Positions 1-64,000 of a DNA stretch of 64,000 nucleotides are shown piece after piece. The notes below the pieces were generated by a model that saw nothing but the letters and a program-made list of their open reading frames with translations, searched no databases and had not been told where the DNA came from. A program made the position numbers and the translations under genes. Location of the stretch: assembly GCF_900108025.1 (NCBI RefSeq), contig NZ_FNUS01000001.1, forward strand, positions 496,001 to 560,000. The letters are read 5' to 3'. Source of the DNA: Halpernia humi (GTDB lineage: Bacteria > Bacteroidota > Bacteroidia > Flavobacteriales > Weeksellaceae). Numbering within the stretch: position 1 is the first letter of the stretch; each line of letters begins with the position of its first letter.

Positions 1-2519
1 GGGAATTTTTTCGATTTTAAAATGGCGTACGCGTAAATACTTAATTGTAAAGCTTGCGCCATTTTTTTGTTCATTAAAAGACTTTCAATTTTATCTTCTT
101 TTGGTTTCAAAAATAAATTTGTGGCTTTTTTAGTTTTATAATCAATAATTCGCAATTCGCCATTCAACCGGTCTACTCTATCAATGAAACCGTAAAAATA
201 AATATTTTCTGACTCTGAAATTGGGAATTCTACATTTTCAACACGCATTTCCAAATCGATAATTTCCAGTTGATTTCCTTTTTTAATTAAATTCAAATCA
301 TAATTTAAAATATCCGTCACTACCCTTTTCGCAATTGATTTGTGAATGTAATTCATCCCAGAATTATAAAATTCTTTCTCGTGATTTAACGTTTTAATAG
401 CGTCATCTAAAGATGCATCTACTTGTTTAAGTAAATCTTCTAAATTACTTTCTTTCAACGTTTTACCAATAACATTTTTATATAAAAAATGCAAAGCAAA
501 ATGCACTAAATTTCCATAATTTCTTTGTGAAAGTTCTTCTTCTACAGAATCTTCAGAACGTGTTTTTAAAATTTGTGACAAATAAAAATCTACCGGATTC
601 CAAAGATAATTTACCAAATGCGAGGCGGAAACCCGCGTTTTCCAAACTTCTAATTTATCTAAAACTTCATCGGTTTTTTCTAAAATAATTCCATCTTGAT
701 TAACAGGTTCAATACTGTTTTCAACCACTAAATGTTCAATATTTAAACCGCTTTCAATCTCTAATTGTGTGATAAATCTGCTTTTTTCGCCCGTATTTAA
801 GCCTGAACTTAAAGCGTTGTAAAGTAAGTACACATTTTTAGAATCTTGCAGTAATCGGTAAAAATGATACGCATAAATACTGTCATTTTCTAAAAAAGTA
901 TGTAAATTAAATTCTCGACGAACATCAAACGGCAAATACGTGTTTTGCGAATTTCCAAGGGGTAATTTTCCTTCGTTTACTGAAACTAAAATAATATTTT
1001 CAAAGTTTAATAAACGCGTTTCTAAAAGTCCCATTACTTGCAAACCTTGCAGCGGTTCACCTTGAAAATCAATACTTTCTGAATTTACCAATTGATTAAT
1101 TAAAACCTCCAAACTTTCGACATCCATTTCAAAATGATAATCATTCAGTTGGTTTTGCAGTGTTTTAAAAACCTTTTCAAAATGAGAAATATTTTCATAA
1201 ACAATATCATCCAAAGGTTGAAATTTTAATTGAAAGCAGTAATTTATTAAATTAAGCAACAATTCTTTAGCAGATTTTTTTTGAAATAAATTAAAATAAC
1301 TTAAACCCGAAAGCTCGCTTTCTAATCTATTTTTTGCAATATAGATGATATTTCTTTCCAGTAATAATTTTTTAAAATTTTGAATTAAAATTTCATCTTC
1401 TGGTGATTTTGGAAGTTCTTCTAAAATCGGTAAAACATCTTTATAATAGTAAGAATTTTGGTTTTTTTGAAGTTGTTTTTGAAGATGAAAAATTTTCTTC
1501 ATCGCATTCGAAAAGCCTAGATTTTTTAGCGGAAAACCCATTGTAATATTAATGCGTTCAATACTGCTTAAAGCATCTAAAGTCGGCGGTAAAAGGTTTT
1601 CATCTAAAAGTACGACCGCGGTTTTAGTAAAATCAAAATTAGAACTATTATTATTTGAAAGTTCAGAAAAAATTTCAGGAAGCAATTTTGTTTGCGAAAC
1701 ATTACCCGAAACTTCAAATATTTTTATATTTTTTTCTGATTTAAAGTCATTTTCTATCCAAGTAAATTCTCGACTATCATTAAATTCTGGCCACTTTTTA
1801 TGCTCACGTAAGAATTTTCCAGATTCTTGGCGCGCGTCGTTCATATAATAATTATCGGCTTGAAAATAGCAAATGGCTTTGTCCCATTTCAGTAATTCTT
1901 TCACTAATTTTTGCTCGACTGGCGTAAAAGCGTTAAAACCGCAAAATACAAAGTTTTCATTTGTATTTTGAGCAAAATCTTGAACTTTATTTTTTACGAT
2001 TTCGTGCAACATTCCCGCAGTTGCGTAATTTTTTTCTTGTAATTTTAACTTTAAAAGAGGCAAAAAATTTCTTTGTTTTCGCCAAAAGTTTAGAAATTTA
2101 TTTCTCGGGTTTTCTTCTTCCGCGTTTAAGTTTTCTGCCCAATTTTTTATGCGCTCTTCATCAAACATAAAATCTAAAACCGCAAGATCCGACTCGGAAA
2201 ACTTGAGTATATCGTCCCAATCTTTTAAAACCGTAGGAAACCATTTTAGAAAATTTCCAAAATCTTCATCGTATTGCGTTTTATAAATTTCATACGCGAA
2301 AAGCCACATCGCAATTCCATTAATTTGTTGCTTACCGGAAATATTTTTTAATAATTCTTCTATGGTGTAAAACTCTGGTAAAAAGCCAGAATAGGCTTTT
2401 TCTTGCAGAATTTTTTTGATAAAAACGACTGGTCTTTTTCCGGGTAAAACTAATGTGAACTTCGATAAATCAACGTTTTTTTGAAGTAAATCGTCGATAA
2501 TTTTGTTTAGAAATTTCAT
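1..2519 (-). CDS. PD-(D/E)XK nuclease family protein (AddB/RecB-like), partial
   Basis: The frame is open from ATG at 2519 through the left edge, so the C-terminus is missing; about 839 residues are visible. The protein resembles the Bacteroidota RecB/AddB-type nuclease-helicase proteins thought to act in double-strand break repair. The N-terminal part has no good Walker A motif. Near the visible end is a PD-(D/E)XK nuclease core: GFIDRVDRL followed by RIIDYKTKK, where the D of IDYK and the following K are the expected catalytic residues. The motif GLLETR about two thirds along resembles helicase-type motifs of AddB. A 170-base gap separates it from rsmG on the same strand. The family is confident; whether the helicase half is active cannot be judged here. 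Confidence 0.85.
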   Translation of the reverse strand, partial: MKFLNKIIDDLLQKNVDLSKFTLVLPGKRPVVFIKKILQEKAYSGFLPEFYTIEELLKNISGKQQINGIAMWLFAYEIYKTQYDEDFGNFLKWFPTVLKDWDDILKFSESDLAVLDFMFDEERIKNWAENLNAEEENPRNKFLNFWRKQRNFLPLLKLKLQEKNYATAGMLHEIVKNKVQDFAQNTNENFVFCGFNAFTPVEQKLVKELLKWDKAICYFQADNYYMNDARQESGKFLREHKKWPEFNDSREFTWIENDFKSEKNIKIFEVSGNVSQTKLLPEIFSELSNNNSSNFDFTKTAVVLLDENLLPPTLDALSSIERINITMGFPLKNLGFSNAMKKIFHLQKQLQKNQNSYYYKDVLPILEELPKSPEDEILIQNFKKLLLERNIIYIAKNRLESELSGLSYFNLFQKKSAKELLLNLINYCFQLKFQPLDDIVYENISHFEKVFKTLQNQLNDYHFEMDVESLEVLINQLVNSESIDFQGEPLQGLQVMGLLETRLLNFENIILVSVNEGKLPLGNSQNTYLPFDVRREFNLHTFLENDSIYAYHFYRLLQDSKNVYLLYNALSSGLNTGEKSRFITQLEIESGLNIEHLVVENSIEPVNQDGIILEKTDEVLDKLEVWKTRVSASHLVNYLWNPVDFYLSQILKTRSEDSVEEELSQRNYGNLVHFALHFLYKNVIGKTLKESNLEDLLKQVDASLDDAIKTLNHEKEFYNSGMNYIHKSIAKRVVTDILNYDLNLIKKGNQLEIIDLEMRVENVEFPISESENIYFYGFIDRVDRLNGELRIIDYKTKKATNLFLKPKEDKIESLLMNKKMAQALQLSIYAYAILKSKKF

Positions 2520-2692
2520 TAAAGAATTTGGGTATTAGTTAAAAGGGAATTTTTAAATTTAAGAAAAATACATCAAAAATCTTTATTTTGGCGCAAGTTT
2601 TTATCCAAAAAATAAGCAATAGTTCTTTTTTCTTTGAAAATTAAAATAAATACTTTTAAAGTTAAAATGCTAAGTAAAACTTGAAGAATTAT

Positions 2693-3328
2693 TCACGAAT
2701 TAAAATGCCCTTTTGAAAGATAAACCACTTTTTTAGTTTCAAAAAATTCTTCGTCGAAATAATTTTTTAATTGAAAAATTTCTGCTTTTAAACCTTGTAA
2801 TTCTTCTCCTAAATCGCCACCTTTTAAGTATAAAACGCCATTGTGTTTTGTATTGATCTGTTCTTTTTCAAATTTTCCTTTTAACCAGCGCAAAAAAACA
2901 GGCATTTGTGTAACGGCTCTACTTACTACAAAGTGAAATTTTTCTTTAATATTTTCTGCTCGTTCATGCTTTGCCACAACATTTTCTAACCCTAAACTTT
3001 CGGCAACTTCTTTCACAACCGTAATTTTTTTACCGATTGAATCTACTAGAGTAAAAGAACTTTCGGGAAATAAAATAGCGAGTGGAATGCCTGGAAAACC
3101 GCCGCCAGTACCAATGTCTAGTATTTTTGTATTTGGTGAAAACGCCATAACTTTTGCAATTCCCAACGAATGTAAAACGTGTTTTTCGTAAAGCGAATCT
3201 AAATCTTTGCGAGAAATTACATTTATTTTTTCATTCCAATCTTTATATAAGTCTTCTAAAAGTGTGAATTGCTGAATCTGTTTTTCAGAAAGATCCGGGA
3301 AATATTTTAAAATTAAATCTACTGACAT
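2693..3328 (-). CDS. rsmG: 16S rRNA (guanine-527-N7)-methyltransferase
   Basis: RsmG (GidB) methylates N7 of G527 in 16S rRNA with S-adenosylmethionine. The 211-residue length is typical. The SAM-binding loop LDIGTGGGFPGIPLA lies at about residues 70-84, and the family's N-terminal helix region, with WNEKINVISR at 31-40, is present. The ATG at 3328 follows a Bacteroidota -7 box TATTTTTG (3346-3353, minus strand), giving a short leader. It is transcribed divergently from the aminotransferase at 3423. Confidence 0.95.
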   Translation of the reverse strand: MSVDLILKYFPDLSEKQIQQFTLLEDLYKDWNEKINVISRKDLDSLYEKHVLHSLGIAKVMAFSPNTKILDIGTGGGFPGIPLAILFPESSFTLVDSIGKKITVVKEVAESLGLENVVAKHERAENIKEKFHFVVSRAVTQMPVFLRWLKGKFEKEQINTKHNGVLYLKGGDLGEELQGLKAEIFQLKNYFDEEFFETKKVVYLSKGHFNS

Positions 3329-3345
3329 TAATATTTTTTATTGAA

Positions 3346-3406
3346 CAAAAATAATGGTTTTTCTTTGAAATGAAGCGCCTTAACTGAAATCTAATTTTTA
3401 TATTTG
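3346..3406. promoter_or_regulatory. Divergent promoter region of rsmG and the aminotransferase
   Basis: Two Bacteroidota -7 boxes face away from each other: TATTTTTG on the minus strand at 3346-3353 (rsmG) and TATATTTG on the plus strand at 3399-3406 (aminotransferase, 16 bases before its ATG). Neither has a convincing TTG at -33. Confidence 0.5.
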
Positions 3407-3422
3407 TTAAAAATAAATTTCT

Positions 3423-4628
3423 ATGAATCAATTTTCAGAACGGTTAAATCGTTTGAGTTTTTCCCAAACTTTTGTAATGAGTAACAAGGCGCGCGAAATG
3501 AAAGCCAAAGGATTGGATGTTATCAGTTTAACTTTAGGTGAGCCAGATTTTGACGTGCCACAGAATATAAAAGAAGCAGCACACAGAGCGATTGATGAAA
3601 ATTACAGCCATTATTCGCCGGTTCCGGGTTTTATGGAACTTCGGCAAGCAGTGAGCAACAAACTAAAAAGAGATAATGAATTAGACTACAAACCTTCACA
3701 AATTTGTGTTTCTAATGGAGCAAAACAGGCAATTATAAACGTTTTTGCGGCAATTTTAAATCCAGGCGACGAAGTTATTGTTCCTGCGCCATACTGGGTA
3801 AGTTATGATGAAATGGTGAAAATGATGGATGGAACTTCGGTTTTCATTAAAACAGATTATACCACAGATTTTAAAATGACGGCCGAGCAATTAGAAAATG
3901 CAATTACGCCAAAAACCAAAGCAATTTTGTATAGTTCGCCCTGCAATCCATCTGGAAGTTATTACACTTATGAGGAATTGAAATCTTTAGCCAAAGTAAT
4001 TGCGAAATATCCAAATATTACAGTAATTTCTGATGAAATTTATGAATTCATCAATTATGAAACAAAACATGTTTCAATCGCACAATTTCCAGAAATAAAA
4101 GAACAGGTTGCCATCATCAACGGAATGTCTAAAGCATACGCGATGACTGGCTGGCGAATTGGTTATTCTGCCTGTTCAGAATCATTATCTAAAGCCTGCG
4201 AAAAAATACAAGGACAAATGACAAGCGGCGCAAATACAGTTGCGCAAAGAGCTGCAATTACTGCTTTAGAAACAGATCCCGCAGAATATCATTTCATGAT
4301 TGAAGCCTTCCAGAAAAGACGTGATTTGGTTTTTGATTTGTTAAAAGACATTAAAGGTTTTAAAATCCTTTTACCAAAATCGGCTTTTTACTGCTTTCCA
4401 GATATTTCTTTCTACATCGGTAAAAAATTAGATGGCGTGGAAATAAATAATTCTGACGACTTTGCTATGTTTTTACTTGAAAAAGCAAATGTAGCAACTG
4501 TTGGAGGTGTATCTTTTGGTAGCCCAGAATGTTTTAGAATTTCTTACGCGGCTTCAGAAGAAACTCTGAAAGAAGCGATGAAAAGAATTAAAGATTGTTT
4601 GGAAACTGCAGAATTAGCAAATATTTAA
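3423..4628 (+). CDS. Class I PLP-dependent aminotransferase (aspartate aminotransferase)
   Basis: This 401-residue cytoplasmic protein belongs to fold-type I aminotransferases, subgroup I-gamma, which move the amino group of aspartate (and sometimes other acids) to 2-oxoglutarate. Visible landmarks are NPSG at 175-178, DEIY at 204-207, and the PLP Schiff-base lysine K237 in the SKAYAMTGWRIGY block; the conserved substrate-binding arginine lies in the FRISYA segment near the C-terminus. ATG at 3423 lies just downstream of a TATATTTG box. It appears to be monocistronic. Prephenate or kynurenine aminotransferase activity cannot be excluded from sequence alone. Confidence 0.9.
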   Translation: MNQFSERLNRLSFSQTFVMSNKAREMKAKGLDVISLTLGEPDFDVPQNIKEAAHRAIDENYSHYSPVPGFMELRQAVSNKLKRDNELDYKPSQICVSNGAKQAIINVFAAILNPGDEVIVPAPYWVSYDEMVKMMDGTSVFIKTDYTTDFKMTAEQLENAITPKTKAILYSSPCNPSGSYYTYEELKSLAKVIAKYPNITVISDEIYEFINYETKHVSIAQFPEIKEQVAIINGMSKAYAMTGWRIGYSACSESLSKACEKIQGQMTSGANTVAQRAAITALETDPAEYHFMIEAFQKRRDLVFDLLKDIKGFKILLPKSAFYCFPDISFYIGKKLDGVEINNSDDFAMFLLEKANVATVGGVSFGSPECFRISYAASEETLKEAMKRIKDCLETAELANI

Positions 4629-4706
4629 TTTAATTTTAATTATTTCACAAATCACAATAATAGATTTTATATATTAAAAATCATTTTTTAATAGATACAG
4701 ATAGTG

Positions 4707-4714
4707 TAATTTTG
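4707..4714 (+). promoter_or_regulatory. -7 promoter box of the peroxiredoxin gene
   Basis: TAATTTTG matches the Bacteroidota TAnnTTTG box 30 bases before the ATG at 4745. No clear TTG lies at the usual upstream spacing. Confidence 0.45.
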
Positions 4715-4744
4715 CGCTAGAAATAACTTAAAAATAAATTATAA

Positions 4745-5377
4745 ATGTCATTAGTAGGTAGAAAATTCCCAAATGTAACGATAGATGCAATGTCTGAAAT
4801 GGGAGATGATTTAAGAATCAATGTGTTGCAAGAGGCAATAAATAATCAACAAAAAGTTTTGCTTTTCTGGTATCCAAAAGATTTCACTTTTGTTTGTCCG
4901 ACAGAATTGCACGCTTTTCAAGAGGCGCAAGAGGAATTTAAAAAGAGAAATACGATGATAATTGGTGCATCTTGTGACACCAATGAAGTGCATTTTGCAT
5001 GGTTGAATACTGCAAAAGAAAACGGTGGAATCGAGGGTGTAACCTATCCTATTTTATCTGATACACATCGTCAATTAGCTAATTTACTAGGTATTGTAGA
5101 TCAAGATTTTGATTATGATGAAGATGGTCAGGAGTTGTTTTCTGGTTCTAATGTAACTTATAGAGCGACTTACTTGATCGATGAAACTGGTAAAATTTTC
5201 CATGAAAGTGTAAATGATATGCCACTTGGAAGAAATGTAAAAGAGTTTATCAGAATGATTGATGCTTATACTCACGTTCAAAAACACGGTGAAGTTTGCC
5301 CAGCAAATTGGGAAGAAGGCAAAGAAGCGATGCATGCAGATAGAAAATCTACGGCGGCGTATTTAGCAAAGAATTAA
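4745..5377 (+). CDS. Peroxiredoxin (AhpC/Prx1 type, 2-Cys)
   Basis: A thiol peroxidase that reduces hydrogen peroxide and organic hydroperoxides. At 210 residues it has the AhpC-TSA core with peroxidatic Cys51 in FTFVCPTELHAF and resolving Cys185 in EVCPANW near the C-terminus, so it is a typical 2-Cys enzyme. It is followed by a thioredoxin-like gene and DUF6952, an arrangement I know from other Flavobacteriia, where the thioredoxin is a plausible reductant. A strong hairpin terminator lies directly after the stop codon, so this gene can be transcribed alone. Confidence 0.94.
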   Translation: MSLVGRKFPNVTIDAMSEMGDDLRINVLQEAINNQQKVLLFWYPKDFTFVCPTELHAFQEAQEEFKKRNTMIIGASCDTNEVHFAWLNTAKENGGIEGVTYPILSDTHRQLANLLGIVDQDFDYDEDGQELFSGSNVTYRATYLIDETGKIFHESVNDMPLGRNVKEFIRMIDAYTHVQKHGEVCPANWEEGKEAMHADRKSTAAYLAKN

Positions 5378-5400
5378 AATTAAATCTAATTTTAAAGAGA

Positions 5401-5427
5401 GACCCGAAAAGTTTCGGGTCTTTTTTT
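5401..5427 (+). terminator. Intrinsic terminator after peroxiredoxin
   Basis: GACCCGAAA-AGT-TTCGGGTC-type stem followed by seven Ts. It lies only 18 bases before the next start codon (5445), so the thioredoxin gene depends on read-through or on a promoter inside the hairpin tail. Confidence 0.85.
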
Positions 5428-5444
5428 ATTTAAAATATTTTAAA

Positions 5445-5753
5445 ATGTACACAGAATTAGCAGAAGATAATTTACATGAAATTGTAAAAAATAACGAAAA
5501 AGTAGTGGTTCAATATGGTGCAACTTGGTGTGGAAACTGCAGAATTATGAAGCCAAAATTTAAAAAATTAGCGGCTGAAAACGATGCAATTCCCTTCTAT
5601 TATGTGGATGCCGAAAAATTGCCAGAAAGTAGAAAATTGGCGCAAGTTGATAATTTACCAACATTTGCTATTTTTAAAAATGGTGAAAGAGTAAATCAAG
5701 TTCAAAGCAATAAAGCGGAAAGTTTAACCGAGTTATTTAATGAATTAAATTAA
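5445..5753 (+). CDS. Thioredoxin family protein
   Basis: A 102-residue single-domain thioredoxin-fold protein with an active site WCGNC (Cys29 and Cys32) instead of the classical WCGPC. The cis-proline context is conserved (NLPTFAIFKNG). No signal peptide is visible, so it should be cytoplasmic. Its place right after a 2-Cys peroxiredoxin suggests it serves as that enzyme's electron donor; this is inference from context. It starts 18 bases after the peroxiredoxin terminator. Confidence 0.88.
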   Translation: MYTELAEDNLHEIVKNNEKVVVQYGATWCGNCRIMKPKFKKLAAENDAIPFYYVDAEKLPESRKLAQVDNLPTFAIFKNGERVNQVQSNKAESLTELFNELN

Positions 5754-5763
5754 AAATTTAATT

Positions 5764-5850
5764 ATGAAATCGCCATTTACAAGTTTGCAAACCAACACTA
5801 ATGAAGATAAAGGCGATAACATATGACCTTTAAAAAAATAAAATCTACCT
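5764..5850 (+). promoter_or_regulatory. Leader element, copy 1 (upstream of the DUF6952 gene)
   Basis: ATCGCC (5769-5774) and GGCGAT (5812-5817) can pair around a 37-base loop that contains GTTTGCAAAC. The stem is followed by AACATATGACCTTTAAAAA and 33 bases in all before the next ATG. The same arrangement occurs upstream of blaI and etfB (see findings). A 20-codon frame (5764-5826) overlaps it and begins MKSP; it may be incidental. Confidence 0.6.
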
Positions 5851-6102
5851 ATGAAATTACCTATAATCAGACAGTTTTACCAAAATCAATCCGTAGAAAA
5901 TTTAGAAAAAACATTGGAAGTTTTAGAAAGTTTCACTGAATTTAGAGGAACAACTGATGAAGATTTGAATGTGGCTGGAGAATTAATTACCAATATTTGC
6001 GGCGCGCTAGAAGTGCACGCAAATGTAAAAAATGGCATGGCAGAAAGAGATGCGTTGAATGGTTTTGCTCAAAAAGTTTTAGGATCGATTGATAAGAATT
6101 AG
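5851..6102 (+). CDS. DUF6952 family protein
   Basis: A small acidic cytoplasmic protein of 83 residues, predicted helical, with no signal peptide or membrane segment. I recognise it as the short protein that accompanies peroxiredoxin and thioredoxin genes in Flavobacteriia (NCBI family DUF6952); its function is unknown. It is the last gene of the redox cluster and is followed by a bidirectional terminator. Its start codon lies at a conserved distance from a stem-loop leader element shared with blaI and etfB, so its translation may be controlled separately from that of the thioredoxin. Confidence 0.75.
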   Translation: MKLPIIRQFYQNQSVENLEKTLEVLESFTEFRGTTDEDLNVAGELITNICGALEVHANVKNGMAERDALNGFAQKVLGSIDKN

Positions 6103-6125
6103 AAAAATAATTTCTAAAATTAATT

Positions 6126-6158
6126 AAAAAAGGCTTCAAAATATTGAAGCCTTTTTTT
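6126..6158. terminator. Bidirectional terminator between DUF6952 and map
   Basis: AAAGGCTTCA-N6-TGAAGCCTTT stem with A-run and T-run flanks serves both converging genes. Confidence 0.85.
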
Positions 6159-6161
6159 ATT

Positions 6162-6971
6162 TTAAAAATCCCTAGTAAAAGGTTTTTCTTCGTCAGAAAC
6201 AATTCCGAGGGCTTCGTAAATATATTTGTAGGTGGAAAGCAAAACTGGTTTTCCTTCAATTACACAAACATCGTGTTCAAAATGTGCAGAAGGCGACATG
6301 TCTAAACTTGTCACCGTCCAACCATCTTTATGAAATTTCACTTTTTCAGTTCCAAGATTTATCATTGGTTCTATGGCGAGCGCAATTCCATCTTTAATGA
6401 CTTTACCACTTCCCTTTCGCCCGTAATTCGGCACTTGCGGATCTTCGTGCATTTTTCTTCCCAGGCCGTGACCAACCAATTCACGAACAACGCCGTAACC
6501 TTCTTTTTCGCAGTAATTTTGAATGGCAAAAGAAATATCACCAATTCTTTTCCCACGAACGCATTGTTCGATTCCTTTGTATAAAGATTCTTTTGTGATT
6601 TGTAGTAATTTTTTAGTTTCAGGAGCAACTTCGCCAACTTGAAAAGAATAGGCATGATCGCCATAAAATCCGTTCATATAAACGCCACAATCCACTGATA
6701 AAATATCGCCTTCTTCTAAAGGCTTATCATTCGGAATACCGTGAACCACTTCTGCATTTGGAGAAATACATAAATTATTGGGGAAGCCGTACATTCCTAA
6801 AAAAGCAGGTTCGCCACCGTTATCGCGAATAAATTCGCCTCCTAATTTATCTAAATGTGCCGTCGTTACACCAGGTTTTATTTCTTTGGCTAAAAGACCT
6901 AAAGTTTTAGAAACCAATTGCGCACTTTCGCGCATTAATCGGAGTTCTTCTATTGTTTTTAACTGAATCAC
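6162..6971 (-). CDS. map: Type I methionine aminopeptidase
   Basis: It removes the N-terminal methionine from nascent proteins, a two-metal enzyme of clan MG. The 269 residues show the expected ligands: His77 in VVHGIP, Asp94 in VDCGV, Asp105 in GDHAYSF, the GHGLGRKMHE histidine, and EPMI and CVIEG glutamates. Length and start match the family. Unlike in many bacteria it is not in a ribosomal protein operon here; it converges with DUF6952 and shares the terminator. Confidence 0.95.
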   Translation of the reverse strand: MIQLKTIEELRLMRESAQLVSKTLGLLAKEIKPGVTTAHLDKLGGEFIRDNGGEPAFLGMYGFPNNLCISPNAEVVHGIPNDKPLEEGDILSVDCGVYMNGFYGDHAYSFQVGEVAPETKKLLQITKESLYKGIEQCVRGKRIGDISFAIQNYCEKEGYGVVRELVGHGLGRKMHEDPQVPNYGRKGSGKVIKDGIALAIEPMINLGTEKVKFHKDGWTVTSLDMSPSAHFEHDVCVIEGKPVLLSTYKYIYEALGIVSDEEKPFTRDF

Positions 6972-7015
6972 AAATTAAATTTTAAATTATTTTTTTGAAG
7001 AATTTCTAACATTTT

Positions 7016-7447
7016 CTACCAAAAAAGACCTTTTTTCTTATCTTTCTTCATTTTAGAATAAGCCAAAACTTCGCCTCCTTCCACACGAAATTCTATTCTT
7101 TCAGTTACAATTTTATAGATTTCTCCCCAACCAGGGAACCCCCCAAGATTACGGTCATCTATAAAAAAATCGGCGTCTATTTTCCTTGATTGTGTTTTTA
7201 TATCAAATTCTTCACCCTCAAAACTTGAATTAATAGCATAAAATTCTACACCATTTTTTTTACAAAATTCTATCGCTTCTTCTAAAGGTTTCCCATGTCG
7301 ATAAGTCCATAAAATTAATCGATAACCTTCACTTTGAAATTTTTTTAAGGTTTCAAAAGCAAAAGTTTTAGTTTTTCCAATTCTAGGATAGGCATCTTCC
7401 ACAATTGTTCCATCAAAATCGATAGCCAATTTTTTATTACTCTTCAT
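7016..7447 (-). CDS. HAD-superfamily hydrolase (small BT0820-like type)
   Basis: A 143-residue cytoplasmic HAD phosphatase. The nucleophile motif DFDGT (Asp10, Asp12) lies at the N-terminus, motif II is in LILWTYRHG, and motif III/IV is DADFFIDDRNLGG. There is no large cap domain, as in the small Bacteroides HAD proteins of the BT0820 type; the substrate is unknown. The frame is open 14 codons further upstream, but a -7 box TATATTTG (7464-7471, minus) lies inside that extension and the conserved protein begins at MKSNKKLAIDFDGT, so I place the start at 7447. Confidence 0.82.
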   Translation of the reverse strand: MKSNKKLAIDFDGTIVEDAYPRIGKTKTFAFETLKKFQSEGYRLILWTYRHGKPLEEAIEFCKKNGVEFYAINSSFEGEEFDIKTQSRKIDADFFIDDRNLGGFPGWGEIYKIVTERIEFRVEGGEVLAYSKMKKDKKKGLFW

Positions 7448-7463
7448 TCGGTTTTTTTCTTTG

Positions 7464-7471
7464 CAAATATA
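7464..7471 (-). promoter_or_regulatory. -7 promoter box deciding the HAD gene start
   Basis: TATATTTG ends 16 bases before the ATG at 7447 and would make any upstream start untranscribed from this promoter. Confidence 0.5.
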
Positions 7472-7573
7472 AGAAATCATTTTTTGCACCTAAAATTTTT
7501 GCCGAATTAAAACTCTTATAAATTCCTATTGAGATTGGATTTTTGAGAAAGACAGTAAAAAATTCTAAACTAA

Positions 7574-8272
7574 TTATTTCCCAATTAAAAAAACTGTGGG
7601 AATTTTGTGAAGATTTGGTTTTTCTTTTTTCCAGTTTTTCACCATTAAAGTTTTGATGTATTCATTAGTCGGATGGTTAATATTCGCCGCAATACAAAGT
7701 TTGGTTTGTGGCGAAAGGTATTTGCACAAATCATCAAACAAAGATAAATTTCGATAGGGCGTTTCCATAAAAATTTGAGTAAACCCAGATTTTTGTACCA
7801 AATTTTCTAATAGATTTATTTTGGCTTTGCGCTCCCCTTTTTCGATGGGCAAATAGCCATTAAATGTAAATTCTTGCCCGTTTAAACCGCTTGCAATTAA
7901 TGCTAAAACAAAAGAACTTGGACCATTTATAGGTATTACTTTTATATTATTTTGATGGCAAAATTCTACCATTATATTCCCAGGATCACCGATGCAAGGC
8001 AAGCCGGCATCTGATAGTAAACCGAAATCTACTCCACTTTTTAATAATTTTTGGGCTTCTTCTAAATCAGATTTTTCAGAATATTTATCCACGATAAATA
8101 ACTTCAACTCTGCTTGAATTTTTTCTGGACAAAAATATTTAATGATTTTGCGCGCTGCTTTTTCGTTTTCCACAAAGAAATAATCTGTTTTCAAAATATA
8201 TTCTGAAATTATAGGTGCAAAATAATTTTTTGGTGTTTCTGGCGATAAATAAGCAGGAATGAGGAAAAGCAT
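7574..8272 (-). CDS. SAM-dependent methyltransferase, tetrapyrrole-methylase/RsmI-like
   Basis: This 232-residue protein has the fold of tetrapyrrole methylases, the family that contains RsmI (2'-O-methylation of C1402 of 16S rRNA). The diagnostic block SDAGLPCIGDPG is at residues 87-98, followed by GPSSFVLALIASGL. It is shorter than RsmI of E. coli (286) and lacks its C-terminal extension. The neighbours (LMW phosphatase and dnaA upstream) match the arrangement known in Flavobacteriia. True RsmI versus a paralogue cannot be settled here. Confidence 0.85.
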   Translation of the reverse strand: MLFLIPAYLSPETPKNYFAPIISEYILKTDYFFVENEKAARKIIKYFCPEKIQAELKLFIVDKYSEKSDLEEAQKLLKSGVDFGLLSDAGLPCIGDPGNIMVEFCHQNNIKVIPINGPSSFVLALIASGLNGQEFTFNGYLPIEKGERKAKINLLENLVQKSGFTQIFMETPYRNLSLFDDLCKYLSPQTKLCIAANINHPTNEYIKTLMVKNWKKEKPNLHKIPTVFLIGK

Positions 8273-8369
8273 TTGTTTTAATGTAAAATTGTGAAGATTT
8301 GAAGTCCTTTGATTCTATAAATTGTGAAGTAGTTTGATTAAAAATATTCTAATTAAAATTAAAGCAAAA

Positions 8370-8804
8370 TTACAACTTTACAACTTCACGGCTTATTCTT
8401 TCACAGGCCTTATCTAAAAGTTGAAAAACGTTTTCAAAATCTTCATTCGTTCCATAATATGGATCCGGAACTTCGGCATTTTCTAAAATCAATGAAATTT
8501 TTTTAACTTGATTTTCATTGCTGGCCAAATCTTTTACGTCTTGCAAATTATGCTTATCCATACAGAAAATTAAATCAAAATTCTCCAAATCTTCGGCTTT
8601 TAAATGTTTAGATTTTTGGTGAGAAATATCTAAACCATGTTTTTTGGCAACTTTTATAGAGCGCGAATCTGGTGCATTGCCTTGGTGCATGGCAATTGTG
8701 CCGGCAGACTCTACAGCGAAATTTTTTGGAAGTTTTGCTTTTAAAATGCCTTCTGCTAAAGGGCTTCTGCAAATATTTCCCAAACAAACCATTAAAATTT
8801 TCAT
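8370..8804 (-). CDS. Low-molecular-weight protein-tyrosine phosphatase
   Basis: A 144-residue cytoplasmic phosphatase. The P-loop CLGNICRS at residues 7-14 holds the nucleophile Cys7 and Arg13, and the general acid lies in VPDPYYG. The start is chosen at 8804, where MKILMVCLGN begins at the usual distance from the P-loop; ATG at 8816 (four codons longer) is possible. An upstream TTG at 8831 is rejected because it lies in the stem of the dnaA terminator. In proteobacteria such enzymes act in exopolysaccharide control; nothing here shows the substrate. Confidence 0.92.
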   Translation of the reverse strand: MKILMVCLGNICRSPLAEGILKAKLPKNFAVESAGTIAMHQGNAPDSRSIKVAKKHGLDISHQKSKHLKAEDLENFDLIFCMDKHNLQDVKDLASNENQVKKISLILENAEVPDPYYGTNEDFENVFQLLDKACERISREVVKL

Positions 8805-8815
8805 ATTTATTTTCA

Positions 8816-8852
8816 TTAAAAAACCTTTCAAATTATAAGATCTGAAAGGTTT
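8816..8852 (-). terminator. dnaA terminator
   Basis: AAACCTTTCAGATC and GAAAGGTTT arms form a stem followed on the minus strand by six Ts, just before the phosphatase start. Confidence 0.75.
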
Positions 8853-8886
8853 AATTAGTAATTTTTAAAAGTAAATTAAGGTTAAA

Positions 8887-10341
8887 TTATTTTTTAATTT
8901 TTTCAGTTAATTCCTTTACATATTTCTTTATTTCTTTATCCATTTTTCCCACGTCACGAATTGTATCACACGCATACATCACCGTAGAATGGTCTTTTCC
9001 GCCCATTTCTTCTCCAATTTTAGAAAAGGTTGCGTTGGTAAATTCTTTTGAAAAGTACATGGCTAATTGTCGAGGCAAGGCAATTTCTCTTTTTCTGGTT
9101 TTAGATAAAAGTTGTTCTCTTTTGATGCCAAAATATTCACAAACCACTTCTTGAATGTAAGGAATATTAATGACTTTTTTCTGATTTTTAGATATTTTGC
9201 TAATGGTATCTTTTAGCAATTCTAAACTCAAATCTGATTTATAAATGGTAGAATATGCAATCACAGCATTGATAATACCGATTAATTCTCGAACATTTGT
9301 TTTTGCTTCTGCGGCTAGAAAATCAAGCATATCGTCTGTTAAAACAATTCCGTCGCGGCACAATCGATCCACAATAATTTTTCGACGTGTATCAAAATCA
9401 GGCGATTTTATTTCGGCAGAAAGTCCCCATTTAAAACGAGATACAATTCTCTCTTGAATATCCATAATATCAACAGCCGCCTTATCTGAAGTTAAAATGA
9501 TTTGCTTTCCATTTTGATGCAAAAAATCAAAAATATGGAAGAAACTATCTTGTGTGGCAGATTTACCAGACAAAAACTGAATATCATCAATAATCAGTAC
9601 ATCTACCATTTGGTAGAAATTAGAAAATTCTGTTTGTTTACGGGCTTTTGCAGCAGAAATAAATTGCTGAATAAATTTTTCTGAAGATAAATATAAAACT
9701 ACTTTTTCGGGAAACGAGGCTTTCACTTCTAAACCAATGGCGTGTCCCAAGTGGGTTTTTCCTACACCATAACCGCCGTGTAAAAATAAAGGATTAAAAG
9801 CAGTGGAACCAGGTCTTTTAGCAATTGATTTTGCTACTGTTGCAGCAAATTTGTTACTTTCACCTTCCACATAATTTTCAAAAGAAAATTCGGCTTTTAG
9901 ATTAGAATTAATCTGCACTTTCTTCATTCCAGGTATCGCAAATGGATTTACCAAATTCTCTGAAACCGATGGCGGACGCGTTTGTTGTATTTTTGGAGCC
10001 TCTGTTGTTTTCCCTTTTACGTTACTAATTATTGGTTTTTCCTTTCCTTTTGGTTTATTTTCCATTACAGAATACCAAAGCTTTACGCCTTTCCCAATAT
10101 TTTTTTTGAGTGCGGCCGAAAGAAGTGCTAAATAATTGTCTTCTATATATTCTTTATAAAAATCGCTAGGAACTAAAAGTGTTAAATTAAAATTTTCTAA
10201 AGACAAAGGTTGAACTTTATCAAACAATAAATCGAATGAATTCTCTAATTTTTTCAGGTCATCGTGGTCTTCGGCAGCATTGAGGTTATCCCTCATAAAT
10301 TGAAGGCATTTTTCCCAAATTAAGTCTAAATTTTCATTCAT
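8887..10341 (-). CDS. dnaA: Chromosomal replication initiator protein DnaA
   Basis: DnaA binds DnaA boxes and opens the replication origin. The 484-residue protein shows domain I at the N-terminus, a variable linker (about 100-140), the AAA+ domain with Walker A GGYGVGKTH at 189-197 and Walker B VLIIDDIQ at about 248-255, and the C-terminal helix-turn-helix with the DnaA signature KDHSTVMYACDTI. The gene has its own terminator and a divergent thioesterase upstream. I found no cluster of TTATCCACA-like boxes next to it, so the origin need not be here. Confidence 0.97.
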   Translation of the reverse strand: MNENLDLIWEKCLQFMRDNLNAAEDHDDLKKLENSFDLLFDKVQPLSLENFNLTLLVPSDFYKEYIEDNYLALLSAALKKNIGKGVKLWYSVMENKPKGKEKPIISNVKGKTTEAPKIQQTRPPSVSENLVNPFAIPGMKKVQINSNLKAEFSFENYVEGESNKFAATVAKSIAKRPGSTAFNPLFLHGGYGVGKTHLGHAIGLEVKASFPEKVVLYLSSEKFIQQFISAAKARKQTEFSNFYQMVDVLIIDDIQFLSGKSATQDSFFHIFDFLHQNGKQIILTSDKAAVDIMDIQERIVSRFKWGLSAEIKSPDFDTRRKIIVDRLCRDGIVLTDDMLDFLAAEAKTNVRELIGIINAVIAYSTIYKSDLSLELLKDTISKISKNQKKVINIPYIQEVVCEYFGIKREQLLSKTRKREIALPRQLAMYFSKEFTNATFSKIGEEMGGKDHSTVMYACDTIRDVGKMDKEIKKYVKELTEKIKK

Positions 10342-10421
10342 ATTAGTGTTAAGAAGAAGAAGTTTTTTGATTAATGTTGTAGAAGGACAAATATGGTAAA
10401 AATTATTAATAAAAAAAATTG

Positions 10422-10452
10422 TTGCCCTATTGATTATTAAAAAATATATTTG
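10422..10452 (+). promoter_or_regulatory. Promoter of the thioesterase gene
   Basis: TTG (10422-10424), a 20-base spacer, and TATATTTG (10445-10452) fit the Bacteroidota sigma factor consensus closely. Confidence 0.65.
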
Positions 10453-10475
10453 TATAACTTATTTAAAACTTTAAA

Positions 10476-10886
10476 ATGATACACACAACACACACATTAC
10501 GAGTTCGTTATGCAGAAACAGACCCTATGAAGTACGTCTATTATGGCAATTATGCAACTTACTTTGAAATTGCTAGAGTTGAACTTTTTCGCTCCCTTGG
10601 CCGGTCTTATGAAGAGATCGAAAGGCTCGGATTTTGGTTGCCCGTATCAGAATATCAGATAAAATATTTGAAGCCAGCATTTTATGACGAAGTTTTAGAA
10701 ATCCATACTTTTATTAAAAAAATTCCGGGTGTGAGAATTGAATTTGAGTACGAAATTTATAATGAAAAAAAACAAAAAATAACAACAGCCAAAACCACAC
10801 TTTATTTCTTAAATTCTAAAACAAATAAGATCTGCACTTGCCCCGATTTTTTGATGGAACTAATTTTGCCACATTTTAAAGAATAG
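10476..10886 (+). CDS. Acyl-CoA thioesterase (YbgC/4-hydroxybenzoyl-CoA thioesterase family)
   Basis: A 136-residue hot-dog-fold thioesterase. The catalytic aspartate is Asp16 in RYAETDPMKYVYYGNY, followed by the YFEIARVELFRSLG helix typical of the YbgC group. It hydrolyses acyl-CoA thioesters in the cytoplasm; chain-length preference cannot be read. It is divergent from dnaA, an arrangement I know from other Flavobacteriia, and has a good promoter of its own. Confidence 0.9.
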   Translation: MIHTTHTLRVRYAETDPMKYVYYGNYATYFEIARVELFRSLGRSYEEIERLGFWLPVSEYQIKYLKPAFYDEVLEIHTFIKKIPGVRIEFEYEIYNEKKQKITTAKTTLYFLNSKTNKICTCPDFLMELILPHFKE

Positions 10887-10949
10887 ACTTTAAATTTTAG
10901 AACTGTTAAGGATTAAAGTTTAAAAAAAATCTAAATGCAACCTAATTAA

Positions 10950-11642
10950 TTATAGTTCTACTCCACTTTCTATTTCATAAGGCTCTTTTCCAAATTCGAA
11001 AATTCTGGTATTTTGCGAACCTTCAACTGTAATTGTATTATTCTTTCGCCTTATCCAATTGCCTTCTCGCAAACCAATCACTTTTGTTTCGTTTTGGGTG
11101 AGAAATTCTTTAATTCTGGTTTCCCTTGTTTCTCCATTGTGTTTTAAATCTGGATTTGCATCTAAATAATGTGGATTCAAATTAAAAGGAACCAATTCCA
11201 TACAATTAAAACTTGAAGGATAAACAATCGGCATATCGTTTGTGGTTTTCATATTTATGCCGGCTATATTGCTTCCTGCACTTGTTCCGAGATAAGGTTT
11301 TCCGCCTTCGATGTTATATTTTAAAATCGTCATTAAACCTAGTTCGTGCAATGTTTTTACCAAAAGAAAAGTATTTCCACCGCCTGTGAAATAGGCTTTT
11401 GCTTTATTTACGGCTTCGGTTTTATCTTCAAACTCATGCAATCCTTTTACTTTGATGTTTATTTTTGAAAAATAATCTGCTGCTTTTGAAGTGTAATCTT
11501 CATGTGAAATGCCACCTGGCCGAGCAAATGGAATAAAGAGTATTTCATCAATATTTTGAAATAATTCTTTAATTTCTGCATCCAAATATTCTAAATAATT
11601 TCCACCGTGTAATGTGGAAGTTGAAGCGAGGATTATATTCAT
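10950..11642 (-). CDS. pepE: Dipeptidase E (alpha-aspartyl dipeptidase), peptidase family S51
   Basis: PepE cleaves dipeptides with an N-terminal aspartate. The 230-residue protein has the nucleophile Ser121 in LGTSAGSNI, the His158 region in NPHYLDANPD, and the family's opening MNIILASTSTLHGG. The frame is open 18 codons further (to 11696), but TAAATTTG (11663-11670, minus) matches a -7 box inside that extension, so the start is placed at 11642. It is cytoplasmic, since no signal peptide is visible. Confidence 0.92.
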   Translation of the reverse strand: MNIILASTSTLHGGNYLEYLDAEIKELFQNIDEILFIPFARPGGISHEDYTSKAADYFSKINIKVKGLHEFEDKTEAVNKAKAYFTGGGNTFLLVKTLHELGLMTILKYNIEGGKPYLGTSAGSNIAGINMKTTNDMPIVYPSSFNCMELVPFNLNPHYLDANPDLKHNGETRETRIKEFLTQNETKVIGLREGNWIRRKNNTITVEGSQNTRIFEFGKEPYEIESGVEL

Positions 11643-11662
11643 GTTTTTTAATTTAATAAAAA

Positions 11663-11670
11663 CAAATTTA
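11663..11670 (-). promoter_or_regulatory. -7 promoter box of pepE
   Basis: TAAATTTG, 20 bases before the chosen ATG. A TTTTG lies 25 bases further upstream, slightly wider than usual. Confidence 0.45.
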
Positions 11671-11804
11671 GTTTTTTTGTTTAATTTTTTAAGCACAAAA
11701 AGAACAAAAGTTTTTGGTTTTATTAGTTTAAATTTTTACGTTTTGGAGTGAAAATTATTTCAAAAAAAGCAATTTAGTAATGTGAGTTCGATTATTAAAC
11801 AATT

Positions 11805-11957
11805 TTAAAATATCAATAGGAATGGGCTTTAGCCCATTTTCTAAAATTAAAGTAAAATTGGCTTTAGCCAAAACATATTTTAAGTTTAGGCTAAAGCCGT
11901 TTATTTCGCTAATTTTCACATCGGGCTAAAGCCCGACGCAATTGATAAACATTTTAT
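11805..11957. repeat. Cluster of four GGCTTTAGCC palindromes
   Basis: Palindromic units at 11821-11838, 11858-11871, 11889-11898 and 11921-11936. The first two read GGCTTTAGCC and the last two GGCTAAAGCC, the reverse complement, so the cluster is itself an inverted repeat. The flanks carry ATCAAT and ATTGAT in mirror positions. This resembles REP/BIME clusters. Confidence 0.75.
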
Positions 11958-11967
11958 GAATTGAATG

Positions 11968-12202
11968 TTAGTGAAAACTGTTGTGCATATAGAAAAATAT
12001 TAAATGCAAAGGCGCAAATAACTTATTTTCCGATATTTACGTTTGTATGGCGCAATGTTTTAACTTCGTTAAAAGATGAAAATCTTTAATTTTCTTGCGC
12101 CTTATAACCATTTTTATAATAACTAAGTTCTTGCGCCTTTTCGTTTAACTTGATTTACAGTTAATTATGCAACTTGTCTAAATGCACAACAGGTTTAGTG
12201 AA
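11968..12202. mobile_element. MITE-like element with 13-bp terminal repeats and 8-bp target duplication
   Basis: Terminal repeats AACTGTTGTGCAT (11976-11988) and ATGCACAACAGGT (12182-12194) are inverted copies with one mismatch. Both ends are bordered by the direct repeat TTAGTGAA (11968-11975 and 12195-12202). The 219-bp interior has no transposase. The transposase family that would mobilise it cannot be named from the sequence. Confidence 0.7.
12003..12148. repeat. ORF-less GGCGCAA element nested in the MITE
   Basis: Left end GCAAAGGCGCAA (12006-12017) and an inner GGCGCAA; right part with a hairpin GAAAATC-TTT-AATTTTC (12078-12094), TTGCGCCTTA (12095-12104) and TTGCGCCTTTTCGTTTAA. This is the same end structure as the GxxExxY elements at 44.4 and 50.8 kb, without a gene. 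Confidence 0.65.
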
Positions 12203-12317
12203 TTATATTTTAAATAACAATCGACCTTAGGTTATTTCCATTTTTAAATACTAAAATGTTGTTTTATTATGGTTTGGCGAAAAATTGTCTGTTGGAAGAA
12301 AAAAAGTATCTTCGAAA

Positions 12318-12428
12318 TAGCCCCGATGGAAACGGAAATCCTTTTTCTTTTTTTTCTTGAAAAAAAGAAAAAGATTGTAGTGAACAGCGGGACAAATTTT
12401 GAAACAATAAAACAAACTTGTTGCTCCT
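12318..12428 (+). repeat. Structured repeat TAGCC...CGGGAC...TTGCTCCTA, copy A
   Basis: It starts TAGCCCCGATGGAAACGG and continues with AATCCTTTTTC, a long A/T hairpin, AAAAAGATTGTAGTG, AGCGGGAC, and ends TTGCTCCTA. Copies B (34059-34181) and C (29019-29085) follow the same plan. Its terminal TTG is placed as the -33 element of the tal promoter. Confidence 0.65.
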
Positions 12429-12448
12429 AAAAAATTGAATTATCTTTG
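12421..12448 (+). promoter_or_regulatory. Promoter of tal
   Basis: TTG (12421-12423), 17-base spacer, TATCTTTG (12441-12448). The TTG is the last part of repeat copy A. Confidence 0.6.
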
Positions 12449-12466
12449 CTAAAATCAAAATTATAT

Positions 12467-13120
12467 ATGAAATTTTTTATTGACACAGCAAATTTAGACC
12501 AAATAAGAGAAGCGCAAGATTTGGGCATTTTGGATGGCGTAACGACCAATCCTTCGCTTATGGCAAAAGAAGGAATCAGCGGAAAAGACGCGATAAACGC
12601 ACATTACAAAACAATTTGCGACATTGTAGATGGCGATATTTCTGCCGAAGTTCTTTCTACAACTTATGAAGAAATGATTGCTGAAGGTGAAGAATTGGCG
12701 AAAATTCATGAAAATATTGTGGTAAAAATCCCAATGATAAAAGATGGCGTGAAGGCCTTGAAATATTTTTCTGATAAGGGTATAAAAACCAATTGCACCT
12801 TGATTTTTTCTGCCGGACAAGCGCTTTTGGCCGCAAAAGCAGGCGCAAATTACGTGTCGCCGTTTTTGGGAAGATTGGATGATATTTCTGTGGATGGACT
12901 AAATTTAATTGAAGAAATCCGTATGATTTTTGATAATTACGATTATGATTGCGAAATTCTTGCAGCGTCTATTCGTTCGCCAATGCACATTATCAATTGT
13001 GCGAAAATTGGTGCAGATGTGATTACTTCTCCTCTAGCCTCGATTTTAAATTTATTAAATCACCCTTTGACGGATAAAGGTTTGGCGCAGTTTGTGGCAG
13101 ATGCGGAGAAAATGAAGTAG
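12467..13120 (+). CDS. tal: Transaldolase, small (FSA/TalC-like) type
   Basis: A 217-residue protein of the short transaldolase/fructose-6-phosphate aldolase subfamily, which moves a dihydroxyacetone unit in the non-oxidative pentose phosphate pathway. The opening [10 protein letters not shown] and [11 protein letters not shown] are typical, and the Schiff-base lysine is Lys87 in VVKIPM. An in-frame TTG seven codons upstream is rejected because it overlaps the -7 box. Transaldolase and fructose-6-phosphate aldolase activities are hard to tell apart by sequence. Confidence 0.93.
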
Positions 13121-13161
13121 TTTTTTAGACGAATCGATAGAAGACGGATAGAAAATAGACT

Positions 13162-13200
13162 AAAAAAAATCCTGAAAATTGAGTTTTCAGGATTTTTTTT
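13162..13200. terminator. Bidirectional terminator between tal and the M56 gene
   Basis: ATCCTGAAAA and TTTTCAGGAT arms with flanking A- and T-runs. The same stem core is used at 25832 and, with one change, at 38653. Confidence 0.88.
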
Positions 13201-13215
13201 AAATTTCGAATAAGA

Positions 13216-14910
13216 TTATTTTGTAAAAATATGTACTTTTTTATATTGATAGCCATTGTTGGTAGCGTTCGAAATTTCAATTTTTTTAATGTCTTTTAAT
13301 TTAATTGATTTTGCAGTTTTCTCATCCGAAAGATTTCCGTTGATGTAAATTTTTGCGTCTTTTAAATTCTGATCCGAAACTGCTTGTTTATTTCCATCAA
13401 CTTCAGATTCTGGCGTGAAAGTGCTTTTTGCTGTGAATTTATTTTGTGGTGGTGTGATATCATGCGCGTCAATATTAATTATCCAAGGGTCGTCATCAAC
13501 CTTTTTACCATTGGTTTCAATTCGTACTTCATCCTTTCCTCCTGTTTTACTTTTAATGATGTTTATTGATTTAATATTAAATTTATTTAAATCTTTCATT
13601 GCGATTTTATCATTTTCTACGCCATCAATGAAAATTATAGGTTTGGTTTTAGTATTAATACTTTGAAAAGAGAAGTTTTGTGCGTTTCTAATTTCGTCTT
13701 TCGCGGTCTTATCTTGGTCAATTCGGGAAATTTTTGCATTTTTCTGCGCTTGAATTTGATCAATTCTTGCTTTTTCTTGCGCTATTTTGGCTTTTTTTGC
13801 TTCTTTTCGCGCTTGAGTTTCAATAAATTTTGCCTGTTTAGCATCTAAAACTGCTTGTTCGGCATCTTTTCTAGCCTGCTCTGCATCTAATTTTGCCTGA
13901 TGTGCTGCTTGAGAATCATAAAATCTTTCTGGATGTTCTGAATATTCTTTAGTCGCATCTTTTCCGCGGGCAACTGTATCTTTTTTAATTGTATCTTTTT
14001 TTATTGAAGAAACAATTAATGAGATTTTTTGGTTATTTTTCTTAATCTCTCTATTTTCCGCTTTCACCATATAGGCAAAAACAAGACTGAAAAGCAATGG
14101 TAAAGCCAAAACTTTACGGAAATAACTGAATTTTGTATTTGATTTTTTTAACATTGTAATTCTTTTTTTAAGGTTTGAATTTAGAAACGGGCTTGTTCCC
14201 GCTAAAGTAATTCCGGAAAAATGCGTCTCCAAAAGCATCTGCGCAAATGCTTTGGTGTCAGAGTTTTTCAAGGCTTTTTTATCTGCCAAATATTCGTGGA
14301 TGAGATTAATCTCTTTTTTAATTAAATAAAAAATGGGATTAAACCAGAAAATAGCAGTTAAAATTTCAACAAATATTTTATCGTAAGTGTGTTTTTGCTC
14401 GATATGAACCATTTCGTGCTTTAAGATTTGTTTTCCTAATTCTGATTGTATCAAAATGCTTTTTTTCCAAAATAAATTCCGAAAAAATGAAAATGGCGCG
14501 TGCTCTAAATTGGTATTATAAAAGGAAATTCCTTCAAATTGTTCCTCTGGATATTGCTTTTTGATTTTTTTAATTTTAATTAAACCCAAAATAAATTTCA
14601 GGATAAAAAAGATAGAAACCAAGACAAAAATTGTAAAAATAATTCTATAAATAGTGAAATCATCGCTTGAAGTTTTAGAAGAGTTTTCAGATTGAAGTAG
14701 TTGCAATAAATCGTAAATGTTTTGGTTTACATTTACCGTAAATGTGCTGACTTTCAAAAAAGGCAGTAGCAAACTCACGGCTAAAGTTGCAAGCAAATAA
14801 AAGCGGTTGTAATGGTGAAAAGTTTTGTCTTTCAAGAATAAACGGTAATACAAAAACATCACGCCAGAGCATAAAATAAGCTTTAAAAGGTAATTTAGTA
14901 GATTTTCCAT
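13216..14910 (-). CDS. BlaR1-type M56 family metallopeptidase
   Basis: A 564-residue membrane protein that by family precedent senses an envelope signal and destroys its BlaI-type repressor. N-terminal membrane segments lie at about 8-23, 36-52 and 88-112, then the zinc motif HEMVH at 165-169 with a further glutamate in the NLIHEYLAD region (about 203-210), and another membrane segment near 267-282. Residues about 335-410 are an alanine/lysine/glutamine-rich coiled coil, and the C-terminus carries two repeats of a small fold resembling the TonB plug sequences found in Bacteroidota M56 proteins. No penicillin-binding sensor domain is visible. Its start overlaps the blaI-like stop by one base. 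Confidence 0.9.
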   Translation of the reverse strand: MENLLNYLLKLILCSGVMFLYYRLFLKDKTFHHYNRFYLLATLAVSLLLPFLKVSTFTVNVNQNIYDLLQLLQSENSSKTSSDDFTIYRIIFTIFVLVSIFFILKFILGLIKIKKIKKQYPEEQFEGISFYNTNLEHAPFSFFRNLFWKKSILIQSELGKQILKHEMVHIEQKHTYDKIFVEILTAIFWFNPIFYLIKKEINLIHEYLADKKALKNSDTKAFAQMLLETHFSGITLAGTSPFLNSNLKKRITMLKKSNTKFSYFRKVLALPLLFSLVFAYMVKAENREIKKNNQKISLIVSSIKKDTIKKDTVARGKDATKEYSEHPERFYDSQAAHQAKLDAEQARKDAEQAVLDAKQAKFIETQARKEAKKAKIAQEKARIDQIQAQKNAKISRIDQDKTAKDEIRNAQNFSFQSINTKTKPIIFIDGVENDKIAMKDLNKFNIKSINIIKSKTGGKDEVRIETNGKKVDDDPWIINIDAHDITPPQNKFTAKSTFTPESEVDGNKQAVSDQNLKDAKIYINGNLSDEKTAKSIKLKDIKKIEISNATNNGYQYKKVHIFTK

Positions 14911-15275
14911 TAGTCTTTGTTTTTAAGTTCGTTTAAAAGAAATTCTAAATCCTCAATGCTCATTTCATTTCTATCGACCAAAAACGACACGGCATTTTTG
15001 TAAGATCCATCAAAATAATTTGTAATAAGTTGATTGATAGATTTTCCGCTGTACTGCGCTTTTGAAATTTTTGGAAAATATTCGTGCTGTCTTCCGAACA
15101 CTTTATAATCTACAAAATCTTTTTCTTGCAAGACTTTTAAAATTGTAGAAACTGTGTTGGTGTGAGGTTTTGGTTCTGGGAACTGTTCTAAAATATCTTT
15201 TAGAAAGGCTTTTTTTAAGTCCCACAGAAATTGCATGACCTGCTCTTCTGCTTTTGTTAAACTTTGAATTTTCAT
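14910..15275 (-). CDS. BlaI/MecI/CopY family transcriptional repressor
   Basis: A 121-residue winged-helix repressor. The HTH lies in the first 70 residues (KAEEQVMQFLWDLKKAFLKD, TVSTILKVLQEKDFVDYKV), with a C-terminal dimerisation region that M56 partners cleave in known systems. It is translationally coupled (TAATG) to the M56 gene. A perfect palindrome abutting its own promoter suggests autoregulation, and the same operator lies before the GLPGLI genes. Confidence 0.92.
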   Translation of the reverse strand: MKIQSLTKAEEQVMQFLWDLKKAFLKDILEQFPEPKPHTNTVSTILKVLQEKDFVDYKVFGRQHEYFPKISKAQYSGKSINQLITNYFDGSYKNAVSFLVDRNEMSIEDLEFLLNELKNKD

Positions 15276-15345
15276 AAGTAGATTTTTATTTTTTTAAAGT
15301 CATATTTTATCGCCTTAATTTTCATTTGTGTTGTAATGGCGATTT
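15276..15345 (-). promoter_or_regulatory. Leader element, copy 3 (upstream of the blaI-like gene)
   Basis: On the minus strand ATCGCC (from 15343) and GGCGAT (ending at 15309) flank a 23-base loop, then comes ATATGACTTTAAAAAAATAA and a total of 33 bases to the ATG, exactly the spacing of copy 1. It lacks the 14-base TTTGCAAA part of the loop. Confidence 0.6.
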
Positions 15346-15347
15346 TA

Positions 15348-15369
15348 TATCACTATTTATTTAGTGATA
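15348..15369. promoter_or_regulatory. Operator of the blaI-M56 operon
   Basis: Perfect palindrome TATCACTA-N6-TAGTGATA. It directly follows (in transcription direction) the -7 box and would cover the transcription start. Confidence 0.75.
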
Positions 15370-15402
15370 CAAATATAGAACTAAAATTTTAACTTACAAC
15401 TA
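15370..15402 (-). promoter_or_regulatory. Promoter of the blaI-M56 operon
   Basis: On the minus strand TTG, a 19-base spacer, and TATATTTG (15370-15377), touching the operator with no gap. Confidence 0.65.
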
Positions 15403-15623
15403 TTTTTATAGTTATAATTAAATTTGTTTTTAACTTGTTGATTATTAATATAAAAATTTGTATTTAAATAAAGATTAACTAAAGAATTATACGTTTAATC
15501 TTAAAATGCTGTATTTTAAAATTTAAAAAAATAATCAAAAGGAAAAATTGTTTGAGATTTTGAAAGAACGTTGTTTAGAATTAAAGTTGGGAAGTGAAAA
15601 TAAAACTAGGCTTTTTTTTAATT

Positions 15624-16490
15624 CTATTTCAACATATCGAATTCGAGAAAATTATTGTCTTTTTCTATCTTATCTTTTGCCGCATCTTCAGTTTTTTTTA
15701 GCATTTCAGCATTAGAATATACTTTGCCGCTTCCGTCTTTCATGGTAATTTTAGTATCTGGATTGGCGAGTAGCAATCTAAAATTTTTCGCAGGATCTTG
15801 TCTATATGCTAAAATTGCTTTTTTATATTGTTTTTCATTGATACTAATTAATGGATTAAAATGGACTTTTTCAGCATAACTTTTCCAAATATCATCAGAA
15901 TTTAAGTTTTTCACACCTTTTAATTCCATACTATGAGAATTGGTTTCATCAGATATTTTTACAATTAAACCTGGTAAACCATGAAATTTATAAGGTCCAT
16001 CTGGAAATGGAATTTCGGTACTAAACCAAGCTATCCATTTTCTGCCATACATTTCTAAACTTGCCTTTTGCGCTTCCCAATTACCAATTTTTTGTTTATC
16101 TGGAAGAATTTTCCAATTCATTTCTCGGTCGTCACTCACTTTATAATCATTACTTTCAATACTATGAAAAGACGAAATTTTATATTCCGGATAAGATTTT
16201 TCTACCACATATTTCACTTTTCCAGAAATGCCAGTTTCAGGAATTATAAAATTATTAGAATGTTTCGCCTGCTGTTCTTCAAAAGCCGCCTGAGCAATAG
16301 AATCTGAGACGAATACATTTCTACTGTAATATTTAGAACCTTTTTCAGCAATATCGAGATACATTTGTTCGGGCGTCACTTTGTCTTTTTGGGTAGAATC
16401 TGAGACGAATTTGTAATCGTAAATAAAGCGTTTATTTTGGCTAAAAAATAAAGAAGAAACAAGAACGAAAGTAAAAAGCAGGTATTTCAT
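15624..16490 (-). CDS. GLPGLI family secreted protein (second of pair)
   Basis: A 288-residue protein with an N-terminal signal peptide (KYLLFTFVLVSSLFFSQ) and the family motif FHGLPGLIVKI around residue 180. GLPGLI proteins are restricted mainly to Bacteroidota; their function is unknown and they are thought to be periplasmic or surface-exposed. It starts 9 bases after the upstream paralogue, so the two are one operon, and both share the layout DSTQ...MYLDIAEKGSKYYSR. Their shared operator suggests control by the BlaI-type repressor next door. Confidence 0.88.
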   Translation of the reverse strand: MKYLLFTFVLVSSLFFSQNKRFIYDYKFVSDSTQKDKVTPEQMYLDIAEKGSKYYSRNVFVSDSIAQAAFEEQQAKHSNNFIIPETGISGKVKYVVEKSYPEYKISSFHSIESNDYKVSDDREMNWKILPDKQKIGNWEAQKASLEMYGRKWIAWFSTEIPFPDGPYKFHGLPGLIVKISDETNSHSMELKGVKNLNSDDIWKSYAEKVHFNPLISINEKQYKKAILAYRQDPAKNFRLLLANPDTKITMKDGSGKVYSNAEMLKKTEDAAKDKIEKDNNFLEFDMLK

Positions 16491-16499
16491 AGATTAAAT

Positions 16500-17363
16500 T
16501 TAAGGTTTTAAAAGATCAATTTCAATAATATTATTGTCTTTTGCATTTCGTTCTTTTGCCGTATTTTCGATATTTTTTATAAAAGTTGCGCCAGAAATTT
16601 CCGAACCGCTTCCATCTTTCATATTTTTAATGATACCGCTTGCAAGCATTTGCTTCATTTGCTTTGCGGGATCATTTCTATTTTCTATAAAAAGTTTTCT
16701 AAATTGGTTTTCAGTAATCGTAATTGTCTTTTGCGGCTCATCGTATTGCGAAATTTTTGGAGTATTTTCCACATATTTTGAAACGCCTTTTAACTCGAAT
16801 TGGTGGGTTTTTGAGGCATCTTCCATTTTTACAATTAAACCAGGAAGTCCGTGAAATTTATAAGGTCCATCTTGAAAAGGTAAATCTGTAGAAAACCACG
16901 CCGTCCATTTTCTACCAGCAAATTCTGTTGTTGCTTTTTGGGTTTCAAACTCGCCGATTTTTTCTTTTTCGGGCAAAATTTTCCAAGAAATTGGTCGATT
17001 ATCGGAAACTTTAAAAACATCACGCCCTATTCTAGTTTCCATTGAAACGTCGTATTTTGGATATGTTTTAAATATTTTATTTCGGAAAGTTGCTTTATTT
17101 ACTTGCGGTGACGAAATCACATTCATCCCGCCTGTTGTTTTAATTTGCTTTTCATAAAAAGCCATTCTTGTAGAATCTTGCACAAGAACATCTCGACTGT
17201 AGAATTTTGAACCCTCTTTGTTAATATCGAGGTACATCAATTCTTTGCTGATGTTGGATTTATTTAAAGTGTCTTTCACAAAGGTGTAGTCGTAAATAAA
17301 ACGCTGGTTTTGCGCTGAAATTAGAATGGTTCCAAAAAGGAAGAAGGCGAAGAATTTTTTCAT
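16500..17363 (-). CDS. GLPGLI family secreted protein (first of pair)
   Basis: A 287-residue tandem paralogue of the gene at 15624, with signal peptide KKFFAFFLFGTILISAQ, the block MYLDINKEGSKFYSRDV and the motif FHGLPGLIVKM. The pair clearly arose by duplication. Its ATG is about 37 bases from a -7 box and a 22-base operator nearly identical to that of blaI-M56. The function is unknown. Induction together with the BlaI/M56 pair would fit an envelope-stress output, which is inference. Confidence 0.88.
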   Translation of the reverse strand: MKKFFAFFLFGTILISAQNQRFIYDYTFVKDTLNKSNISKELMYLDINKEGSKFYSRDVLVQDSTRMAFYEKQIKTTGGMNVISSPQVNKATFRNKIFKTYPKYDVSMETRIGRDVFKVSDNRPISWKILPEKEKIGEFETQKATTEFAGRKWTAWFSTDLPFQDGPYKFHGLPGLIVKMEDASKTHQFELKGVSKYVENTPKISQYDEPQKTITITENQFRKLFIENRNDPAKQMKQMLASGIIKNMKDGSGSEISGATFIKNIENTAKERNAKDNNIIEIDLLKP

Positions 17364-17377
17364 TACTATAATTTTTA

Positions 17378-17407
17378 TATCACTAATTATTTAGTGAAAC
17401 AAATATA
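17378..17407 (-). promoter_or_regulatory. Operator and -7 box of the GLPGLI operon
   Basis: TATCACTA-N6-TAGTGAAA (17378-17399; one mismatch from a perfect palindrome) touches TATATTTG (17400-17407, minus), the same layout as at 15348-15377. Confidence 0.72.
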
Positions 17408-17441
17408 GAAATAAAATTGAACTTTAAAACAGATATTTATT

Positions 17442-17480
17442 ACTAAAAACCCTGTCAGCATTTGAAACGCTAACAGGGTT
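17442..17480 (-). terminator. Terminator of the propeller-protein gene
   Basis: AACCCTGTCAGC and GCTAACAGGGTT arms, followed on the minus strand by a short T-run. Confidence 0.7.
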
Positions 17481-17530
17481 GATTCACAGTTTTTTGTAGT
17501 TTAAAAAATAACCGCGATTGCTTAAAATTT

Positions 17531-18577
17531 TTATTTAATAAAATCTGCCTTTAAAATCTTATCTTTTCCCGCAAATACCAAAGTGTTTTTGTTCACCCAA
17601 TCGCAAACATATAGGTTTTTTTCAGTTGAAATTTTGGTCCATGTTTTACCAAAATCGTTAGAATAGGAAATATGCTGATCACCAACGGCAATTATTTCTT
17701 TACCTTTTGAACCAGGACGAATTTTCACACAAGTCATATAACCAGCATTTTTCCCAGAAGCCTCAATTTGCCAAGTTTCGCCGCCATCATTTGTGGTGGC
17801 GATATTGTTGATATTTTCTGCTTGTTTTGTGTAATCGCCACCGACGGCAATTCCGAATTTATCATTAAAAAAATCGATGGAATAAATGCCTGTGGAAGAC
17901 GTTCCTTGGATGAATGGTGTTTCGAAAACTTGCCAATCTAGACCATGTAAGTTCATTCTAAAAATTCTCGAAGACATTCCGCTAGTTGCAATCCAAAGAT
18001 AGTTTTTAGCAGAAGCAATATTGGTATTACTTGCGGCGAATGCTGCTGCGCCTTTATTTACTTTCATGCCTTCGTGATTGTTTTTTGAGGCGACAAAATT
18101 TGTAAAAAGATTTTTAGAAGGATTCAAAAATGCCAATTTTAAATTCAATTCTAAATCCGGATCACTAAATGCTAATAAAAAACTACCATAATTACGTTCT
18201 ACTGTATGCAAAGCATCATAAAAAGCCATTTTTGTTGAATCTTGAAATACTTTATCAAATTTTAATGTTTTCTTATTAATTCTAAAAAAATACGCTGGAC
18301 TTTCGATATTTACGGCGTAAAAATCAGTTTCATTCTGTGCTAAAGTTCTGAATTGAAGATTTTTATCTGATAATCTTATCTGTTTTTGATCTTTGGGATT
18401 TTTTAAATCTACATATCCAAACTTAGAATCGGTGCCAGAATACCACACTTTTCCGTCATAAATCTGCAAAGCTCTGATGCTGATTTTGTCTTTTAATAAA
18501 GTTTCGAATTTTAAGGTTTGGGCAGTAAAAATTTGAAAAAAAACAATTAAAATAAAACCGATTATAAATTTTTTCAT
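17531..18577 (-). CDS. Secreted beta-propeller protein (BNR/YCF48-like)
   Basis: A 348-residue protein with a signal peptide (residues 1-19, ending FTAQ). Repeats of the type TTNDGGETWQ and YSNDFGKTW are Asp-box/BNR motifs of sialidase-type or YCF48-like propellers. Family members are often annotated as oxidoreductase or photosystem-stability-like, but nothing catalytic is visible. It is probably exported to the periplasm or surface. A hairpin terminator follows it. Confidence 0.75.
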   Translation of the reverse strand: MKKFIIGFILIVFFQIFTAQTLKFETLLKDKISIRALQIYDGKVWYSGTDSKFGYVDLKNPKDQKQIRLSDKNLQFRTLAQNETDFYAVNIESPAYFFRINKKTLKFDKVFQDSTKMAFYDALHTVERNYGSFLLAFSDPDLELNLKLAFLNPSKNLFTNFVASKNNHEGMKVNKGAAAFAASNTNIASAKNYLWIATSGMSSRIFRMNLHGLDWQVFETPFIQGTSSTGIYSIDFFNDKFGIAVGGDYTKQAENINNIATTNDGGETWQIEASGKNAGYMTCVKIRPGSKGKEIIAVGDQHISYSNDFGKTWTKISTEKNLYVCDWVNKNTLVFAGKDKILKADFIK

Positions 18578-18600
18578 TTTTTAAATTTAAATTAAAAACA

Positions 18601-18628
18601 AAAATCCCGCAAAATAATTTTTGCGGGA
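18601..18628 (-). terminator. Terminator of the amino-acid permease gene
   Basis: TCCCGCAAAA-N4-TTTTGCGGGA stem followed on the minus strand by TTTTTG. Confidence 0.82.
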
Positions 18629-18641
18629 CTTACTTTTAAAA

Positions 18642-20336
18642 TTATTTTGATTTTTTAACTAGATAATAAATATAGATTGCCAAATGAATGATAACCATTG
18701 CGCCAGAAAATGCAATTAGATTTGCCGTTGAACCACCAGAAACAACATCTAAATGATGGAAATAACCCAAAATTCCGAGGAGAACAGTTAGGGCTAAACC
18801 AGAATAAGCTGTAATTCTGTAAGTTTTATTATCATTTCCGTTTCCATCTGCATTTCCTAAAATACTATTTTTAATACCTCTATAAAGATAAAGATCAAGA
18901 CCAATCATCATCCAAGCGACTAAACGAATCCAAGTATCTAAAGGTAAAAATACCATCATTCCTAAACAAGTTAAAACGCCTAAAACTGGGACTAGCGGAA
19001 CTAAAGGTGTTCTGAAAGCACGTGGAGCATTCGGTTGAGTTTTTCTTAAAACCAAAACGCCGATACAAACTAAAATAAAGGCAAATAAAGTTCCAATGGA
19101 TGTCATTTCTCCTACTACTCTGCCTGGTACAAATGCTGCGAAAAGGCTAACAAATACTAGGAAAAATAAGTTAGATTTATAAGGAGTTCTAAATTTTGAA
19201 TGTATTTCTGAAAAAACTTTTGGTAATAAACCATCTTTACTCATAGAGTAAAATACACGGCTTTGTCCCATTAGCATAACTAAAATTACTGAGGAATAGC
19301 CCAAAAGAATGGCAAAAATAATAGTTGTGTTTAACCATGGGTATTCAGGTACAATTTTCCCATTTACCATATTCCCCATATGCTCTATGGCAGTTGCTAC
19401 AGGCGCTAAATGATCTGCTCCAGAACCTGCAGTAAACATTTTATAATTTACCACACCTACCATTACGTAAGCAAAAATAATGTATAGAATGGTGCATATA
19501 ATCAGCGAGCCCATAATACCAATAGGCATGGCTGTTTTAGGGTTTTTAGTTTCCTGTGCAGCGGTAGAAACTGCATCAAAACCAATGTAAGCAAAGAACA
19601 CGACAGCTGCAGCCCGAATAATCCCAGACCAGCCATAACTACCAAATTTTCCAGTATTTTCTGGAATTAGTGGTGTTAAATTTTCTGCTTTCACGTATTT
19701 AAAGCCAACGAATATAAATAAAAACACAATGGCAACTTTTAAAAATACAATAAAATTGTTGACCATCGCCGATTCACTCGTTCCTTTTATTAAAACCAAA
19801 GACATCATAGATACGATGAAAACTGCTGGCAAATTAATGAAACCTGAATGCACAGTTCCATCTAGTAAAGTGTAAGTATCAAAAGGCGTCATCATCAGCT
19901 GTTGGGGTAGTGAGACTCCGAAAGCTTCAAATAATTTCCCTAGATAACCCGACCAACTTGAGGCGACCGTGGCAGAACCAACAGCATACTCTAAAACCAA
20001 ATCCCAACCAATAATCCAAGCGATAAATTCGCCCATTGTGGCATAAGAATAAGTGTAAGCACTTCCCGCAACTGGAATCATGGATGCGAATTCTGCGTAG
20101 CAAAGTCCTGCAAAAGCACAACCAACAGCGGCTATCACAAAAGAAATCATAATTCCCGGGCCTGCATAATCTGCAGCGGCTAAACCTGTAATTGAAAATA
20201 ATCCAGCACCAATAATGGCACCAATTCCAAGTGCTACGAGTGCACCTGCGGAGAGTGTTTTTTTTAGTCCATCTTCCGATTCTGCGGATTCATCAAGTAA
20301 TTGAGATAATGGTTTTGTCTTCCAAATGTTCGACAT
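18642..20336 (-). CDS. APC-family amino acid permease (cationic amino acid transporter type)
   Basis: A 564-residue inner-membrane transporter with about 14 hydrophobic segments. The N-terminal GIGAIIGAGLFSITG in the first membrane segment is the APC substrate-binding signature, and the length with extra C-terminal helices matches the CAT subgroup (YfnA/CtrA-like). Substrate is an amino acid; the exact one cannot be read. It is monocistronic, with its own terminator. Confidence 0.9.
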   Translation of the reverse strand: MSNIWKTKPLSQLLDESAESEDGLKKTLSAGALVALGIGAIIGAGLFSITGLAAADYAGPGIMISFVIAAVGCAFAGLCYAEFASMIPVAGSAYTYSYATMGEFIAWIIGWDLVLEYAVGSATVASSWSGYLGKLFEAFGVSLPQQLMMTPFDTYTLLDGTVHSGFINLPAVFIVSMMSLVLIKGTSESAMVNNFIVFLKVAIVFLFIFVGFKYVKAENLTPLIPENTGKFGSYGWSGIIRAAAVVFFAYIGFDAVSTAAQETKNPKTAMPIGIMGSLIICTILYIIFAYVMVGVVNYKMFTAGSGADHLAPVATAIEHMGNMVNGKIVPEYPWLNTTIIFAILLGYSSVILVMLMGQSRVFYSMSKDGLLPKVFSEIHSKFRTPYKSNLFFLVFVSLFAAFVPGRVVGEMTSIGTLFAFILVCIGVLVLRKTQPNAPRAFRTPLVPLVPVLGVLTCLGMMVFLPLDTWIRLVAWMMIGLDLYLYRGIKNSILGNADGNGNDNKTYRITAYSGLALTVLLGILGYFHHLDVVSGGSTANLIAFSGAMVIIHLAIYIYYLVKKSK

Positions 20337-20462
20337 AATTGTTTTTGTTTTAAATTTTAGAAGTTACGAAAATAGGAAAAAATTAGAACTATTAACAATA
20401 TTTAACTATTTTCTTTCATTTTCAGTTAAATTTTGGGCGAAATTTAAACTTTAATTGTGCCA

Positions 20463-20492
20463 TTTGCTGCAAGTCGAAAATAATTATCTTTG
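20463..20492 (+). promoter_or_regulatory. Promoter of pnuC, near-leaderless
   Basis: TTTG (20463-20466), 18-base spacer, TATCTTTG (20485-20492). The ATG at 20498 is only 5 bases after the box, so the transcript should start at or within a few bases of the start codon. Confidence 0.65.
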
Positions 20493-20497
20493 CCTTT

Positions 20498-21166
20498 ATG
20501 AATTTTTATGACTTATTTCTAAAACCATACGAAACGTACACCCATTTTCAAATATTTTTAGAATCTACAGGTGCTACTTTTGGGATTTTGAGCGTTTATT
20601 TCTCTGTTAAGAAAAACATTTGGGTTTATCCTACAGGAATAATCTCTACCGCTATTTATATCTACATTATGTTTCAGGCTGGCTATTTGGGAGATATGAT
20701 GATCAATTTTTATTATACCGTAATGAGTATTTATGGATGGGTTTTATGGTCAGAAAATTCGAAAGACCACATCCATATAGAAGTCGAAAAAGCAGATAAA
20801 AAAACTTGGCAGTATTCCTTTCTTTTGTTTGTAATAAGTATGGGTTTGGTGATTTTAATTTATTATTTTAAACCTTACATCGATAATCGTTTTTCTATGG
20901 ATCTCATTTCTTTAAACCTAAACCACATGGACAAAGGCAATTGGATGGATGTTTTCACCACATCTATTTTCCTGGTTGGGATGTGGCTTATGGCAAAACG
21001 AAAAGTAGAAAACTGGATTTTTTGGATTGTTGGGGACTTAATTTGTATCCCGATGCTTATTTATAGAGGTTTAGGAATTACTTCCGTTCAGTACTTAATT
21101 TTTACAATAATGGCTGTTTTAGGATATATAACTTGGAAAAAAGATTTAGAAACTAAAGCGTTGTAG
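20498..21166 (+). CDS. pnuC: Nicotinamide riboside/mononucleotide transporter PnuC
   Basis: A 222-residue inner-membrane protein of the PnuC family, which takes up nicotinamide riboside for NAD synthesis. About seven hydrophobic segments are visible, with family landmarks YPTGIISTAIYIYI, YTVMSIYGWVLW and a C-terminal NWIFWIVGDLICIPMLIYRG. No NadR-type kinase is adjacent. The expected transcript is near-leaderless (see the promoter). Confidence 0.92.
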   Translation: MNFYDLFLKPYETYTHFQIFLESTGATFGILSVYFSVKKNIWVYPTGIISTAIYIYIMFQAGYLGDMMINFYYTVMSIYGWVLWSENSKDHIHIEVEKADKKTWQYSFLLFVISMGLVILIYYFKPYIDNRFSMDLISLNLNHMDKGNWMDVFTTSIFLVGMWLMAKRKVENWIFWIVGDLICIPMLIYRGLGITSVQYLIFTIMAVLGYITWKKDLETKAL

Positions 21167-21285
21167 TTTTATTTTAGAAGGTTTTTTTTATTTCTAGTGA
21201 ATTTCTATTCGTAATATTTAGTTTAAAATAATTTTTTTAGCAATTAATTAACATTTTCTAAATTTTTTCTCTCTTCTTATTTCAG

Positions 21286-21331
21286 TAATTTTGTATAAAA
21301 TTAATAGGACAGTGAATTTCTGTCCTTTTTT
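21286..21331 (+). terminator. Hairpin with T-run between a -7 box and the dapF start
   Basis: AGGACAG-N7-CTGTCCT followed by TTTTT (21306-21331). It could terminate pnuC, 140 bases after that gene's stop. However, TAATTTTG (21286-21293) just upstream would place it in a dapF leader, where it could act as an attenuator. Confidence 0.6.
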
Positions 21332-21344
21332 ATTAAAATATATT

Positions 21345-22103
21345 ATGGATTTTTATAAATATCAAGCAACAGGAAACGATTTTGTAATCATAGACAACCG
21401 CGATCAGCAATTTCTAAAAGATGAAAAAATAATAGAAAAACTCTGCGACCGTCGTTTTGGGATTGGTGGCGACGGCTTAATCTTACTAGAAAATCATGAA
21501 ACTTTAGATTTTAAAATGGTTTATTACAATAGTGATGGTAAAGGTGAAAGTATGTGCGGAAATGGTGGCAGATGCATTGTTGCATTTGCGCATTTTTTAG
21601 ATCTATTCGAAGATAAAACTACGTTTGAAGCAATAGATGGCATTCATGAAGCAGAAATTATCAACGGCACTATAAAATTAAAAATGATAGATGTGCAAGA
21701 AATCTATACAGATAATGACGATTTTGTAATTAATACTGGTTCGCCACATTACATAAAATTTGTAGAAGATTTACAACACTATAAAGTTTATGCAGAGGGT
21801 AACAAAATCAGAAATTCTGCTACATATATAAAGGAAGGAATTAATGTGAATTTTGTTGAAATTTTGGCTTCAGATTCTATTTATGTTCGTACTTATGAGC
21901 GAGGCGTTGAAAATGAAACATACAGTTGTGGAACCGGCGTCACAGCAGCAGCGCTGCCCCTGATTAATGAAAATAAAAAAATAAAAGTGAAAACCATAGG
22001 AGGTAATTTGAATGTTTATGCGGAAAAAAATGGCAAATCTTTTACTAATATTTGGCTAGAAGGACCTGCGAAGCAAGTTTTTAAGGGTAAAATTAGCATT
22101 TAA
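21345..22103 (+). CDS. dapF: Diaminopimelate epimerase
   Basis: DapF converts LL- to meso-diaminopimelate for peptidoglycan and lysine synthesis. The 252-residue protein has both catalytic cysteines, Cys71 in MCGNGGRC and Cys195 in SCGTGVTAA. The start at 21345 begins the conserved MDFYKYQATGNDFV; the frame is open 18 codons further, but that stretch covers the terminator hairpin and is rejected. It abuts mltG with no intergenic base, so these two cell-wall genes form an operon. Confidence 0.95.
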   Translation: MDFYKYQATGNDFVIIDNRDQQFLKDEKIIEKLCDRRFGIGGDGLILLENHETLDFKMVYYNSDGKGESMCGNGGRCIVAFAHFLDLFEDKTTFEAIDGIHEAEIINGTIKLKMIDVQEIYTDNDDFVINTGSPHYIKFVEDLQHYKVYAEGNKIRNSATYIKEGINVNFVEILASDSIYVRTYERGVENETYSCGTGVTAAALPLINENKKIKVKTIGGNLNVYAEKNGKSFTNIWLEGPAKQVFKGKISI

Positions 22104-23129
22104 ATGAAAAAAGCAGGCTTAATAGTAGCATTTTTAGTTTTTGCGGCAGTTGTGTATTTCGGATTTCGATATTACGAAAAAAGTTATGGCAACAATGTGG
22201 CAAAAGAAGGCTATATCTTAATTCCGCACGATGCAAATTTGCAACAAATTACCGATTCTATTAGTCCATATATTAAAAATAAAGCAACGTTTTTAGAAGT
22301 TGCAAGAAGTAAACATTTAGATAGAATTTTTCGCGCAGGTCGGTATAAAATTAAAATGGGTACTGGAAATAATGATTTGGTAAATATGATAAAAGCAGGA
22401 AACCAAATTGAAAATACCTTTAGAATTGGTGATTTTGATGATGTCTATCAAATGGTCGGGAAAGTGACTAAAAAAACTGAATTAGATTCTTTGAATTTTG
22501 CAAATGGCTTAGATAAAATTGCGATCAAAAAAAATCTAAATTCCGCAGAAGATCTAAAACAATATTTTTTTATAGATACTTATAATTTCTATTGGACGGT
22601 GACACCTGAAGATTTTTTTAAAAAATTCGAAAAAGAGTATTCTAAATTTTGGAATAATGACAGAATTCAAAAGGAAAAAAAATCTGGTTTAAGTAGAAAC
22701 CAAATTTATGCTTTGGCATCAATCGTTTACAAAGAAAGCGGCGGAAAGCCAGACGAAATGAAAACCATTGCAGGGCTTTATCTTAACCGGTATAAAAAGG
22801 GAATGAAGTTGCAAAGTGATCCAACTGTAATTTATGCTGTGAACAAGGCCAGTAATTATTCAAAAAAAATAAAACGCGTTTATTTCAAAGATTTAAAGCA
22901 AGATTCGCCTTATAATACTTATGCAACGGCAGGAATTCCGCCAGGACCTATTTGCATGGTAGATAAAAATTCTGTTGATGCTGTTTTAAATGCTGAAAAA
23001 AACGATTACATCTATATGTGCGCAGATCCAAAGCATCTTGGATTTCACAAGTTTACATCAAACGCAGCCGAACATGCTGTAAACGCAAAAGCCTACCAAG
23101 ATTGGCTCAATTCTAACAATATAAAATAA
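22104..23129 (+). CDS. mltG: Endolytic transglycosylase MltG
   Basis: MltG cuts nascent glycan strands at the inner membrane and so sets strand length. The 341-residue protein has an N-terminal membrane anchor (about 4-20) and a YceG domain. The catalytic glutamate is Glu211 in ASIVYKESG, followed by MKTIAGLYLNRYKKGMKLQSD and AGIPPGPI. It begins on the base after the dapF stop codon. Confidence 0.95.
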   Translation: MKKAGLIVAFLVFAAVVYFGFRYYEKSYGNNVAKEGYILIPHDANLQQITDSISPYIKNKATFLEVARSKHLDRIFRAGRYKIKMGTGNNDLVNMIKAGNQIENTFRIGDFDDVYQMVGKVTKKTELDSLNFANGLDKIAIKKNLNSAEDLKQYFFIDTYNFYWTVTPEDFFKKFEKEYSKFWNNDRIQKEKKSGLSRNQIYALASIVYKESGGKPDEMKTIAGLYLNRYKKGMKLQSDPTVIYAVNKASNYSKKIKRVYFKDLKQDSPYNTYATAGIPPGPICMVDKNSVDAVLNAEKNDYIYMCADPKHLGFHKFTSNAAEHAVNAKAYQDWLNSNNIK

Positions 23130-23174
23130 TTTTTAAATAATTTAATAAAAACGTTAAAATTTTAATAAAAACAC

Positions 23175-23203
23175 AAATCAATCAAATGATTGATTTAACT
23201 TTG
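23175..23203 (+). promoter_or_regulatory. Promoter and operator of the TonB-dependent receptor gene
   Basis: Perfect inverted repeat AAATCAATCA-N2-TGATTGATTT (23175-23196) overlaps the first base of the -7 box TAACTTTG (23196-23203). The palindrome occupies the -33 region, which has no TTG. Confidence 0.65.
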
Positions 23204-23240
23204 TCGAGAATTTATAATCTATAAAAAAATAAAAAAAAAT

Positions 23241-25787
23241 ATGACCTCTAACATTGAAATCTCATCCCTATTTGCTAAGAAATCTCTAGCCTTTACATTT
23301 TTGCTAGCCGCTGCTAGTTTGGCTTTTGCACAGCAAAAAACCGTCATAACTGGTGAAGTTTCTGGTGCACAAGGCGCAAAAGTTCCCTATGCTTCTATCA
23401 CTTTTACAAATAAAGAAAACAAAATAAATACCGATGCAGCACTAACCGATGAGCAAGGAAAATACACCATCAACTTGGCACCTGGGAATTATTCTGTAAG
23501 CGTAGAAGCGATTGATTTCAAAAAATTAAATACAAGTTTTGTTGTGACTTCTAATTCAGCAGTAAAGAATTTCACAATTTTACCAGAAGAGTCTACAACC
23601 AATACCAAAACGCAAGATATCGCTGGTGTAGTGATTGTTGCAGCAGCGCCGAAACCTTATCGTGTAGAATTAGATAAAAAAATATACGATCCTTCATCTG
23701 ATTTAATTAGCAAAGGGGGAAATTTACAAGATGTTTTGAGTAACGTACCGTCAATTTCTGTGGATACCGATGGAACGGTTTCAATGCGTGGAAATACAAA
23801 TATAAAATTTTTAATAAATGGCAAACCTTCTGCCCTTCTAGGAATTGATGATGGTGCGGATGCTTTAAAAACAATTCCTGCAGATCAAATAGATCATATA
23901 GAAGTAATTACAAATCCATCTTCTAAATATGAAGCCTCTGGAACTGCCGGAATTTTGAATATTATTTTAAAAAAATCTAAAAAATTAGGTTTTAATGGAA
24001 GTGTTACTGGTACTTTGGGTTATCTGCCGCAAACCAATTTAAATACAAATTTAAGTTGGAAAAAAGGTGCTTGGACTTATTTCATCAATGGCGGCGGTGG
24101 TTACAATAAAAATAAATCACAGAGCACTCAAACATATCAAACTTTATTAAATGATAGCAATTTAGCAAATGATGATTTAATTAAAAGAAATCGGGATCAA
24201 AACAACAGTGGTGATAGCAATAGTTATAACGTAAATACAGGTTTTGTAGTAGATTTATCGCCGCAAGCAAGTTTAAATGCTTCCGTAATGTTTAGAACAT
24301 ATAAATATAATTCCGACGATACCACTAATATTTTAGAGAACTATTTTACAAAAGATGGTTTCGGAAATACAGGCTCATACGACCTTACAACGGTGCAAAA
24401 TGATAGTGGAGAAAGAAAAAATAATTCATTTCAAGCCGATTTGGGATATGACCAAAAGATTGGTGATAATGGTCAAAACATTTCGATTTCCGGAAGTTTG
24501 CAAAATAATAAAGGTTATAATAATACGATTTCAAGTTTAAGAAGCGTTTCTACATCAAATACAGTTGCAAATCAAACAATTGATAACCAAATTTACAGCA
24601 ATTCTGATAGCAGAACATATTTAGGAAAAGCAGATTATGAATTGCCTATAGGCGAAAAATCTAAAATTGAAGCAGGTACAAGATATGATTATACAAAAAA
24701 TGTTTATGATAACTCTGTCTTTCAAAGCGTAGATAATGCGCCGAGTACAACTATTACCGATTTCACAGGAAATACAACTTATATTGAAAAAATTGCCGCT
24801 GCATACGCACAATTTAAAAGTAAAATCGGACCTGTAGGATATCAATTGGGTACTCGTGTAGAAAACACCAATATTAACCTTGGATATAAAGATCCTGAAA
24901 TGAATAATGAACGCGTAGAAAAAAATAAAAATTATACAGGCTTCTTTCCAAGTGTTTTCTTAAGTTACGATTTGGGAGAAAAAAGCCAATTCTTATTAAA
25001 TTATTCCCGTAGAATTCAGCGTCCACGATCTTTCTTTTTAGTGCCCTTCTTTTCGTATGATACCAGAAGTTCTTTTCAAGGAAATCCAGATTTGAATCCC
25101 ACTTATGAAAATTCTTTTGAATTAGGATATAGTTTGTCTTCTAAAAAATTAACTTTTAATCCAACACTTTATTACAAAAAATCACAAGATGAAGTTAATT
25201 TTGTGCAAGTACCTAAAAATGAAAATGGCATCACATCCATCAGAACTCAACCTGTGAATGCAGGTTCCGATGCCAATTATGGTTTAGATTTGAATGGTTC
25301 TTACGACCCTTTTAAATGGTTTCGCCTAATGGGAAGTGTAAATCTTTATGGATATAATAATACTGGATCTTATCAAAATTTTAATTTTTCTGGAAATGGC
25401 TTTTCTAGCAGAATACGCTTAACAACAACATTCAAAACAGATAAAAATACTTCCTTCCAAATTCAGACTTTTTTCCGAGGCGCAGAAAAAAGCGTAAGTA
25501 ATAATAGACAATCAATGTATGTCATCAATTTTGGCGCATCAAAAACTATTTTGAAAGGTGATGGAACTTTAGCATTTAATATTCAAGATATTTTCAATAC
25601 CAGAGCGAGAGCTTTTACCACAACTGGTGAAAATTTCACACAATATAATTATAACCAATACCGTCCACGCCAATTTTCTTTGTCATTCACATATAGATTT
25701 AAACAAGGTATAAAAGTGGATCAACCGAAAAAGAAAACAGATGTAAATAATAATTATAGTGGTGACGAAGACCAAGGGCCAATGTAA
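23241..25787 (+). CDS. TonB-dependent receptor with carboxypeptidase-regulatory-like domain
   Basis: An 848-residue outer membrane protein. A signal peptide ends near residue 30 (AAASLAFAQQ), followed by a CarboxypepD_reg-like Ig fold (about 35-115), a plug domain (about 140-250; IEVITNPSSKYEASGTAGILNI) and a long beta-barrel ending in a Tyr/Phe-rich FSLSFTYRFK segment of the OMP_b-brl_3 type. The C-terminus extends about 25 charged residues past the last strand. No SusD partner is present, so this is not a typical polysaccharide locus. The ligand is unknown; the strong operator suggests a dedicated regulator. Confidence 0.88.
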   Translation: MTSNIEISSLFAKKSLAFTFLLAAASLAFAQQKTVITGEVSGAQGAKVPYASITFTNKENKINTDAALTDEQGKYTINLAPGNYSVSVEAIDFKKLNTSFVVTSNSAVKNFTILPEESTTNTKTQDIAGVVIVAAAPKPYRVELDKKIYDPSSDLISKGGNLQDVLSNVPSISVDTDGTVSMRGNTNIKFLINGKPSALLGIDDGADALKTIPADQIDHIEVITNPSSKYEASGTAGILNIILKKSKKLGFNGSVTGTLGYLPQTNLNTNLSWKKGAWTYFINGGGGYNKNKSQSTQTYQTLLNDSNLANDDLIKRNRDQNNSGDSNSYNVNTGFVVDLSPQASLNASVMFRTYKYNSDDTTNILENYFTKDGFGNTGSYDLTTVQNDSGERKNNSFQADLGYDQKIGDNGQNISISGSLQNNKGYNNTISSLRSVSTSNTVANQTIDNQIYSNSDSRTYLGKADYELPIGEKSKIEAGTRYDYTKNVYDNSVFQSVDNAPSTTITDFTGNTTYIEKIAAAYAQFKSKIGPVGYQLGTRVENTNINLGYKDPEMNNERVEKNKNYTGFFPSVFLSYDLGEKSQFLLNYSRRIQRPRSFFLVPFFSYDTRSSFQGNPDLNPTYENSFELGYSLSSKKLTFNPTLYYKKSQDEVNFVQVPKNENGITSIRTQPVNAGSDANYGLDLNGSYDPFKWFRLMGSVNLYGYNNTGSYQNFNFSGNGFSSRIRLTTTFKTDKNTSFQIQTFFRGAEKSVSNNRQSMYVINFGASKTILKGDGTLAFNIQDIFNTRARAFTTTGENFTQYNYNQYRPRQFSLSFTYRFKQGIKVDQPKKKTDVNNNYSGDEDQGPM

Positions 25788-25831
25788 TAAACCAAGTAAA
25801 AAACAAAATTTTAAAAGTTTTTAAACTCTAA

Positions 25832-25869
25832 TAAAAAAATCCTGAAAATTAATTTTTTCAGGATTTTTT
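25832..25869. terminator. Bidirectional terminator between the TonB receptor gene and galE
   Basis: AATCCTGAAAA and TTTTCAGGATT arms with A-run and T-run on either side. Confidence 0.88.
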
Positions 25870-25904
25870 ATTTTTAAAATCGATTAAATAGTAGAAAACT
25901 TAAT

Positions 25905-26924
25905 TCAATTTTCTCGCGTTTCCAAATATTTCTGCCATTCCCAAGTCGTTCGCAAGGCTTCTTCCAACGAGGTTTCTGCTTTCCAATTTAATTCTTTCTC
26001 GGCTTTTGAAGCGTCTGCATAGGCAATCGTAATATCGCCTGCTCTTCTTTCACAGATTTTGTAAGGCACTTTTACCTTATTTGCGCGTTCAAAGGCATTC
26101 ACAACTTCTAAAACGGATGAGCCCTTTCCTGTGCCCAAATTATAAATATCAATTAGTGTTTCAGATTTTTCCTCAATTAATTTTTGCAACGCTTTCACAT
26201 GCGCTTTCGCCAAATCTACCACATAGATGTAATCGCGAATTGCAGTGCCATCTTCTGTAGGGTAATCGTTTCCCCAAATGCTCAATTCTTTACGAATCCC
26301 AGCAGCTGTTTGCGTAACGAAAGGAACTAAATTGTTTGGAATTCCCAAAGGCAATTCGCCCAATTTTGCAGATGGATGCGCACCAATTGGATTAAAATAG
26401 CGCAACAAAGACACTTTTTTCTTATAAGCCAAAGCAAAATCTTTCAGAATTTCTTCTCCCATTTGCTTCGTTTTTCCGTAACTGGATTCAGGTGTTTTCA
26501 AAGGCGTATTTTCGTCAATTGGTTGTTTATCTGCTTGTCCGTAAACTGTGCAAGAAGAACTGAAAATAAAATTGGAAATATTTCTAGTTTTAAATTCCTG
26601 AAGAATATTAATTAAACAAAAAAGATTATTTTCATAATAATCCAAAGGTTTTTCCTGGCTCTCGCCTACTGCTTTAAAAGCCGCAAAATTAATACATGCC
26701 GAAATGTCGTGCGCTTCAAAAACTTGGTATAACAATTCTTTTCGTCTTAAATCAAACGGATAAAAAAACGGTTTTTTACCCGAAATTTCTTCAATATTTT
26801 TTAAAATGAATTTTTCCGTATTAGATAAATCATCTACAATAACAACGTCAAAATTATTGTTTAAAAGTTCAACAACGGTGTGAGAGCCAATATAGCCCAA
26901 CCCGCCGGTTACAAGTATGGTCAT
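25905..26924 (-). CDS. galE: UDP-glucose 4-epimerase
   Basis: GalE interconverts UDP-glucose and UDP-galactose. The 339-residue extended SDR has the NAD-binding GGLGYIGSHT at 7-16, catalytic Ser/Tyr in SSSCTVYG and Y149GKTK153, and the RYFNPIGAHPS substrate loop. It is cytoplasmic and appears monocistronic. A related UDP-hexose epimerase specificity is possible. Confidence 0.95.
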   Translation of the reverse strand: MTILVTGGLGYIGSHTVVELLNNNFDVVIVDDLSNTEKFILKNIEEISGKKPFFYPFDLRRKELLYQVFEAHDISACINFAAFKAVGESQEKPLDYYENNLFCLINILQEFKTRNISNFIFSSSCTVYGQADKQPIDENTPLKTPESSYGKTKQMGEEILKDFALAYKKKVSLLRYFNPIGAHPSAKLGELPLGIPNNLVPFVTQTAAGIRKELSIWGNDYPTEDGTAIRDYIYVVDLAKAHVKALQKLIEEKSETLIDIYNLGTGKGSSVLEVVNAFERANKVKVPYKICERRAGDITIAYADASKAEKELNWKAETSLEEALRTTWEWQKYLETREN

Positions 26925-26945
26925 TTTAATTTTTTATTTTTTTCT

Positions 26946-27022
26946 ACTTTGTCTAAGTTTTAAAGCGTTACAATATTAACTTTGACAAAGTACAATCACT
27001 GCTCGGAAAACTTTGTCAAAGT
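26946..27022. repeat. Three ACTTTGnCAAAGT-type palindromes
   Basis: ACTTTGTCTAAGT (26946-26958), ACTTTGACAAAGT (26979-26991) and ACTTTGTCAAAGT (27010-27022) lie between galE and the polyprenyl synthase gene. The second and third are exact reverse complements of each other and could form a hairpin. Confidence 0.6.
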
Positions 27023-27048
27023 AGATCTTCTTTAAAGATTGATTTATA

Positions 27049-28026
27049 CTAAAACTTCCTTTCTATCACATAATCCAACATCAAATTCAGAGAATGTTTT
27101 GCTTCATTTTCCGGAAATTCATTTAAAATTAATTTTGCTTTCTGCTGATAATCTTTCATTACCGAAAGCGCGTAATCTAAACCGCCAGATTTTTTCACGA
27201 AAGCAATTAATTCTTTCACTCTTTTTTTATCGTCTTTGTATCTTTTTATGGTTTGGAAATGGTATTTTCGGTCTTTTTCAGTAGCATTTTTTAAACTATA
27301 AATCAATGGTAAAGTCATTTTCTGCTCCTGAATATCAATCCCGACTGGTTTACCAATAAAATTTTCACTTAAATAATCAAATAAATCATCTTTTATCTGA
27401 AAAGCCATTCCAGTTAAAGTACCGAAATTTTGCATTTTTTTAGCCAAAACTTCGTCGGCATTATTAGATAGCACACCGATTTCGCAACAAGCGGCGATTA
27501 AAGTAGCTGTTTTTTTTCTGATAATTTCATAATAAACCTCTTCTGTAATATCTAATTTTCTGGCTTTTTCTAGTTGTAAAAGTTCACCTTCAGACATTTC
27601 GCGAATGGTTCGTGCAATAACGGCCAATAAATCAAAATCTTTATTATCGGTAGAAAGTAAAACCGATTTTGATAATAAAAAATCACCAACTAAAACGGCA
27701 ATTTTATTTTTCCATAGGGCATTAATAGAGAAAAAATTTCTGCGTTTGAAACTTTCATCCACCACATCATCGTGCACCAAAGTTGCAGTGTGTATTAACT
27801 CAATCATAGAAGCGCCTCTGAAAGTTTTTTCATTTACTTCCCCAATTAATTTTGCACAAAGAAAAACAAACATTGGGCGCATTTGTTTGCCTTTTGTGGT
27901 TACTATAAAACGCGTCACTTTATCCAAAAGCGGCACGTTGGTGCTCATAGACTCATAAAACTTTTGCTCAAAAAGTTTCATTTCGCTATCAATTGGGTTT
28001 TTTATTTCTTTTACAATATTCGCCAC
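27049..28026 (-). CDS. Polyprenyl (octaprenyl-type) diphosphate synthase
   Basis: A 325-residue trans-prenyltransferase that extends farnesyl or geranylgeranyl diphosphate with isopentenyl diphosphate, most likely for the menaquinone side chain. The first aspartate-rich motif DDVVD is at 86-90 and the second, DDLFD, at 213-217. Chain length is set by residues upstream of the first motif and is not certain here. It is cytoplasmic, and the start matches the family length. Confidence 0.93.
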   Translation of the reverse strand: MANIVKEIKNPIDSEMKLFEQKFYESMSTNVPLLDKVTRFIVTTKGKQMRPMFVFLCAKLIGEVNEKTFRGASMIELIHTATLVHDDVVDESFKRRNFFSINALWKNKIAVLVGDFLLSKSVLLSTDNKDFDLLAVIARTIREMSEGELLQLEKARKLDITEEVYYEIIRKKTATLIAACCEIGVLSNNADEVLAKKMQNFGTLTGMAFQIKDDLFDYLSENFIGKPVGIDIQEQKMTLPLIYSLKNATEKDRKYHFQTIKRYKDDKKRVKELIAFVKKSGGLDYALSVMKDYQQKAKLILNEFPENEAKHSLNLMLDYVIERKF

Positions 28027-28103
28027 AGAAAACAGAATTTCTTTCTAAAAGCAAATATAAGTTAATTTTTCCTTTAAATTGTGGCAGAATACAAGTACAA
28101 AAC

Positions 28104-28967
28104 CTAGTTTAAATCATCTTTTGGAATAAAATAAAATTTTCCATTTCTGTCGCCAAGTGGTGTTTTGAATTCTTCACCAGAAATGTAAATACCGTTTTTA
28201 TTCACCGCAATTCCTTCTATTTGGCTCAGTGAAAACGCATTTCCTAATTTATATTTTTTGGCAGGTTTTTTAAAAAAATAATCGCCTTCTGATCGTTGAA
28301 ATATTTCTAAAAAGACAGAAGTTGTTTTGGTATAACCTATGAGATAGAGTTTATCTTCAAAATATGCAGCGTCTGTTACTACAAAATTTGTTTTAAAAGT
28401 TTCCTTTTTTTCGGCTTTTTGCAATTCAAAATTAGTTGGATCTAAAATGTAATGCGTTGTTTTTTTTGATTTCCATTCTTTTGTAAAAAGATGAATTTTT
28501 CCATCCAAAAAAACAAGTGCTTCTGCATCGAAATCATTGTTTAAATTTTTTGGTGTAAAATCTGATTGTTCGGGATAATAAAATGAAATAGTTTGAACGT
28601 TTTGTGCGCTATCTATTGGGAATTTATAAATTTTTAAATCTTTTCTTGTTCCTTGGTTGTTTCCAATATCGCCGATGTAGAAATTTTTGCCATTATTGCA
28701 AAGTGCTTCCCAATCTTCGTTTCGGAGATTGGTTTCAATTTTTTTTTGAATTTTTCCGCTATCTAAACTTATTTGAAAGAGTTCTGCCGTATTTCCACTA
28801 TCGTTAAAAGTATAGAGATTTCCGTTAAAAAAATCTAGGCCTGAACTTTCTTTAAGACTATCATCTAAAGTTGCGATTTGGTATTTTTTTATATTAAATC
28901 TTTCGGTTTTTTGCGAGAAAAAACTGTGGAAATATAAAAGTGAAAAAAGTAATAGTAAATTTTTCAT
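28104..28967 (-). CDS. Secreted protein of unknown function, propeller-like
   Basis: A 287-residue protein with a signal peptide (about 1-18, ending FFSQ). Segments such as LKESSGLDFFNGNLYTFNDSGNT, NLRNEDWEALCNNGKNFYIGDIGNN and FSLSQIEGIAVNKNGIYISGE resemble SdiA-regulated or esterase-like propeller proteins that are common in Bacteroidota. No catalytic residues can be assigned. It is probably exported. Confidence 0.65.
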   Translation of the reverse strand: MKNLLLLFSLLYFHSFFSQKTERFNIKKYQIATLDDSLKESSGLDFFNGNLYTFNDSGNTAELFQISLDSGKIQKKIETNLRNEDWEALCNNGKNFYIGDIGNNQGTRKDLKIYKFPIDSAQNVQTISFYYPEQSDFTPKNLNNDFDAEALVFLDGKIHLFTKEWKSKKTTHYILDPTNFELQKAEKKETFKTNFVVTDAAYFEDKLYLIGYTKTTSVFLEIFQRSEGDYFFKKPAKKYKLGNAFSLSQIEGIAVNKNGIYISGEEFKTPLGDRNGKFYFIPKDDLN

Positions 28968-29018
28968 TTAAAATAAAATTTTCTAATTAGTGAAAGTTTT
29001 GTTTATCGCGAAAGTTCG

Positions 29019-29085
29019 CAGCCCGGCCTGAGTGGAGCTCTCCGCCGCGGCGGAAGCGGGAACGGAGGACGGATAAAGCTGCCCA
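29019..29085 (+). repeat. Structured repeat, copy C (short, GC-rich)
   Basis: It starts GCAGCCCGGCCTGAGTGGAG, has a compact CCGCCGCGGCGG hairpin, then AAGCGGGAACGG and ends AAGCTGCCC. It is much richer in G and C than its surroundings and lies just after the rlmN stop. It follows the plan of copies A and B but with a shorter hairpin and a different end. Confidence 0.5.
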
Positions 29086-29098
29086 AAAAATTGAAAAT

Positions 29099-30133
29099 TT
29101 ATTCTGCCGCTTTGTTGGCTAATTGTCCGCAAGCTGCGTCAATATCGCCGCCTCTACTCCGCCGAATCATTACTTTTATACCATTATTTTCTAATTGACG
29201 CACATAATTTTCTTCTGCTGCTTTGTTGCATTGATCGTATTTTCCGTCGCCAATTGGATTGTACTGAATTAAATTAACCTTACTCGGGATTTGTTTGCAG
29301 AATTTTATTAAAGCTTTTATATCTTCCTCACCATCGTTAATATTTTTCCAGACGCAATATTCAAAAGTGACGATATTGCCAGTTTTTTCGTACCAATATT
29401 TTAATGCTTCCAGAATATCAGTTAGAGGAAATTTATCAGAAAAAGGCATGATTTCATTTCTTTTTTCCTCAATTGCTGAATGAAGTGAAAGTGCCAATTT
29501 TACTTTTATGTTTTCATCAGCCAACATTTTTATCATTTTGGGAATGCCTGAAGTTGAAACTGTAATTCTTCGTGGTGACATTCCCAAACCTTCGGGTTCG
29601 GTAATTTTTCTAATGGCTTCAACTACGTTTTTATAGTTCATCATTGGTTCACCCATTCCCATGAATACGATGTTTGTGAGTGGCCGATCAAAATACATTC
29701 TACTCTGTTGATCTATTAATGCCACTTGATCTACAATTTCTGCCACTTCTAAATTCCGCATTCTTTTTAAGCGTGCCGTTGCGCAAAATTCACAATTTAA
29801 AGAACAACCGACTTGGGAAGAAACACAGGCTGTTGTTCTCGTTTCTGTCGGAATTAAAACGGATTCTACTAAAAGTCCATCGTGCAATTTCACGCCATTT
29901 TTTATGGTGCCGTCCGAACTTTTCTGTAACTGATCTACCGAAATGGGTTTAATTTGAAAGTCTTTAGCTAATTTATCTCTTAAATTTTTTGAAAGATTCG
30001 TCATTTCTTCAATAGAGTGAAGGTTTTTCGACCACAACCAATCATAAACCTGTTTCGCCCGAAAAGGTTTTTCGCCCAAAGAAATAAATAATTCTTGGAG
30101 TTCTGAGAGTGATAAGGTTCTTAAATCTTTCAT
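29099..30133 (-). CDS. rlmN: 23S rRNA (adenine-2503-C2)/tRNA A37 methyltransferase RlmN
   Basis: A radical-SAM dual-specificity methyltransferase. The 344-residue protein has the 4Fe-4S cluster motif Cys110-x3-Cys114-x2-Cys117 (CSLNCEFC) and the catalytic C-terminal Cys335 in AACGQL. The RNA-binding N-terminal domain is complete. It lies downstream of queA and a broken S23 element on the same strand, so an ancestral queA-rlmN transcription unit is plausible. Confidence 0.95.
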   Translation of the reverse strand: MKDLRTLSLSELQELFISLGEKPFRAKQVYDWLWSKNLHSIEEMTNLSKNLRDKLAKDFQIKPISVDQLQKSSDGTIKNGVKLHDGLLVESVLIPTETRTTACVSSQVGCSLNCEFCATARLKRMRNLEVAEIVDQVALIDQQSRMYFDRPLTNIVFMGMGEPMMNYKNVVEAIRKITEPEGLGMSPRRITVSTSGIPKMIKMLADENIKVKLALSLHSAIEEKRNEIMPFSDKFPLTDILEALKYWYEKTGNIVTFEYCVWKNINDGEEDIKALIKFCKQIPSKVNLIQYNPIGDGKYDQCNKAAEENYVRQLENNGIKVMIRRSRGGDIDAACGQLANKAAE

Positions 30134-30182
30134 TTAACAAGTAAAAAGGTAAAAGTAAAAAGTAAAAAGTAAATTTGAAAAA

Positions 30183-30530
30183 TTATAAGTTTGTATTTTT
30201 TACTATAGCTCCAAATATCTTTTTAATTTCAAGGCTTTCTTTTAATAGTCTATCTAATTCTAAATTTTTATCATCTAATAATTCCTTCAAAACGCGTAGC
30301 CAATAATTAGATTCTCTTGCTTCTTTTAGGCAAATCTTGCATTTATTTTTAAAATCTGCTTTTGATGATCCTGCTTGAGCTTCTTCATAATTTGTGCCAA
30401 CAGAGGTTGATGATTTACTCAATTGAAAAATTAGCATTTTAAATTCGGGCTCTCAAGGAAGTGTTCTCAAAAGTTTTAAACAATGAATCCCAAAGAAAAA
30501 GGTTCGGTCTAGTAAATTATATTCTTTCAT
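30183..30530 (-). pseudogene. Four helix bundle (S23/IVS-type) protein gene with in-frame nonsense codon
   Basis: From ATG at 30530 the frame encodes a full-length member of the S23 family (115 codons: MKEYNLLDRTFFFG..., then KSSTSVGTNYEEAQ and LKEARESNYWLRVL), but codon 26 is TGA (30455-30453). The rest is intact to the natural stop at 30183, so the damage is a single base change. A protein of 84 residues could start at ATG 30437 but would lack helix 1. S23 proteins are encoded by intervening sequences of 23S rRNA and by many free-standing loci; their function is unsettled. Confidence 0.8.
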
Positions 30531-30542
30531 TTTTTTAAATTA

Positions 30543-30572
30543 AAGTCCAGTTTTTTTACAAAAACTGGACTT
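30543..30572 (-). terminator. Hairpin after queA, probable terminator
   Basis: AAGTCCAGTTTT and AAAACTGGACTT arms; on the minus strand the tail is CTTTAATTT, a weak U-tract. It lies inside S23 element (a). Confidence 0.5.
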
Positions 30573-30625
30573 GCATATATTTTCAATATTTCAAGACTTT
30601 TTACTTTTGCCTTTTACCTTTTTTC

Positions 30626-31684
30626 TTAAAGAATTAGCATCGCATCGCCATAAGAGTAAAATTTATACTCATTTTTTACGGCTTCTTCATACGCCTCCAT
30701 CAAGAAATCTTTACCTGCAAATGCGGCAATCATCATCATTAAGGTAGATTTTGGCATGTGAAAGTTGGTAATCATTGATGTCGCTACACCAAAATCATGG
30801 GGTGGAAAAATGAATTTATTTGTCCAACCATGAAAAGGTCCAATTTTTTTATTTGATGAAACGGAAGTTTCAATTGCGCGCATTGTAGTAGTTCCAACGG
30901 CACAAATTTGTCTTCCTTCTTCTACTGCTAAATTAATTTTATCAGCGTTCAGTTGGTCAATAATGGCTTCTTCAGATTCCATTTTATGTTTAGAAAGATC
31001 TTCAACTTCAATTGGGTTAAAAGTTCCCAGGCCAATATGCAAAGTCACTTCTGCAAAATCCACACCTTTAATTTCTAATCTTTTCATTAAATGTTTTGAA
31101 AAATGCATACCCGCAGTTGGCGCTGCAACAGCACCTTCATTTTTTGCATAAATGGTTTGGTAACGTTCTGCATCTTCGGGTTCTACATCTCTTTTGATGT
31201 ATTTTGGAAGTGGTGTTTCACCTAATTCTTTTAATTTAGCACGGAATTCTTCGTAAGAACCATCGTATAGAAATCTTAAAGTTCTACCACGAGAAGTGGT
31301 ATTATCAATCACCTCGGCCACTAAACTTTCGTCTTCGTTGAAAAATAGTTTGTTTCCGATTCTAATTTTTCTAGCAGGATCTACCAAAACATCCCAAACT
31401 CGGGTTTCTTTGTCTAATTCTCGTAGTAAAAAAACTTCAATTTTAGCACCCGTTTTTTCCTTATTTCCATATAATCTAGCTGGGAAAACTTTGGTATTAT
31501 TAAAAATAAAAAGATCTTTTTCTTCAAAATAATCTATCACATCTTTAAAAAGTTTGTGCTCGATTTTACCAGTTTTTCGGTGAAGCACCATTAGTTTGGA
31601 TTCATCACGGTTATTTGCAGGATGTTCTGCCAAAAGATGTTCTGGCAAATGAAAATTGAAGTCTGAAGTTTTTAATTTCGACAT
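30626..31684 (-). CDS. queA: S-adenosylmethionine:tRNA ribosyltransferase-isomerase
   Basis: QueA adds the epoxycyclopentane precursor to 7-aminomethyl-7-deazaguanine in tRNA, the penultimate step of queuosine synthesis. The 352-residue protein shows the family blocks [40 protein letters not shown] and [17 protein letters not shown]. Length and start (31684) are normal. No other queuosine gene is adjacent. Confidence 0.95.
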
Positions 31685-31836
31685 AGTTTTATTTAAAATA
31701 ATTAAGCGTCACAGTTTTTCTGTTTCGGGGTGCAAATATACGATATTGAAAAGGCCTTTGTCAAGTAAATCAGTAAATTAATTGAAACTCATTTTAAAAA
31801 AGATAATTAAATTGAAGTCTAAAACTTTTTTTAGAT

Positions 31837-32289
31837 TTATTCATCTACACCAAGTGTAAAATCAATAGGTTTTATTTCTAATAATTTTTCTACGCTAACT
31901 GTAGTATTAGTATAATAAATTTCGGCTTTTGAAATGGAATAATTACTTGTATTATCTAATTTTTCCTTTAATGCAAAAAATAATTTTTCTTTTAAATCTG
32001 AATTAAAATCTAGAGGAAGTGCAGTCAGTAAATCATCTTTACTTTTTTGTAAAGTCACTATTAAGTAGAAATTTGGATTGGTGTCGCCTTTTTTCGCAAA
32101 ACTTTTGATGCCAAAATTTAAGGGAGAAAGTTCTTTGACTTCTATATAGTTGAAAATAAATTTAGGTTTAAAATTAATATTTCTAGATTCTACATATACT
32201 AATTTCCCTCCATTTTTATTTTTAAAAAACTGAATTTTCGAATTCTGGTAATCGAAAATTCGTGATTCATTTTTTTCCAAAATCATCAT
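31837..32289 (-). CDS. Hypothetical protein
   Basis: A 150-residue protein without signal peptide, membrane segment or recognisable motif; charged, with several predicted beta strands (KIQFFKNKNGGKLVYVESRN, FYLIVTLQKS). I do not recognise the family. ATG at 32289 or 32286 are both possible. Its upstream region is interrupted by a MITE 28 bases before the start, so its original promoter may have been displaced or replaced. Confidence 0.6.
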   Translation of the reverse strand: MMILEKNESRIFDYQNSKIQFFKNKNGGKLVYVESRNINFKPKFIFNYIEVKELSPLNFGIKSFAKKGDTNPNFYLIVTLQKSKDDLLTALPLDFNSDLKEKLFFALKEKLDNTSNYSISKAEIYYTNTTVSVEKLLEIKPIDFTLGVDE

Positions 32290-32313
32290 AATTGCAGGAT
32301 TATTAGAATCAAT

Positions 32314-32537
32314 TAAGAGCCTGTTTAAATTTCATTCAATAAATTTTTTATAGCCTTTTCTTAATTTTCTAAATTAAAATAAACTCTGTTTATTCTTAAA
32401 TTTAACATTAAGAATTTCAGTGAGTTAAGTTTATTCTGATTAAGCAATCAATAAATTGATTTTTATTAAGTTTTTTAAGCGAAAATGGCTTAATTCCTTA
32501 ATGGTAAAAATAAATTATAAATTTAAACAGGCTCTAA
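32314..32537. mobile_element. MITE with perfect 16-bp terminal repeats and TAA duplication
   Basis: GAGCCTGTTTAAATTT (32317-32332) and its exact inverted copy AAATTTAAACAGGCTC (32519-32534) bound a 218-bp unit without a transposase. TAA is duplicated on both sides (32314-32316 and 32535-32537). The GAG-ended repeats and a TNA duplication fit the IS5/IS1031 group, so an IS5-type transposase elsewhere could mobilise it. Confidence 0.82.
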
Positions 32538-32713
32538 GTTTTTGTAAATATTTGAGGTTTTTCGTTTGTTATTTTGATTTGTCGCAGAGTGGTAACTTAC
32601 AGAATAATCAAAATGATAAGTTTGCGCGCTGCAAATTGCAGAGAAAAATAAGAGCGTAGGAAATAAGACTTTAAACATAAAGTTTTTTAAATTTGAGATT
32701 AAAGAGATTGATT

Positions 32714-33556
32714 TTAATTAAGAATTTTTAAATTATAACTTGAATCTGCGTCAATATTAGCCTTAATTTTAAAATCTTTATTCGCTACATTTAATAGTAA
32801 ATTATAGTTGGTAATATTTTTTTGCGTTATTGTGTTTAAGATATTGTACTCTACTTTCCCTGTTCCATTTCCGGTAGATGTCACAGTAAATTGGGGAATA
32901 TCTGATCCTAAAGTGAAGTTAATAATCGTATCAAAATAGGCGATATTATTTTTAATTTCCATTAATTTATAATTTGTATCTAAAATGAGTGAAATATTTC
33001 CAATGCCCTCGATTGGAATTTTCATTGGAATTTTCTGCTTGAAAGTATCACCAACTTTTAATGCATAATCTGGAAATTTTATGTTATTTGTGATATTTTG
33101 AACAGTTTTTATTAAATATTCTTTTGTTTTTTTATCCATAATTTTGCTTTTTATGGAATCAATTTTCATATGAAGTCCGTTTTCATAATAACCAAAAAGT
33201 CGACTTCCTTCTATTGGATTAGTGGGGTTCATTTCTTTTCCACCAATATTTTTTAAGGTATGGACTTTTTTATAATCTATAACGAATGGAATTTTATTTT
33301 CTATTTCTTTACCCGTATTTATATCGGCTACAATCTCCATGTTTGTTTTAGAAATCATGGGTAAGGTAATTTGTTTTTTTATGGCATCAAGAACTTCTTT
33401 TTTTGCTTCAAAATTCATTGTGAAATTTGAGTTTGAAATAGTGCGCAATTCATACTTTTTTCCTGCTAAAAATTGCATTTTAAATATAACAGATTCTTGC
33501 GCTTTTAAGGCAAATGCAAGAATAAAAAAAAGTAAAAATGTGTATTTTTTTTTCAT
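32714..33556 (-). CDS. Secreted protein of unknown function
   Basis: A 280-residue protein with a signal peptide (KKKYTFLLFFILAFALKAQ). The mature part is rich in beta strands with alternating lysines and isoleucines (SVIFKMQFLAGKKYELR, GNGTGKVEYN), like DUF6263-type exported proteins; that assignment is a guess. No lipobox is present. It starts 17 bases before the VOC gene end and may be co-transcribed with it in some contexts, although the VOC gene lies downstream on the far side (33573-33950 is upstream in transcription). Confidence 0.65.
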   Translation of the reverse strand: MKKKYTFLLFFILAFALKAQESVIFKMQFLAGKKYELRTISNSNFTMNFEAKKEVLDAIKKQITLPMISKTNMEIVADINTGKEIENKIPFVIDYKKVHTLKNIGGKEMNPTNPIEGSRLFGYYENGLHMKIDSIKSKIMDKKTKEYLIKTVQNITNNIKFPDYALKVGDTFKQKIPMKIPIEGIGNISLILDTNYKLMEIKNNIAYFDTIINFTLGSDIPQFTVTSTGNGTGKVEYNILNTITQKNITNYNLLLNVANKDFKIKANIDADSSYNLKILN

Positions 33557-33572
33557 TTAGATTTATTTATAA

Positions 33573-33950
33573 TTATTTACTTGGTTCCCAAAGTTCAATT
33601 TTATTTTCTTCACAATCTAAAATATGGATGAATTTTCCGTAATCATAAGTTTCTATATCATCAAGAATGATGACGTTTTCCTTTCGTAATTCTTTAACTA
33701 ATTTTTCTAAATCTTCTACAATATAATTGATCATAAATTCTTTGTTGGAAGGCTCAAAATATCTTGTAGATTCTTCAAAAGGCGACCATTGTGTAGCGCC
33801 ATTTTTTGAAGATTCTGCGCATTCTTTCCAGTCGAAAGTTGCTCCATAATCGTTGGTATCAAATCCAAGATGTTTTTTATACCAATCTCTTAAAATTTCT
33901 GGATTTTTTGTTTTGAAAAAAATCCCGCCAATGCCAATTACTTTTTTCAT
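33573..33950 (-). CDS. VOC (glyoxalase/bleomycin-resistance) family protein
   Basis: A 125-residue single vicinal-oxygen-chelate domain: GIGGIFFKTKNPEILRDWYKKHLGF at the N-terminus and CEENKIELWEPSK at the C-terminus, the latter holding the conserved metal-ligand glutamate. Substrate is unknown; many such small proteins are annotated as glyoxalase. It is 16 bases upstream of the secreted-protein gene on the same strand, so the two are probably one unit. Confidence 0.85.
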   Translation of the reverse strand: MKKVIGIGGIFFKTKNPEILRDWYKKHLGFDTNDYGATFDWKECAESSKNGATQWSPFEESTRYFEPSNKEFMINYIVEDLEKLVKELRKENVIILDDIETYDYGKFIHILDCEENKIELWEPSK

Positions 33951-34058
33951 GATTTTTAGTTTTTATTTAAGATAAAACTAAGAAAATATTTTAAGAAAAC
34001 CACTTAAATAATGAGGTTGAATTTTGACCTTTCAAACAAAAAAATAAAATTTCTTTTT

Positions 34059-34181
34059 TAGCCGCGGCTGAAACGGCATCCTTTTTTACAGAAAATGCGC
34101 CACAAGGCGCATTTTCTGTAAAAAAAGATATAGTGGAAGACGGGACTCCATTTCGGAAAAAGCGAAACCGTCTTGCTCCTA
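34059..34181 (+). repeat. Structured repeat, copy B
   Basis: TAGCCGCGGCTGAAACGGC and ATCCTTTTTT, then a long hairpin (ACAGAAAATGCGCC with its inverted copy), AAAAAGATATAGTGGAAG, ACGGGACT and a second small hairpin, ending TTGCTCCTA. It has the same order of blocks as copy A, and ends 6 bases from the S9 peptidase stop codon. Confidence 0.7.
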
Positions 34182-34187
34182 TTTATT

Positions 34188-36185
34188 TTATAAAGTTTCT
34201 TTCAGCCAACTGAAAAATTCTCGCTGCCAAACTAAACCATTTTGTGGATGCAAAACCCAGTGATTTTCATTCGGGAAATAAAGAAATTTTGTTTTCAAAC
34301 CACGCAATTTCGCAGATTGAAAGGCTTCTTGACCTTGCTCGTAAGGTACTCGGAAATCTATTCCGCCCTGCACAATCATGATTGGCTTGTTCCAATTCTG
34401 AACGTAATTACTTGGGTTGAATTCTGTATAAGATTTTGGCGTCGGTTTGTCCCACGGCGCACCGCCCAAATCCCATTTCGCAAACCAAAGTTCTTCGGTG
34501 GTTCCGTACCAAGATTTCATATCATAAAGTCCGTCGTGCGCAATGAAAGTTTTGAATCTATTTTGATGAATTCCTGCGAGCATATAAACGGAATAACCGC
34601 CGTAACTTGCACCAACACAACCCATTCTGTCGCCATCAACGTAAGGTAAAGTTTTTGCAAAATCTGTCGCGGAAAGATAATCTTTCATTGGTTGTCCGCC
34701 CCAGTCTTTTGAAATTGAAGCATTCCAATCTACGCCCCAACCAGGCATTCCGCGGCGGTTTGGTGCAACAATTATGTAACCGTTTGCAGCCATTAAAGCG
34801 AAATTCCAACGAACACTAAAAAATTGTGTGAGTGCAGATTGTGGACCGCCTTGACAATACAAAAGTGTTGGATATTTTTTGGAAGGATCAAAGTTTGGCG
34901 GATAAATAAACCAAACGCCCATTTCTTTGCCATCGGTGGTTTTCACCATTTTTAGTTCAGATTTTGAAGGCGTAATTTTAGCGTAATTTTCTTTGTTAAC
35001 CTCCGTCACTTGCGTCATATTTCCAGATTTTTGATCGACTGAAAATAAATCTGCATTATGGTTGAAATCTGTTCTTGTAACGAATAATTTGTTATTGTTT
35101 TGGGCAATTAAATCGTCCACGTCAAAATTACCAGTCGTAATTTGCGACACTTTCAAACTTTTAAGACTTACCGAAAATAGTTGCTGAGTGCCTCTAAATG
35201 CCGCACTAAAATATAAAGAACTGGAATCTTGTTTCCAATCAAAACTCCCACTTACGCTTTCGTCCCAGTTTTCAGTAAGATTTTTTGTAACGTTTGAGGC
35301 TAAATCAAGAACTTTTAAATCCTGTTTATCAGATTCATAACCGTCGGTTTTCATACTTTGCCATGCTAAATATTTTCCGTCTGGCGAGAATTTTGGATTA
35401 ACATCGTAACCTTTATTTGCTTCGGTTAAATTAGTCGTTTTATTGAATTTCAAATCATAAGAATATAAATCTGTATTGGTTGAAAGTGCATATTCTGCGC
35501 CAGTTTTTTTCTTACAAACATACACTATATACCGAGAATCTGGGCTCCAAACGAAATCTTCCACACCACCAAAAGGCATTTGGGGCGAATAAAATTTTTC
35601 GTCTTTAAGCAAGTCTTGCGCTTCGGAAGAATTTACTGCAACATTTACGACAAAAACATGGTTGTAACTGCCTTCATTCCACTTGTCCCAATGGCGTATA
35701 TCTAAATCTGTGTAAATTTGCGCCGTAGATTTTGGCGTGTCTTTGTATTTGTCTTTTCCTAAAATATCGACAAGTTTTACACTTTTGCTAAAGGCGATTT
35801 TCTTACCATCAGGTGAAATTCTTATGTTATCTGCTTCGCCAATTTTATAAAAATCTGTCCAAGTTTTGCCTTGGTCTTTTGAGAGATAAATCATCTCACC
35901 TTCTTGCGCATAAATTCCGTTTTTGTCCCATTGAATAATTGATTTTTTTCCTAAATCTAAATTTTCTGTGGCAGAAGTTTTTAAATTTAAAAAGAAAGAA
36001 TTAGAGTTGGTTTTTTCGGTTTTTAAATCAACTTTTCCCACTTTATAAATCAATGAAGATTGATCGGGCGAAACGGCAGAAACCGACATTTTATTGAGTT
36101 TCCAAAGTGTTTCTGGTGTCATTACGTTTTGTGCGTTCATAAGAAAAGGCGCAGCGGTTGCGAGCAGAATATGTTTTAGTTTCAT
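34188..36185 (-). CDS. S9 family peptidase (prolyl oligopeptidase/acylaminoacyl-peptidase type)
   Basis: A 665-residue exported serine peptidase with a signal peptide (about 1-18, ending LMNAQ), a WD40-like beta-propeller (about 30-400) and a C-terminal alpha/beta hydrolase domain. The catalytic triad is Ser527 in GASYGG, Asp610 in GGIDFRVP and His642 in NENHWVL. It cleaves short peptides in the periplasm. It is 17 bases downstream of the M1 peptidase gene on the same strand, so the pair is likely an operon for peptide degradation. Confidence 0.93.
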   Translation of the reverse strand: MKLKHILLATAAPFLMNAQNVMTPETLWKLNKMSVSAVSPDQSSLIYKVGKVDLKTEKTNSNSFFLNLKTSATENLDLGKKSIIQWDKNGIYAQEGEMIYLSKDQGKTWTDFYKIGEADNIRISPDGKKIAFSKSVKLVDILGKDKYKDTPKSTAQIYTDLDIRHWDKWNEGSYNHVFVVNVAVNSSEAQDLLKDEKFYSPQMPFGGVEDFVWSPDSRYIVYVCKKKTGAEYALSTNTDLYSYDLKFNKTTNLTEANKGYDVNPKFSPDGKYLAWQSMKTDGYESDKQDLKVLDLASNVTKNLTENWDESVSGSFDWKQDSSSLYFSAAFRGTQQLFSVSLKSLKVSQITTGNFDVDDLIAQNNNKLFVTRTDFNHNADLFSVDQKSGNMTQVTEVNKENYAKITPSKSELKMVKTTDGKEMGVWFIYPPNFDPSKKYPTLLYCQGGPQSALTQFFSVRWNFALMAANGYIIVAPNRRGMPGWGVDWNASISKDWGGQPMKDYLSATDFAKTLPYVDGDRMGCVGASYGGYSVYMLAGIHQNRFKTFIAHDGLYDMKSWYGTTEELWFAKWDLGGAPWDKPTPKSYTEFNPSNYVQNWNKPIMIVQGGIDFRVPYEQGQEAFQSAKLRGLKTKFLYFPNENHWVLHPQNGLVWQREFFSWLKETL

Positions 36186-36202
36186 TAGGTAATAAATATT
36201 TT

Positions 36203-38065
36203 TTAAAGATTTACAGAGTTGTCGTTAGGTTTATAATCCATATAAATTCCGTTATCTATTGTTACAGATTTTACTTTTTTAGAAGCAGAAATATTGGTTT
36301 TAAAATCTTTTTCATTGGCTTTCCAAACTTCTGGTGTGAAATGTTTGGTAGATTTTGTGCCGTCAGAATATTCTGTAATCACATCAAAAGGAATGGCGAA
36401 ACCGCCCAAATTTTCAATATTTAAACTTAAATTTTTACCGTTCATTTTCGCTGAACTTAATTTTAAATCTATATAATTATTGCTAAAAAACCAGTTGTTG
36501 AAAAACCAAGTTAAGTCTTTGCCACTTCCCGCTTCCATTGAATAAAAATAATCCCACGGAATTGGATGTTTTCCGTGCCAAGTTTCCATATAATGATGCA
36601 ATGCTTTTTTAAATAAATCATCGCCCAAATAATCTTTTAATGCTAAATAAGATAAACTTGCTTTCACATAAGAATTGTTCCCATAACCTGCGCCAGAAAC
36701 TTGCGTACTTTCAGAAATAACGGGTTGATCTTCGTCCGAAGAAGGATCAAAAATCCAGCGTTTTACCCGAAAATTTTTGTAAAAATTATCGGCGTATTCT
36801 TTTCCATGTTCTGCAGTTCCGATTAAATATTCAAAAGTGGTTGCCCAACCTTCGTCCATGTAAGCATAACGTTTTTCATTAATTCCCATATAAAAAGGAA
36901 AATAAGTGTGTGCAATTTCGTGGTCAACAACTAATCTCGATACTTCTAAATTATCTGGCATTGTAGAATCATTCACCATCATCGGATATTCCATATCTGC
37001 AAAACCTTGAAACGACGTCATTGTTGGAAACGGATATTCCACACCGGGCCAATTTTTAGAAAACCATGCAATATTATATTGTTCCCATTCTACATAATGT
37101 TCAAAATCTTTCGCGCCACTTTGGTAAGCCGACTGAACGCTTACTTTTTTTGAATCTAATTGCACACTTGAAGCATCCCAAACATAACTAGAACTTGCTG
37201 CCCAACAAAAATCTGTAATGTCATCAGCTTTAAACTTGAAAGTATTTTGGTCATTTTGAGCAGTAATTTTTCCAGCGGCAATTTCGCCTTCTTTTGCGAT
37301 GTGAATAATATCGGTGCTTACGAGGGATTTTTTAAAATTATTTAAAGCATTTGTCTGTAAAACTTCTTGCGGATTTTGCATCACGCCGGTTGCGTAAACC
37401 ACATAATTTTTTGGAACTGAAATCGCAACGTTATAATTATTAAAATCATTATAAAATTCGTTTCTTCCGGTGTGTGGAATTCTGTCCCAACCATTGTAAT
37501 CGTCATAAACGGAAATTCTTGGGTAAGAATAAGCGGCGTAAAATGTAGTTTGGTTTATTTGTCCTTCTCTGTCACTTTCTTTTGATAATGGGTATTCCCA
37601 AACGATTTCGAACGTAGTTTTAGATTTTGGAAGCATTGCGTTTTTTAACTTTACGTTTCCAACAGTTCCCCAATTTTCACTTTTAACATCGTAGGATTCT
37701 CCATTTACTTTAAAAGATTTAATGGTCAATCCATTATCTAAAAAATCTTTAGAAGAGTCACTTGCCCGTGCAGAAGTTGGTTTGTGAACGTTATTTACAA
37801 ATCTGATAACAGCAGTTTTCAGGCTGTCTGGTGAATTATTAAAATATTCGATGGTTTCCGCGCCAGAAATAATTTTTGTTTCTGGGTTTAAACTTAGTTT
37901 CATATCATAATTACCAGAATTTTGCCAATAATTTTTACCTGGATTTCCATTTTCCGTCCTCGTTCCTTTTTCTATGGCATTTTTAATGTTTCTTGGCGTG
38001 TATAATTTTTGGGAATACGCTTGAAATGAGACTAAAATTGCGGCTGCAAAAAGGAAGTTTTTCAT
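36203..38065 (-). CDS. M1 family metallopeptidase
   Basis: A 620-residue exported aminopeptidase-like protein. The signal peptide covers about 1-19 (FLFAAAILVSFQAYSQK), and the zinc site is HEIAH at 382-386 with the third ligand Glu405 in MDEGWA, the exact 18-residue spacing of the family. The exopeptidase motif GXMEN is replaced by FADMEYP at about 356-362. It is the first gene of a pair with the S9 peptidase. The region before its start carries a 21-base tandem repeat (38072-38113). Confidence 0.92.
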   Translation of the reverse strand: MKNFLFAAAILVSFQAYSQKLYTPRNIKNAIEKGTRTENGNPGKNYWQNSGNYDMKLSLNPETKIISGAETIEYFNNSPDSLKTAVIRFVNNVHKPTSARASDSSKDFLDNGLTIKSFKVNGESYDVKSENWGTVGNVKLKNAMLPKSKTTFEIVWEYPLSKESDREGQINQTTFYAAYSYPRISVYDDYNGWDRIPHTGRNEFYNDFNNYNVAISVPKNYVVYATGVMQNPQEVLQTNALNNFKKSLVSTDIIHIAKEGEIAAGKITAQNDQNTFKFKADDITDFCWAASSSYVWDASSVQLDSKKVSVQSAYQSGAKDFEHYVEWEQYNIAWFSKNWPGVEYPFPTMTSFQGFADMEYPMMVNDSTMPDNLEVSRLVVDHEIAHTYFPFYMGINEKRYAYMDEGWATTFEYLIGTAEHGKEYADNFYKNFRVKRWIFDPSSDEDQPVISESTQVSGAGYGNNSYVKASLSYLALKDYLGDDLFKKALHHYMETWHGKHPIPWDYFYSMEAGSGKDLTWFFNNWFFSNNYIDLKLSSAKMNGKNLSLNIENLGGFAIPFDVITEYSDGTKSTKHFTPEVWKANEKDFKTNISASKKVKSVTIDNGIYMDYKPNDNSVNL

Positions 38066-38071
38066 AATTTT

Positions 38072-38114
38072 TTAGAAATTAGATATTAGAAGTTAGAAAT
38101 TAGATATTAGAAGT
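38072..38114. repeat. Two tandem 21-bp units related to an S23 element end
   Basis: The unit containing ATTAGATATTAGAAGTTAG occurs twice in tandem just upstream of the M1 peptidase start. The same sequence forms the left end of S23 element (b) at 55.1 kb. There is no S23 gene here. Confidence 0.7.
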
Positions 38115-38195
38115 TAAATCAAGTTTTTTATTTAATCAAAGGACTTTCAAATTTAAAAATTTTAAGTTAGAATTAATGATAAATCTTGCACGAAT

Positions 38196-38224
38196 TAAAA
38201 AAAGGCTCTCTTTCGAAAGCCTTT
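38196..38224 (-). terminator. Terminator of the holin-like gene
   Basis: AAAGGCTTTCG and GAGAGCCTTT-type arms followed on the minus strand by TTTTT. Confidence 0.75.
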
Positions 38225-38246
38225 AATTAATTTATTTTTTAAAAAT

Positions 38247-38594
38247 TTAATCTTTTGAAGTGAAAGCACTATCTAACAAAGAAGTGACCACTGACAAACA
38301 GATACTAAAAATTAGCGCCCACCAAAAGCCATCAACGGTCATGCCGGTTACAAAATGGCCTGCTAAAAGAATGATTAAAGCATTAATGACAAATGAAAAA
38401 AGCCCGAAAGTGATTATTGTGAGCGGTAAACCTAAGATAGATAATATTGGCCGCACAAAAAAATTAAGCAACGCCAAAACGATGGCGAAAATTATTGCTG
38501 TTCCAAAACTTGCGATGTGAACGCCGGATAAAAAATATTTTGAAAGTACGAAAGCAACCGCAGCAGTTACCAAGAGACGAATAATGAATTTCAT
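38247..38594 (-). CDS. Phage holin family / DUF360-like four-helix membrane protein
   Basis: A 115-residue protein with four membrane segments (about 4-22, 28-45, 53-77, 88-108), matching the widespread group annotated as mycobacterial-type 4-TMS phage holin. In chromosomes this family is not tied to prophages and its function is unknown. No phage genes lie nearby. It has its own terminator. Confidence 0.85.
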   Translation of the reverse strand: MKFIIRLLVTAAVAFVLSKYFLSGVHIASFGTAIIFAIVLALLNFFVRPILSILGLPLTIITFGLFSFVINALIILLAGHFVTGMTVDGFWWALIFSICLSVVTSLLDSAFTSKD

Positions 38595-38652
38595 AATTTA
38601 ATTTTTATTTGAATTAAATTTATAAAAAATATTTGGATTTAGAAAAATGCTA

Positions 38653-38685
38653 TAAAAAAAACCTGAAAAATTAATTTCAGGTTTT
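38653..38685. terminator. Terminator of the etf operon
   Basis: AACCTGAAA and TTTCAGGTT arms with a long T-run on the minus strand, and a weaker one on the plus strand. Confidence 0.82.
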
Positions 38686-38705
38686 ATATAAATATCATAT
38701 TTTTT

Positions 38706-39656
38706 TTAAGCGCCTTTTAAAGCCTTAATTTTTTCCGTTAAAGCCGGAATAATTTGAAAAGCATCGCCTACAACTCCATAATCAGCAGATTTGAAGAAAG
38801 GTGCTTCTGGATCATTATTGATTACAACAATTGTTTTGGAAGAATTCACGCCCGCTAAATGTTGAATAGCGCCAGAAATCCCAATCGCCACATATAAATT
38901 GGGCGAAATTGCTTTACCAGTTTGTCCTACGTGTTCTGAGTGAGGTCTCCAACCAATATCTGAAACTGGTTTTGAACAAGCCGTTGCCGCGCCTAAAGTT
39001 TCGGCTAAATTTTCTACCATTCCCCAATTTTCTGCACCTTTCAAACCTCGCCCCGCAGAAACTACGATTTCGGCTTCTTTTAAATCTAATTTACCAGAAG
39101 ATTGCTCTTGAGATAATACTTTTGTATCCTCGTTTGAAATTGACAAATTTTTAATTTCTTCTGTTCCAGATACGGGATTTTCTTTTGCGCCAAAAGAATT
39201 TTGAGAGACGGTTACAATTACGCCTTCAGTTTCGGCTTTTGCATGCATAAAACCTTTACCGGAAAACGCTTTTCTTTTAACCTGAAAAGGTGATAAACTT
39301 TCAGGCGTTTCTATAACATTAGTTATTAAAGAATAATTCTTTAAAATCGATAACATTGGCGCAACTGAAGAAGCGTCTGTAGTGTGTGGAAAAACAATTA
39401 TTTTTCCATCTACAACTTGGTTTAGTGCTTCAGCAAATGCTTTTGCACTAAAGTTTTTTAGACCTTCATCTTCAATATTAAGTACTTTTTCTGCACCATA
39501 TTTGTAAAGTAACTCTGAAGAATCTGTTGGATTCACGGAAATTGCGGTTACAGAATCTCCTGCTTTATCAGCGATTGATTTTGCATAAGCCACCGCCTCA
39601 AAAGCTGCTTTTTTGTAAATTCCGTTTATATTTTCTGCATATACGAATATTGCCAT
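38706..39656 (-). CDS. etfA: Electron transfer flavoprotein subunit alpha
   Basis: EtfA with EtfB takes electrons from acyl-CoA dehydrogenases. The 316-residue protein begins MAIFVYAENING and has the FAD-binding C-terminal domain (GRGLKGAENW, SDIGWRPHSEHVGQTGK, YVAIGISGAIQHLAG, NNDPEAPFF). The frame stays open 15 codons upstream without homology, so I use the ATG at 39656. It follows etfB after 109 bases. Probable control by the MarR regulator of the fad operon is discussed under findings. Confidence 0.95.
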   Translation of the reverse strand: MAIFVYAENINGIYKKAAFEAVAYAKSIADKAGDSVTAISVNPTDSSELLYKYGAEKVLNIEDEGLKNFSAKAFAEALNQVVDGKIIVFPHTTDASSVAPMLSILKNYSLITNVIETPESLSPFQVKRKAFSGKGFMHAKAETEGVIVTVSQNSFGAKENPVSGTEEIKNLSISNEDTKVLSQEQSSGKLDLKEAEIVVSAGRGLKGAENWGMVENLAETLGAATACSKPVSDIGWRPHSEHVGQTGKAISPNLYVAIGISGAIQHLAGVNSSKTIVVINNDPEAPFFKSADYGVVGDAFQIIPALTEKIKALKGA

Positions 39657-39765
39657 TTTTTTAAATTTTTTAGGTTGAGTTTTAAGTTGAGTTTGAGACA
39701 AAAAGTTTTAGTTAATATAAAAGTTTTAAAATTGATAATTCTAAACCTTTGCTTTAGCCTCAAAC

Positions 39766-40512
39766 TTATATTACTTTTGCTTCCTCGTGAAGAAGTCTTA
39801 CCAATTCATCCAAATTATCAGCATTTACCAATTTTACTGCGGCTCTTGGTGGAACGCTATCAAAAGATACAGAATCTACTTTCACTTCTGAATTTGTGGG
39901 TTCTACAACGTTTAAAACTTTGGTTCTGGCAGACATAATGCCGCGCATATTTGGAATAATTAATTCTTTTTCTTCTACTAAGCCTTTTTGCCCAGCAATC
40001 ACTAAAGGTAATTTTACAGAAACGGTTTCTTTTCCGCCTTCAATTTCTCGGATAGCGCTTATTTCTTCGCCATCTACATTTAAACCAACGCAGGCATTAA
40101 TAAAAGGTTGATTTAAAAGTTGTGCTAGCATCGCCGGAACTGCGGCGCCATTATAATCTAGAGATTCTTTACCACAAAGAATTAAATCATAATTGCCATT
40201 TGTTGCAACCGCTGCTAGTTCTTTTGCCACAGAAAAACTATCTTTTGCTTCTGTGTTGACTCTTATAGCGTCATTTGCGCCAATTGCTAAAGCCTTTCTT
40301 ATAACCGGTTCTGTGCTTGCATCGCCAACATTTACTACTGTTACTGTCGCGCCTTGGGATTCTTGCAATTTTATTGCTTTGCTTAGCGCAAATTCATCCA
40401 AAGGATTAATAACCCATTGAATTCCCGTTTTATCAAAAGCGGTTTTGTCTGCTGTGAAATTAATTTTTGATGTAGTGTCTGGAACACTGTTTATACAAAC
40501 TAATATTTTCAT
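39766..40512 (-). CDS. etfB: Electron transfer flavoprotein subunit beta
   Basis: The 248-residue partner of EtfA, with the AMP-binding signature region (VAGQKGLVEEKELIIPNMRGIMSARTK reads the ETF beta block) and opening MKILVCINSVPDTTSKI. It leads the etfBA operon. Its roughly 110-base leader contains copy 2 of the leader element, and a TATGCATGCATA palindrome lies further upstream, identical to two sites in front of the marR-fad operon. Confidence 0.95.
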   Translation of the reverse strand: MKILVCINSVPDTTSKINFTADKTAFDKTGIQWVINPLDEFALSKAIKLQESQGATVTVVNVGDASTEPVIRKALAIGANDAIRVNTEAKDSFSVAKELAAVATNGNYDLILCGKESLDYNGAAVPAMLAQLLNQPFINACVGLNVDGEEISAIREIEGGKETVSVKLPLVIAGQKGLVEEKELIIPNMRGIMSARTKVLNVVEPTNSEVKVDSVSFDSVPPRAAVKLVNADNLDELVRLLHEEAKVI

Positions 40513-40600
40513 ATTTAGATATTTATTATTTTTAAAGGTGATCTGTTATCGCCAAAATATTGATTTGCTTTTGTTTGCAATCTTGCTAATGGCGATTTCA
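40513..40600 (-). promoter_or_regulatory. Leader element, copy 2 (upstream of etfB)
   Basis: On the minus strand ATCGCC (from 40596) and GGCGAT (ending 40548) flank a 37-base loop with ATTGCAAAC, then AACAGATCACCTTTAAAAA; 35 bases separate stem and ATG. A 28-codon frame beginning MKSPLARLQT runs through it. Confidence 0.6.
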
Positions 40601-40644
40601 TTTATAAATAAATTTTAATTTTTGCTAAGATAATACTAATTTAC

Positions 40645-40656
40645 TATGCATGCATA
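40645..40656. promoter_or_regulatory. Putative MarR operator upstream of etfBA
   Basis: Perfect 12-bp palindrome TATGCATGCATA, upstream of a TATCTTAG sequence that may serve as a degenerate -7 box on the minus strand. Confidence 0.65.
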
Positions 40657-40690
40657 ACATATTTAGGGAAAATATATTTTTTGCATAACA

Positions 40691-41398
40691 TTAACTATTT
40701 GGTTTTGATGGTCTAACTTCAATTTTACTTGGTAAAGTTCTAGCATTCATATTTAATAAATCTAAAACCAGTTGGCCGATATCTTCTGGCTGAATTTTCC
40801 AGGCATCTTTTTCAGTCACTTTATGGTCATTGAAATTGGTCGCAACAGAGCCTGGCATAATTGTAGAAACTTTTATATTGTATTTTCTTAGATCTATCAT
40901 TGCAGCTTGCGTAAAGCCAACAACGCCAAATTTGGATGCGTTATAACCAGCGCCATTTGCGAAGAAATTTGTTCCAGCTAAACTAGAAATTGTGATGTAG
41001 TAGCCTTCCGATTTTTTTAATTCCTCAACACTCGCTTTTAAAGTATGGAAAGCGCCGGTGAGATTGGTTTCAATCATATCATTCCAATGTTCTAAACTCA
41101 TTTCATCAACCGCTGAAAAGTGGCCTAAACCTGCGTTTGCAATTACAATATCTAATTTCCCGAAATGTTTTACAATTTTAGAAACTGTTTTTTCTTCGTT
41201 TTCATAATCTCTTACATTAGAAACAATACCTGCAACTGAATCTTTATAATCAGAAAGTTGAAGAAGTGCCTCTTCTAAATCTTTTTCTTTTCTGCCACTA
41301 ATAGCGACATTGTAACCGTTTTCTAATAATATTTTTGCCACGCCGAAACCGATTCCTTTCGAACCTCCCGTAACGTATGCTGTTTTTTTATCTGACAT
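40691..41398 (-). CDS. SDR family oxidoreductase
   Basis: A 235-residue classical short-chain dehydrogenase: cofactor loop TGGSKGIGFG at 10-19, NAG motif in IANAGLG, and the catalytic YNASK near residue 150. Substrate is unknown; relatives are annotated as 3-oxoacyl-ACP reductase or sepiapterin-type reductases. It lies between etfBA and the M20 peptidase gene, all on the minus strand, separated from the latter by a terminator. Confidence 0.9.
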   Translation of the reverse strand: MSDKKTAYVTGGSKGIGFGVAKILLENGYNVAISGRKEKDLEEALLQLSDYKDSVAGIVSNVRDYENEEKTVSKIVKHFGKLDIVIANAGLGHFSAVDEMSLEHWNDMIETNLTGAFHTLKASVEELKKSEGYYITISSLAGTNFFANGAGYNASKFGVVGFTQAAMIDLRKYNIKVSTIMPGSVATNFNDHKVTEKDAWKIQPEDIGQLVLDLLNMNARTLPSKIEVRPSKPNS

Positions 41399-41429
41399 TT
41401 TTTTAAATTTTTATTTGCTCTAATTTAAC

Positions 41430-41454
41430 AAAAAACGCTTCAAAATGAAGCGTT
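41430..41454 (-). terminator. Terminator of the M20 dipeptidase gene
   Basis: AACGCTTCA-AAA-TGAAGCGTT followed on the minus strand by TTTTTTG. Confidence 0.85.
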
Positions 41455-41475
41455 AAATTTAGTTTTAGTAAAACT

Positions 41476-42858
41476 TTAACTTTTTGTATAATATTCAAAA
41501 AAGAGCGGAATACTTTCAATTCCTTTATAGAAATTAAATAGTCCATAATGCTCGTTTGGTGAATGGATTGCATCAGAATCTAAACCAAATCCCATTAAAA
41601 CTGATTTTGCATTCAGTACTTTTTCAAACATTGATGTAATTGGAATACTACCGCCGCTTCTGTAAGGTAAAACTTCTTTACCAAATGCTTTTTCCATAGC
41701 CTTTTTTGCTGCTAAAAATTCTTTAGTATCACTTGGTAAAACGTATGGCATTCCGCCGTGGTGCGGTGTAATTTTCACTTTTACATTTTCTGGCGCAATT
41801 TTCTTAAAATAAGTTGTGAATTTTTCTGTAATTTCTTCTGGTGTTTGGTACGGCACTAAACGCATAGAAATTTTAGCATAAGCCTTTGATGGAATTACAG
41901 TTTTTGCACCTTCGCCAATGTAACCGCCCCAAATTCCGTTTGCGTCTAAAGTGGGACGAATAGATGTTCTTTCCAAAGTTGTGAAGCCGTGCTCACCTTC
42001 TACTCCATTTAAACCAATAGATTTTTTAAAATGTTCGGGATCATCCTTTAATTCATTCATTTTCCCTCGTTCTTCTAGCGAAACTTCTTCTACATTATCA
42101 TAAAATCCATCAATTGTAATTCTGCCATTTTCGTCAACTAACTTTGCTATCATTCGAGATAAAACATGAATTGGGTTTGGAACTGCGCCGCCATAAAGAC
42201 CAGAATGTAAATCTCTGTTTGGTCCTTCTACTTCTACTTCCACGTAGCTTAATCCACGTAAACCAGTTGTAACAGTCGGTTGCTCATTAGAATAAATATG
42301 CGTGTCTGATATTAAAATTACATCACAACTCAATTTTTCTTTATTTTCATTAACGAAAACACCTAAATTTTCTGAGCCAACTTCTTCTTCACCTTCAATA
42401 ATAAATTTCACATTACAAGGCAAAGAATCAGTTTTCATCATGGCTTCAAAAGCCTTTAAATGCATAAAAAACTGCCCTTTATCATCGGCAGAACCGCGCG
42501 CAAAAATAGCACCCTCCGGATGTAATTCTGTTTTTTTAATAACTGGCTCAAATGGTGGTGAAGTCCAAAGTTCTATTGGATCTGCAGGTTGCACATCATA
42601 ATGACCATAAATTAAAATGGTTGGAAGATTTTCACCTAAAAATTTTTCACCATAAACAATTGGATTCCCTGCAGTTTTACAAACTTCAACTTTATCTGCA
42701 CCGGCATCTTTTAAAAATTTCGCCACCTCATCGGCACATTTTAAAACTTCATTTTTGTATGCAGGATCTGCACTCACGGAAGCGATTTTTAAAAGTGAAA
42801 TCAATTCTTCCACGAAACGTGGTTTGTTTTCTTCGATGTATTTTAAGGTTTTTTCCAT
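41476..42858 (-). CDS. M20 family dipeptidase
   Basis: A 460-residue zinc dipeptidase of the carnosinase/CNDP-like M20 branch. Visible ligands: His in YGHYDVQPA, Asp in RGSADDKGQ, the Glu pair in IEGEEEVGSEN, and a C-terminal His in DAIHSPNEHYGL. The internal dimerisation (lid) domain lies between about 205 and 360. No signal peptide, so cytoplasmic. It cleaves short peptides; the exact preference is unknown. Confidence 0.93.
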   Translation of the reverse strand: MEKTLKYIEENKPRFVEELISLLKIASVSADPAYKNEVLKCADEVAKFLKDAGADKVEVCKTAGNPIVYGEKFLGENLPTILIYGHYDVQPADPIELWTSPPFEPVIKKTELHPEGAIFARGSADDKGQFFMHLKAFEAMMKTDSLPCNVKFIIEGEEEVGSENLGVFVNENKEKLSCDVILISDTHIYSNEQPTVTTGLRGLSYVEVEVEGPNRDLHSGLYGGAVPNPIHVLSRMIAKLVDENGRITIDGFYDNVEEVSLEERGKMNELKDDPEHFKKSIGLNGVEGEHGFTTLERTSIRPTLDANGIWGGYIGEGAKTVIPSKAYAKISMRLVPYQTPEEITEKFTTYFKKIAPENVKVKITPHHGGMPYVLPSDTKEFLAAKKAMEKAFGKEVLPYRSGGSIPITSMFEKVLNAKSVLMGFGLDSDAIHSPNEHYGLFNFYKGIESIPLFFEYYTKS

Positions 42859-42966
42859 TTTAAATTTTTGAAATTAATTATTGTAAAAATAAAAAAAATG
42901 CCCTGCAAAAGCAAGACATTTGTACTATTTATTTGTCAATATTGATCTTTATTTTGCCCTCGCAAC

Positions 42967-43200
42967 CTATTGTGCGCTTGTAGATTTGGCTTTCATTTCC
43001 AAATTTGGTTCTACAAGTTTCGGTTTCACATTCTTTAAAGAATCTGGTTTTGCAACATAAGTTGGTTTTGCGGCATCTTGATCACTGTATCTTACAACGC
43101 CTGGTTCAATTTTTATGACACTAAGATTTCCTCCTGCTTGGATTTTTTGGCAAGAAGTGACTGCCGCTGCAACTGCTAATAATAAAATATATTTTTTCAT
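42967..43200 (-). CDS. Small lipoprotein of unknown function
   Basis: A 77-residue protein with a lipoprotein signal peptide, cleavage before Cys17 in AAVTSCQK. The mature part of about 60 residues is rich in lysine, proline and valine and has no known fold. It is probably anchored in the inner or outer membrane. It stands alone between the M20 and methyltransferase genes. Confidence 0.7.
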   Translation of the reverse strand: MKKYILLLAVAAAVTSCQKIQAGGNLSVIKIEPGVVRYSDQDAAKPTYVAKPDSLKNVKPKLVEPNLEMKAKSTSAQ

Positions 43201-43265
43201 TTAATTATTTAAAGCACAAAAGTAGGAAATATTAGGATTTTAACAAAATTTTTAAATTTAATTTT

Positions 43266-44438
43266 TTAGAAAGAACGCAAAATAATTTTTGATGTTAAAG
43301 TTTGGGTAAAAATGAGGTAATTTTCTCCGCCATCTTGTATTTTATATTTTTTCTTTATTTCATCGGGTTTTAAAGGATAATTTTTGCTGATAATATTATT
43401 AAAACTTCCTTTTTCAATTTCTTTGGCTTCTACTTTTTCTACTTTTAAAACACGCCCCGGAAAATTTAAAACTTTCTTTTCAGAGGTATAAAAATGCGTG
43501 TTGGGGTGAAGTTTTTTTAAAGTAAATTGCTTTGAAATTAAATTGAAAGCGCCCGATTTCAGCACAGCGTTATTGGGAATATATAAAAATTGTAAAGCGT
43601 CTGAAAATTCAGAACTTGCTGATTTTTCATCATGAAAGTAAAACTCAAAATCTGCATCTTCGCTTTCTAAATTCGTGCAAATACATTTTACTTTTTCTTC
43701 AGTTTTATTTTTATCTAAAAGAATAAGGACTTCTTTTACGTCATTTTTTACAGCAATGATATAAATTTTAGTTGCATTTTTTAAAACAGAAATTAAATAG
43801 GATAAATCTATCAAAGGCGAAAGTTTTATTAAAACCTTTCCAGAAATATTTAATAATTCATCCTGAATTTCTAAGATATTTGGCGACAAATCTTCTAATA
43901 AAAAGACCTTCTTTTTTTGTGAATCTCTTCTTGCCGGATCCAGGTAAATTAAATCAAACTGATTCACATCGTCATGTTGAGCCTGGCGAAATATCTCTAA
44001 AAAATGTTCTAAATCATGGTTTATAAAATTGGCTTCTTTGTTTAAAATTTTCCAGTTATGCTTTACGATTTCTAAAAGTTCTGTGTTTTTTTCAACCAAA
44101 GTAATTTCTTTAAAATTTTCAGATAAAAAATACGCATCAATACCAAAACCTGCGGTTAAATCGAGAAATTTTTCACCGCTAAAAAGTTGTGATTTATATT
44201 TTGAAGTTTGTTCAGAAGAACTTTGCTCTAAATTGAGATTTGGCGGGAAAATAATATCCTCTTCCAATAAAAATGGAAACTTTTTTGCCGCGACATTTTT
44301 GCCTTTGATTTGATTGACGATTTCCACCATAGAGACCTTTAGAAACGGCGACTTTTTCAATAGTAAAGAATGCAAATCGGTTTTTAGATTTGCATTGATA
44401 TAATCTTGGATTTCTTTATTGAGTATTTTTTTTATAAT
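43266..44438 (-). CDS. Class I SAM-dependent methyltransferase with THUMP-like domain
   Basis: A methyltransferase with SAM-binding FLDLTAGFGIDAYFLS and the catalytic-type motif DLIYLDPARRD (compare the DPPY/NPPY motifs of nucleic-acid methylases), followed by a THUMP-like C-terminal part (GRVLKVEKVEAKEIEKG...). The frame is conserved-looking upstream of the first usual start (TTG at 44375): it continues as KEIQDYINANLKTDLHSLLLK, back to ATT at 44438 (390 codons). There is no ATG upstream, and the end of a GxxExxY element begins 13 bases beyond. The start is therefore either ATT, a short TTG version (369 aa), or was altered by the insertion. Confidence 0.75.
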   Translation of the reverse strand: MIKKILNKEIQDYINANLKTDLHSLLLKKSPFLKVSMVEIVNQIKGKNVAAKKFPFLLEEDIIFPPNLNLEQSSSEQTSKYKSQLFSGEKFLDLTAGFGIDAYFLSENFKEITLVEKNTELLEIVKHNWKILNKEANFINHDLEHFLEIFRQAQHDDVNQFDLIYLDPARRDSQKKKVFLLEDLSPNILEIQDELLNISGKVLIKLSPLIDLSYLISVLKNATKIYIIAVKNDVKEVLILLDKNKTEEKVKCICTNLESEDADFEFYFHDEKSASSEFSDALQFLYIPNNAVLKSGAFNLISKQFTLKKLHPNTHFYTSEKKVLNFPGRVLKVEKVEAKEIEKGSFNNIISKNYPLKPDEIKKKYKIQDGGENYLIFTQTLTSKIILRSF

Positions 44439-44534
44439 TGTTGGTTTTAACGCAAAGGCGCAAAAATTATTTTATGTCTTTTGAATAAGGCGCAAGTCGG
44501 CATCGCCGATTGGAACAAGTGTAATATTATAAAA

Positions 44535-44912
44535 TTATAATCCATTTACCACTCTATTTACGCCATTTTTAAATACATCTGTTCCGAAATAAATGAGTAA
44601 TCCTAATTTGCAACCGGTCAATTTTAAATAAGTTAAAAGTTGTGCTTTATGAATATTATTTGACATTTCTAAGGCTTTTATTTCTAAAATTAAAATATCT
44701 TCAACAATGATATCAATCTTAAAAGCATTTTCAATTCGTAATTCATCATAAACAATTGGTAAAACTTTTTGTTTTTCTACTTTTAAGCCTGCCTTTTGCA
44801 ATTCGTAAAAAAGACATTCTTCATAAACTTTTTCAAACAATCCAGCGCCTAATCTTTTATGAATTTTTAATCCAAGTTCAAAAACAATTTTTGACAATTC
44901 GTTTTCTCTCAT
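44535..44912 (-). CDS. GxxExxY protein
   Basis: A 125-residue protein with the name-giving motif GLFEKVYEECL (GxxExxY) at about 23-33 and a PD-(D/E)XK-like core, KIDIIVEDILILEIKAL, whose D-x-ExK pattern (Asp, then Glu-Ile-Lys) resembles a nuclease active site. The family is common in Bacteroidota and of unknown function. It lies inside a unit with inverted GGCGCAA-type ends, and a decayed relative lies at 50.9 kb. No signal peptide or membrane segment. Confidence 0.85.
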   Translation of the reverse strand: MRENELSKIVFELGLKIHKRLGAGLFEKVYEECLFYELQKAGLKVEKQKVLPIVYDELRIENAFKIDIIVEDILILEIKALEMSNNIHKAQLLTYLKLTGCKLGLLIYFGTDVFKNGVNRVVNGL

Positions 44913-44936
44913 AATACTTTAAAAAAAGTCAATCAC

Positions 44937-45159
44937 AAAGTTATAAAATATTCCAATCGGCGAAGCCGACTTGCGCCTTATCTTGACTATTATTTTAAAT
45001 GCAATTGCGCCTTTGCGAAAAAATTCATTACAATTCTTTGTGTTAAAATTTATACTGAACATTTCATTTCAAAGATATAAAATATTCCAATCGGCGAAGC
45101 CGACTTGCGCCTTATCTTGACTATTATTTTAAATGCAATTGCGCCTTTGCGAAAAATTT
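44937..45159. repeat. 134-bp-period tandem duplication of the element right end
   Basis: About 87 bases at 44937-45023 recur with only one or two differences at 45071-45159. The near-identity indicates a recent duplication. Confidence 0.85.
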
Positions 45160-45170
45160 CGTCTTAATTC

Positions 45171-46337
45171 TTACTCAAACATTTCCGCCCAGCGAACGGG
45201 TTTTAAAACCGTTTCATCATATAAATCGGAAATTTCTTTGGTTTGCTCTAATTTTGGATAAAGATTAACACCGATGAGTTTTATTTTCCCTTCTTTTACC
45301 CAATTTTGCTCGGAAATGGCGTGATTATAAATTAAATTTTGTAATTCTCCCGATTTCATTGTTTCAATGTAGCCGCCTTTTTCTTCAAAATCTAAAAATA
45401 ATTGCCAAGATTTTTCTGCGATTTGTTGCGTGAGATTTTCCACATAGTAACTTCCATTTGCAGCATCATCAAAAACATTGATGAGACTTTCATAAGCCAA
45501 AACAATTTGCTGTTTAAAGGAAATTTCTTCAGATAATTTTGTTGCATTTTCTAACAAATAATTATTAGAATAAACAGCATCAGCGCCGCCAATCATCGCA
45601 GCAGAAAGTTCTAGCGAAGATCTGATTAAATTATTTTCAGCATCATTTTTAGATTTATTTCTTAATGAAGTTTCCGCAAAAATATAGGGAATTTCATCTT
45701 TTCCGAATTCTTTTGACAATTGATTAAAAACCAATTTTAAAGCCCGGATTTTAGAAATTTCAAAAAAATAATTTCCGCCAATTGCAATTCTAAATATTAA
45801 TTTATTAAAAATTTCTGAGCCAAAATTCTCTACTAAATCTTTAGTCTTTGCTAATGAAATAGCGATTTGTTGAAGAATTGAAGCACCACAATTTTGATGA
45901 AAACTCACATCAATGCAAATATTTCGCTTAAAATTTTTTTGCAATAATTCTTTGGTCAGTTGCTCGTTTATAGCGCCGCTGTTTTTTTTATCATCAAAAA
46001 CGTCTATCAAAGAAAAATAAATATTTTCATCTTTTGTTTTAATGTATTCTGCTAAATCTGGATTATCAATAAACAAAACTTTTTCTGATAAATTTGGAAC
46101 ATTTTCTTTCAACAAAAATGCGAAAACATCTTCTTCCAAAGTTTCTTCATAATTCGCCACCAAATGGGTGCTTTCTTCTATTTTCGGTAAATTCTGCAAT
46201 GGTTTAGAAACTTCAGAGTAATAAGGCTTCACCTCCAAATTTTCTAAATTTTCAACTTGAAGATTGCTGTAAATATCTTCTGTTTTTAATTGTTTTTTAA
46301 CCAGATTTACCCAATCTGAAAGTGATGAATTTTGCAA
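45171..46337 (-). CDS. mutA: Methylmalonyl-CoA mutase small (beta) subunit
   Basis: The 388-residue protein has the TIM-barrel half of the mutase without the B12-binding domain, as in the non-catalytic small subunit of two-subunit enzymes (AEMFE terminus, WVNLVKKQLKTEDIY near the start, IAIGGNYFFEISKIRALKLVF). With the large subunit it interconverts succinyl-CoA and methylmalonyl-CoA. The large-subunit gene, usually next downstream, is not in this window; its place is taken by the GxxExxY element. It starts 24 bases after the FtsB-like gene on the same strand. Confidence 0.9.
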   Translation of the reverse strand: MQNSSLSDWVNLVKKQLKTEDIYSNLQVENLENLEVKPYYSEVSKPLQNLPKIEESTHLVANYEETLEEDVFAFLLKENVPNLSEKVLFIDNPDLAEYIKTKDENIYFSLIDVFDDKKNSGAINEQLTKELLQKNFKRNICIDVSFHQNCGASILQQIAISLAKTKDLVENFGSEIFNKLIFRIAIGGNYFFEISKIRALKLVFNQLSKEFGKDEIPYIFAETSLRNKSKNDAENNLIRSSLELSAAMIGGADAVYSNNYLLENATKLSEEISFKQQIVLAYESLINVFDDAANGSYYVENLTQQIAEKSWQLFLDFEEKGGYIETMKSGELQNLIYNHAISEQNWVKEGKIKLIGVNLYPKLEQTKEISDLYDETVLKPVRWAEMFE

Positions 46338-46361
46338 AATGATAATTTTTAAATAAAATAA

Positions 46362-46721
46362 TTATGGTTGAGAACTTTTGGCAATATTTGAACTATCTAC
46401 AACGATGATGAAAATTTCTTCGTTTGGTTTTTTCATAAAGTAGTTTTCGCGCGCAAATCTTTCTTTTGCCGATTTGTTGTTCATTAATTTCACATAAAAC
46501 GCATTATTTTTTTCATACTCACTTTTGTAATGAATTAATTCTTTTTGATTTTTCGCAATGTTAGAATCTAATTCATTAATAACTAAAAAAGAGCAATTAT
46601 CGAAAAAAACCATCCAAACCAAAAATAAAAAAATGGTGATAACATATTTATTCAGCACATATTTTTTGAGAAAGCGCAGCGTTTTGTTCGGCTTTTTTAT
46701 TTCTTTAATCAGATTTTCCAT
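46362..46721 (-). CDS. Septum formation initiator family protein (FtsB/DivIC-like)
   Basis: A 119-residue bitopic membrane protein: cytoplasmic lysine-rich start, one membrane segment (about 27-45, VITIFLFLVWMVFF), then a coiled coil (about 52-90) and the conserved FARENYFMKKPNEEIF. Family members link divisome proteins at midcell. It overlaps the udk start/stop by one base (46721), so the two are translationally coupled, with mutA downstream. Confidence 0.9.
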   Translation of the reverse strand: MENLIKEIKKPNKTLRFLKKYVLNKYVITIFLFLVWMVFFDNCSFLVINELDSNIAKNQKELIHYKSEYEKNNAFYVKLMNNKSAKERFARENYFMKKPNEEIFIIVVDSSNIAKSSQP

Positions 46722-47338
46722 CAGTATGTTTTTTTAAGCGAATTATTTATAACGGTCGTAAGAAAATCTATAGCTACCGAATTTTGCTTCATATTTGGAA
46801 CAATTAAATCTGCTTCGTTTTTTGAAGGTTCTATAAATTCTTGATGCATAGGTTTTAAAGTGGTTTGGTAACGGTGTAAAACTTCTTGCAAATCACGACC
46901 TCTTTCTTGCGTATCGCGGCGAATTCTGCGGATTAATCGTTCATCAGAATCTGCATGTACAAATACTTTTAAATTATATTCTTTCAATAATTCTGGATTG
47001 GTTAAAACCAAAATTCCTTCCACAATCAACACATTTTTTGGTTCAATAGAAACAAAATCACCTGATCGTGAATGTGTTACAAAAGAATAAATCGGTTGCT
47101 CAATACTTTCATTATTTTTCAGCGCTCGAACGTGTTTTAGCAACAATTCAAAATCGATAGATTTTGGATGATCATAATTTAACATTTCTCGTTCCGCTAA
47201 TGTAAGGTGTTGATTATCATAATAATAATTATCCTGCGACAGTACATTTACACCTTCTGCATTCAACTGCTGAAGAATTTTATTAACCACAGTTGTTTTT
47301 CCAGAACCAGTTCCTCCGGCGATACCTATAACGAGCAT
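46721..47338 (-). CDS. udk: Uridine kinase
   Basis: Udk phosphorylates uridine and cytidine to the monophosphates. The 205-residue P-loop kinase has Walker A GIAGGTGSGKTT at 5-16, the substrate motif DNYYYD and the lid RRIRRDTQERGRD. It heads an udk, ftsB-like, mutA unit on the minus strand. A -7 box TATCTTTG (47352-47359, minus) lies 14 bases before its ATG. Confidence 0.95.
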   Translation of the reverse strand: MLVIGIAGGTGSGKTTVVNKILQQLNAEGVNVLSQDNYYYDNQHLTLAEREMLNYDHPKSIDFELLLKHVRALKNNESIEQPIYSFVTHSRSGDFVSIEPKNVLIVEGILVLTNPELLKEYNLKVFVHADSDERLIRRIRRDTQERGRDLQEVLHRYQTTLKPMHQEFIEPSKNEADLIVPNMKQNSVAIDFLTTVINNSLKKTY

Positions 47339-47351
47339 AAATTATTTTTTA

Positions 47352-47359
47352 CAAAGATA
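47352..47359 (-). promoter_or_regulatory. -7 promoter box of udk
   Basis: TATCTTTG on the minus strand, 14 bases before the ATG. It lies within a 28-codon open frame (47342-47428) whose coding status is doubtful. Confidence 0.5.
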
Positions 47360-47448
47360 AATATTATTGTCAATTTCTAAAGGTGAATAATTGTCAATTT
47401 TAAAAGTATTTAATTGCGAATCTGTCATATTTTCAAATTAGAAAACTT

Positions 47449-48069
47449 TCAGCCTTTCGGTGCAATTCCCAAAATAAAATAAACCACCGCCTGAACTCTG
47501 GCCAAAAATTCTCGCGACTGGTTTCTGTAAAAACTGCTATTTTCGTAAACATCTTGCGCATCAAAACCGAGCGCATTCATATTCTGATTCCTTGCAAAAA
47601 ATAGCGCACGAAGATTGTGATAGCCTTGTGACACTATAATAACACTTGTTTGATGGTATTCATTTTTGCACCGCAAAATGCTTTTGTGCGTGTTAAAACC
47701 TTTCGGATCTTCGATTATAACATCTTCAGGAACGCCTTCTTGGTAAATCAAAAAATTTTTCATTGCGGCAGGCTCGTCGTAATGTTCGCTTTTTTCGCCG
47801 CTCACAATTATTTTTTTAATTTTCCCATAATGGTAAAGTGCCGAAACTGCATCCATTCTTTTAGTAAAATAAGGATTGGCATTTCCAGACATTGTTTTTG
47901 GCGAAGTTCCCAAAACCAAAGCCGTTTCCCGTGCAGGAATTTGTGAAACTTTGGTGTATGTTCTGCCGTTTGTGAGTGCGAAAACCCAAGCATTTGCTAA
48001 AAACATAACTATTAACCCAATTTCAATTAGGTTAAAAAATGCTTTTATTATGTTCCTTACTTTTCTCAA
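47449..48069 (-). CDS. SanA/YdcF-like protein (DUF218 domain)
   Basis: A 206-residue inner-membrane protein with one N-terminal anchor (about 12-32) and a DUF218/ElyC-SanA-YdcF domain: ALVLGTSPKT, KKIIVSGEKSEHYDEPAAM, FNTHKSILRCK and IIVSQGYHNLRALF. SanA of E. coli acts at the envelope under vancomycin stress; the biochemical role is unknown. It overlaps the reductase gene by 4 bases (ATGA type), so the two are coupled. Confidence 0.9.
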   Translation of the reverse strand: MRKVRNIIKAFFNLIEIGLIVMFLANAWVFALTNGRTYTKVSQIPARETALVLGTSPKTMSGNANPYFTKRMDAVSALYHYGKIKKIIVSGEKSEHYDEPAAMKNFLIYQEGVPEDVIIEDPKGFNTHKSILRCKNEYHQTSVIIVSQGYHNLRALFFARNQNMNALGFDAQDVYENSSFYRNQSREFLARVQAVVYFILGIAPKG

Positions 48070-49187
48070 ACTTCGTCAAAGTTAACTTTAATTTTTTTAC
48101 TTAAAACTACCGTTTGGCAGGCTAAAATTCTCCCCGATTGTTCTTCTTTTTCCGTTAAATATTCATTTTCTAATAATTCTATTTCGCCTTCTTCTAATTT
48201 ACATTCGCAAATGCCACAAATTCCAGATTTGCAGGAATATGGAACTTTGAAGCCTTGTTCTAAAAGTTGTTGCAATAGTTTATACTTATTATTTTGAAGT
48301 TTGGTTTGATAATTTTCGCCATATAATTGAAAAGAAACATCAATATTTTCTATTAAAGGGAATTCTATTTCTGATTCATAAATGTCTTCGTTAAAACTTT
48401 CGAACAACTCAAAATGTATATTTTTTTTCGGAATGCCGCGCTTGTGAGATTCGTTTGCCAAGGATTTTATCATTTCTCCGGGACCGCAAATTAAAATTTC
48501 GTCCACCGCATCCCAAATTGTAGATTCTTCATCTGTATCATCTAAATGCAAAAATTGATTGATGATTAAGTGCAGTTTTTCAGCATTTAATCTTCCACTA
48601 AATAATTGACTAACAGATTCTTTCGAAAAGAAATAATAAATTTGAAGTCGATTCTGAAACTGATGAAGCAAAGCATCTAATTCTTTTTTAAATGGTATTT
48701 CATTAGAATATGAATTTCCAAAAAATAAGAAAAACCGAGTTCGAGGCTCTTCGTGCATTATATTTTTTAAATGGCTTAAAATTGGTGTAATGCCAATTCC
48801 TGCAGCGAAACCAAGAATTGTGCGATGCTCATTTGGTTTAGAATTTAAAGTAAATCGTCCGCGTGGTTCGCTTAATTCAATCGAATATCCAACTTGTACA
48901 TTTTTAATTAAAAAATCTGTAAAACTTCCATCTTCGCCGATTTTTATACCTAATGACAATTGCTTTTCAAAAGGTGCGCTTGTGATGGAATAATCTTTTA
49001 AAACCTCGCTGCCCGAAAATTGACTTTTAAAACTTACAAATTGCCCAGAATTAAAACGATAATTTTCCTTTAAATGTTCAGGAATTTCGAATTCTAATAA
49101 AAATGTAGTTTTGGTCAGTCTTTCTTTTTTCGTTAATTTTAACGAATGAAAAATAGGCTTTTTTGCCTTTGTTAAAAGTTGTTCCAT
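48066..49187 (-). CDS. Flavodoxin/ferredoxin-type reductase with C-terminal 2Fe-2S domain (PaaE/Hmp-like)
   Basis: A 373-residue cytoplasmic electron-transfer protein: FAD-binding domain with DYSITS (RxYS-type) and GEDGSFTDFL, an NAD(P)-binding domain with LGFAAGIGITPILSHLK, and a plant-type 2Fe-2S domain with CKSGICGICEC and a fourth Cys in ILACQT. This order matches PaaE (phenylacetyl-CoA epoxidase reductase), but no paa genes are adjacent, so the partner oxygenase is unknown. It is divergent from the TlpA-like gene. Confidence 0.9.
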   Translation of the reverse strand: MEQLLTKAKKPIFHSLKLTKKERLTKTTFLLEFEIPEHLKENYRFNSGQFVSFKSQFSGSEVLKDYSITSAPFEKQLSLGIKIGEDGSFTDFLIKNVQVGYSIELSEPRGRFTLNSKPNEHRTILGFAAGIGITPILSHLKNIMHEEPRTRFFLFFGNSYSNEIPFKKELDALLHQFQNRLQIYYFFSKESVSQLFSGRLNAEKLHLIINQFLHLDDTDEESTIWDAVDEILICGPGEMIKSLANESHKRGIPKKNIHFELFESFNEDIYESEIEFPLIENIDVSFQLYGENYQTKLQNNKYKLLQQLLEQGFKVPYSCKSGICGICECKLEEGEIELLENEYLTEKEEQSGRILACQTVVLSKKIKVNFDEV

Positions 49188-49220
49188 AGTAATTACTCAA
49201 AAATAAACAAAAAAATAGTT

Positions 49221-49784
49221 ATGCGAAAATTAATCTTGCCACTTCTAATTTTATCGGCGCTTTCTGCTTGCAAAAAAGAAAGCACAAAAACAGAAGATTC
49301 GGCGGTAAAAAACGATTCTGTTGCGGCAGTTTCAACAAGTTCAACTCCTACAACGCCAGTCAATTTAAAAGAATATTCTATAGCGCAAACGGCAGAGTAT
49401 TTAAAAAACAAAGACAATGACACTTTGTATGTCACCAATTTTTTCGCCACTTGGTGCGGTCCTTGTATGGCAGAAATCCCTCATTTTAAAGAAAAAATTA
49501 AGGAATTAAAAGGCCAACCAGTTAAATTTACCTTCATCGATATAGATGAAAAAGAAGATTGGGAAACGAAAGTAAAAGATTTTGCGGCTACAAATAATTT
49601 ACAAGATCACATTATTTTACTTGATAATAAAAAACTAGACCAAGATTTTTTTAAAAATAATTTTGAAAAATGGGATGGCAGCGGAATTCCCTACACCATC
49701 ATGAAAAAAGGAAAAAGAACGGAAGAAACTTTAGGAAGTATGAGCGCAGAAATGCTCGATCAAAAGTTGGCTTCTTTTAAATAA
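49221..49784 (+). CDS. TlpA-like thioredoxin-fold lipoprotein
   Basis: A 187-residue exported lipoprotein: lipobox ILSALSACKK with lipidated Cys17, a Ser/Thr-rich linker, and a thioredoxin fold with WCGPC (Cys79, Cys82), as in TlpA/ResA periplasmic reductases. The frame is open 14 codons upstream (from 49179), but that stretch overlaps the divergent reductase start and is not signal-peptide-like, so I use 49221. It probably keeps periplasmic thiols reduced. Confidence 0.9.
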   Translation: MRKLILPLLILSALSACKKESTKTEDSAVKNDSVAAVSTSSTPTTPVNLKEYSIAQTAEYLKNKDNDTLYVTNFFATWCGPCMAEIPHFKEKIKELKGQPVKFTFIDIDEKEDWETKVKDFAATNNLQDHIILLDNKKLDQDFFKNNFEKWDGSGIPYTIMKKGKRTEETLGSMSAEMLDQKLASFK

Positions 49785-49796
49785 ATCTTAAAATAT

Positions 49797-49830
49797 AAAA
49801 GCCGTTTAAATTTAATTTAAGCGGTTTTTT
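49797..49830 (+). terminator. Terminator after the TlpA-like gene
   Basis: AAAGCCGTTTAAATT and AATTTAAGCGGTTTT arms with one mismatch, then a T-run. Confidence 0.75.
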
Positions 49831-49852
49831 GAATAAAATTTTCTGAAAACTG

Positions 49853-50836
49853 GTGTCTAAAAATTTCAAAATTCTATCTCTAATTTTAACTATTGTGATA
49901 TTAATTTCAATAGTTTTAAACCTAAATACAGGATTTATAAATTTGAATTTTTCAGATTTTTTTTCATCAAACTCATCAAATTTTGATATTGCACAACTTC
50001 GTGTAAACCGCGTTATAATAATGCTTTTAGCAGGAATTTCAATTCCTACTTCAGGTTTTCTTTTGCAAGAATATTTTCAAAATCCACTTGCTGGACCTTC
50101 AGTTTTAGGAATTACATCTGTGGCAAGTTTAAGTGTGGCTTTTTATATTTTTTTCTCGCAAAGTTGGGTGTTACCAGATTTTTTGCAGAACAGTTTTTTA
50201 AGTATTACCGCAATTGCGGGAAGTTTAATTTTAATGTTGGTTTTGCTTTTGTTTTCAAGGAAATTTCAGGATAAAAGTTTTATTATTATTTTCGGCTTTT
50301 TGGTTTCTGCTTTGGCGGGCGCAATTGTTTCAATTTTACAGTTTTACGCGGAAAATCAAAGTTTAAAAAATTATGTTTTATGGAGTTTTGGCGCGAATAA
50401 CCAGGTGAGTTTTAGTCAAATTCTGGTTTTATTTGTTTTGATATTTTTAGGCTTGTTTTTAAGTTTAAAATCCATTAAACCACTGATTGGCAATAGTTTA
50501 GGAACGTCTTACGCACAGAGTTTTGGCGTTAATTTAAAACATTTGAAATATTTAATAATTCTCGCTTCTTCCCTACTTTCTGCATCTATAACAGCGTTTT
50601 TAGGTCCAGTTTTATTTATCGGAATTGTCGTTCCTCATTTTTCGAGATTGCTTTACAATCCTTCAAAACTTTGGCACCAATGGATCTTGAATATGATTTT
50701 AGGAATTTGCATTATGGAAGTTTTTTCGGTGATTTCAGAATTGTCTAAATTACCTTTAAATATCATCACCTCGCTTTTCGGAATTCCTGTGATTTTACTA
50801 ATGCTGATTGGCAAAAATAAATTCTCAAACGGTTAG
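49853..50836 (+). CDS. FecCD-family iron/heme/cobalamin ABC transporter permease
   Basis: A 327-residue inner-membrane permease with about nine to ten hydrophobic segments; landmarks RVNRVIIMLLAGISIPTSGFLLQEYFQNPLAGPSVLG, GTSYAQSFGVNLK and GPVLFIGIVVPHFSRLL are typical of BtuC/FhuB/FecCD proteins. Start codon is GTG at 49853, 23 bases after the terminator; no ATG fits better. The matching ATPase lies after a 315-base gap that holds a decayed GxxExxY element. No substrate-binding protein gene is nearby. Confidence 0.92.
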   Translation: MSKNFKILSLILTIVILISIVLNLNTGFINLNFSDFFSSNSSNFDIAQLRVNRVIIMLLAGISIPTSGFLLQEYFQNPLAGPSVLGITSVASLSVAFYIFFSQSWVLPDFLQNSFLSITAIAGSLILMLVLLLFSRKFQDKSFIIIFGFLVSALAGAIVSILQFYAENQSLKNYVLWSFGANNQVSFSQILVLFVLIFLGLFLSLKSIKPLIGNSLGTSYAQSFGVNLKHLKYLIILASSLLSASITAFLGPVLFIGIVVPHFSRLLYNPSKLWHQWILNMILGICIMEVFSVISELSKLPLNIITSLFGIPVILLMLIGKNKFSNG

Positions 50837-50850
50837 ATTGTAAATTCTTA

Positions 50851-51135
50851 AACGCAAAGGCGCAATTAAATTTTTAATATGCTTTAGAAAGGCGCAGGTC
50901 ATCTAAAATGACATTTATAAAATCATAAATAGAAGGAATAAAAAGGACAGGTTGCAAACTTGGGTTAGTTTTAAATTTCAGAACGCCAATTTTTTTAGAC
51001 GGAATTAAAAGAGTTGTGAACGATTTGTAATATTAAATAGATAGCATGAAAAATATAACTGTTAAAACGAAAATCTTTGATTTTCCCGCGTCTTAGATAA
51101 GAAGTAAAATAATAAATTTGCGCCTTAGCGTTTAA
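50851..51135 (+). mobile_element. Decayed GxxExxY element between permease and ATPase genes
   Basis: Left end CGCAAAGGCGCAA (50853-50865), AAGGCGCAGG and hairpin GTCATCTAAAATGAC (50898-50912). Right end inverted: hairpin GAAAATCTTTGATTTTC (51069-51085), then TTGCGCCTTAGCG (51118-51130) and TTTAA. Its end structure matches the intact copy at 44.4 kb and the ORF-less copy at 12.0 kb. Confidence 0.72.
50929..51030 (+). pseudogene. C-terminal remnant of a GxxExxY gene
   Basis: An open stretch of 33 codons ends RTGCKLGLVLNF, FLDG and IKRVVNDL before TAA (51028-51030). The intact GxxExxY protein at 44.5 kb ends LTGCKLGLLIYF, FKNG and VNRVVNGL. The rest of the gene has been lost. Confidence 0.8.
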
Positions 51136-51151
51136 AATTTTTTTAATAAAA

Positions 51152-52075
51152 ATGACTTTAGAACTAAAAAATATCACAATCGGCTACTCTAAACCCCTAG
51201 TTTCAGAGGGAAATATGAGTTTGGAAAGCGGTGATGTTTGTTTAATCATCGGTGATAATGGTGTGGGAAAAACGACTTTAATTAAAACTATTTTAAATCA
51301 AATTCCATCAATTTCTGGTCATATTTTTCTTGATAAAATTACTTTAAACCAATTAAATTCTAGTGAAATTGCGCAAAAAATTGCCGTAGTTTTTTCAAAA
51401 TCTGATGTTCCGAATCATTTTACGGTAAAAGATTTAATTACTTTCGGGAAATATATTCACTATCCGTATTATTTTAAATTAAAATTAACGGATTTACAGG
51501 AAGTTAGTGAAATTATCGAAAGTCTTGGTTTAAAAGAATATGAAAATTTTAAACTCAATCAATTATCTGATGGTAATTTACAAAAAGCCTTTATTGGAAG
51601 AGCTTTGGCGCAAAATACGCAAATGATCATCTTAGATGAACCAACCACGCATTTAGACGAAAAAAATAAGTTGATGATTCTAAATTTAATGCGAAACATT
51701 GCTAAAAATAAAGATAAAATAATTCTTTTTTCATCCCACGATTGGCGTTTGGCAAAAGAATTTTCAGATAAGATTTGTTTGCTAAAAAATGGGCGTTTAT
51801 TTTCTGGAATTTCGGAAGATATCTTATTGCAACACTCAGATTTAACGAAACCAAGTGTTTACCAATTTAATCCAGAATTTGTTCCACCACAAATTTTTGC
51901 ACCAGAATTAGAAAAAGAATTACTCTATTCTTTTCTGCAAAAAAACATACCAAAAGATTTAAAATCAGTAAAATTTATTTGGCGCAATAGTTTTTGGGAG
52001 ATTATTTTAAAAAATAAGCAAGAAAAAGCCAATAATTTTCAAGATATACTTGTTTCGCTCGCAAACTATCATTAA
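51152..52075 (+). CDS. ABC transporter ATP-binding protein (iron/cobalamin importer type)
   Basis: A 307-residue ATPase: Walker A GDNGVGKTT at 34-42, signature LSDGNLQKAFIGRAL (a variant of LSGGQ), Walker B MIILDEPTTHLDE and a switch histidine in ILFSSHDW. It is about 50 residues longer than FecE/BtuD-type proteins, with a C-terminal extension of unknown role. It pairs with the FecCD permease upstream; the decayed element lies between them. Confidence 0.9.
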   Translation: MTLELKNITIGYSKPLVSEGNMSLESGDVCLIIGDNGVGKTTLIKTILNQIPSISGHIFLDKITLNQLNSSEIAQKIAVVFSKSDVPNHFTVKDLITFGKYIHYPYYFKLKLTDLQEVSEIIESLGLKEYENFKLNQLSDGNLQKAFIGRALAQNTQMIILDEPTTHLDEKNKLMILNLMRNIAKNKDKIILFSSHDWRLAKEFSDKICLLKNGRLFSGISEDILLQHSDLTKPSVYQFNPEFVPPQIFAPELEKELLYSFLQKNIPKDLKSVKFIWRNSFWEIILKNKQEKANNFQDILVSLANYH

Positions 52076-52105
52076 TACGATATTTTCGAGCTCTTTCGAA
52101 TGTAT

Positions 52106-52117
52106 TATGCATGCATA
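52106..52117. promoter_or_regulatory. Putative MarR operator 1 of the fad operon
   Basis: Perfect palindrome TATGCATGCATA, with a further TATGCA half-site 14 bases on. Confidence 0.65.
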
Positions 52118-52188
52118 GTATTATGCAATTCATATTAATTAACTATCACATTGTAAAATACTTACAATTTTCCTTTTTAAAAAAGTAC

Positions 52189-52216
52189 TATGCATGCATA
52201 ATAATTTGTATATTTG
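52189..52216 (+). promoter_or_regulatory. Putative MarR operator 2 and -7 box of the fad operon
   Basis: TATGCATGCATA (52189-52200) lies just upstream of TATATTTG (52209-52216); the marR ATG is 21 bases downstream. A bound repressor would cover the promoter spacer. Confidence 0.7.
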
Positions 52217-52237
52217 AGAAACAGATAATACAAAAAG

Positions 52238-52690
52238 ATGAAAGGAAAAAATAATGAGAAAGTAGAGAATGTTGACTTAATATTGAAATCAACTTGGTTA
52301 GCTGTGTCTAAAATGTATAGTGAACTGGCGCAAGAATATGATTCTACCGCTGTGCAAGCACTTACACTTTTAAAAATTGATCCAAAAGAAGGCACAAGAA
52401 GCACCAATCTTGGACCGAAAATGGCAATAGAACCAACGTCTTTGACACGCATCATTAAATTACTAGAAGACAATGGTTATATCTACAAAGAAAAAACTAC
52501 AACCGATAAACGCGAAGTCATTATCAAATTAACAGAAAAAGGTTTGAATTCTAGAAATATGTCCAAAGAAGTCGTGGTAAACTTCAATAAAAAAGTAATG
52601 GATAAAATTTCGCCTGAAAAGTTGGAAACCTTTAAGCAAGTGATGTCGCAAATTTTAAAAATTGCAAACGAAATAAATAACAAAAAATAA
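52238..52690 (+). CDS. MarR family transcriptional regulator
   Basis: A 150-residue winged-helix regulator: helical dimerisation ends, recognition region GPKMAIEPTSLTRIIKLLEDNGYI and wing TTDKREVIIKLTEKG. It is the first gene of the beta-oxidation operon and is separated from the fadN-like gene by 5 bases. Family members respond to small ligands; by context an acyl-CoA or aromatic acid is likely. Two TATGCATGCATA palindromes lie at its promoter and one at etfBA. Confidence 0.93.
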   Translation: MKGKNNEKVENVDLILKSTWLAVSKMYSELAQEYDSTAVQALTLLKIDPKEGTRSTNLGPKMAIEPTSLTRIIKLLEDNGYIYKEKTTTDKREVIIKLTEKGLNSRNMSKEVVVNFNKKVMDKISPEKLETFKQVMSQILKIANEINNKK

Positions 52691-52695
52691 CAAAT

Positions 52696-55101
52696 ATGAA
52701 CAGACATATCAAACATGTAACTGTTTTGGGTTCGGGAATTATGGGTTCCGGTATCGCAGCACATTTCGCCAACATCGGCGTTCAGGTGCTTTTGCTGGAT
52801 ATCGTTCCCTTTGAACTCACCGAAGCAGAGACCAAAAAAGGTCTTACGAAAGAAAGCAAAGTGGTAAGAAACAGAATTGCCACTGAGAATTTTGTAAAAT
52901 TACAGAAATCGAGCCCTGCTCTACTTTATTCGCCAAAATTTGCAGACCGAATTTCGATCGGGAATTTTGATGATGATTTAGAGAAAATAAAAAATACTGA
53001 CTGGATTATTGAAGTGGTGGTTGAAAGACTTGACATTAAAAAATCGGTTTATGAGAAAATTGAACAATTCAGAAAACAGGGAACTTTAGTTTCTTCAAAC
53101 ACATCCGGAATTCCGATTCATTTCCTAATTGAAGGTAGAAGCGACGATTTTAAAAAATATTTTGCAGGAACACACTTTTTTAATCCCGTAAGATATTTAC
53201 CGCTTTTGGAAATAATTCCAACAAATGACACCGATCCGGAAATCATCGATTTTTATATGTCTTATGGCGCAAAATTTTTAGGAAAAACGACAGTTTTAGC
53301 CAAAGATACACCTGCTTTTATTGCAAATAGAATCGGTGTTTTTTCAATGATGAACTTACTGCATATCGTAAAAGATTTAGGTTTAAGCGTTTCAGATGTC
53401 GATAAATTAACCGGACCAATTATCGGTCGTCCGAAATCAGCGACTTTTAGAACTGCGGATGTTGTTGGTTTAGACACTTTGGTTCACGTTGCCAAAGGTG
53501 TTCAAGAAAGCGGAACGGAACAAGAAATGTTTCAAAAAGGTTTTGCGATGCCATCATATATTGATTTTATGATGGAAAAGAAAATGCTTGGTTCTAAAAC
53601 CGATGGCGGATTCTACAAGAAAATAAAAAACGCAGAAGGAAAACCAGAAATTCAAGGATTAAACCTTGAAACTTTAGAATACGAACTTCAAGGGAAAAAT
53701 TCTTTTCCAAGTTTAGAATTAACTAAAAATATCGACCGCCCTTTAGACAGATTTAAAGTTTTAATTAACGGAAAAGATAAAGCCGGTGAACTTTACAGAA
53801 AATCTTTAGGCGCTTTGTTCGCTTACGTGTCGCATAAAGTTCCGGAAATTTCTGACGATATTTATAAAATTGATGATGCTCTTCGCGCCGGTTTCGGTTG
53901 GGAAAATGGCCCTTTCGAAATTTGGGATGCGGTTGGAATTGAAAAAGGAATTGAATTGGCAAAAGCAGAAGGTTACGAAGTTTCTGACTGGGTTAAAAAT
54001 CTAGCCTCAAAAAATCTAACTTTTTATAAAGTAAATGAAGAAGGACAAAGCACTTTCGTCAATAAAGATTCAGGTGAATATTCAAAAATTCCGGGGCAAG
54101 ATTCTTTTATAATTTTAGATAATATCAGAAAAAATAAAACACTTTGGAGCAATTCCGAAGCGCAAATTCAGGATTTAGGTGATGGAATCATCAATTTTGA
54201 AATCAAATCTAAAATGAATTCTCTTGGTGGTGGCGTTTTAGACGGCTTAAACCGCGCAATTGATTTAGCAGAAAAAGATTATGACGGTTTGGTTATAGCA
54301 AATCAAGGAACTAATTTTTCTGTTGGAGCAAATCTTGCAATGATAATGATGATGGCAGTTGACCAAGATTGGGACGATTTGAATATGGCAATCGCTTATT
54401 TCCAAAAATCCATGATGCGCGTTCGTTATTCTTCAATTCCAGTTGTAGTTGCACCTTTCGGGATGACGTTAGGCGGCGGTTGCGAAATGACAATGCACGC
54501 AGACAGAGTTGTTGCAGCGGCAGAAACTTATATCGGTTTGGTGGAAGTTGGCGTCGGTGTAATTCCCGGCGGAGGCGGAACTAAGGAAATGACTTTACGA
54601 ACTTCAAGAGATTTCCACAGTGATGATGTTAAAAATAACCGTATGCGTGATGCATTTATGAATATTGCAATGGGAAAAGTAGCCACTTCCGCTTACGAAG
54701 CCTACGATATGGGAATTTTAGAACACGGAAAAGACATTGTAGTTGTTAATAAACAAACACAAATCAAAACCTCAAAAATGCTCGCATTAAGTTTAGCAGA
54801 ACTAGGTTATACGCAACCAATCGAGCAAAAAGTAAAAGTTTTAGGAAAAGATGCTTTAGGAATGTTTTATGTAGGAACCGACCAAATGTTGGCAGGAAAT
54901 TATATTTCTGAACACGACAAAAAAATCGCTGATAAACTGGCTTACGTAATGGTCGGTGGAAACCTTTCCGAGCCAACAATTGTAACAGAGCAGTATTTAT
55001 TGAATCTAGAAAGAGAAACTTTCCTTCAACTTTGTGGCGAAAGAAAAACTTTGGAAAGAATTCAGTTTATGTTGCAAAAAGGGAAACCGCTTCGTAATTA
55101 G
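52696..55101 (+). CDS. 3-hydroxyacyl-CoA dehydrogenase / enoyl-CoA hydratase (FadN-like fusion)
   Basis: An 801-residue bifunctional beta-oxidation enzyme. The domain order is dehydrogenase first (NAD loop GSGIMGSGIAAHFA at 12-25, HFFNPVRYLPLLE, SNTSGI) and enoyl-CoA hydratase at the C-terminus (GGGCEMTMHADRVVAAAE, IGLVEVGVGVIPGGGG), the FadN order of Bacillus, not the FadB order. It is followed by thiolase and acyl-CoA dehydrogenase genes, with S23 elements in both gaps. Confidence 0.94.
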   Translation: MNRHIKHVTVLGSGIMGSGIAAHFANIGVQVLLLDIVPFELTEAETKKGLTKESKVVRNRIATENFVKLQKSSPALLYSPKFADRISIGNFDDDLEKIKNTDWIIEVVVERLDIKKSVYEKIEQFRKQGTLVSSNTSGIPIHFLIEGRSDDFKKYFAGTHFFNPVRYLPLLEIIPTNDTDPEIIDFYMSYGAKFLGKTTVLAKDTPAFIANRIGVFSMMNLLHIVKDLGLSVSDVDKLTGPIIGRPKSATFRTADVVGLDTLVHVAKGVQESGTEQEMFQKGFAMPSYIDFMMEKKMLGSKTDGGFYKKIKNAEGKPEIQGLNLETLEYELQGKNSFPSLELTKNIDRPLDRFKVLINGKDKAGELYRKSLGALFAYVSHKVPEISDDIYKIDDALRAGFGWENGPFEIWDAVGIEKGIELAKAEGYEVSDWVKNLASKNLTFYKVNEEGQSTFVNKDSGEYSKIPGQDSFIILDNIRKNKTLWSNSEAQIQDLGDGIINFEIKSKMNSLGGGVLDGLNRAIDLAEKDYDGLVIANQGTNFSVGANLAMIMMMAVDQDWDDLNMAIAYFQKSMMRVRYSSIPVVVAPFGMTLGGGCEMTMHADRVVAAAETYIGLVEVGVGVIPGGGGTKEMTLRTSRDFHSDDVKNNRMRDAFMNIAMGKVATSAYEAYDMGILEHGKDIVVVNKQTQIKTSKMLALSLAELGYTQPIEQKVKVLGKDALGMFYVGTDQMLAGNYISEHDKKIADKLAYVMVGGNLSEPTIVTEQYLLNLERETFLQLCGERKTLERIQFMLQKGKPLRN

Positions 55102-55515
55102 ATATTAGATATTAGAAGTTAGATGAAAACGCATAGATTAAAAGAGTTACTAATTTGGAAGAAATCAATGCTTTTAGTTAAAGATATTTATCTATTAACT
55201 GAGCATTTTCCTTCAAATGAAAAATTTGGACTCATTTCACAGATCAGAAGATGTGCGGTTTCAATTCCTTCTAATATTGCTGAAGGCGCTGGCAGAAATA
55301 ATCCAAAAGAATTTTATCAATTTTTAGGAATTGTAAACGGTTCCAGTTATGAATTAGAAACACAATTAATTTTATTAGTTGATTTAAACTTCAAAAGTGA
55401 AGAAGAAATTCACCCTTTATTAAATATTATAACAGAAATTCAAAAGATGATTTATAAATTCAAAACAAATTTAATGACAGGTTAATGTCTAACTTCTAAC
55501 CTCTCATTTCTAATC
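55099..55515 (+). mobile_element. S23 element (b), inverted-repeat-flanked, intact gene
   Basis: The left end TTAGATATTAGATATTAGAA (from 55098) continues GTTAGA. The right end, read in reverse, has TTAGAGATTAGAAATGAG followed by GGTTAGAAGTTAGA. The shared inverted core is TTAGAAGTTAGA with more TTAGA units outside. The unit lies between the fadN-like and thiolase genes. Confidence 0.6.
55123..55485 (+). CDS. Four helix bundle protein (S23/IVS type)
   Basis: A 120-residue helical protein of the S23 family (opening LKELLIWKKSMLLVKDIYLL; core SQIRRCAVSIPSNIAEGAGR; EFYQFLGIVNGSSYELETQL). The family is encoded by intervening sequences of 23S rRNA and by many unlinked loci; a relative, Avd, helps diversity-generating retroelements, but no reverse transcriptase is present here. 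It is intact, unlike the two other copies in the window, and lies inside the fad operon. Confidence 0.9.
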   Translation: MKTHRLKELLIWKKSMLLVKDIYLLTEHFPSNEKFGLISQIRRCAVSIPSNIAEGAGRNNPKEFYQFLGIVNGSSYELETQLILLVDLNFKSEEEIHPLLNIITEIQKMIYKFKTNLMTG

Positions 55516-55531
55516 TCTAAACTAAAAAAAA

Positions 55532-56716
55532 ATGTCAAAACAAGCATATATAATTAAAGGTTACAGAACCGCAGTCGGAAAAGCACCGAAAGGTTCGTTA
55601 AGATTTACAAGACCAGATACAATGGCAGCAACCGTAATTGAAAAATTAATGGCAGAAGTTCCACAACTAGATAAAAACAGAATCGACGATTTAATCGTCG
55701 GAAACGCAATGCCAGAAGCCGAACAAGGTTTAAATGTGGCGCGTTTAATTTCATTAATGGGGTTAAATACCGACAAAGTTCCGGGCGTTACTGTGAACAG
55801 ATATTGCGCTTCAGGAAGTGAAGCGATTGCGATCGCATCCGCAAAAATTCAAGCCGGAATGGCAGACTGTATCATCGCAGGTGGAACAGAATCCATGAGT
55901 TATATTCCGATGGGTGGTTACAAACCCGTTCCACAAAGTGATTTCGCAAAATCAAACCCAGATTATTATTGGGGAATGGGTTATACGGCAGAAGAGGTTG
56001 CAAAACAATATAAGATTTCAAGAGAGAAGCAGGATGAATTTGCTTTCCACTCGCACGAAAAAGCCTTAAAAGCCAATGCAGAAGGCAGATTTAAAGACCA
56101 AATCGTTCCAATTCCAGTCGAATATACTTTCCTAAACGACCAACAAAAATCTGAGACCAAAAAATTTGATTTTTCCGTCGATGAAGGACCAAGAGCCGGA
56201 ACTTCCATGGAAGCCTTGTCAAAATTGCGCCCAGTTTTCGCCAATGGCGGAAGCGTTACTGCAGGAAATTCCTCACAAATGAGCGACGGTGCAGCATTCG
56301 TAATTGTAATGTCTGAAGACATGGTGAAAGAATTAGGTTTGGAACCTCAAGCGAGATTGGTGGCTTATGCAGCCGCTGGTTTAGAACCAAGAATTATGGG
56401 CATGGGTCCACTTTACGCTGTTCCAAAAGCCTTAAAACAGGCGGGTTTAGAATTAAAAGATATTGATTTAATTGAATTAAATGAAGCATTCGCCTCACAA
56501 TCTGTGGCTGTGATGAATGAATTAAATTTAAATCCAGAAATCGTAAACGTAAACGGTGGCGCAATTGCACTTGGACATCCGCTTGGTTGCACGGGAACAA
56601 AATTAACTGTCCAATTATTAGACGAAATGAAAAAACGCGGCAACATGAAATATGGAATGGTAACCATGTGCGTAGGAACCGGACAAGGTGCAGCGAGTAT
56701 ATTTGAGTTGCTATAA
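55532..56716 (+). CDS. Acetyl-CoA C-acyltransferase (beta-oxidation thiolase)
   Basis: A 394-residue thiolase with nucleophile Cys92 in NRYCASGSEA, the His motif in ALGHPLGCTG and the second Cys in MCVGTGQGA, plus LNEAFASQ. It cleaves 3-ketoacyl-CoA to acetyl-CoA and a shortened acyl-CoA (FadA function). It is third in the marR-fad operon, with S23 units on both sides. Confidence 0.95.
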   Translation: MSKQAYIIKGYRTAVGKAPKGSLRFTRPDTMAATVIEKLMAEVPQLDKNRIDDLIVGNAMPEAEQGLNVARLISLMGLNTDKVPGVTVNRYCASGSEAIAIASAKIQAGMADCIIAGGTESMSYIPMGGYKPVPQSDFAKSNPDYYWGMGYTAEEVAKQYKISREKQDEFAFHSHEKALKANAEGRFKDQIVPIPVEYTFLNDQQKSETKKFDFSVDEGPRAGTSMEALSKLRPVFANGGSVTAGNSSQMSDGAAFVIVMSEDMVKELGLEPQARLVAYAAAGLEPRIMGMGPLYAVPKALKQAGLELKDIDLIELNEAFASQSVAVMNELNLNPEIVNVNGGAIALGHPLGCTGTKLTVQLLDEMKKRGNMKYGMVTMCVGTGQGAASIFELL

Positions 56717-57125
56717 AATTTTAGATTTTAAATTATAAATTTTAAATGAGATGAGTTTCAAAGAAGATAATGTAATTCAGATAAAGACCTTTGATTTTGC
56801 TTTGCAGATTATAAAATTTTACACTGTTTTCAAATCTCAAAATGAATTTATTTTATCTAAACAAATTCTTCGATGTGGTACGTCGATAGGGGCAAATGTA
56901 GAAGAAGCAATCGCAGCGCAATCTAAAAAAGATTTTATTTCCAAATTATCAATTGCAAATAAAGAAGCGAGAGAAACCAAGTATTGGCTAAAACTTTACA
57001 AATCTTCTAACCTAATTAATGTAGAAGTTGATTGCTAATTAAAAGAAATTGAAAGTATAATCAATATTTTAACAAAAATAATTAAAACATCATCTCAAAA
57101 TTTATAATTAAAATCTAACACAATT
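56716..57125 (+). mobile_element. S23 element (c), inverted-repeat-flanked, broken gene
   Basis: Left end AGATTTTAAATTATAAATTTT then AAATGAGATGA (56723-56755); right end, reversed, AGATTTTAATTATAAATTTT then GAGATGA (57091-57116). That is an inverted repeat of about 30 bases with small gaps. The right flank carries further TTTAAAATTTAAAATCTATAA repeats of the same kind before the next ATG. Confidence 0.7.
56751..57107 (+). pseudogene. Four helix bundle (S23) protein gene with in-frame nonsense codon
   Basis: The S23 frame (DNVIQIKTFDFALQIIKFYT, LRCGTSIGANVEEAIAAQSK, NKEARETKYWLKLYKSS) meets TAA at codon 96 (57036-57038), where relatives have tyrosine before LKEI. Translation past it continues LKEIESIINILTKI in frame to a TAA at 57105-57107. 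A single base change therefore removed the last helix. A 95-residue product is still possible. Confidence 0.8.
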
Positions 57126-57159
57126 TAAAATTTAAAATCTATAATTTAAAATTAATACA

Positions 57160-58929
57160 ATGAGTAATACTAATAAAGGCGGCGAGTTCTTAATCAAGCA
57201 AACGCCTGCACAAGAAATTTTCACCTTAGAAAATTTATCAGAAGAACAAAAAATGATGCGAGATTCTGCTAAAGAATTTATCGACAGAGAAGTCGTGCCA
57301 AAACACGACAGATTTGAGCATAAAGATTATGCTTTAACCGAAGAAACCATGCGAAAACTCGGTGAAATGGGCTTTCTTGGTGTTACCGTTCCAGAGCAAT
57401 ATGGCGGTTTAGGAATGGGTTTCATCACTACTCTATTAACTTGCGATTACATTTCTGGTGGAAACGGCTCTTTGGCAACCGCTTTTGGTGCACATACCGG
57501 AATCGGGACTTTACCAATTTTGCTTTACGGAACCGAAGAACAAAAAAATAAATATTTACCAGATTTAGCAACCGGAACAAAATTCGGCGCTTATTGCTTG
57601 ACCGAACCAGACGCCGGTTCTGATGCAAATTCTGGAAAAACAAGAGCAAAACTGTCTGAAGACGGAAAACATTACATCATCAACGGACAAAAAATGTGGA
57701 TTTCTAATGCAGGTTTTGCGGAAATTTTCATTGTTTTTGCCAAAATTGATGATGATAAAAACATCACTGGTTTCATCGTAGAAAAAGAAGGAGCTGAAGG
57801 TTTATCTTTCGGAGAGGAAGAACACAAATTGGGAATCCGCTCTTCTTCCACCCGCCAAGTTTTCTTTAACGATATGAAAGTGCCGGTAGAAAACCTTTTG
57901 GGAGAAAGAAACAACGGATTTAAAATCGCTTTAAACTCTTTAAATGTTGGTAGAATTAAATTGGCCGCAGCAAATATTGACGGACAACGACGTATTTTCG
58001 GTCATGCTGTAAAATACGCCAATGAAAGAAAACAATTTGGTGTTTCTATTTCCACTTTTGGAGCAATCAGAAAAAAAATAGCCGAAATGGCAACAGGTAT
58101 TTTTGTGAGCGAAGCCGCAACTTACCGCGCTGGGAAAGACGTTCAAGATAAGATTGATGAATTAATAGCCGGTGGAATGGGCCATCAAGAAGCCGAACTA
58201 AAAGGTGTGGAAGAATTCGCAGTTGAATGTTCAATTTTAAAAGTTTTTGTTTCAGATCTTACGCAACATTCTGCAGATGAAGGCATTCAGATTTATGGTG
58301 GAATGGGCTTTTCCGAAGACACACCAATGGAATCTGCGTGGAGAGACGCCAGAATTGGCAGAATTTACGAAGGAACAAACGAAATAAATAGATTGCTTGC
58401 AGTTGGAATGTTAATCAAAAAAGCCATGAAAGGCCAACTAGATTTAATGGGACCTGCAATGGCGGTGAGCAAAGAATTAATGGGAATTCCATCTTTTGAA
58501 ACACCAGACTATTCTGAATTTATGTCAGAAGAAAAAGCAATTATAGAAAACCTGAAGAAAGTTTTCTTGATGGTTTCTGGTGCTGCGCTTCAGAAATTTA
58601 TGGCCGATATTGAAAAACAGCAACATTTATTATTAAATGCTTCAGAGATTTTGAACCAAATTTATATGGCAGAATCTACAGTTTTACGTGCAGAAAAAAG
58701 TTTTGATGCCGATTCAGTAGAAGCAGCCATGGCAAAATTAAACCTTTACAAAGCCACAGAAAAAATTATTGAAGCAGCAAAAGAAGGCATAATTTCTTTT
58801 GCAGAAGGTGATGAACAAAGAATGATGCTTTCCGGTTTACGAAGATTTACAAAATACACCAACACACCAAATGTGATCGCTTTAACTGAAAAAATTGCAG
58901 CGCATTATGTTGAAAAAGGTGCTTACTAA
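57160..58929 (+). CDS. Acyl-CoA dehydrogenase (FadE-like)
   Basis: A 589-residue FAD-dependent dehydrogenase for the first beta-oxidation step. It has the acyl-CoA dehydrogenase core (CLTEPDAGSDANSGKTRA, MWISNAGFAEIFIVFAKI) with the catalytic glutamate in RIYEGTNEINRLL near 405-417, and a C-terminal extension of about 170 residues found in the FadE/VLCAD-like branch. Electrons go to ETF, encoded at 38.7-40.5 kb. It ends the operon before a bidirectional terminator. Confidence 0.94.
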   Translation: MSNTNKGGEFLIKQTPAQEIFTLENLSEEQKMMRDSAKEFIDREVVPKHDRFEHKDYALTEETMRKLGEMGFLGVTVPEQYGGLGMGFITTLLTCDYISGGNGSLATAFGAHTGIGTLPILLYGTEEQKNKYLPDLATGTKFGAYCLTEPDAGSDANSGKTRAKLSEDGKHYIINGQKMWISNAGFAEIFIVFAKIDDDKNITGFIVEKEGAEGLSFGEEEHKLGIRSSSTRQVFFNDMKVPVENLLGERNNGFKIALNSLNVGRIKLAAANIDGQRRIFGHAVKYANERKQFGVSISTFGAIRKKIAEMATGIFVSEAATYRAGKDVQDKIDELIAGGMGHQEAELKGVEEFAVECSILKVFVSDLTQHSADEGIQIYGGMGFSEDTPMESAWRDARIGRIYEGTNEINRLLAVGMLIKKAMKGQLDLMGPAMAVSKELMGIPSFETPDYSEFMSEEKAIIENLKKVFLMVSGAALQKFMADIEKQQHLLLNASEILNQIYMAESTVLRAEKSFDADSVEAAMAKLNLYKATEKIIEAAKEGIISFAEGDEQRMMLSGLRRFTKYTNTPNVIALTEKIAAHYVEKGAY

Positions 58930-58975
58930 ATTATTCACCCAAAATCCTGACAAAAATTTTACTTTACTTTTAAAC

Positions 58976-59007
58976 AAAAAAATGAGGTCTTTTTGGACCT
59001 CATTTTT
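58976..59007. terminator. Bidirectional terminator between fadE-like and hsp20 genes
   Basis: AAATGAGGTC-TTTTT-GGACCTCATTT stem with A-run and T-run flanks. Confidence 0.88.
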
Positions 59008-59029
59008 AATGCAAAGGAAAATTATTTAA

Positions 59030-59506
59030 TTACGAAATTTCAATACTTCTTGGTGCTTTTTTCTTTGCCTCTTCTTTTTTCGGCAACGAAATGCTTAGAA
59101 TTCCGTCCGTATAATTGGCATTTATAAATTCATCTTCTACAGTCTCTGGTAAATTAAAAGTTCGTTTAAAAGACGAAAAACCAAATTCTCTGAAAGTATA
59201 ATTTTCATCGTGTTTTTCATGATTTTCTTTGCTTTCAGCGGAAATCGATAAAATACCATTGTCAACTTCAATTTGGAAATCTGTCTTTTTCAGTCCAGGA
59301 ACAGCCATTTCCAGAGAAAAAGAATCCGCAGTTTCTTTGATGTTTACTTTCGGAAGAGACATCCCGGTATTAAAATTAGAGTTAAAAACTGACGGTAAAT
59401 CTCTAGTAAAGATTTCATCTAGAAAATCACTTAAATTTCTAAAATTTACATTTGAATTTGTTTTTGTTAAAGTTCCGTTTTTAGGAACAGTCATTAAATT
59501 GCTCAT
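59030..59506 (-). CDS. Small heat-shock protein (Hsp20/alpha-crystallin family)
   Basis: A 158-residue holdase chaperone that binds unfolding proteins. The alpha-crystallin domain spans about 50-145 (PKVNIKETADSFSLEMAVPG, FSSFKRTFNLPETVED, YTDGILSISLPKKEE with the terminal-type motif) and the C-terminus carries the IXI-like RSIEIS. It converges with the fadE-like gene. Upstream, 140-180 bases away, lie two tandem copies of a 20-base T-rich repeat. Confidence 0.93.
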   Translation of the reverse strand: MSNLMTVPKNGTLTKTNSNVNFRNLSDFLDEIFTRDLPSVFNSNFNTGMSLPKVNIKETADSFSLEMAVPGLKKTDFQIEVDNGILSISAESKENHEKHDENYTFREFGFSSFKRTFNLPETVEDEFINANYTDGILSISLPKKEEAKKKAPRSIEIS

Positions 59507-59646
59507 AATTACAAAATTTTAAATTAAACATTCATTAAATTTTAAATTCAAATTATCTTTTGAACTCTGAACATAGTTTTACAAACAAAATACCAAATTA
59601 AAAGAAAGGCATTTTAAGGAAATTTTTTCAGTCAAAAACTATTAGA

Positions 59647-59686
59647 AATGTCATTTTTTCATTTTTAATGACATTTTTTCATTTTT
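59647..59686. repeat. Two tandem 20-bp units upstream of hsp20
   Basis: AATGTCATTTTTTCATTTTT and AATGACATTTTTTCATTTTT differ at one base. AATGTCAT and ATGACATT also form an inverted pair. They lie in the hsp20/oxidoreductase divergent region and could be a regulator site. Confidence 0.5.
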
Positions 59687-59757
59687 TTTAAATACTTAAA
59701 ACCATAATTTTCTTTAACGAATCACAAGTAAATTCATATCTTCCAAACGAAAAATAC

Positions 59758-59765
59758 TAATTTTG
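59758..59765 (+). promoter_or_regulatory. -7 promoter box of the FAD oxidoreductase gene
   Basis: TAATTTTG, 18 bases before the ATG at 59784. Confidence 0.4.
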
Positions 59766-59783
59766 CAATTACTATAATTTTAT

Positions 59784-61022
59784 ATGAAAAAAGAATCAAA
59801 AATCTGCATTATCGGCGCCGGAATCAGCGGTTTGATTGCTGCACAAACTTTAGAAAAAGAAGGCTTCTCACCCACTATTTTAGAAGCCACAAATTCTGTT
59901 GGCGGACGCGTTAAAACCGATATTGTAGAAGGTTATCAATTAGATCACGGTTTTCAGGTTTTATTGACTTCTTATCCGGCGGCTAAAAAATTTTTAGATT
60001 ATAAAGCTTTAGAATTACAAAAATTTTTGCCAGGCGCAACAATTTTTAATGAGGGAAAAGCGCAAACAATTGGCGATCCGCTTCGAGATTTTTCGTTGCT
60101 TTTTCCAACTATTTTTGCAGGAAATATTCCGATTGTTGATAAAGTGAAGATTCTTCAATTAAATTTAAAATTAAAATCAAAAAGTTTAGATGAAATTTTC
60201 GCTGAAAAAGAAATCAGCACTTTAGAATATTTACGGAATTTTGGATTTTCACAGAAAGCAATTTCTCAATTTTTCAAACCATTTTTTACTGGTATTTTTC
60301 TGGAAAATAAACTAGAAACTTCCAGCAGAATGTTTGAATTTGTCTATAAAATGTTCGGCGAAGGAAATGCAGCCTTACCAAAGGCTGGAATTCAGGCGAT
60401 TCCTGATCACTTATTTAAAAATTTAAAATCAACAAGAATTCTTTTTAATACCAAGGTTTCCTCTGTAAAAGACGGCGAAATTACTTTAGAAAATGGCGAA
60501 ATTTTAGAAAGTGATTTTACGATTATTGCGACAGATTTAGGTAATTTACTTTCTGAGTCAAACAAAAAATCAACCACTTGGAAATCTTGCAAAACGCTTT
60601 ATTTTGAAACAGAAAAAAGAGTTATTGAAAAACCTTTAATCGGACTTTTAGCGAATGAAAATTCACCAATTAATAATATTTTTTATCATAAAAGTTTGGC
60701 AACAGAAAGTCATTCTAAAAATGAATTACTTTCCGTAACGGTTATTGATTCAAAACATTTAAACGAAAATGAACTCATTAAAGTTGTAAAATTGGATTTA
60801 AAAAAACATTTCAATATTGATGTTTTAAGATTAATTAAAATGTATGAAATTCCGCAAGCACTACCCGATTTAAAAAATTTAAAATACAGTTTAAAACCTT
60901 CTGAAACGCGCTATTCTTCTCAAATTTTCTTGGCTGGAGACACTTTGCTAAATGGCTCTCTAAATGCGGCGATGCTTTCCGGTGAAAGTGCGGCCAATGC
61001 GGTTTTAGAAGCAGCAAAATAA
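59784..61022 (+). CDS. FAD-dependent oxidoreductase (amine-oxidase/phytoene-desaturase-like fold)
   Basis: A 412-residue flavoprotein with the dinucleotide loop IIGAGISGLIAAQTL at 9-23 and the GGR motif VGGRVKTD, plus a C-terminal FAD-contact block FLAGDTLLNGSLNAAMLSGE. This architecture covers monoamine oxidases, protoporphyrinogen oxidases and carotenoid desaturases; no crt genes are adjacent, so the substrate is unknown. No signal peptide; it is monocistronic as seen. Confidence 0.85.
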   Translation: MKKESKICIIGAGISGLIAAQTLEKEGFSPTILEATNSVGGRVKTDIVEGYQLDHGFQVLLTSYPAAKKFLDYKALELQKFLPGATIFNEGKAQTIGDPLRDFSLLFPTIFAGNIPIVDKVKILQLNLKLKSKSLDEIFAEKEISTLEYLRNFGFSQKAISQFFKPFFTGIFLENKLETSSRMFEFVYKMFGEGNAALPKAGIQAIPDHLFKNLKSTRILFNTKVSSVKDGEITLENGEILESDFTIIATDLGNLLSESNKKSTTWKSCKTLYFETEKRVIEKPLIGLLANENSPINNIFYHKSLATESHSKNELLSVTVIDSKHLNENELIKVVKLDLKKHFNIDVLRLIKMYEIPQALPDLKNLKYSLKPSETRYSSQIFLAGDTLLNGSLNAAMLSGESAANAVLEAAK

Positions 61023-61448
61023 TTTATCTATTCATTGATTTTTTCTTTAGGTAAGGCATAAAATCGGACTGAAAAATAACATTAACACGCACAAAGCCAA
61101 GATATTTTCCCTAAAATTGAAAGAAAAACCTCAAAAATTTTCCCTTTTCCAACATTAGCAGCATCAGAAAGAAAACGAGAAAGATGTAATAATAAACTTG
61201 AAGAATCATTTTTCATTTTAATTTCTCAATTTTCGTTTTAAAACAGTAAAGATGGAAAGTCTTTTTAAATCTTGCTTTTTTTATGAATTTGAAAGGAATT
61301 TTGTTTATTCTCTTTTTAATATTTCAACAAATATCTTATGACATAATGAATTCTATCATTATCACAATTTAAAAATTTAGCAAAATTTTAATAAAAAAAT
61401 AAATTGCAATAAGGAAAAACTAATATAAATTTGAAAAAAATTTGTTAG
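61023..61448. other. Non-coding region before the GH18-NodB-GT2 gene
   Basis: About 425 AT-rich bases without a credible gene or repeat. A strong promoter lies at its end. A 29-codon hydrophobic frame (61283-61372) is not convincing. Confidence 0.6.
61404..61433 (+). promoter_or_regulatory. Promoter of the GH18-NodB-GT2 gene
   Basis: TTG (61404-61406), 19-base spacer, TAAATTTG (61426-61433), 15 bases before the ATG. Confidence 0.65.
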
Positions 61449-64000
61449 ATGTCAGATAATGGAAATCAAGTATTTCAAACCTTAAATAATAAGCGCTACA
61501 GCCGCACTAAATGGACGTTTAGAATTATTTCGGCACTTATCCTTACAGTTGTAATTTTGGTAATATTCACAGTTATAAGAGGGAAAAATCCGTCTTTGCC
61601 GCAAATGAATTCTGTGAGCAATGCTTACAAAACGAAATTAGACCCAAACTCCACTTTTACCTTAGAAACGAAACTGAATAAAAAGTTTAAAGGTTTTAAA
61701 GATTTTTTAAATAAAAGAATTGCTTTAGAAAATAGCAGTAGCAAATTAAAAGATGCAAGATTAGTCAGAGGTGCTTTTTACGTGCCTTGGAGCCCGCTTT
61801 CTTTATCTGATTTACGCACTAATGGAAATAAATTGAACACCATTTATCCGGAATGGTTTTTCATCAACCCAAAAACTTATAGATTAGACAGCAGAATTGA
61901 TAAGGATGCGCTTGGTGTGATGAAACATTTTGGTTTGAGCATTCAACCGATTTTAAATAATTTTATTTCAATTCCTGGCAAACAGGGCAATTTTAGTGGT
62001 GATTTAATTAAAACTGTTTTGCACAATCCAAAAATTCAAGATCAGTTGATTTCAGATTTAATTCAGACCATTAAAAAAAATCAATTACAGGGAATAAATA
62101 TTGATTTTGAAGAAATGAATGAGAGTTCAGATGAATATTTGAATGCTTTTTCTAAAAAATTATATCTTGCTTTTAAACAAAATAATTTATTAGTTTCTAT
62201 CGATGTAATGCCAGATAATTCTGATTATAATTTAAAATATTTAAAAGATTTTACAGATTATTTTATTGTTATGGCTTATGATCAATATAATGATTCCTCG
62301 CAAGCAGGCCCCATAAGTTCGCAAAAATGGATTGAAAAGCAAATGGATGATGTCGCAAAAATTGTCCCAAGCAATAAAATTATTTTAGGTGTTGCAGGCT
62401 ACGGAAGACAGTGGATTACAGATAGTAACGGCACACACACTGAAGATATCACTTACAGCCAAGCGGTAGATCGCGCTAAAATAAGTAAATCTGAAATCGA
62501 CTACGATGATGATACTTACAATTTGCATTACGATTATAATTTTGCCGGAAGTGAATCTGATGATGCTACGAAAAATTCAGTTTGGTTTACAGACGCTGCC
62601 ACAACTTATAATATTTTGCGTTATTCTGATGATTATAGAAATGCCGGAACTGCACTTTGGCGTTTAGGGAGCGAAGATCCACGTATTTGGAATTTTTATA
62701 TGCGAGATTTAAGTTCGGATGCCATTACAAAAAAACCGTTTAATTATACACTTTTAACAATGATGCCGGCTAATTTCAACGCCAAGCCAACTTCTGTGGG
62801 AAGCGGTGAAATTCTAAATATTCTCTATTCGCCCCAACAAGGCCGCACAAAAATTGAGATTGATAAAAATGAAAATCTAATTTCTGAAGAACATTACACC
62901 CAACTTCCATCTGGTTTTTTATATGAAAAATTTGCGGAAGACACTACCAAATTAGGACCTGGTCATAAAATAATTTTAACTTTTGATGACGGCCCAAGCG
63001 CAGAATGGACGCCCAAAATTTTAGATATTTTAGAAAGAGAAAAAATCCCTGCTACATTCTTTTTAATTGGTGAAAATGCTGAAGCAAATATACCATTGGT
63101 GCAAAGAATAAACAGAGATGGATTTGAATTTGGCAACCACACTTTTACGCACGGGAATTTGGCTAAAATGTCCCCAGAAAGAGCAGATTTAGAACTTAAA
63201 ACCACGCGTTCTTTGCTAGAATGTATCACGGGGAAATCCACAATTCTATTTCGTGCGCCTTATAATGCCGATTCTGAGCCGCAAACTTATGAAGAACTAG
63301 AACCGATTGCCAGAAGTAAATCTAGCAATTATATTACTGTTGGCGAAAGCATCGATCCAAATGATTGGGATCCACGGATGAATGCAGACAGTATCGTAAA
63401 CCGCACGATAAGATTTGCAAACCAAAATGATGCGAGTATTATTTTGCTTCACGATTCTGGCGGTGAAACGCGGCAGCCGACTGTAGATGCTCTACCAAGA
63501 ATTATAAAATATTTCAAAAGCAGGGGCTGTAAATTTACAACCATTGCAGATTTAATGCACGTAAAAGACAGCGAACTAATGCCACCTGTGGCGAGAAGTT
63601 GGAAAAATAACGTCAACTTTATTTTTGTTTCAGCAAGTTATTGGCTCGGGCAATTCATCTACGTTTTGTTTCTTGTTGGCATCTTTCTGTCGATTGCGAG
63701 AATGGTTTTTATGGGAATTTTGGCTTATTTACAGTCTAAAAAAGAAAAAAAATCAAAGGTAAAATTTAAAGGTATTCCAGATGGCTTGAAGGTGAGCGTG
63801 ATTGTGCCTGCTTTTAACGAAGAGATTAATGCGGTGCGAACCGTAAATTCTTTGCTAAAACAAGATTATAAATATCTCGACATCGTTTTTGTGGATGATG
63901 GCAGTAAAGATGCTACTTTTGAAAATGTGAAAAATGCTTTTGCCGGTAACGAAAAAGTTAAGGTTTTAACTAAAATTAATGGTGGAAAAGCCTCTGCTTT
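61449..64000 (+). CDS. GH18 / polysaccharide deacetylase / GT2 multidomain protein, partial
   Basis: The frame runs off the right edge; about 850 residues are visible. Order: N-terminal membrane segment (about 25-44), a GH18-like barrel with NIDFEEMNE (D219 and glutamates; YDQYND and YGRQW nearby), a NodB carbohydrate esterase 4 domain with TFDDGPS (Asp513-Asp514), FGNHTFTHGNL (the two metal His) and FRAPYN, then membrane segments at about 725-755, and a family 2 glycosyltransferase (SVIVPAFNEE, IVFVDDGSKD) that is cut off. This resembles a fusion of the PgaB and PgaC functions of poly-beta-1,6-N-acetylglucosamine systems, or a chitin/hyaluronan-type synthase. Confidence 0.88.
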   Translation, partial: MSDNGNQVFQTLNNKRYSRTKWTFRIISALILTVVILVIFTVIRGKNPSLPQMNSVSNAYKTKLDPNSTFTLETKLNKKFKGFKDFLNKRIALENSSSKLKDARLVRGAFYVPWSPLSLSDLRTNGNKLNTIYPEWFFINPKTYRLDSRIDKDALGVMKHFGLSIQPILNNFISIPGKQGNFSGDLIKTVLHNPKIQDQLISDLIQTIKKNQLQGINIDFEEMNESSDEYLNAFSKKLYLAFKQNNLLVSIDVMPDNSDYNLKYLKDFTDYFIVMAYDQYNDSSQAGPISSQKWIEKQMDDVAKIVPSNKIILGVAGYGRQWITDSNGTHTEDITYSQAVDRAKISKSEIDYDDDTYNLHYDYNFAGSESDDATKNSVWFTDAATTYNILRYSDDYRNAGTALWRLGSEDPRIWNFYMRDLSSDAITKKPFNYTLLTMMPANFNAKPTSVGSGEILNILYSPQQGRTKIEIDKNENLISEEHYTQLPSGFLYEKFAEDTTKLGPGHKIILTFDDGPSAEWTPKILDILEREKIPATFFLIGENAEANIPLVQRINRDGFEFGNHTFTHGNLAKMSPERADLELKTTRSLLECITGKSTILFRAPYNADSEPQTYEELEPIARSKSSNYITVGESIDPNDWDPRMNADSIVNRTIRFANQNDASIILLHDSGGETRQPTVDALPRIIKYFKSRGCKFTTIADLMHVKDSELMPPVARSWKNNVNFIFVSASYWLGQFIYVLFLVGIFLSIARMVFMGILAYLQSKKEKKSKVKFKGIPDGLKVSVIVPAFNEEINAVRTVNSLLKQDYKYLDIVFVDDGSKDATFENVKNAFAGNEKVKVLTKINGGKASA

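Follow-up and report, generated by a model that had tools for sequence, protein, structure and literature searches.

The window, a stretch of 64,000 nucleotides from Halpernia humi, contains a beta-oxidation operon, and each of two gaps in this operon holds a small S23 gene. S23 (four-helix-bundle protein; TIGR02436/PF05635) is widespread and, to our knowledge, without known function. The question raised by this locus is what kind of element lies between the cistrons, and whether its inverted ends act in RNA or in DNA. A sequence-only reading had proposed that these are intergenic intervening-sequence-like elements in mRNA.

Anatomy of the units in the window

As that reading had stated, both beta-oxidation gaps hold an S23 gene between inverted ends (Table 1). 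The arms of unit 1 are 27 nt each and 85% complementary, and those of unit 2 are 31 nt and 87% complementary; PF05635 is the only Pfam family matched by the S23 units. The 5' arm of unit 1 overlaps the stop codon of the fadN-like gene, and its S23 gene is intact (120 aa). The S23 frame of unit 2 is truncated by one internal TAA, and its counterpart in the sister species (L033 in G001) is open. The arms of unit 2 are nearly pure A/T.

A third unit had been placed in the queA-rlmN gap. This was borne out: inverted arms frame a PF05635 gene, and the neighbours were named QueA and RlmN by profile search. The S23 gene of unit 3 is broken by one TGA; S23 genes are interrupted in two of the three window units (units 2 and 3). 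The assembly holds nine S23 genes in all, and the other six show the same layout by eye, two of them (L005 and L007) weakly. An Rfam search of positions 52400-59200, with E up to 1, gave no match.

Table 1. Features of the three units, the host operon and one further heptad array (positions in the window)
Feature	Position	Strand	Remarks
Host gene, fadN-like, 3-hydroxyacyl-CoA dehydrogenase / enoyl-CoA hydratase	52696..55101	+	PF02737, PF00725, PF00378
Unit 1, 5' arm	55097..55123	+	TTAGANN-type heptads; inverted repeat; lag-7 array
Unit 1, S23 gene (four-helix-bundle, 23S_rRNA_IVP)	55123..55485	+	PF05635, E 4.9e-39; TIGR02436
Unit 1, 3' arm	55488..55514	+	reverse complement type of the 5' heptads of unit 1
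Host gene, thiolase	55532..56716	+	PF00108, PF02803
Unit 2, 5' arm	56717..56747	+	A/T-rich heptads; inverted repeat; lag-7 array
Unit 2, S23 gene	56751..57038	+	PF05635, E 5.2e-24
Unit 2, 3' arm	57123..57153	+	inverted repeat; lag-7 array
Host gene, acyl-CoA dehydrogenase	57160..58929	+	PF02771, PF00441 and others
Unit 3, outer arm, RlmN side	30139..30170	-	inverted pair; lag-7 array 30135-30173
Unit 3, S23 gene	30216..30512	-	G000:C2:526216-526512; PF05635 in ORF 30186-30437
Unit 3, outer arm, QueA side	30596..30627	-	inverted pair
Heptad array without S23	38072..38111	-	immediately precedes a start codon on the minus strand

Inverted ends and their heptads

The ends are arrays of a 7-nt unit, mostly four to five heptads per array, whose letters differ between units and which are inverted across the S23 gene. 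The best period was 7 in 74 of 83 scored S23 units, and in 43 of the 53 strong-ended units among 80 loci from many phyla. An RG dinucleotide is phased in the heptads, with G in 89% at one position, and the entropy was 10.65 bits (11.27-11.40 in eight nulls). The 5' arm is G-rich and C-poor, whereas the 3' arm is C-rich and G-poor. The earlier statement that the ends are private to each unit therefore holds for the letters but not for the 7-nt period and the RG motif, which are common to the units. The unifying period, the G/C bias of the arms and the six further S23 genes with this layout had been overlooked in the sequence-only reading.

An ungapped inverted-pair scan of 464 kb (the window plus 20 stretches of 20 kb, all nine S23 genes included; spacing 250-900 nt) gave 37 matches, among them seven of the nine S23 units; L005 and L007 were missed. 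An end-pairing score of at least 18 was reached by 71 of 118 distinct S23 units and by 24 of 576 other ORFs scored alike; the 118 units were not drawn at random, being mainly the best-scoring S23 profile matches together with thiolase loci (two units come from other Flavobacteriales families), and duplicates of identical sequence as well as units lacking closed ends had been removed beforehand. The interrupted L009 is absent from this set because it escaped the profile search; the broken L113 contributed two fragments to the count and L005 one. The inverted ends that the earlier reading had noticed are thus strongly enriched around S23 genes. In the minimum-energy fold, the ends pair with each other in 78 of 113 S23 units and in 32 of 208 controls, from which genes with strong ends were excluded.

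Inverted repeats that arise by chance in AT-rich DNA would suit the composition of the arms of unit 2. The same layout is found in GC-rich genomes, however, and the 464-kb scan, the end-score enrichment, the closure of the folds, the lag-7 arrays and the period of 7 in both the family and the many-phylum sets led us to reject this explanation, the probability of which is negligible. The association of S23 with inverted ends is real and far above chance.

The two arms of a unit match each other better than they match arms taken from that site in other genomes (0 of 2000 permutations as good; 21 sites). Closely related S23 genes tend to have similar heptads even where their sites differ: the heptad similarity was 0.57-0.62 above 60% protein identity and 0.46-0.50 below it. 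A read-out of the deep S23 phylogeny by the heptads was rejected (Spearman -0.04; 168 of 200 permutations as high). In 400 kb per group of genomes, heptad arrays numbered 0 in four genomes without S23, 3 in five genomes with one or two S23 genes (all three in one genome) and 13 in five genomes with at least eight (split 8, 3, 2, 0 and 0). The correlation of S23 count with heptad-array count (Spearman 0.50, p 0.07) is suggestive only, because arrays of other periods gave 0.48 (p 0.08).

Selection on RNA pairing left no trace in three tests. G.T mismatches in the arms were not commoner than A.C mismatches (96 and 150 in the family set; 69 and 65 in the broad set). Shuffling the order of the 3'-arm heptads did not lower the complementarity (18.77 vs 18.48, p 0.34, n=99). 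The antisense strand folded at least as frequently as the sense strand (89 vs 78 of 113 units), giving no sense-strand RNA signature. The claim that RNA selection maintains the stem base by base was therefore dropped. What is retained is that both arms share one heptad: the arm-to-arm match concerns the heptad itself and does not extend to heptad order.

Placement of the units and occupancy of the gaps

All 117 units with both flanks callable lie in the sense orientation between two co-directional genes (192 of 300 in the controls), the neighbours being long ORFs called mechanically. These units group into about 33 sites, 21 with at least two units and 12 with a single one, so that the effective sample is smaller yet still strong. 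The 5' array begins roughly at the upstream stop codon, and the 3' array ends close to where the downstream gene starts. The stop codon preceding S23 is TAG in 46 of 106 cases, compared with 94 of 508 genes. The 80 loci of the many-phylum set gave 55 ++, 7 +-, 6 -+, 1 -- and 11 undecided orientations, these calls being unreliable in GC-rich genomes. Among 14 annotated S23 genes on cyanobacterial plasmids, three are antisense to co-directional neighbours and one lies beside an opposite-strand gene.

Comparison with orthologous gaps revealed polymorphism: of 28 fadN-thiolase gaps, 14 are only 13-73 nt long and seven contain an S23 unit roughly 435-540 nt in length. In one genus (23 genomes), the same gap is occupied by different S23 types with different heptads. 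The gaps of relatives are often empty or carry other elements, and genes that we take by eye to be IS200-like occur in the same operon gaps. No target-site duplication was readable from the comparison of empty and filled gaps. At certain sites the units are long resident, for example before groEL- and carB-like genes; the labels groEL, carB, argD, hisB, metH and DUF1016 are our assignments by eye. S23 was found in at least 103 of 120 genomes sampled from Weeksellaceae. The gene evolves under purifying selection, with a median dN/dS of 0.085 across 192 non-independent pairs.

These observations bear on a reading at the DNA level, in which the units are mobile or recombining elements: S23, or a transposase supplied in trans, would act on the heptad arrays as terminal inverted repeats, and the RNA stem would be incidental. 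The arm match would then mean that one arm was copied onto the other, or that one protein recognises one heptad. The lack of G.U excess, the strand-symmetric folding and the unmirrored heptad order fit this reading, as do the exchange of S23 types and heptads in one gap within a genus and the heptads shared by near S23 relatives at different sites. In addition, the other two-ended genes of the genome are endonuclease- or transposase-like (GIY-YIG and Y1_Tnp, named by profile search). However, such an element would be expected also in antisense and in convergent or divergent gaps, where none of the 117 Weeksellaceae-set units was found; the unit contains no transposase, and the gaps show no readable target-site duplication. 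We consider the DNA-level reading unlikely.

The strict intercistronic placement, the purifying selection and the long residence before groEL- and carB-like genes might instead point to an operon regulator, in which an S23 ring attaches to the phased RG heptads of the RNA between the cistrons, in a manner loosely like that of TRAP on spaced NAG triplets, and controls the stability or translation of the neighbours. The phased RG motif, the arrays of mostly four to five units and the five chains per entry in the structures of the S23 relatives 2gsc and 2rld are in keeping with such a ring. On the other hand, the heptad type does not track S23 similarity overall, and two of the three window units have interrupted S23 genes. 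A regulator also seems not to be needed, because the gaps of relatives are often empty or otherwise filled. This role appears quite improbable.

Probable kinship with rRNA intervening sequences, and heptameric repeats elsewhere

One of the closest parallels to the units is the intervening sequence in the 23S rRNA gene of Coxiella burnetii. According to PMC4990558, this element carries an S23 gene of about 360 nt in sense to the host transcript and stem-forming terminal inverted repeats, with a 28-bp terminal stem and tandem GACAGAT heptamers at the end, and RNase III cuts it at the first repeat. The Halpernia-type units share with it the PF05635 gene, the stem-able terminal inverted repeats, the end heptamers and the sense orientation. 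They differ in location: the Coxiella element lies inside 23S rRNA, whereas the units lie in mRNA gaps between protein genes, several different ones per genome. In PMC4990558 the Coxiella ORF is considered a decaying one, in contrast to the S23 genes here; the cut of the Coxiella element is published, whereas the gap units are known from sequence. A link between both locations is provided by an Azospirillum S23 unit (L170), which lies inside a 23S rRNA gene and has the same heptad ends. The single assembled 23S gene of the Halpernia genome is uninterrupted (2773 nt). We regard this unit anatomy and the kinship to rRNA intervening sequences as very probable.

The preferred reading is that the units are compact intervening elements, of the same kind as the S23 elements of 23S rRNA, between the cistrons of a co-transcribed operon; in our judgement the case for it and the case against it are evenly balanced. 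Folding of the operon transcript at the unit ends would give a stem open to cleavage by RNase III, as has been reported for intervening sequences in rRNA; an RNase III gene is present in the genome. The cut would free the S23 segment and separate the flanking cistrons, probably with little harm, since it would fall between genes. By analogy with rRNA, the units may be cut in mRNA with a chance that we put at one half. Of the initial proposal, the intervening-sequence-like elements in gaps stand, with the enriched inverted ends, the uniform placement, L170, the Coxiella heptamers and the polymorphic gaps on their side; its RNA aspect was weakened by the three pairing tests and the three antisense genes on cyanobacterial plasmids. 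S23, which is related to a protein whose structure entries contain five chains each, might bind the heptads of its own element, as we predict tentatively.

Heptameric repeats are also known elsewhere: according to PMC4692102, GGGAATC in Xanthomonas and GGGGA(T/C)T in Nostoc are 7-nt intergenic units, mostly in four copies in Xanthomonas, two genomes of which hold 70 and 75 convergent repeat pairs. The units, with their 7-nt tandem and intergenic arrays, conform to this cyanobacterial/Xanthomonas type. The TAACTGA heptamers of Beggiatoaceae, Cyanobacteria and Bacteroidetes are similarly 7-nt tandem repeats near start codons with indels in 7-nt steps, but they are direct and not inverted, unlike the S23-unit ends (PMC4679880). 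S23 is not mentioned in the main text of PMC4692102, and the words "s23" and "intervening" do not occur in the retrieved text of PMC4679880. A printed account of such intercistronic S23 units with heptad ends was not found in the open-access literature, subscription journals lying mostly outside this search. It is conceivable, if speculative, that S23 with inverted heptad arrays is the protein-coding form of one many-phylum element family that settles in intercistronic gaps and 23S rRNA, that the scattered heptamers (cyanobacterial, Xanthomonas GGGAATC and TAACTGA) derive from it or are remnants of it that lack S23, and that S23 is a ring protein reading phased RG heptads.

The shared anatomy joins the function of S23, the heptamer repeats of cyanobacteria, Xanthomonas and Beggiatoaceae, and the puzzle of rRNA intervening sequences, and it may connect a common but functionally uncharacterised gene with bacterial repeats that have long lacked an explanation. 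If cutting occurs, the operon transcripts of many bacteria would be split by small passengers between cistrons.

RAYT/REPIN and IS200-type elements likewise consist of a small gene between hairpin ends and have gene-less derivatives; their ends are palindromic and their protein is a transposase. Genes taken by eye to be IS200-like occupy the same operon gaps as the S23 units, the ends of which are heptad arrays instead of palindromes and which lack a Y1 transposase. No reverse transcriptase is among the named unit neighbours. Avd of diversity-generating retroelements is a distant relative of S23, whose match to the Avd model NF033474 (E 1.4e-4, 22.2 bits) lies far below the curated cut-off of 80 and places S23 outside that family. 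The GxxExxY genes, the other candidates of the sequence-only reading, showed no clear 7-nt period and had inverted ends in all seven loci examined.

The S23 units and their inverted ends

The window contains three S23 units, each consisting of an S23 gene (PF05635) between two inverted ends, the 5' and 3' arms. The sequence-only reading, in which both gaps of the beta-oxidation operon and the queA-rlmN gap each hold such a unit, described a true pattern. PF05635 has nine matches in the Halpernia humi genome and seven in the sister species. The flank layout recurs by eye at the S23 genes of these genomes, faintly at two loci (L005 and L007).

Features of the units, arrays and inverted ends (L-numbers are handles of loci fetched from genomes)
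Feature	Position	Context	Observation
Unit 1		fadN-thiolase gap	S23 gene intact
Unit 2		thiolase-acyl-CoA dehydrogenase gap	S23 frame with internal stop; open in the sister species (G001)
Unit 3		queA-rlmN gap	S23 frame with internal stop
GxxExxY gene (TIGR04256, PDDEXK_3)	window 44485-45115		flanked by long GC-rich inverted ends
GIY-YIG gene	L015:133-572		near-perfect inverted ends, small palindrome within them
Heptad array	L020:12518-12549	coding sequence	reads as short repetitive peptide
Heptad array	L014:19475-19509	coding sequence	reads as short repetitive peptide
Heptad hairpin, S23-less	L014:18872-19055	whole gap	stop codon to next start codon
23S rRNA gene, Azospirillum plasmid	L170:1277-4475		Rfam match
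S23 of this plasmid	L170:~2480-2839	inside the 23S rRNA gene	heptads of GAGGACG type

Enrichment of inverted ends at S23 genes was confirmed: among 118 distinct units, mostly best matches among 120 genomes of the Weeksellaceae, the end score was at least 18 in 71, against 24 of 576 other ORFs of the same loci. In whole-unit folding, the ends were paired in 78 of 113 units and in 32 of 208 control genes, the controls being short genes without strong ends. An ungapped search of 464 kb of the genome for inverted pairs spaced 250-900 nt gave 37 matches, including seven of the nine S23 units; the other pairs enclose, for example, GxxExxY, GIY-YIG and IS200-like genes. Inverted ends, with no clear 7-nt period, likewise occur at six more GxxExxY loci of the genome.

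One heptad in two inverted arrays

The 7-nt period with its phased RG is among the strongest new points. The best lag was 7 in 74 of the 83 units scoring at least 16. The ends had been regarded as private to each unit; this holds for their letters, which vary between units, but not for the period, which is common. G is abundant and C scarce in the 5' arm (23% versus 6.5%), with the opposite bias in the 3' arm. Phase alignment (110 usable of 136 arrays) gave a common RGW core, with G at 89% in one position and an entropy of 10.65 bits, lower than all eight column-shuffled nulls (11.27-11.40). An array has 4-5 copies as a rule. Across 72 units, the heptad of one arm recurs inverted in the other (similarity of 0.69, versus 0.43 direct), the direct orientation matching better in four; the similarity was 0.59 to other genomes at the same site and 0.47 to other sites.

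G.T mismatches showed no excess over A.C mismatches in the arms, in either the family set (96 versus 150) or the broad set (69 versus 65). Shuffling the heptad order in the 3' arm left complementarity unchanged (18.77 versus 18.48, p 0.34; 99 units); unit by unit, five fell below 0.05, with five expected. There was no folding advantage of the sense strand, the ends closing in 89 of 113 antisense and 78 of 113 sense sequences. Covariation is therefore lost as an argument for RNase III cutting. Such cutting may still occur, since the stems form in silico. The units retain a single heptad, arrayed twice in inverted orientation, rather than any particular helix.

The same 464 kb contains 25 arrays of period 7, and 0-5 for each other period from 4 to 12 nt. 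Seven adjoin S23 and 18 do not; of the latter, 16 are in intergenic gaps and two within coding sequences. These orphan heptads look by eye like S23-unit arms of Halpernia humi or the sister genome. In the other genomes sampled, arrays occurred only where S23 is present, a weak contrast.

The S23 protein matches TIGR02436 and PF05635; its relatives include the five-chain entries 2gsc and 2rld and, more distantly, Avd. It is strongly constrained (median dN/dS of 0.085; 192 pairs). The simplest reading is that S23 serves the element, for example as a putative heptad binder.

Placement and turnover between genes

Strict intercistronic placement is likewise among the strongest new points. In the family set, both neighbours could be called for 117 units, and all of these are in sense with two co-directional flanking genes, an arrangement shared by 192 of 300 control genes; kin units at one site are non-independent, and grouping by downstream gene leaves about 33 sites. 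Among 14 annotated cases on cyanobacterial plasmids, ten are in sense between co-directional genes, three are antisense between such genes, and one has a right-hand neighbour on the opposite strand. Strict sense placement therefore belongs to the Weeksellaceae, not to all S23 units. TAG ends the gene preceding S23 in 46 of 106 cases, versus 94 of 508, and the 5' arm starts a median of 5 nt past the first base of the upstream stop codon (75 units). The element thus adjoins this codon or provides it.

Orthologous gaps agree with units inserted between genes, as first proposed: of 28 readable fadN-thiolase gaps in relatives, 14 measure 13-73 nt, seven are occupied by S23 units, and heptad hairpins lacking S23 or other elements are present in several more. 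In 23 genomes of one genus, with S23 types assigned by first residues and other labels by eye, this gap is short in four, is occupied by S23 in 11 (three types) and by REP-like or IS200-like elements in seven, and contains another ORF in one. The thiolase-dehydrogenase gap of these genomes contains three S23 types (9, 5 and 5) or another ORF (4). Pairing was better within a unit than with the 3' arms that other genomes have at that site; none of 2000 permutations reached the observed value. At one site in two sister genomes (L004 and L032), which we take to be at a metH-like gene, the heptads are wholly different, yet the arms match within each.

Probable kinship with rRNA intervening sequences

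Strong ends were present in 53 of the many-phylum S23 loci (best 80 of at least 589), with a period of 7 in 43, 8 in seven, 9 in two and 10 in one. The S23 ends of L226, L237, L248 and L249, from some Flavobacterium genomes and one Brucella genome, have an 8-nt period. Of 28 plasmid records with S23, 16 were examined, and most of these have period 7; cyanobacterial types include GGGAGTA, AAAAGCT and GGAACAG.

The Azospirillum unit resides within a 23S rRNA gene. In Coxiella, the published 23S intervening sequence contains GACAGAT heptamers in tandem, and RNase III cuts its 28-bp stem (PMC4990558); heptamers occur in its ends as in those of the mRNA-gap units. Since heptad ends common to both are unlikely by accident, the mRNA-gap units are very probably akin to rRNA intervening sequences, as the sequence-only reading had guessed. 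No published link of S23 units with both these sequences and orphan heptamer repeats was found in the open-access literature searched, subscription journals lying mostly outside it. The heptad anatomy bridges all three, and this is also among the strongest new points.

On cyanobacterial plasmids, two S23 units lie between CRISPR-associated genes, cas6 and cas4 or cas10 and cmr3 (L164 and L171). A further unit (L167) also adjoins cas6 and cas4.
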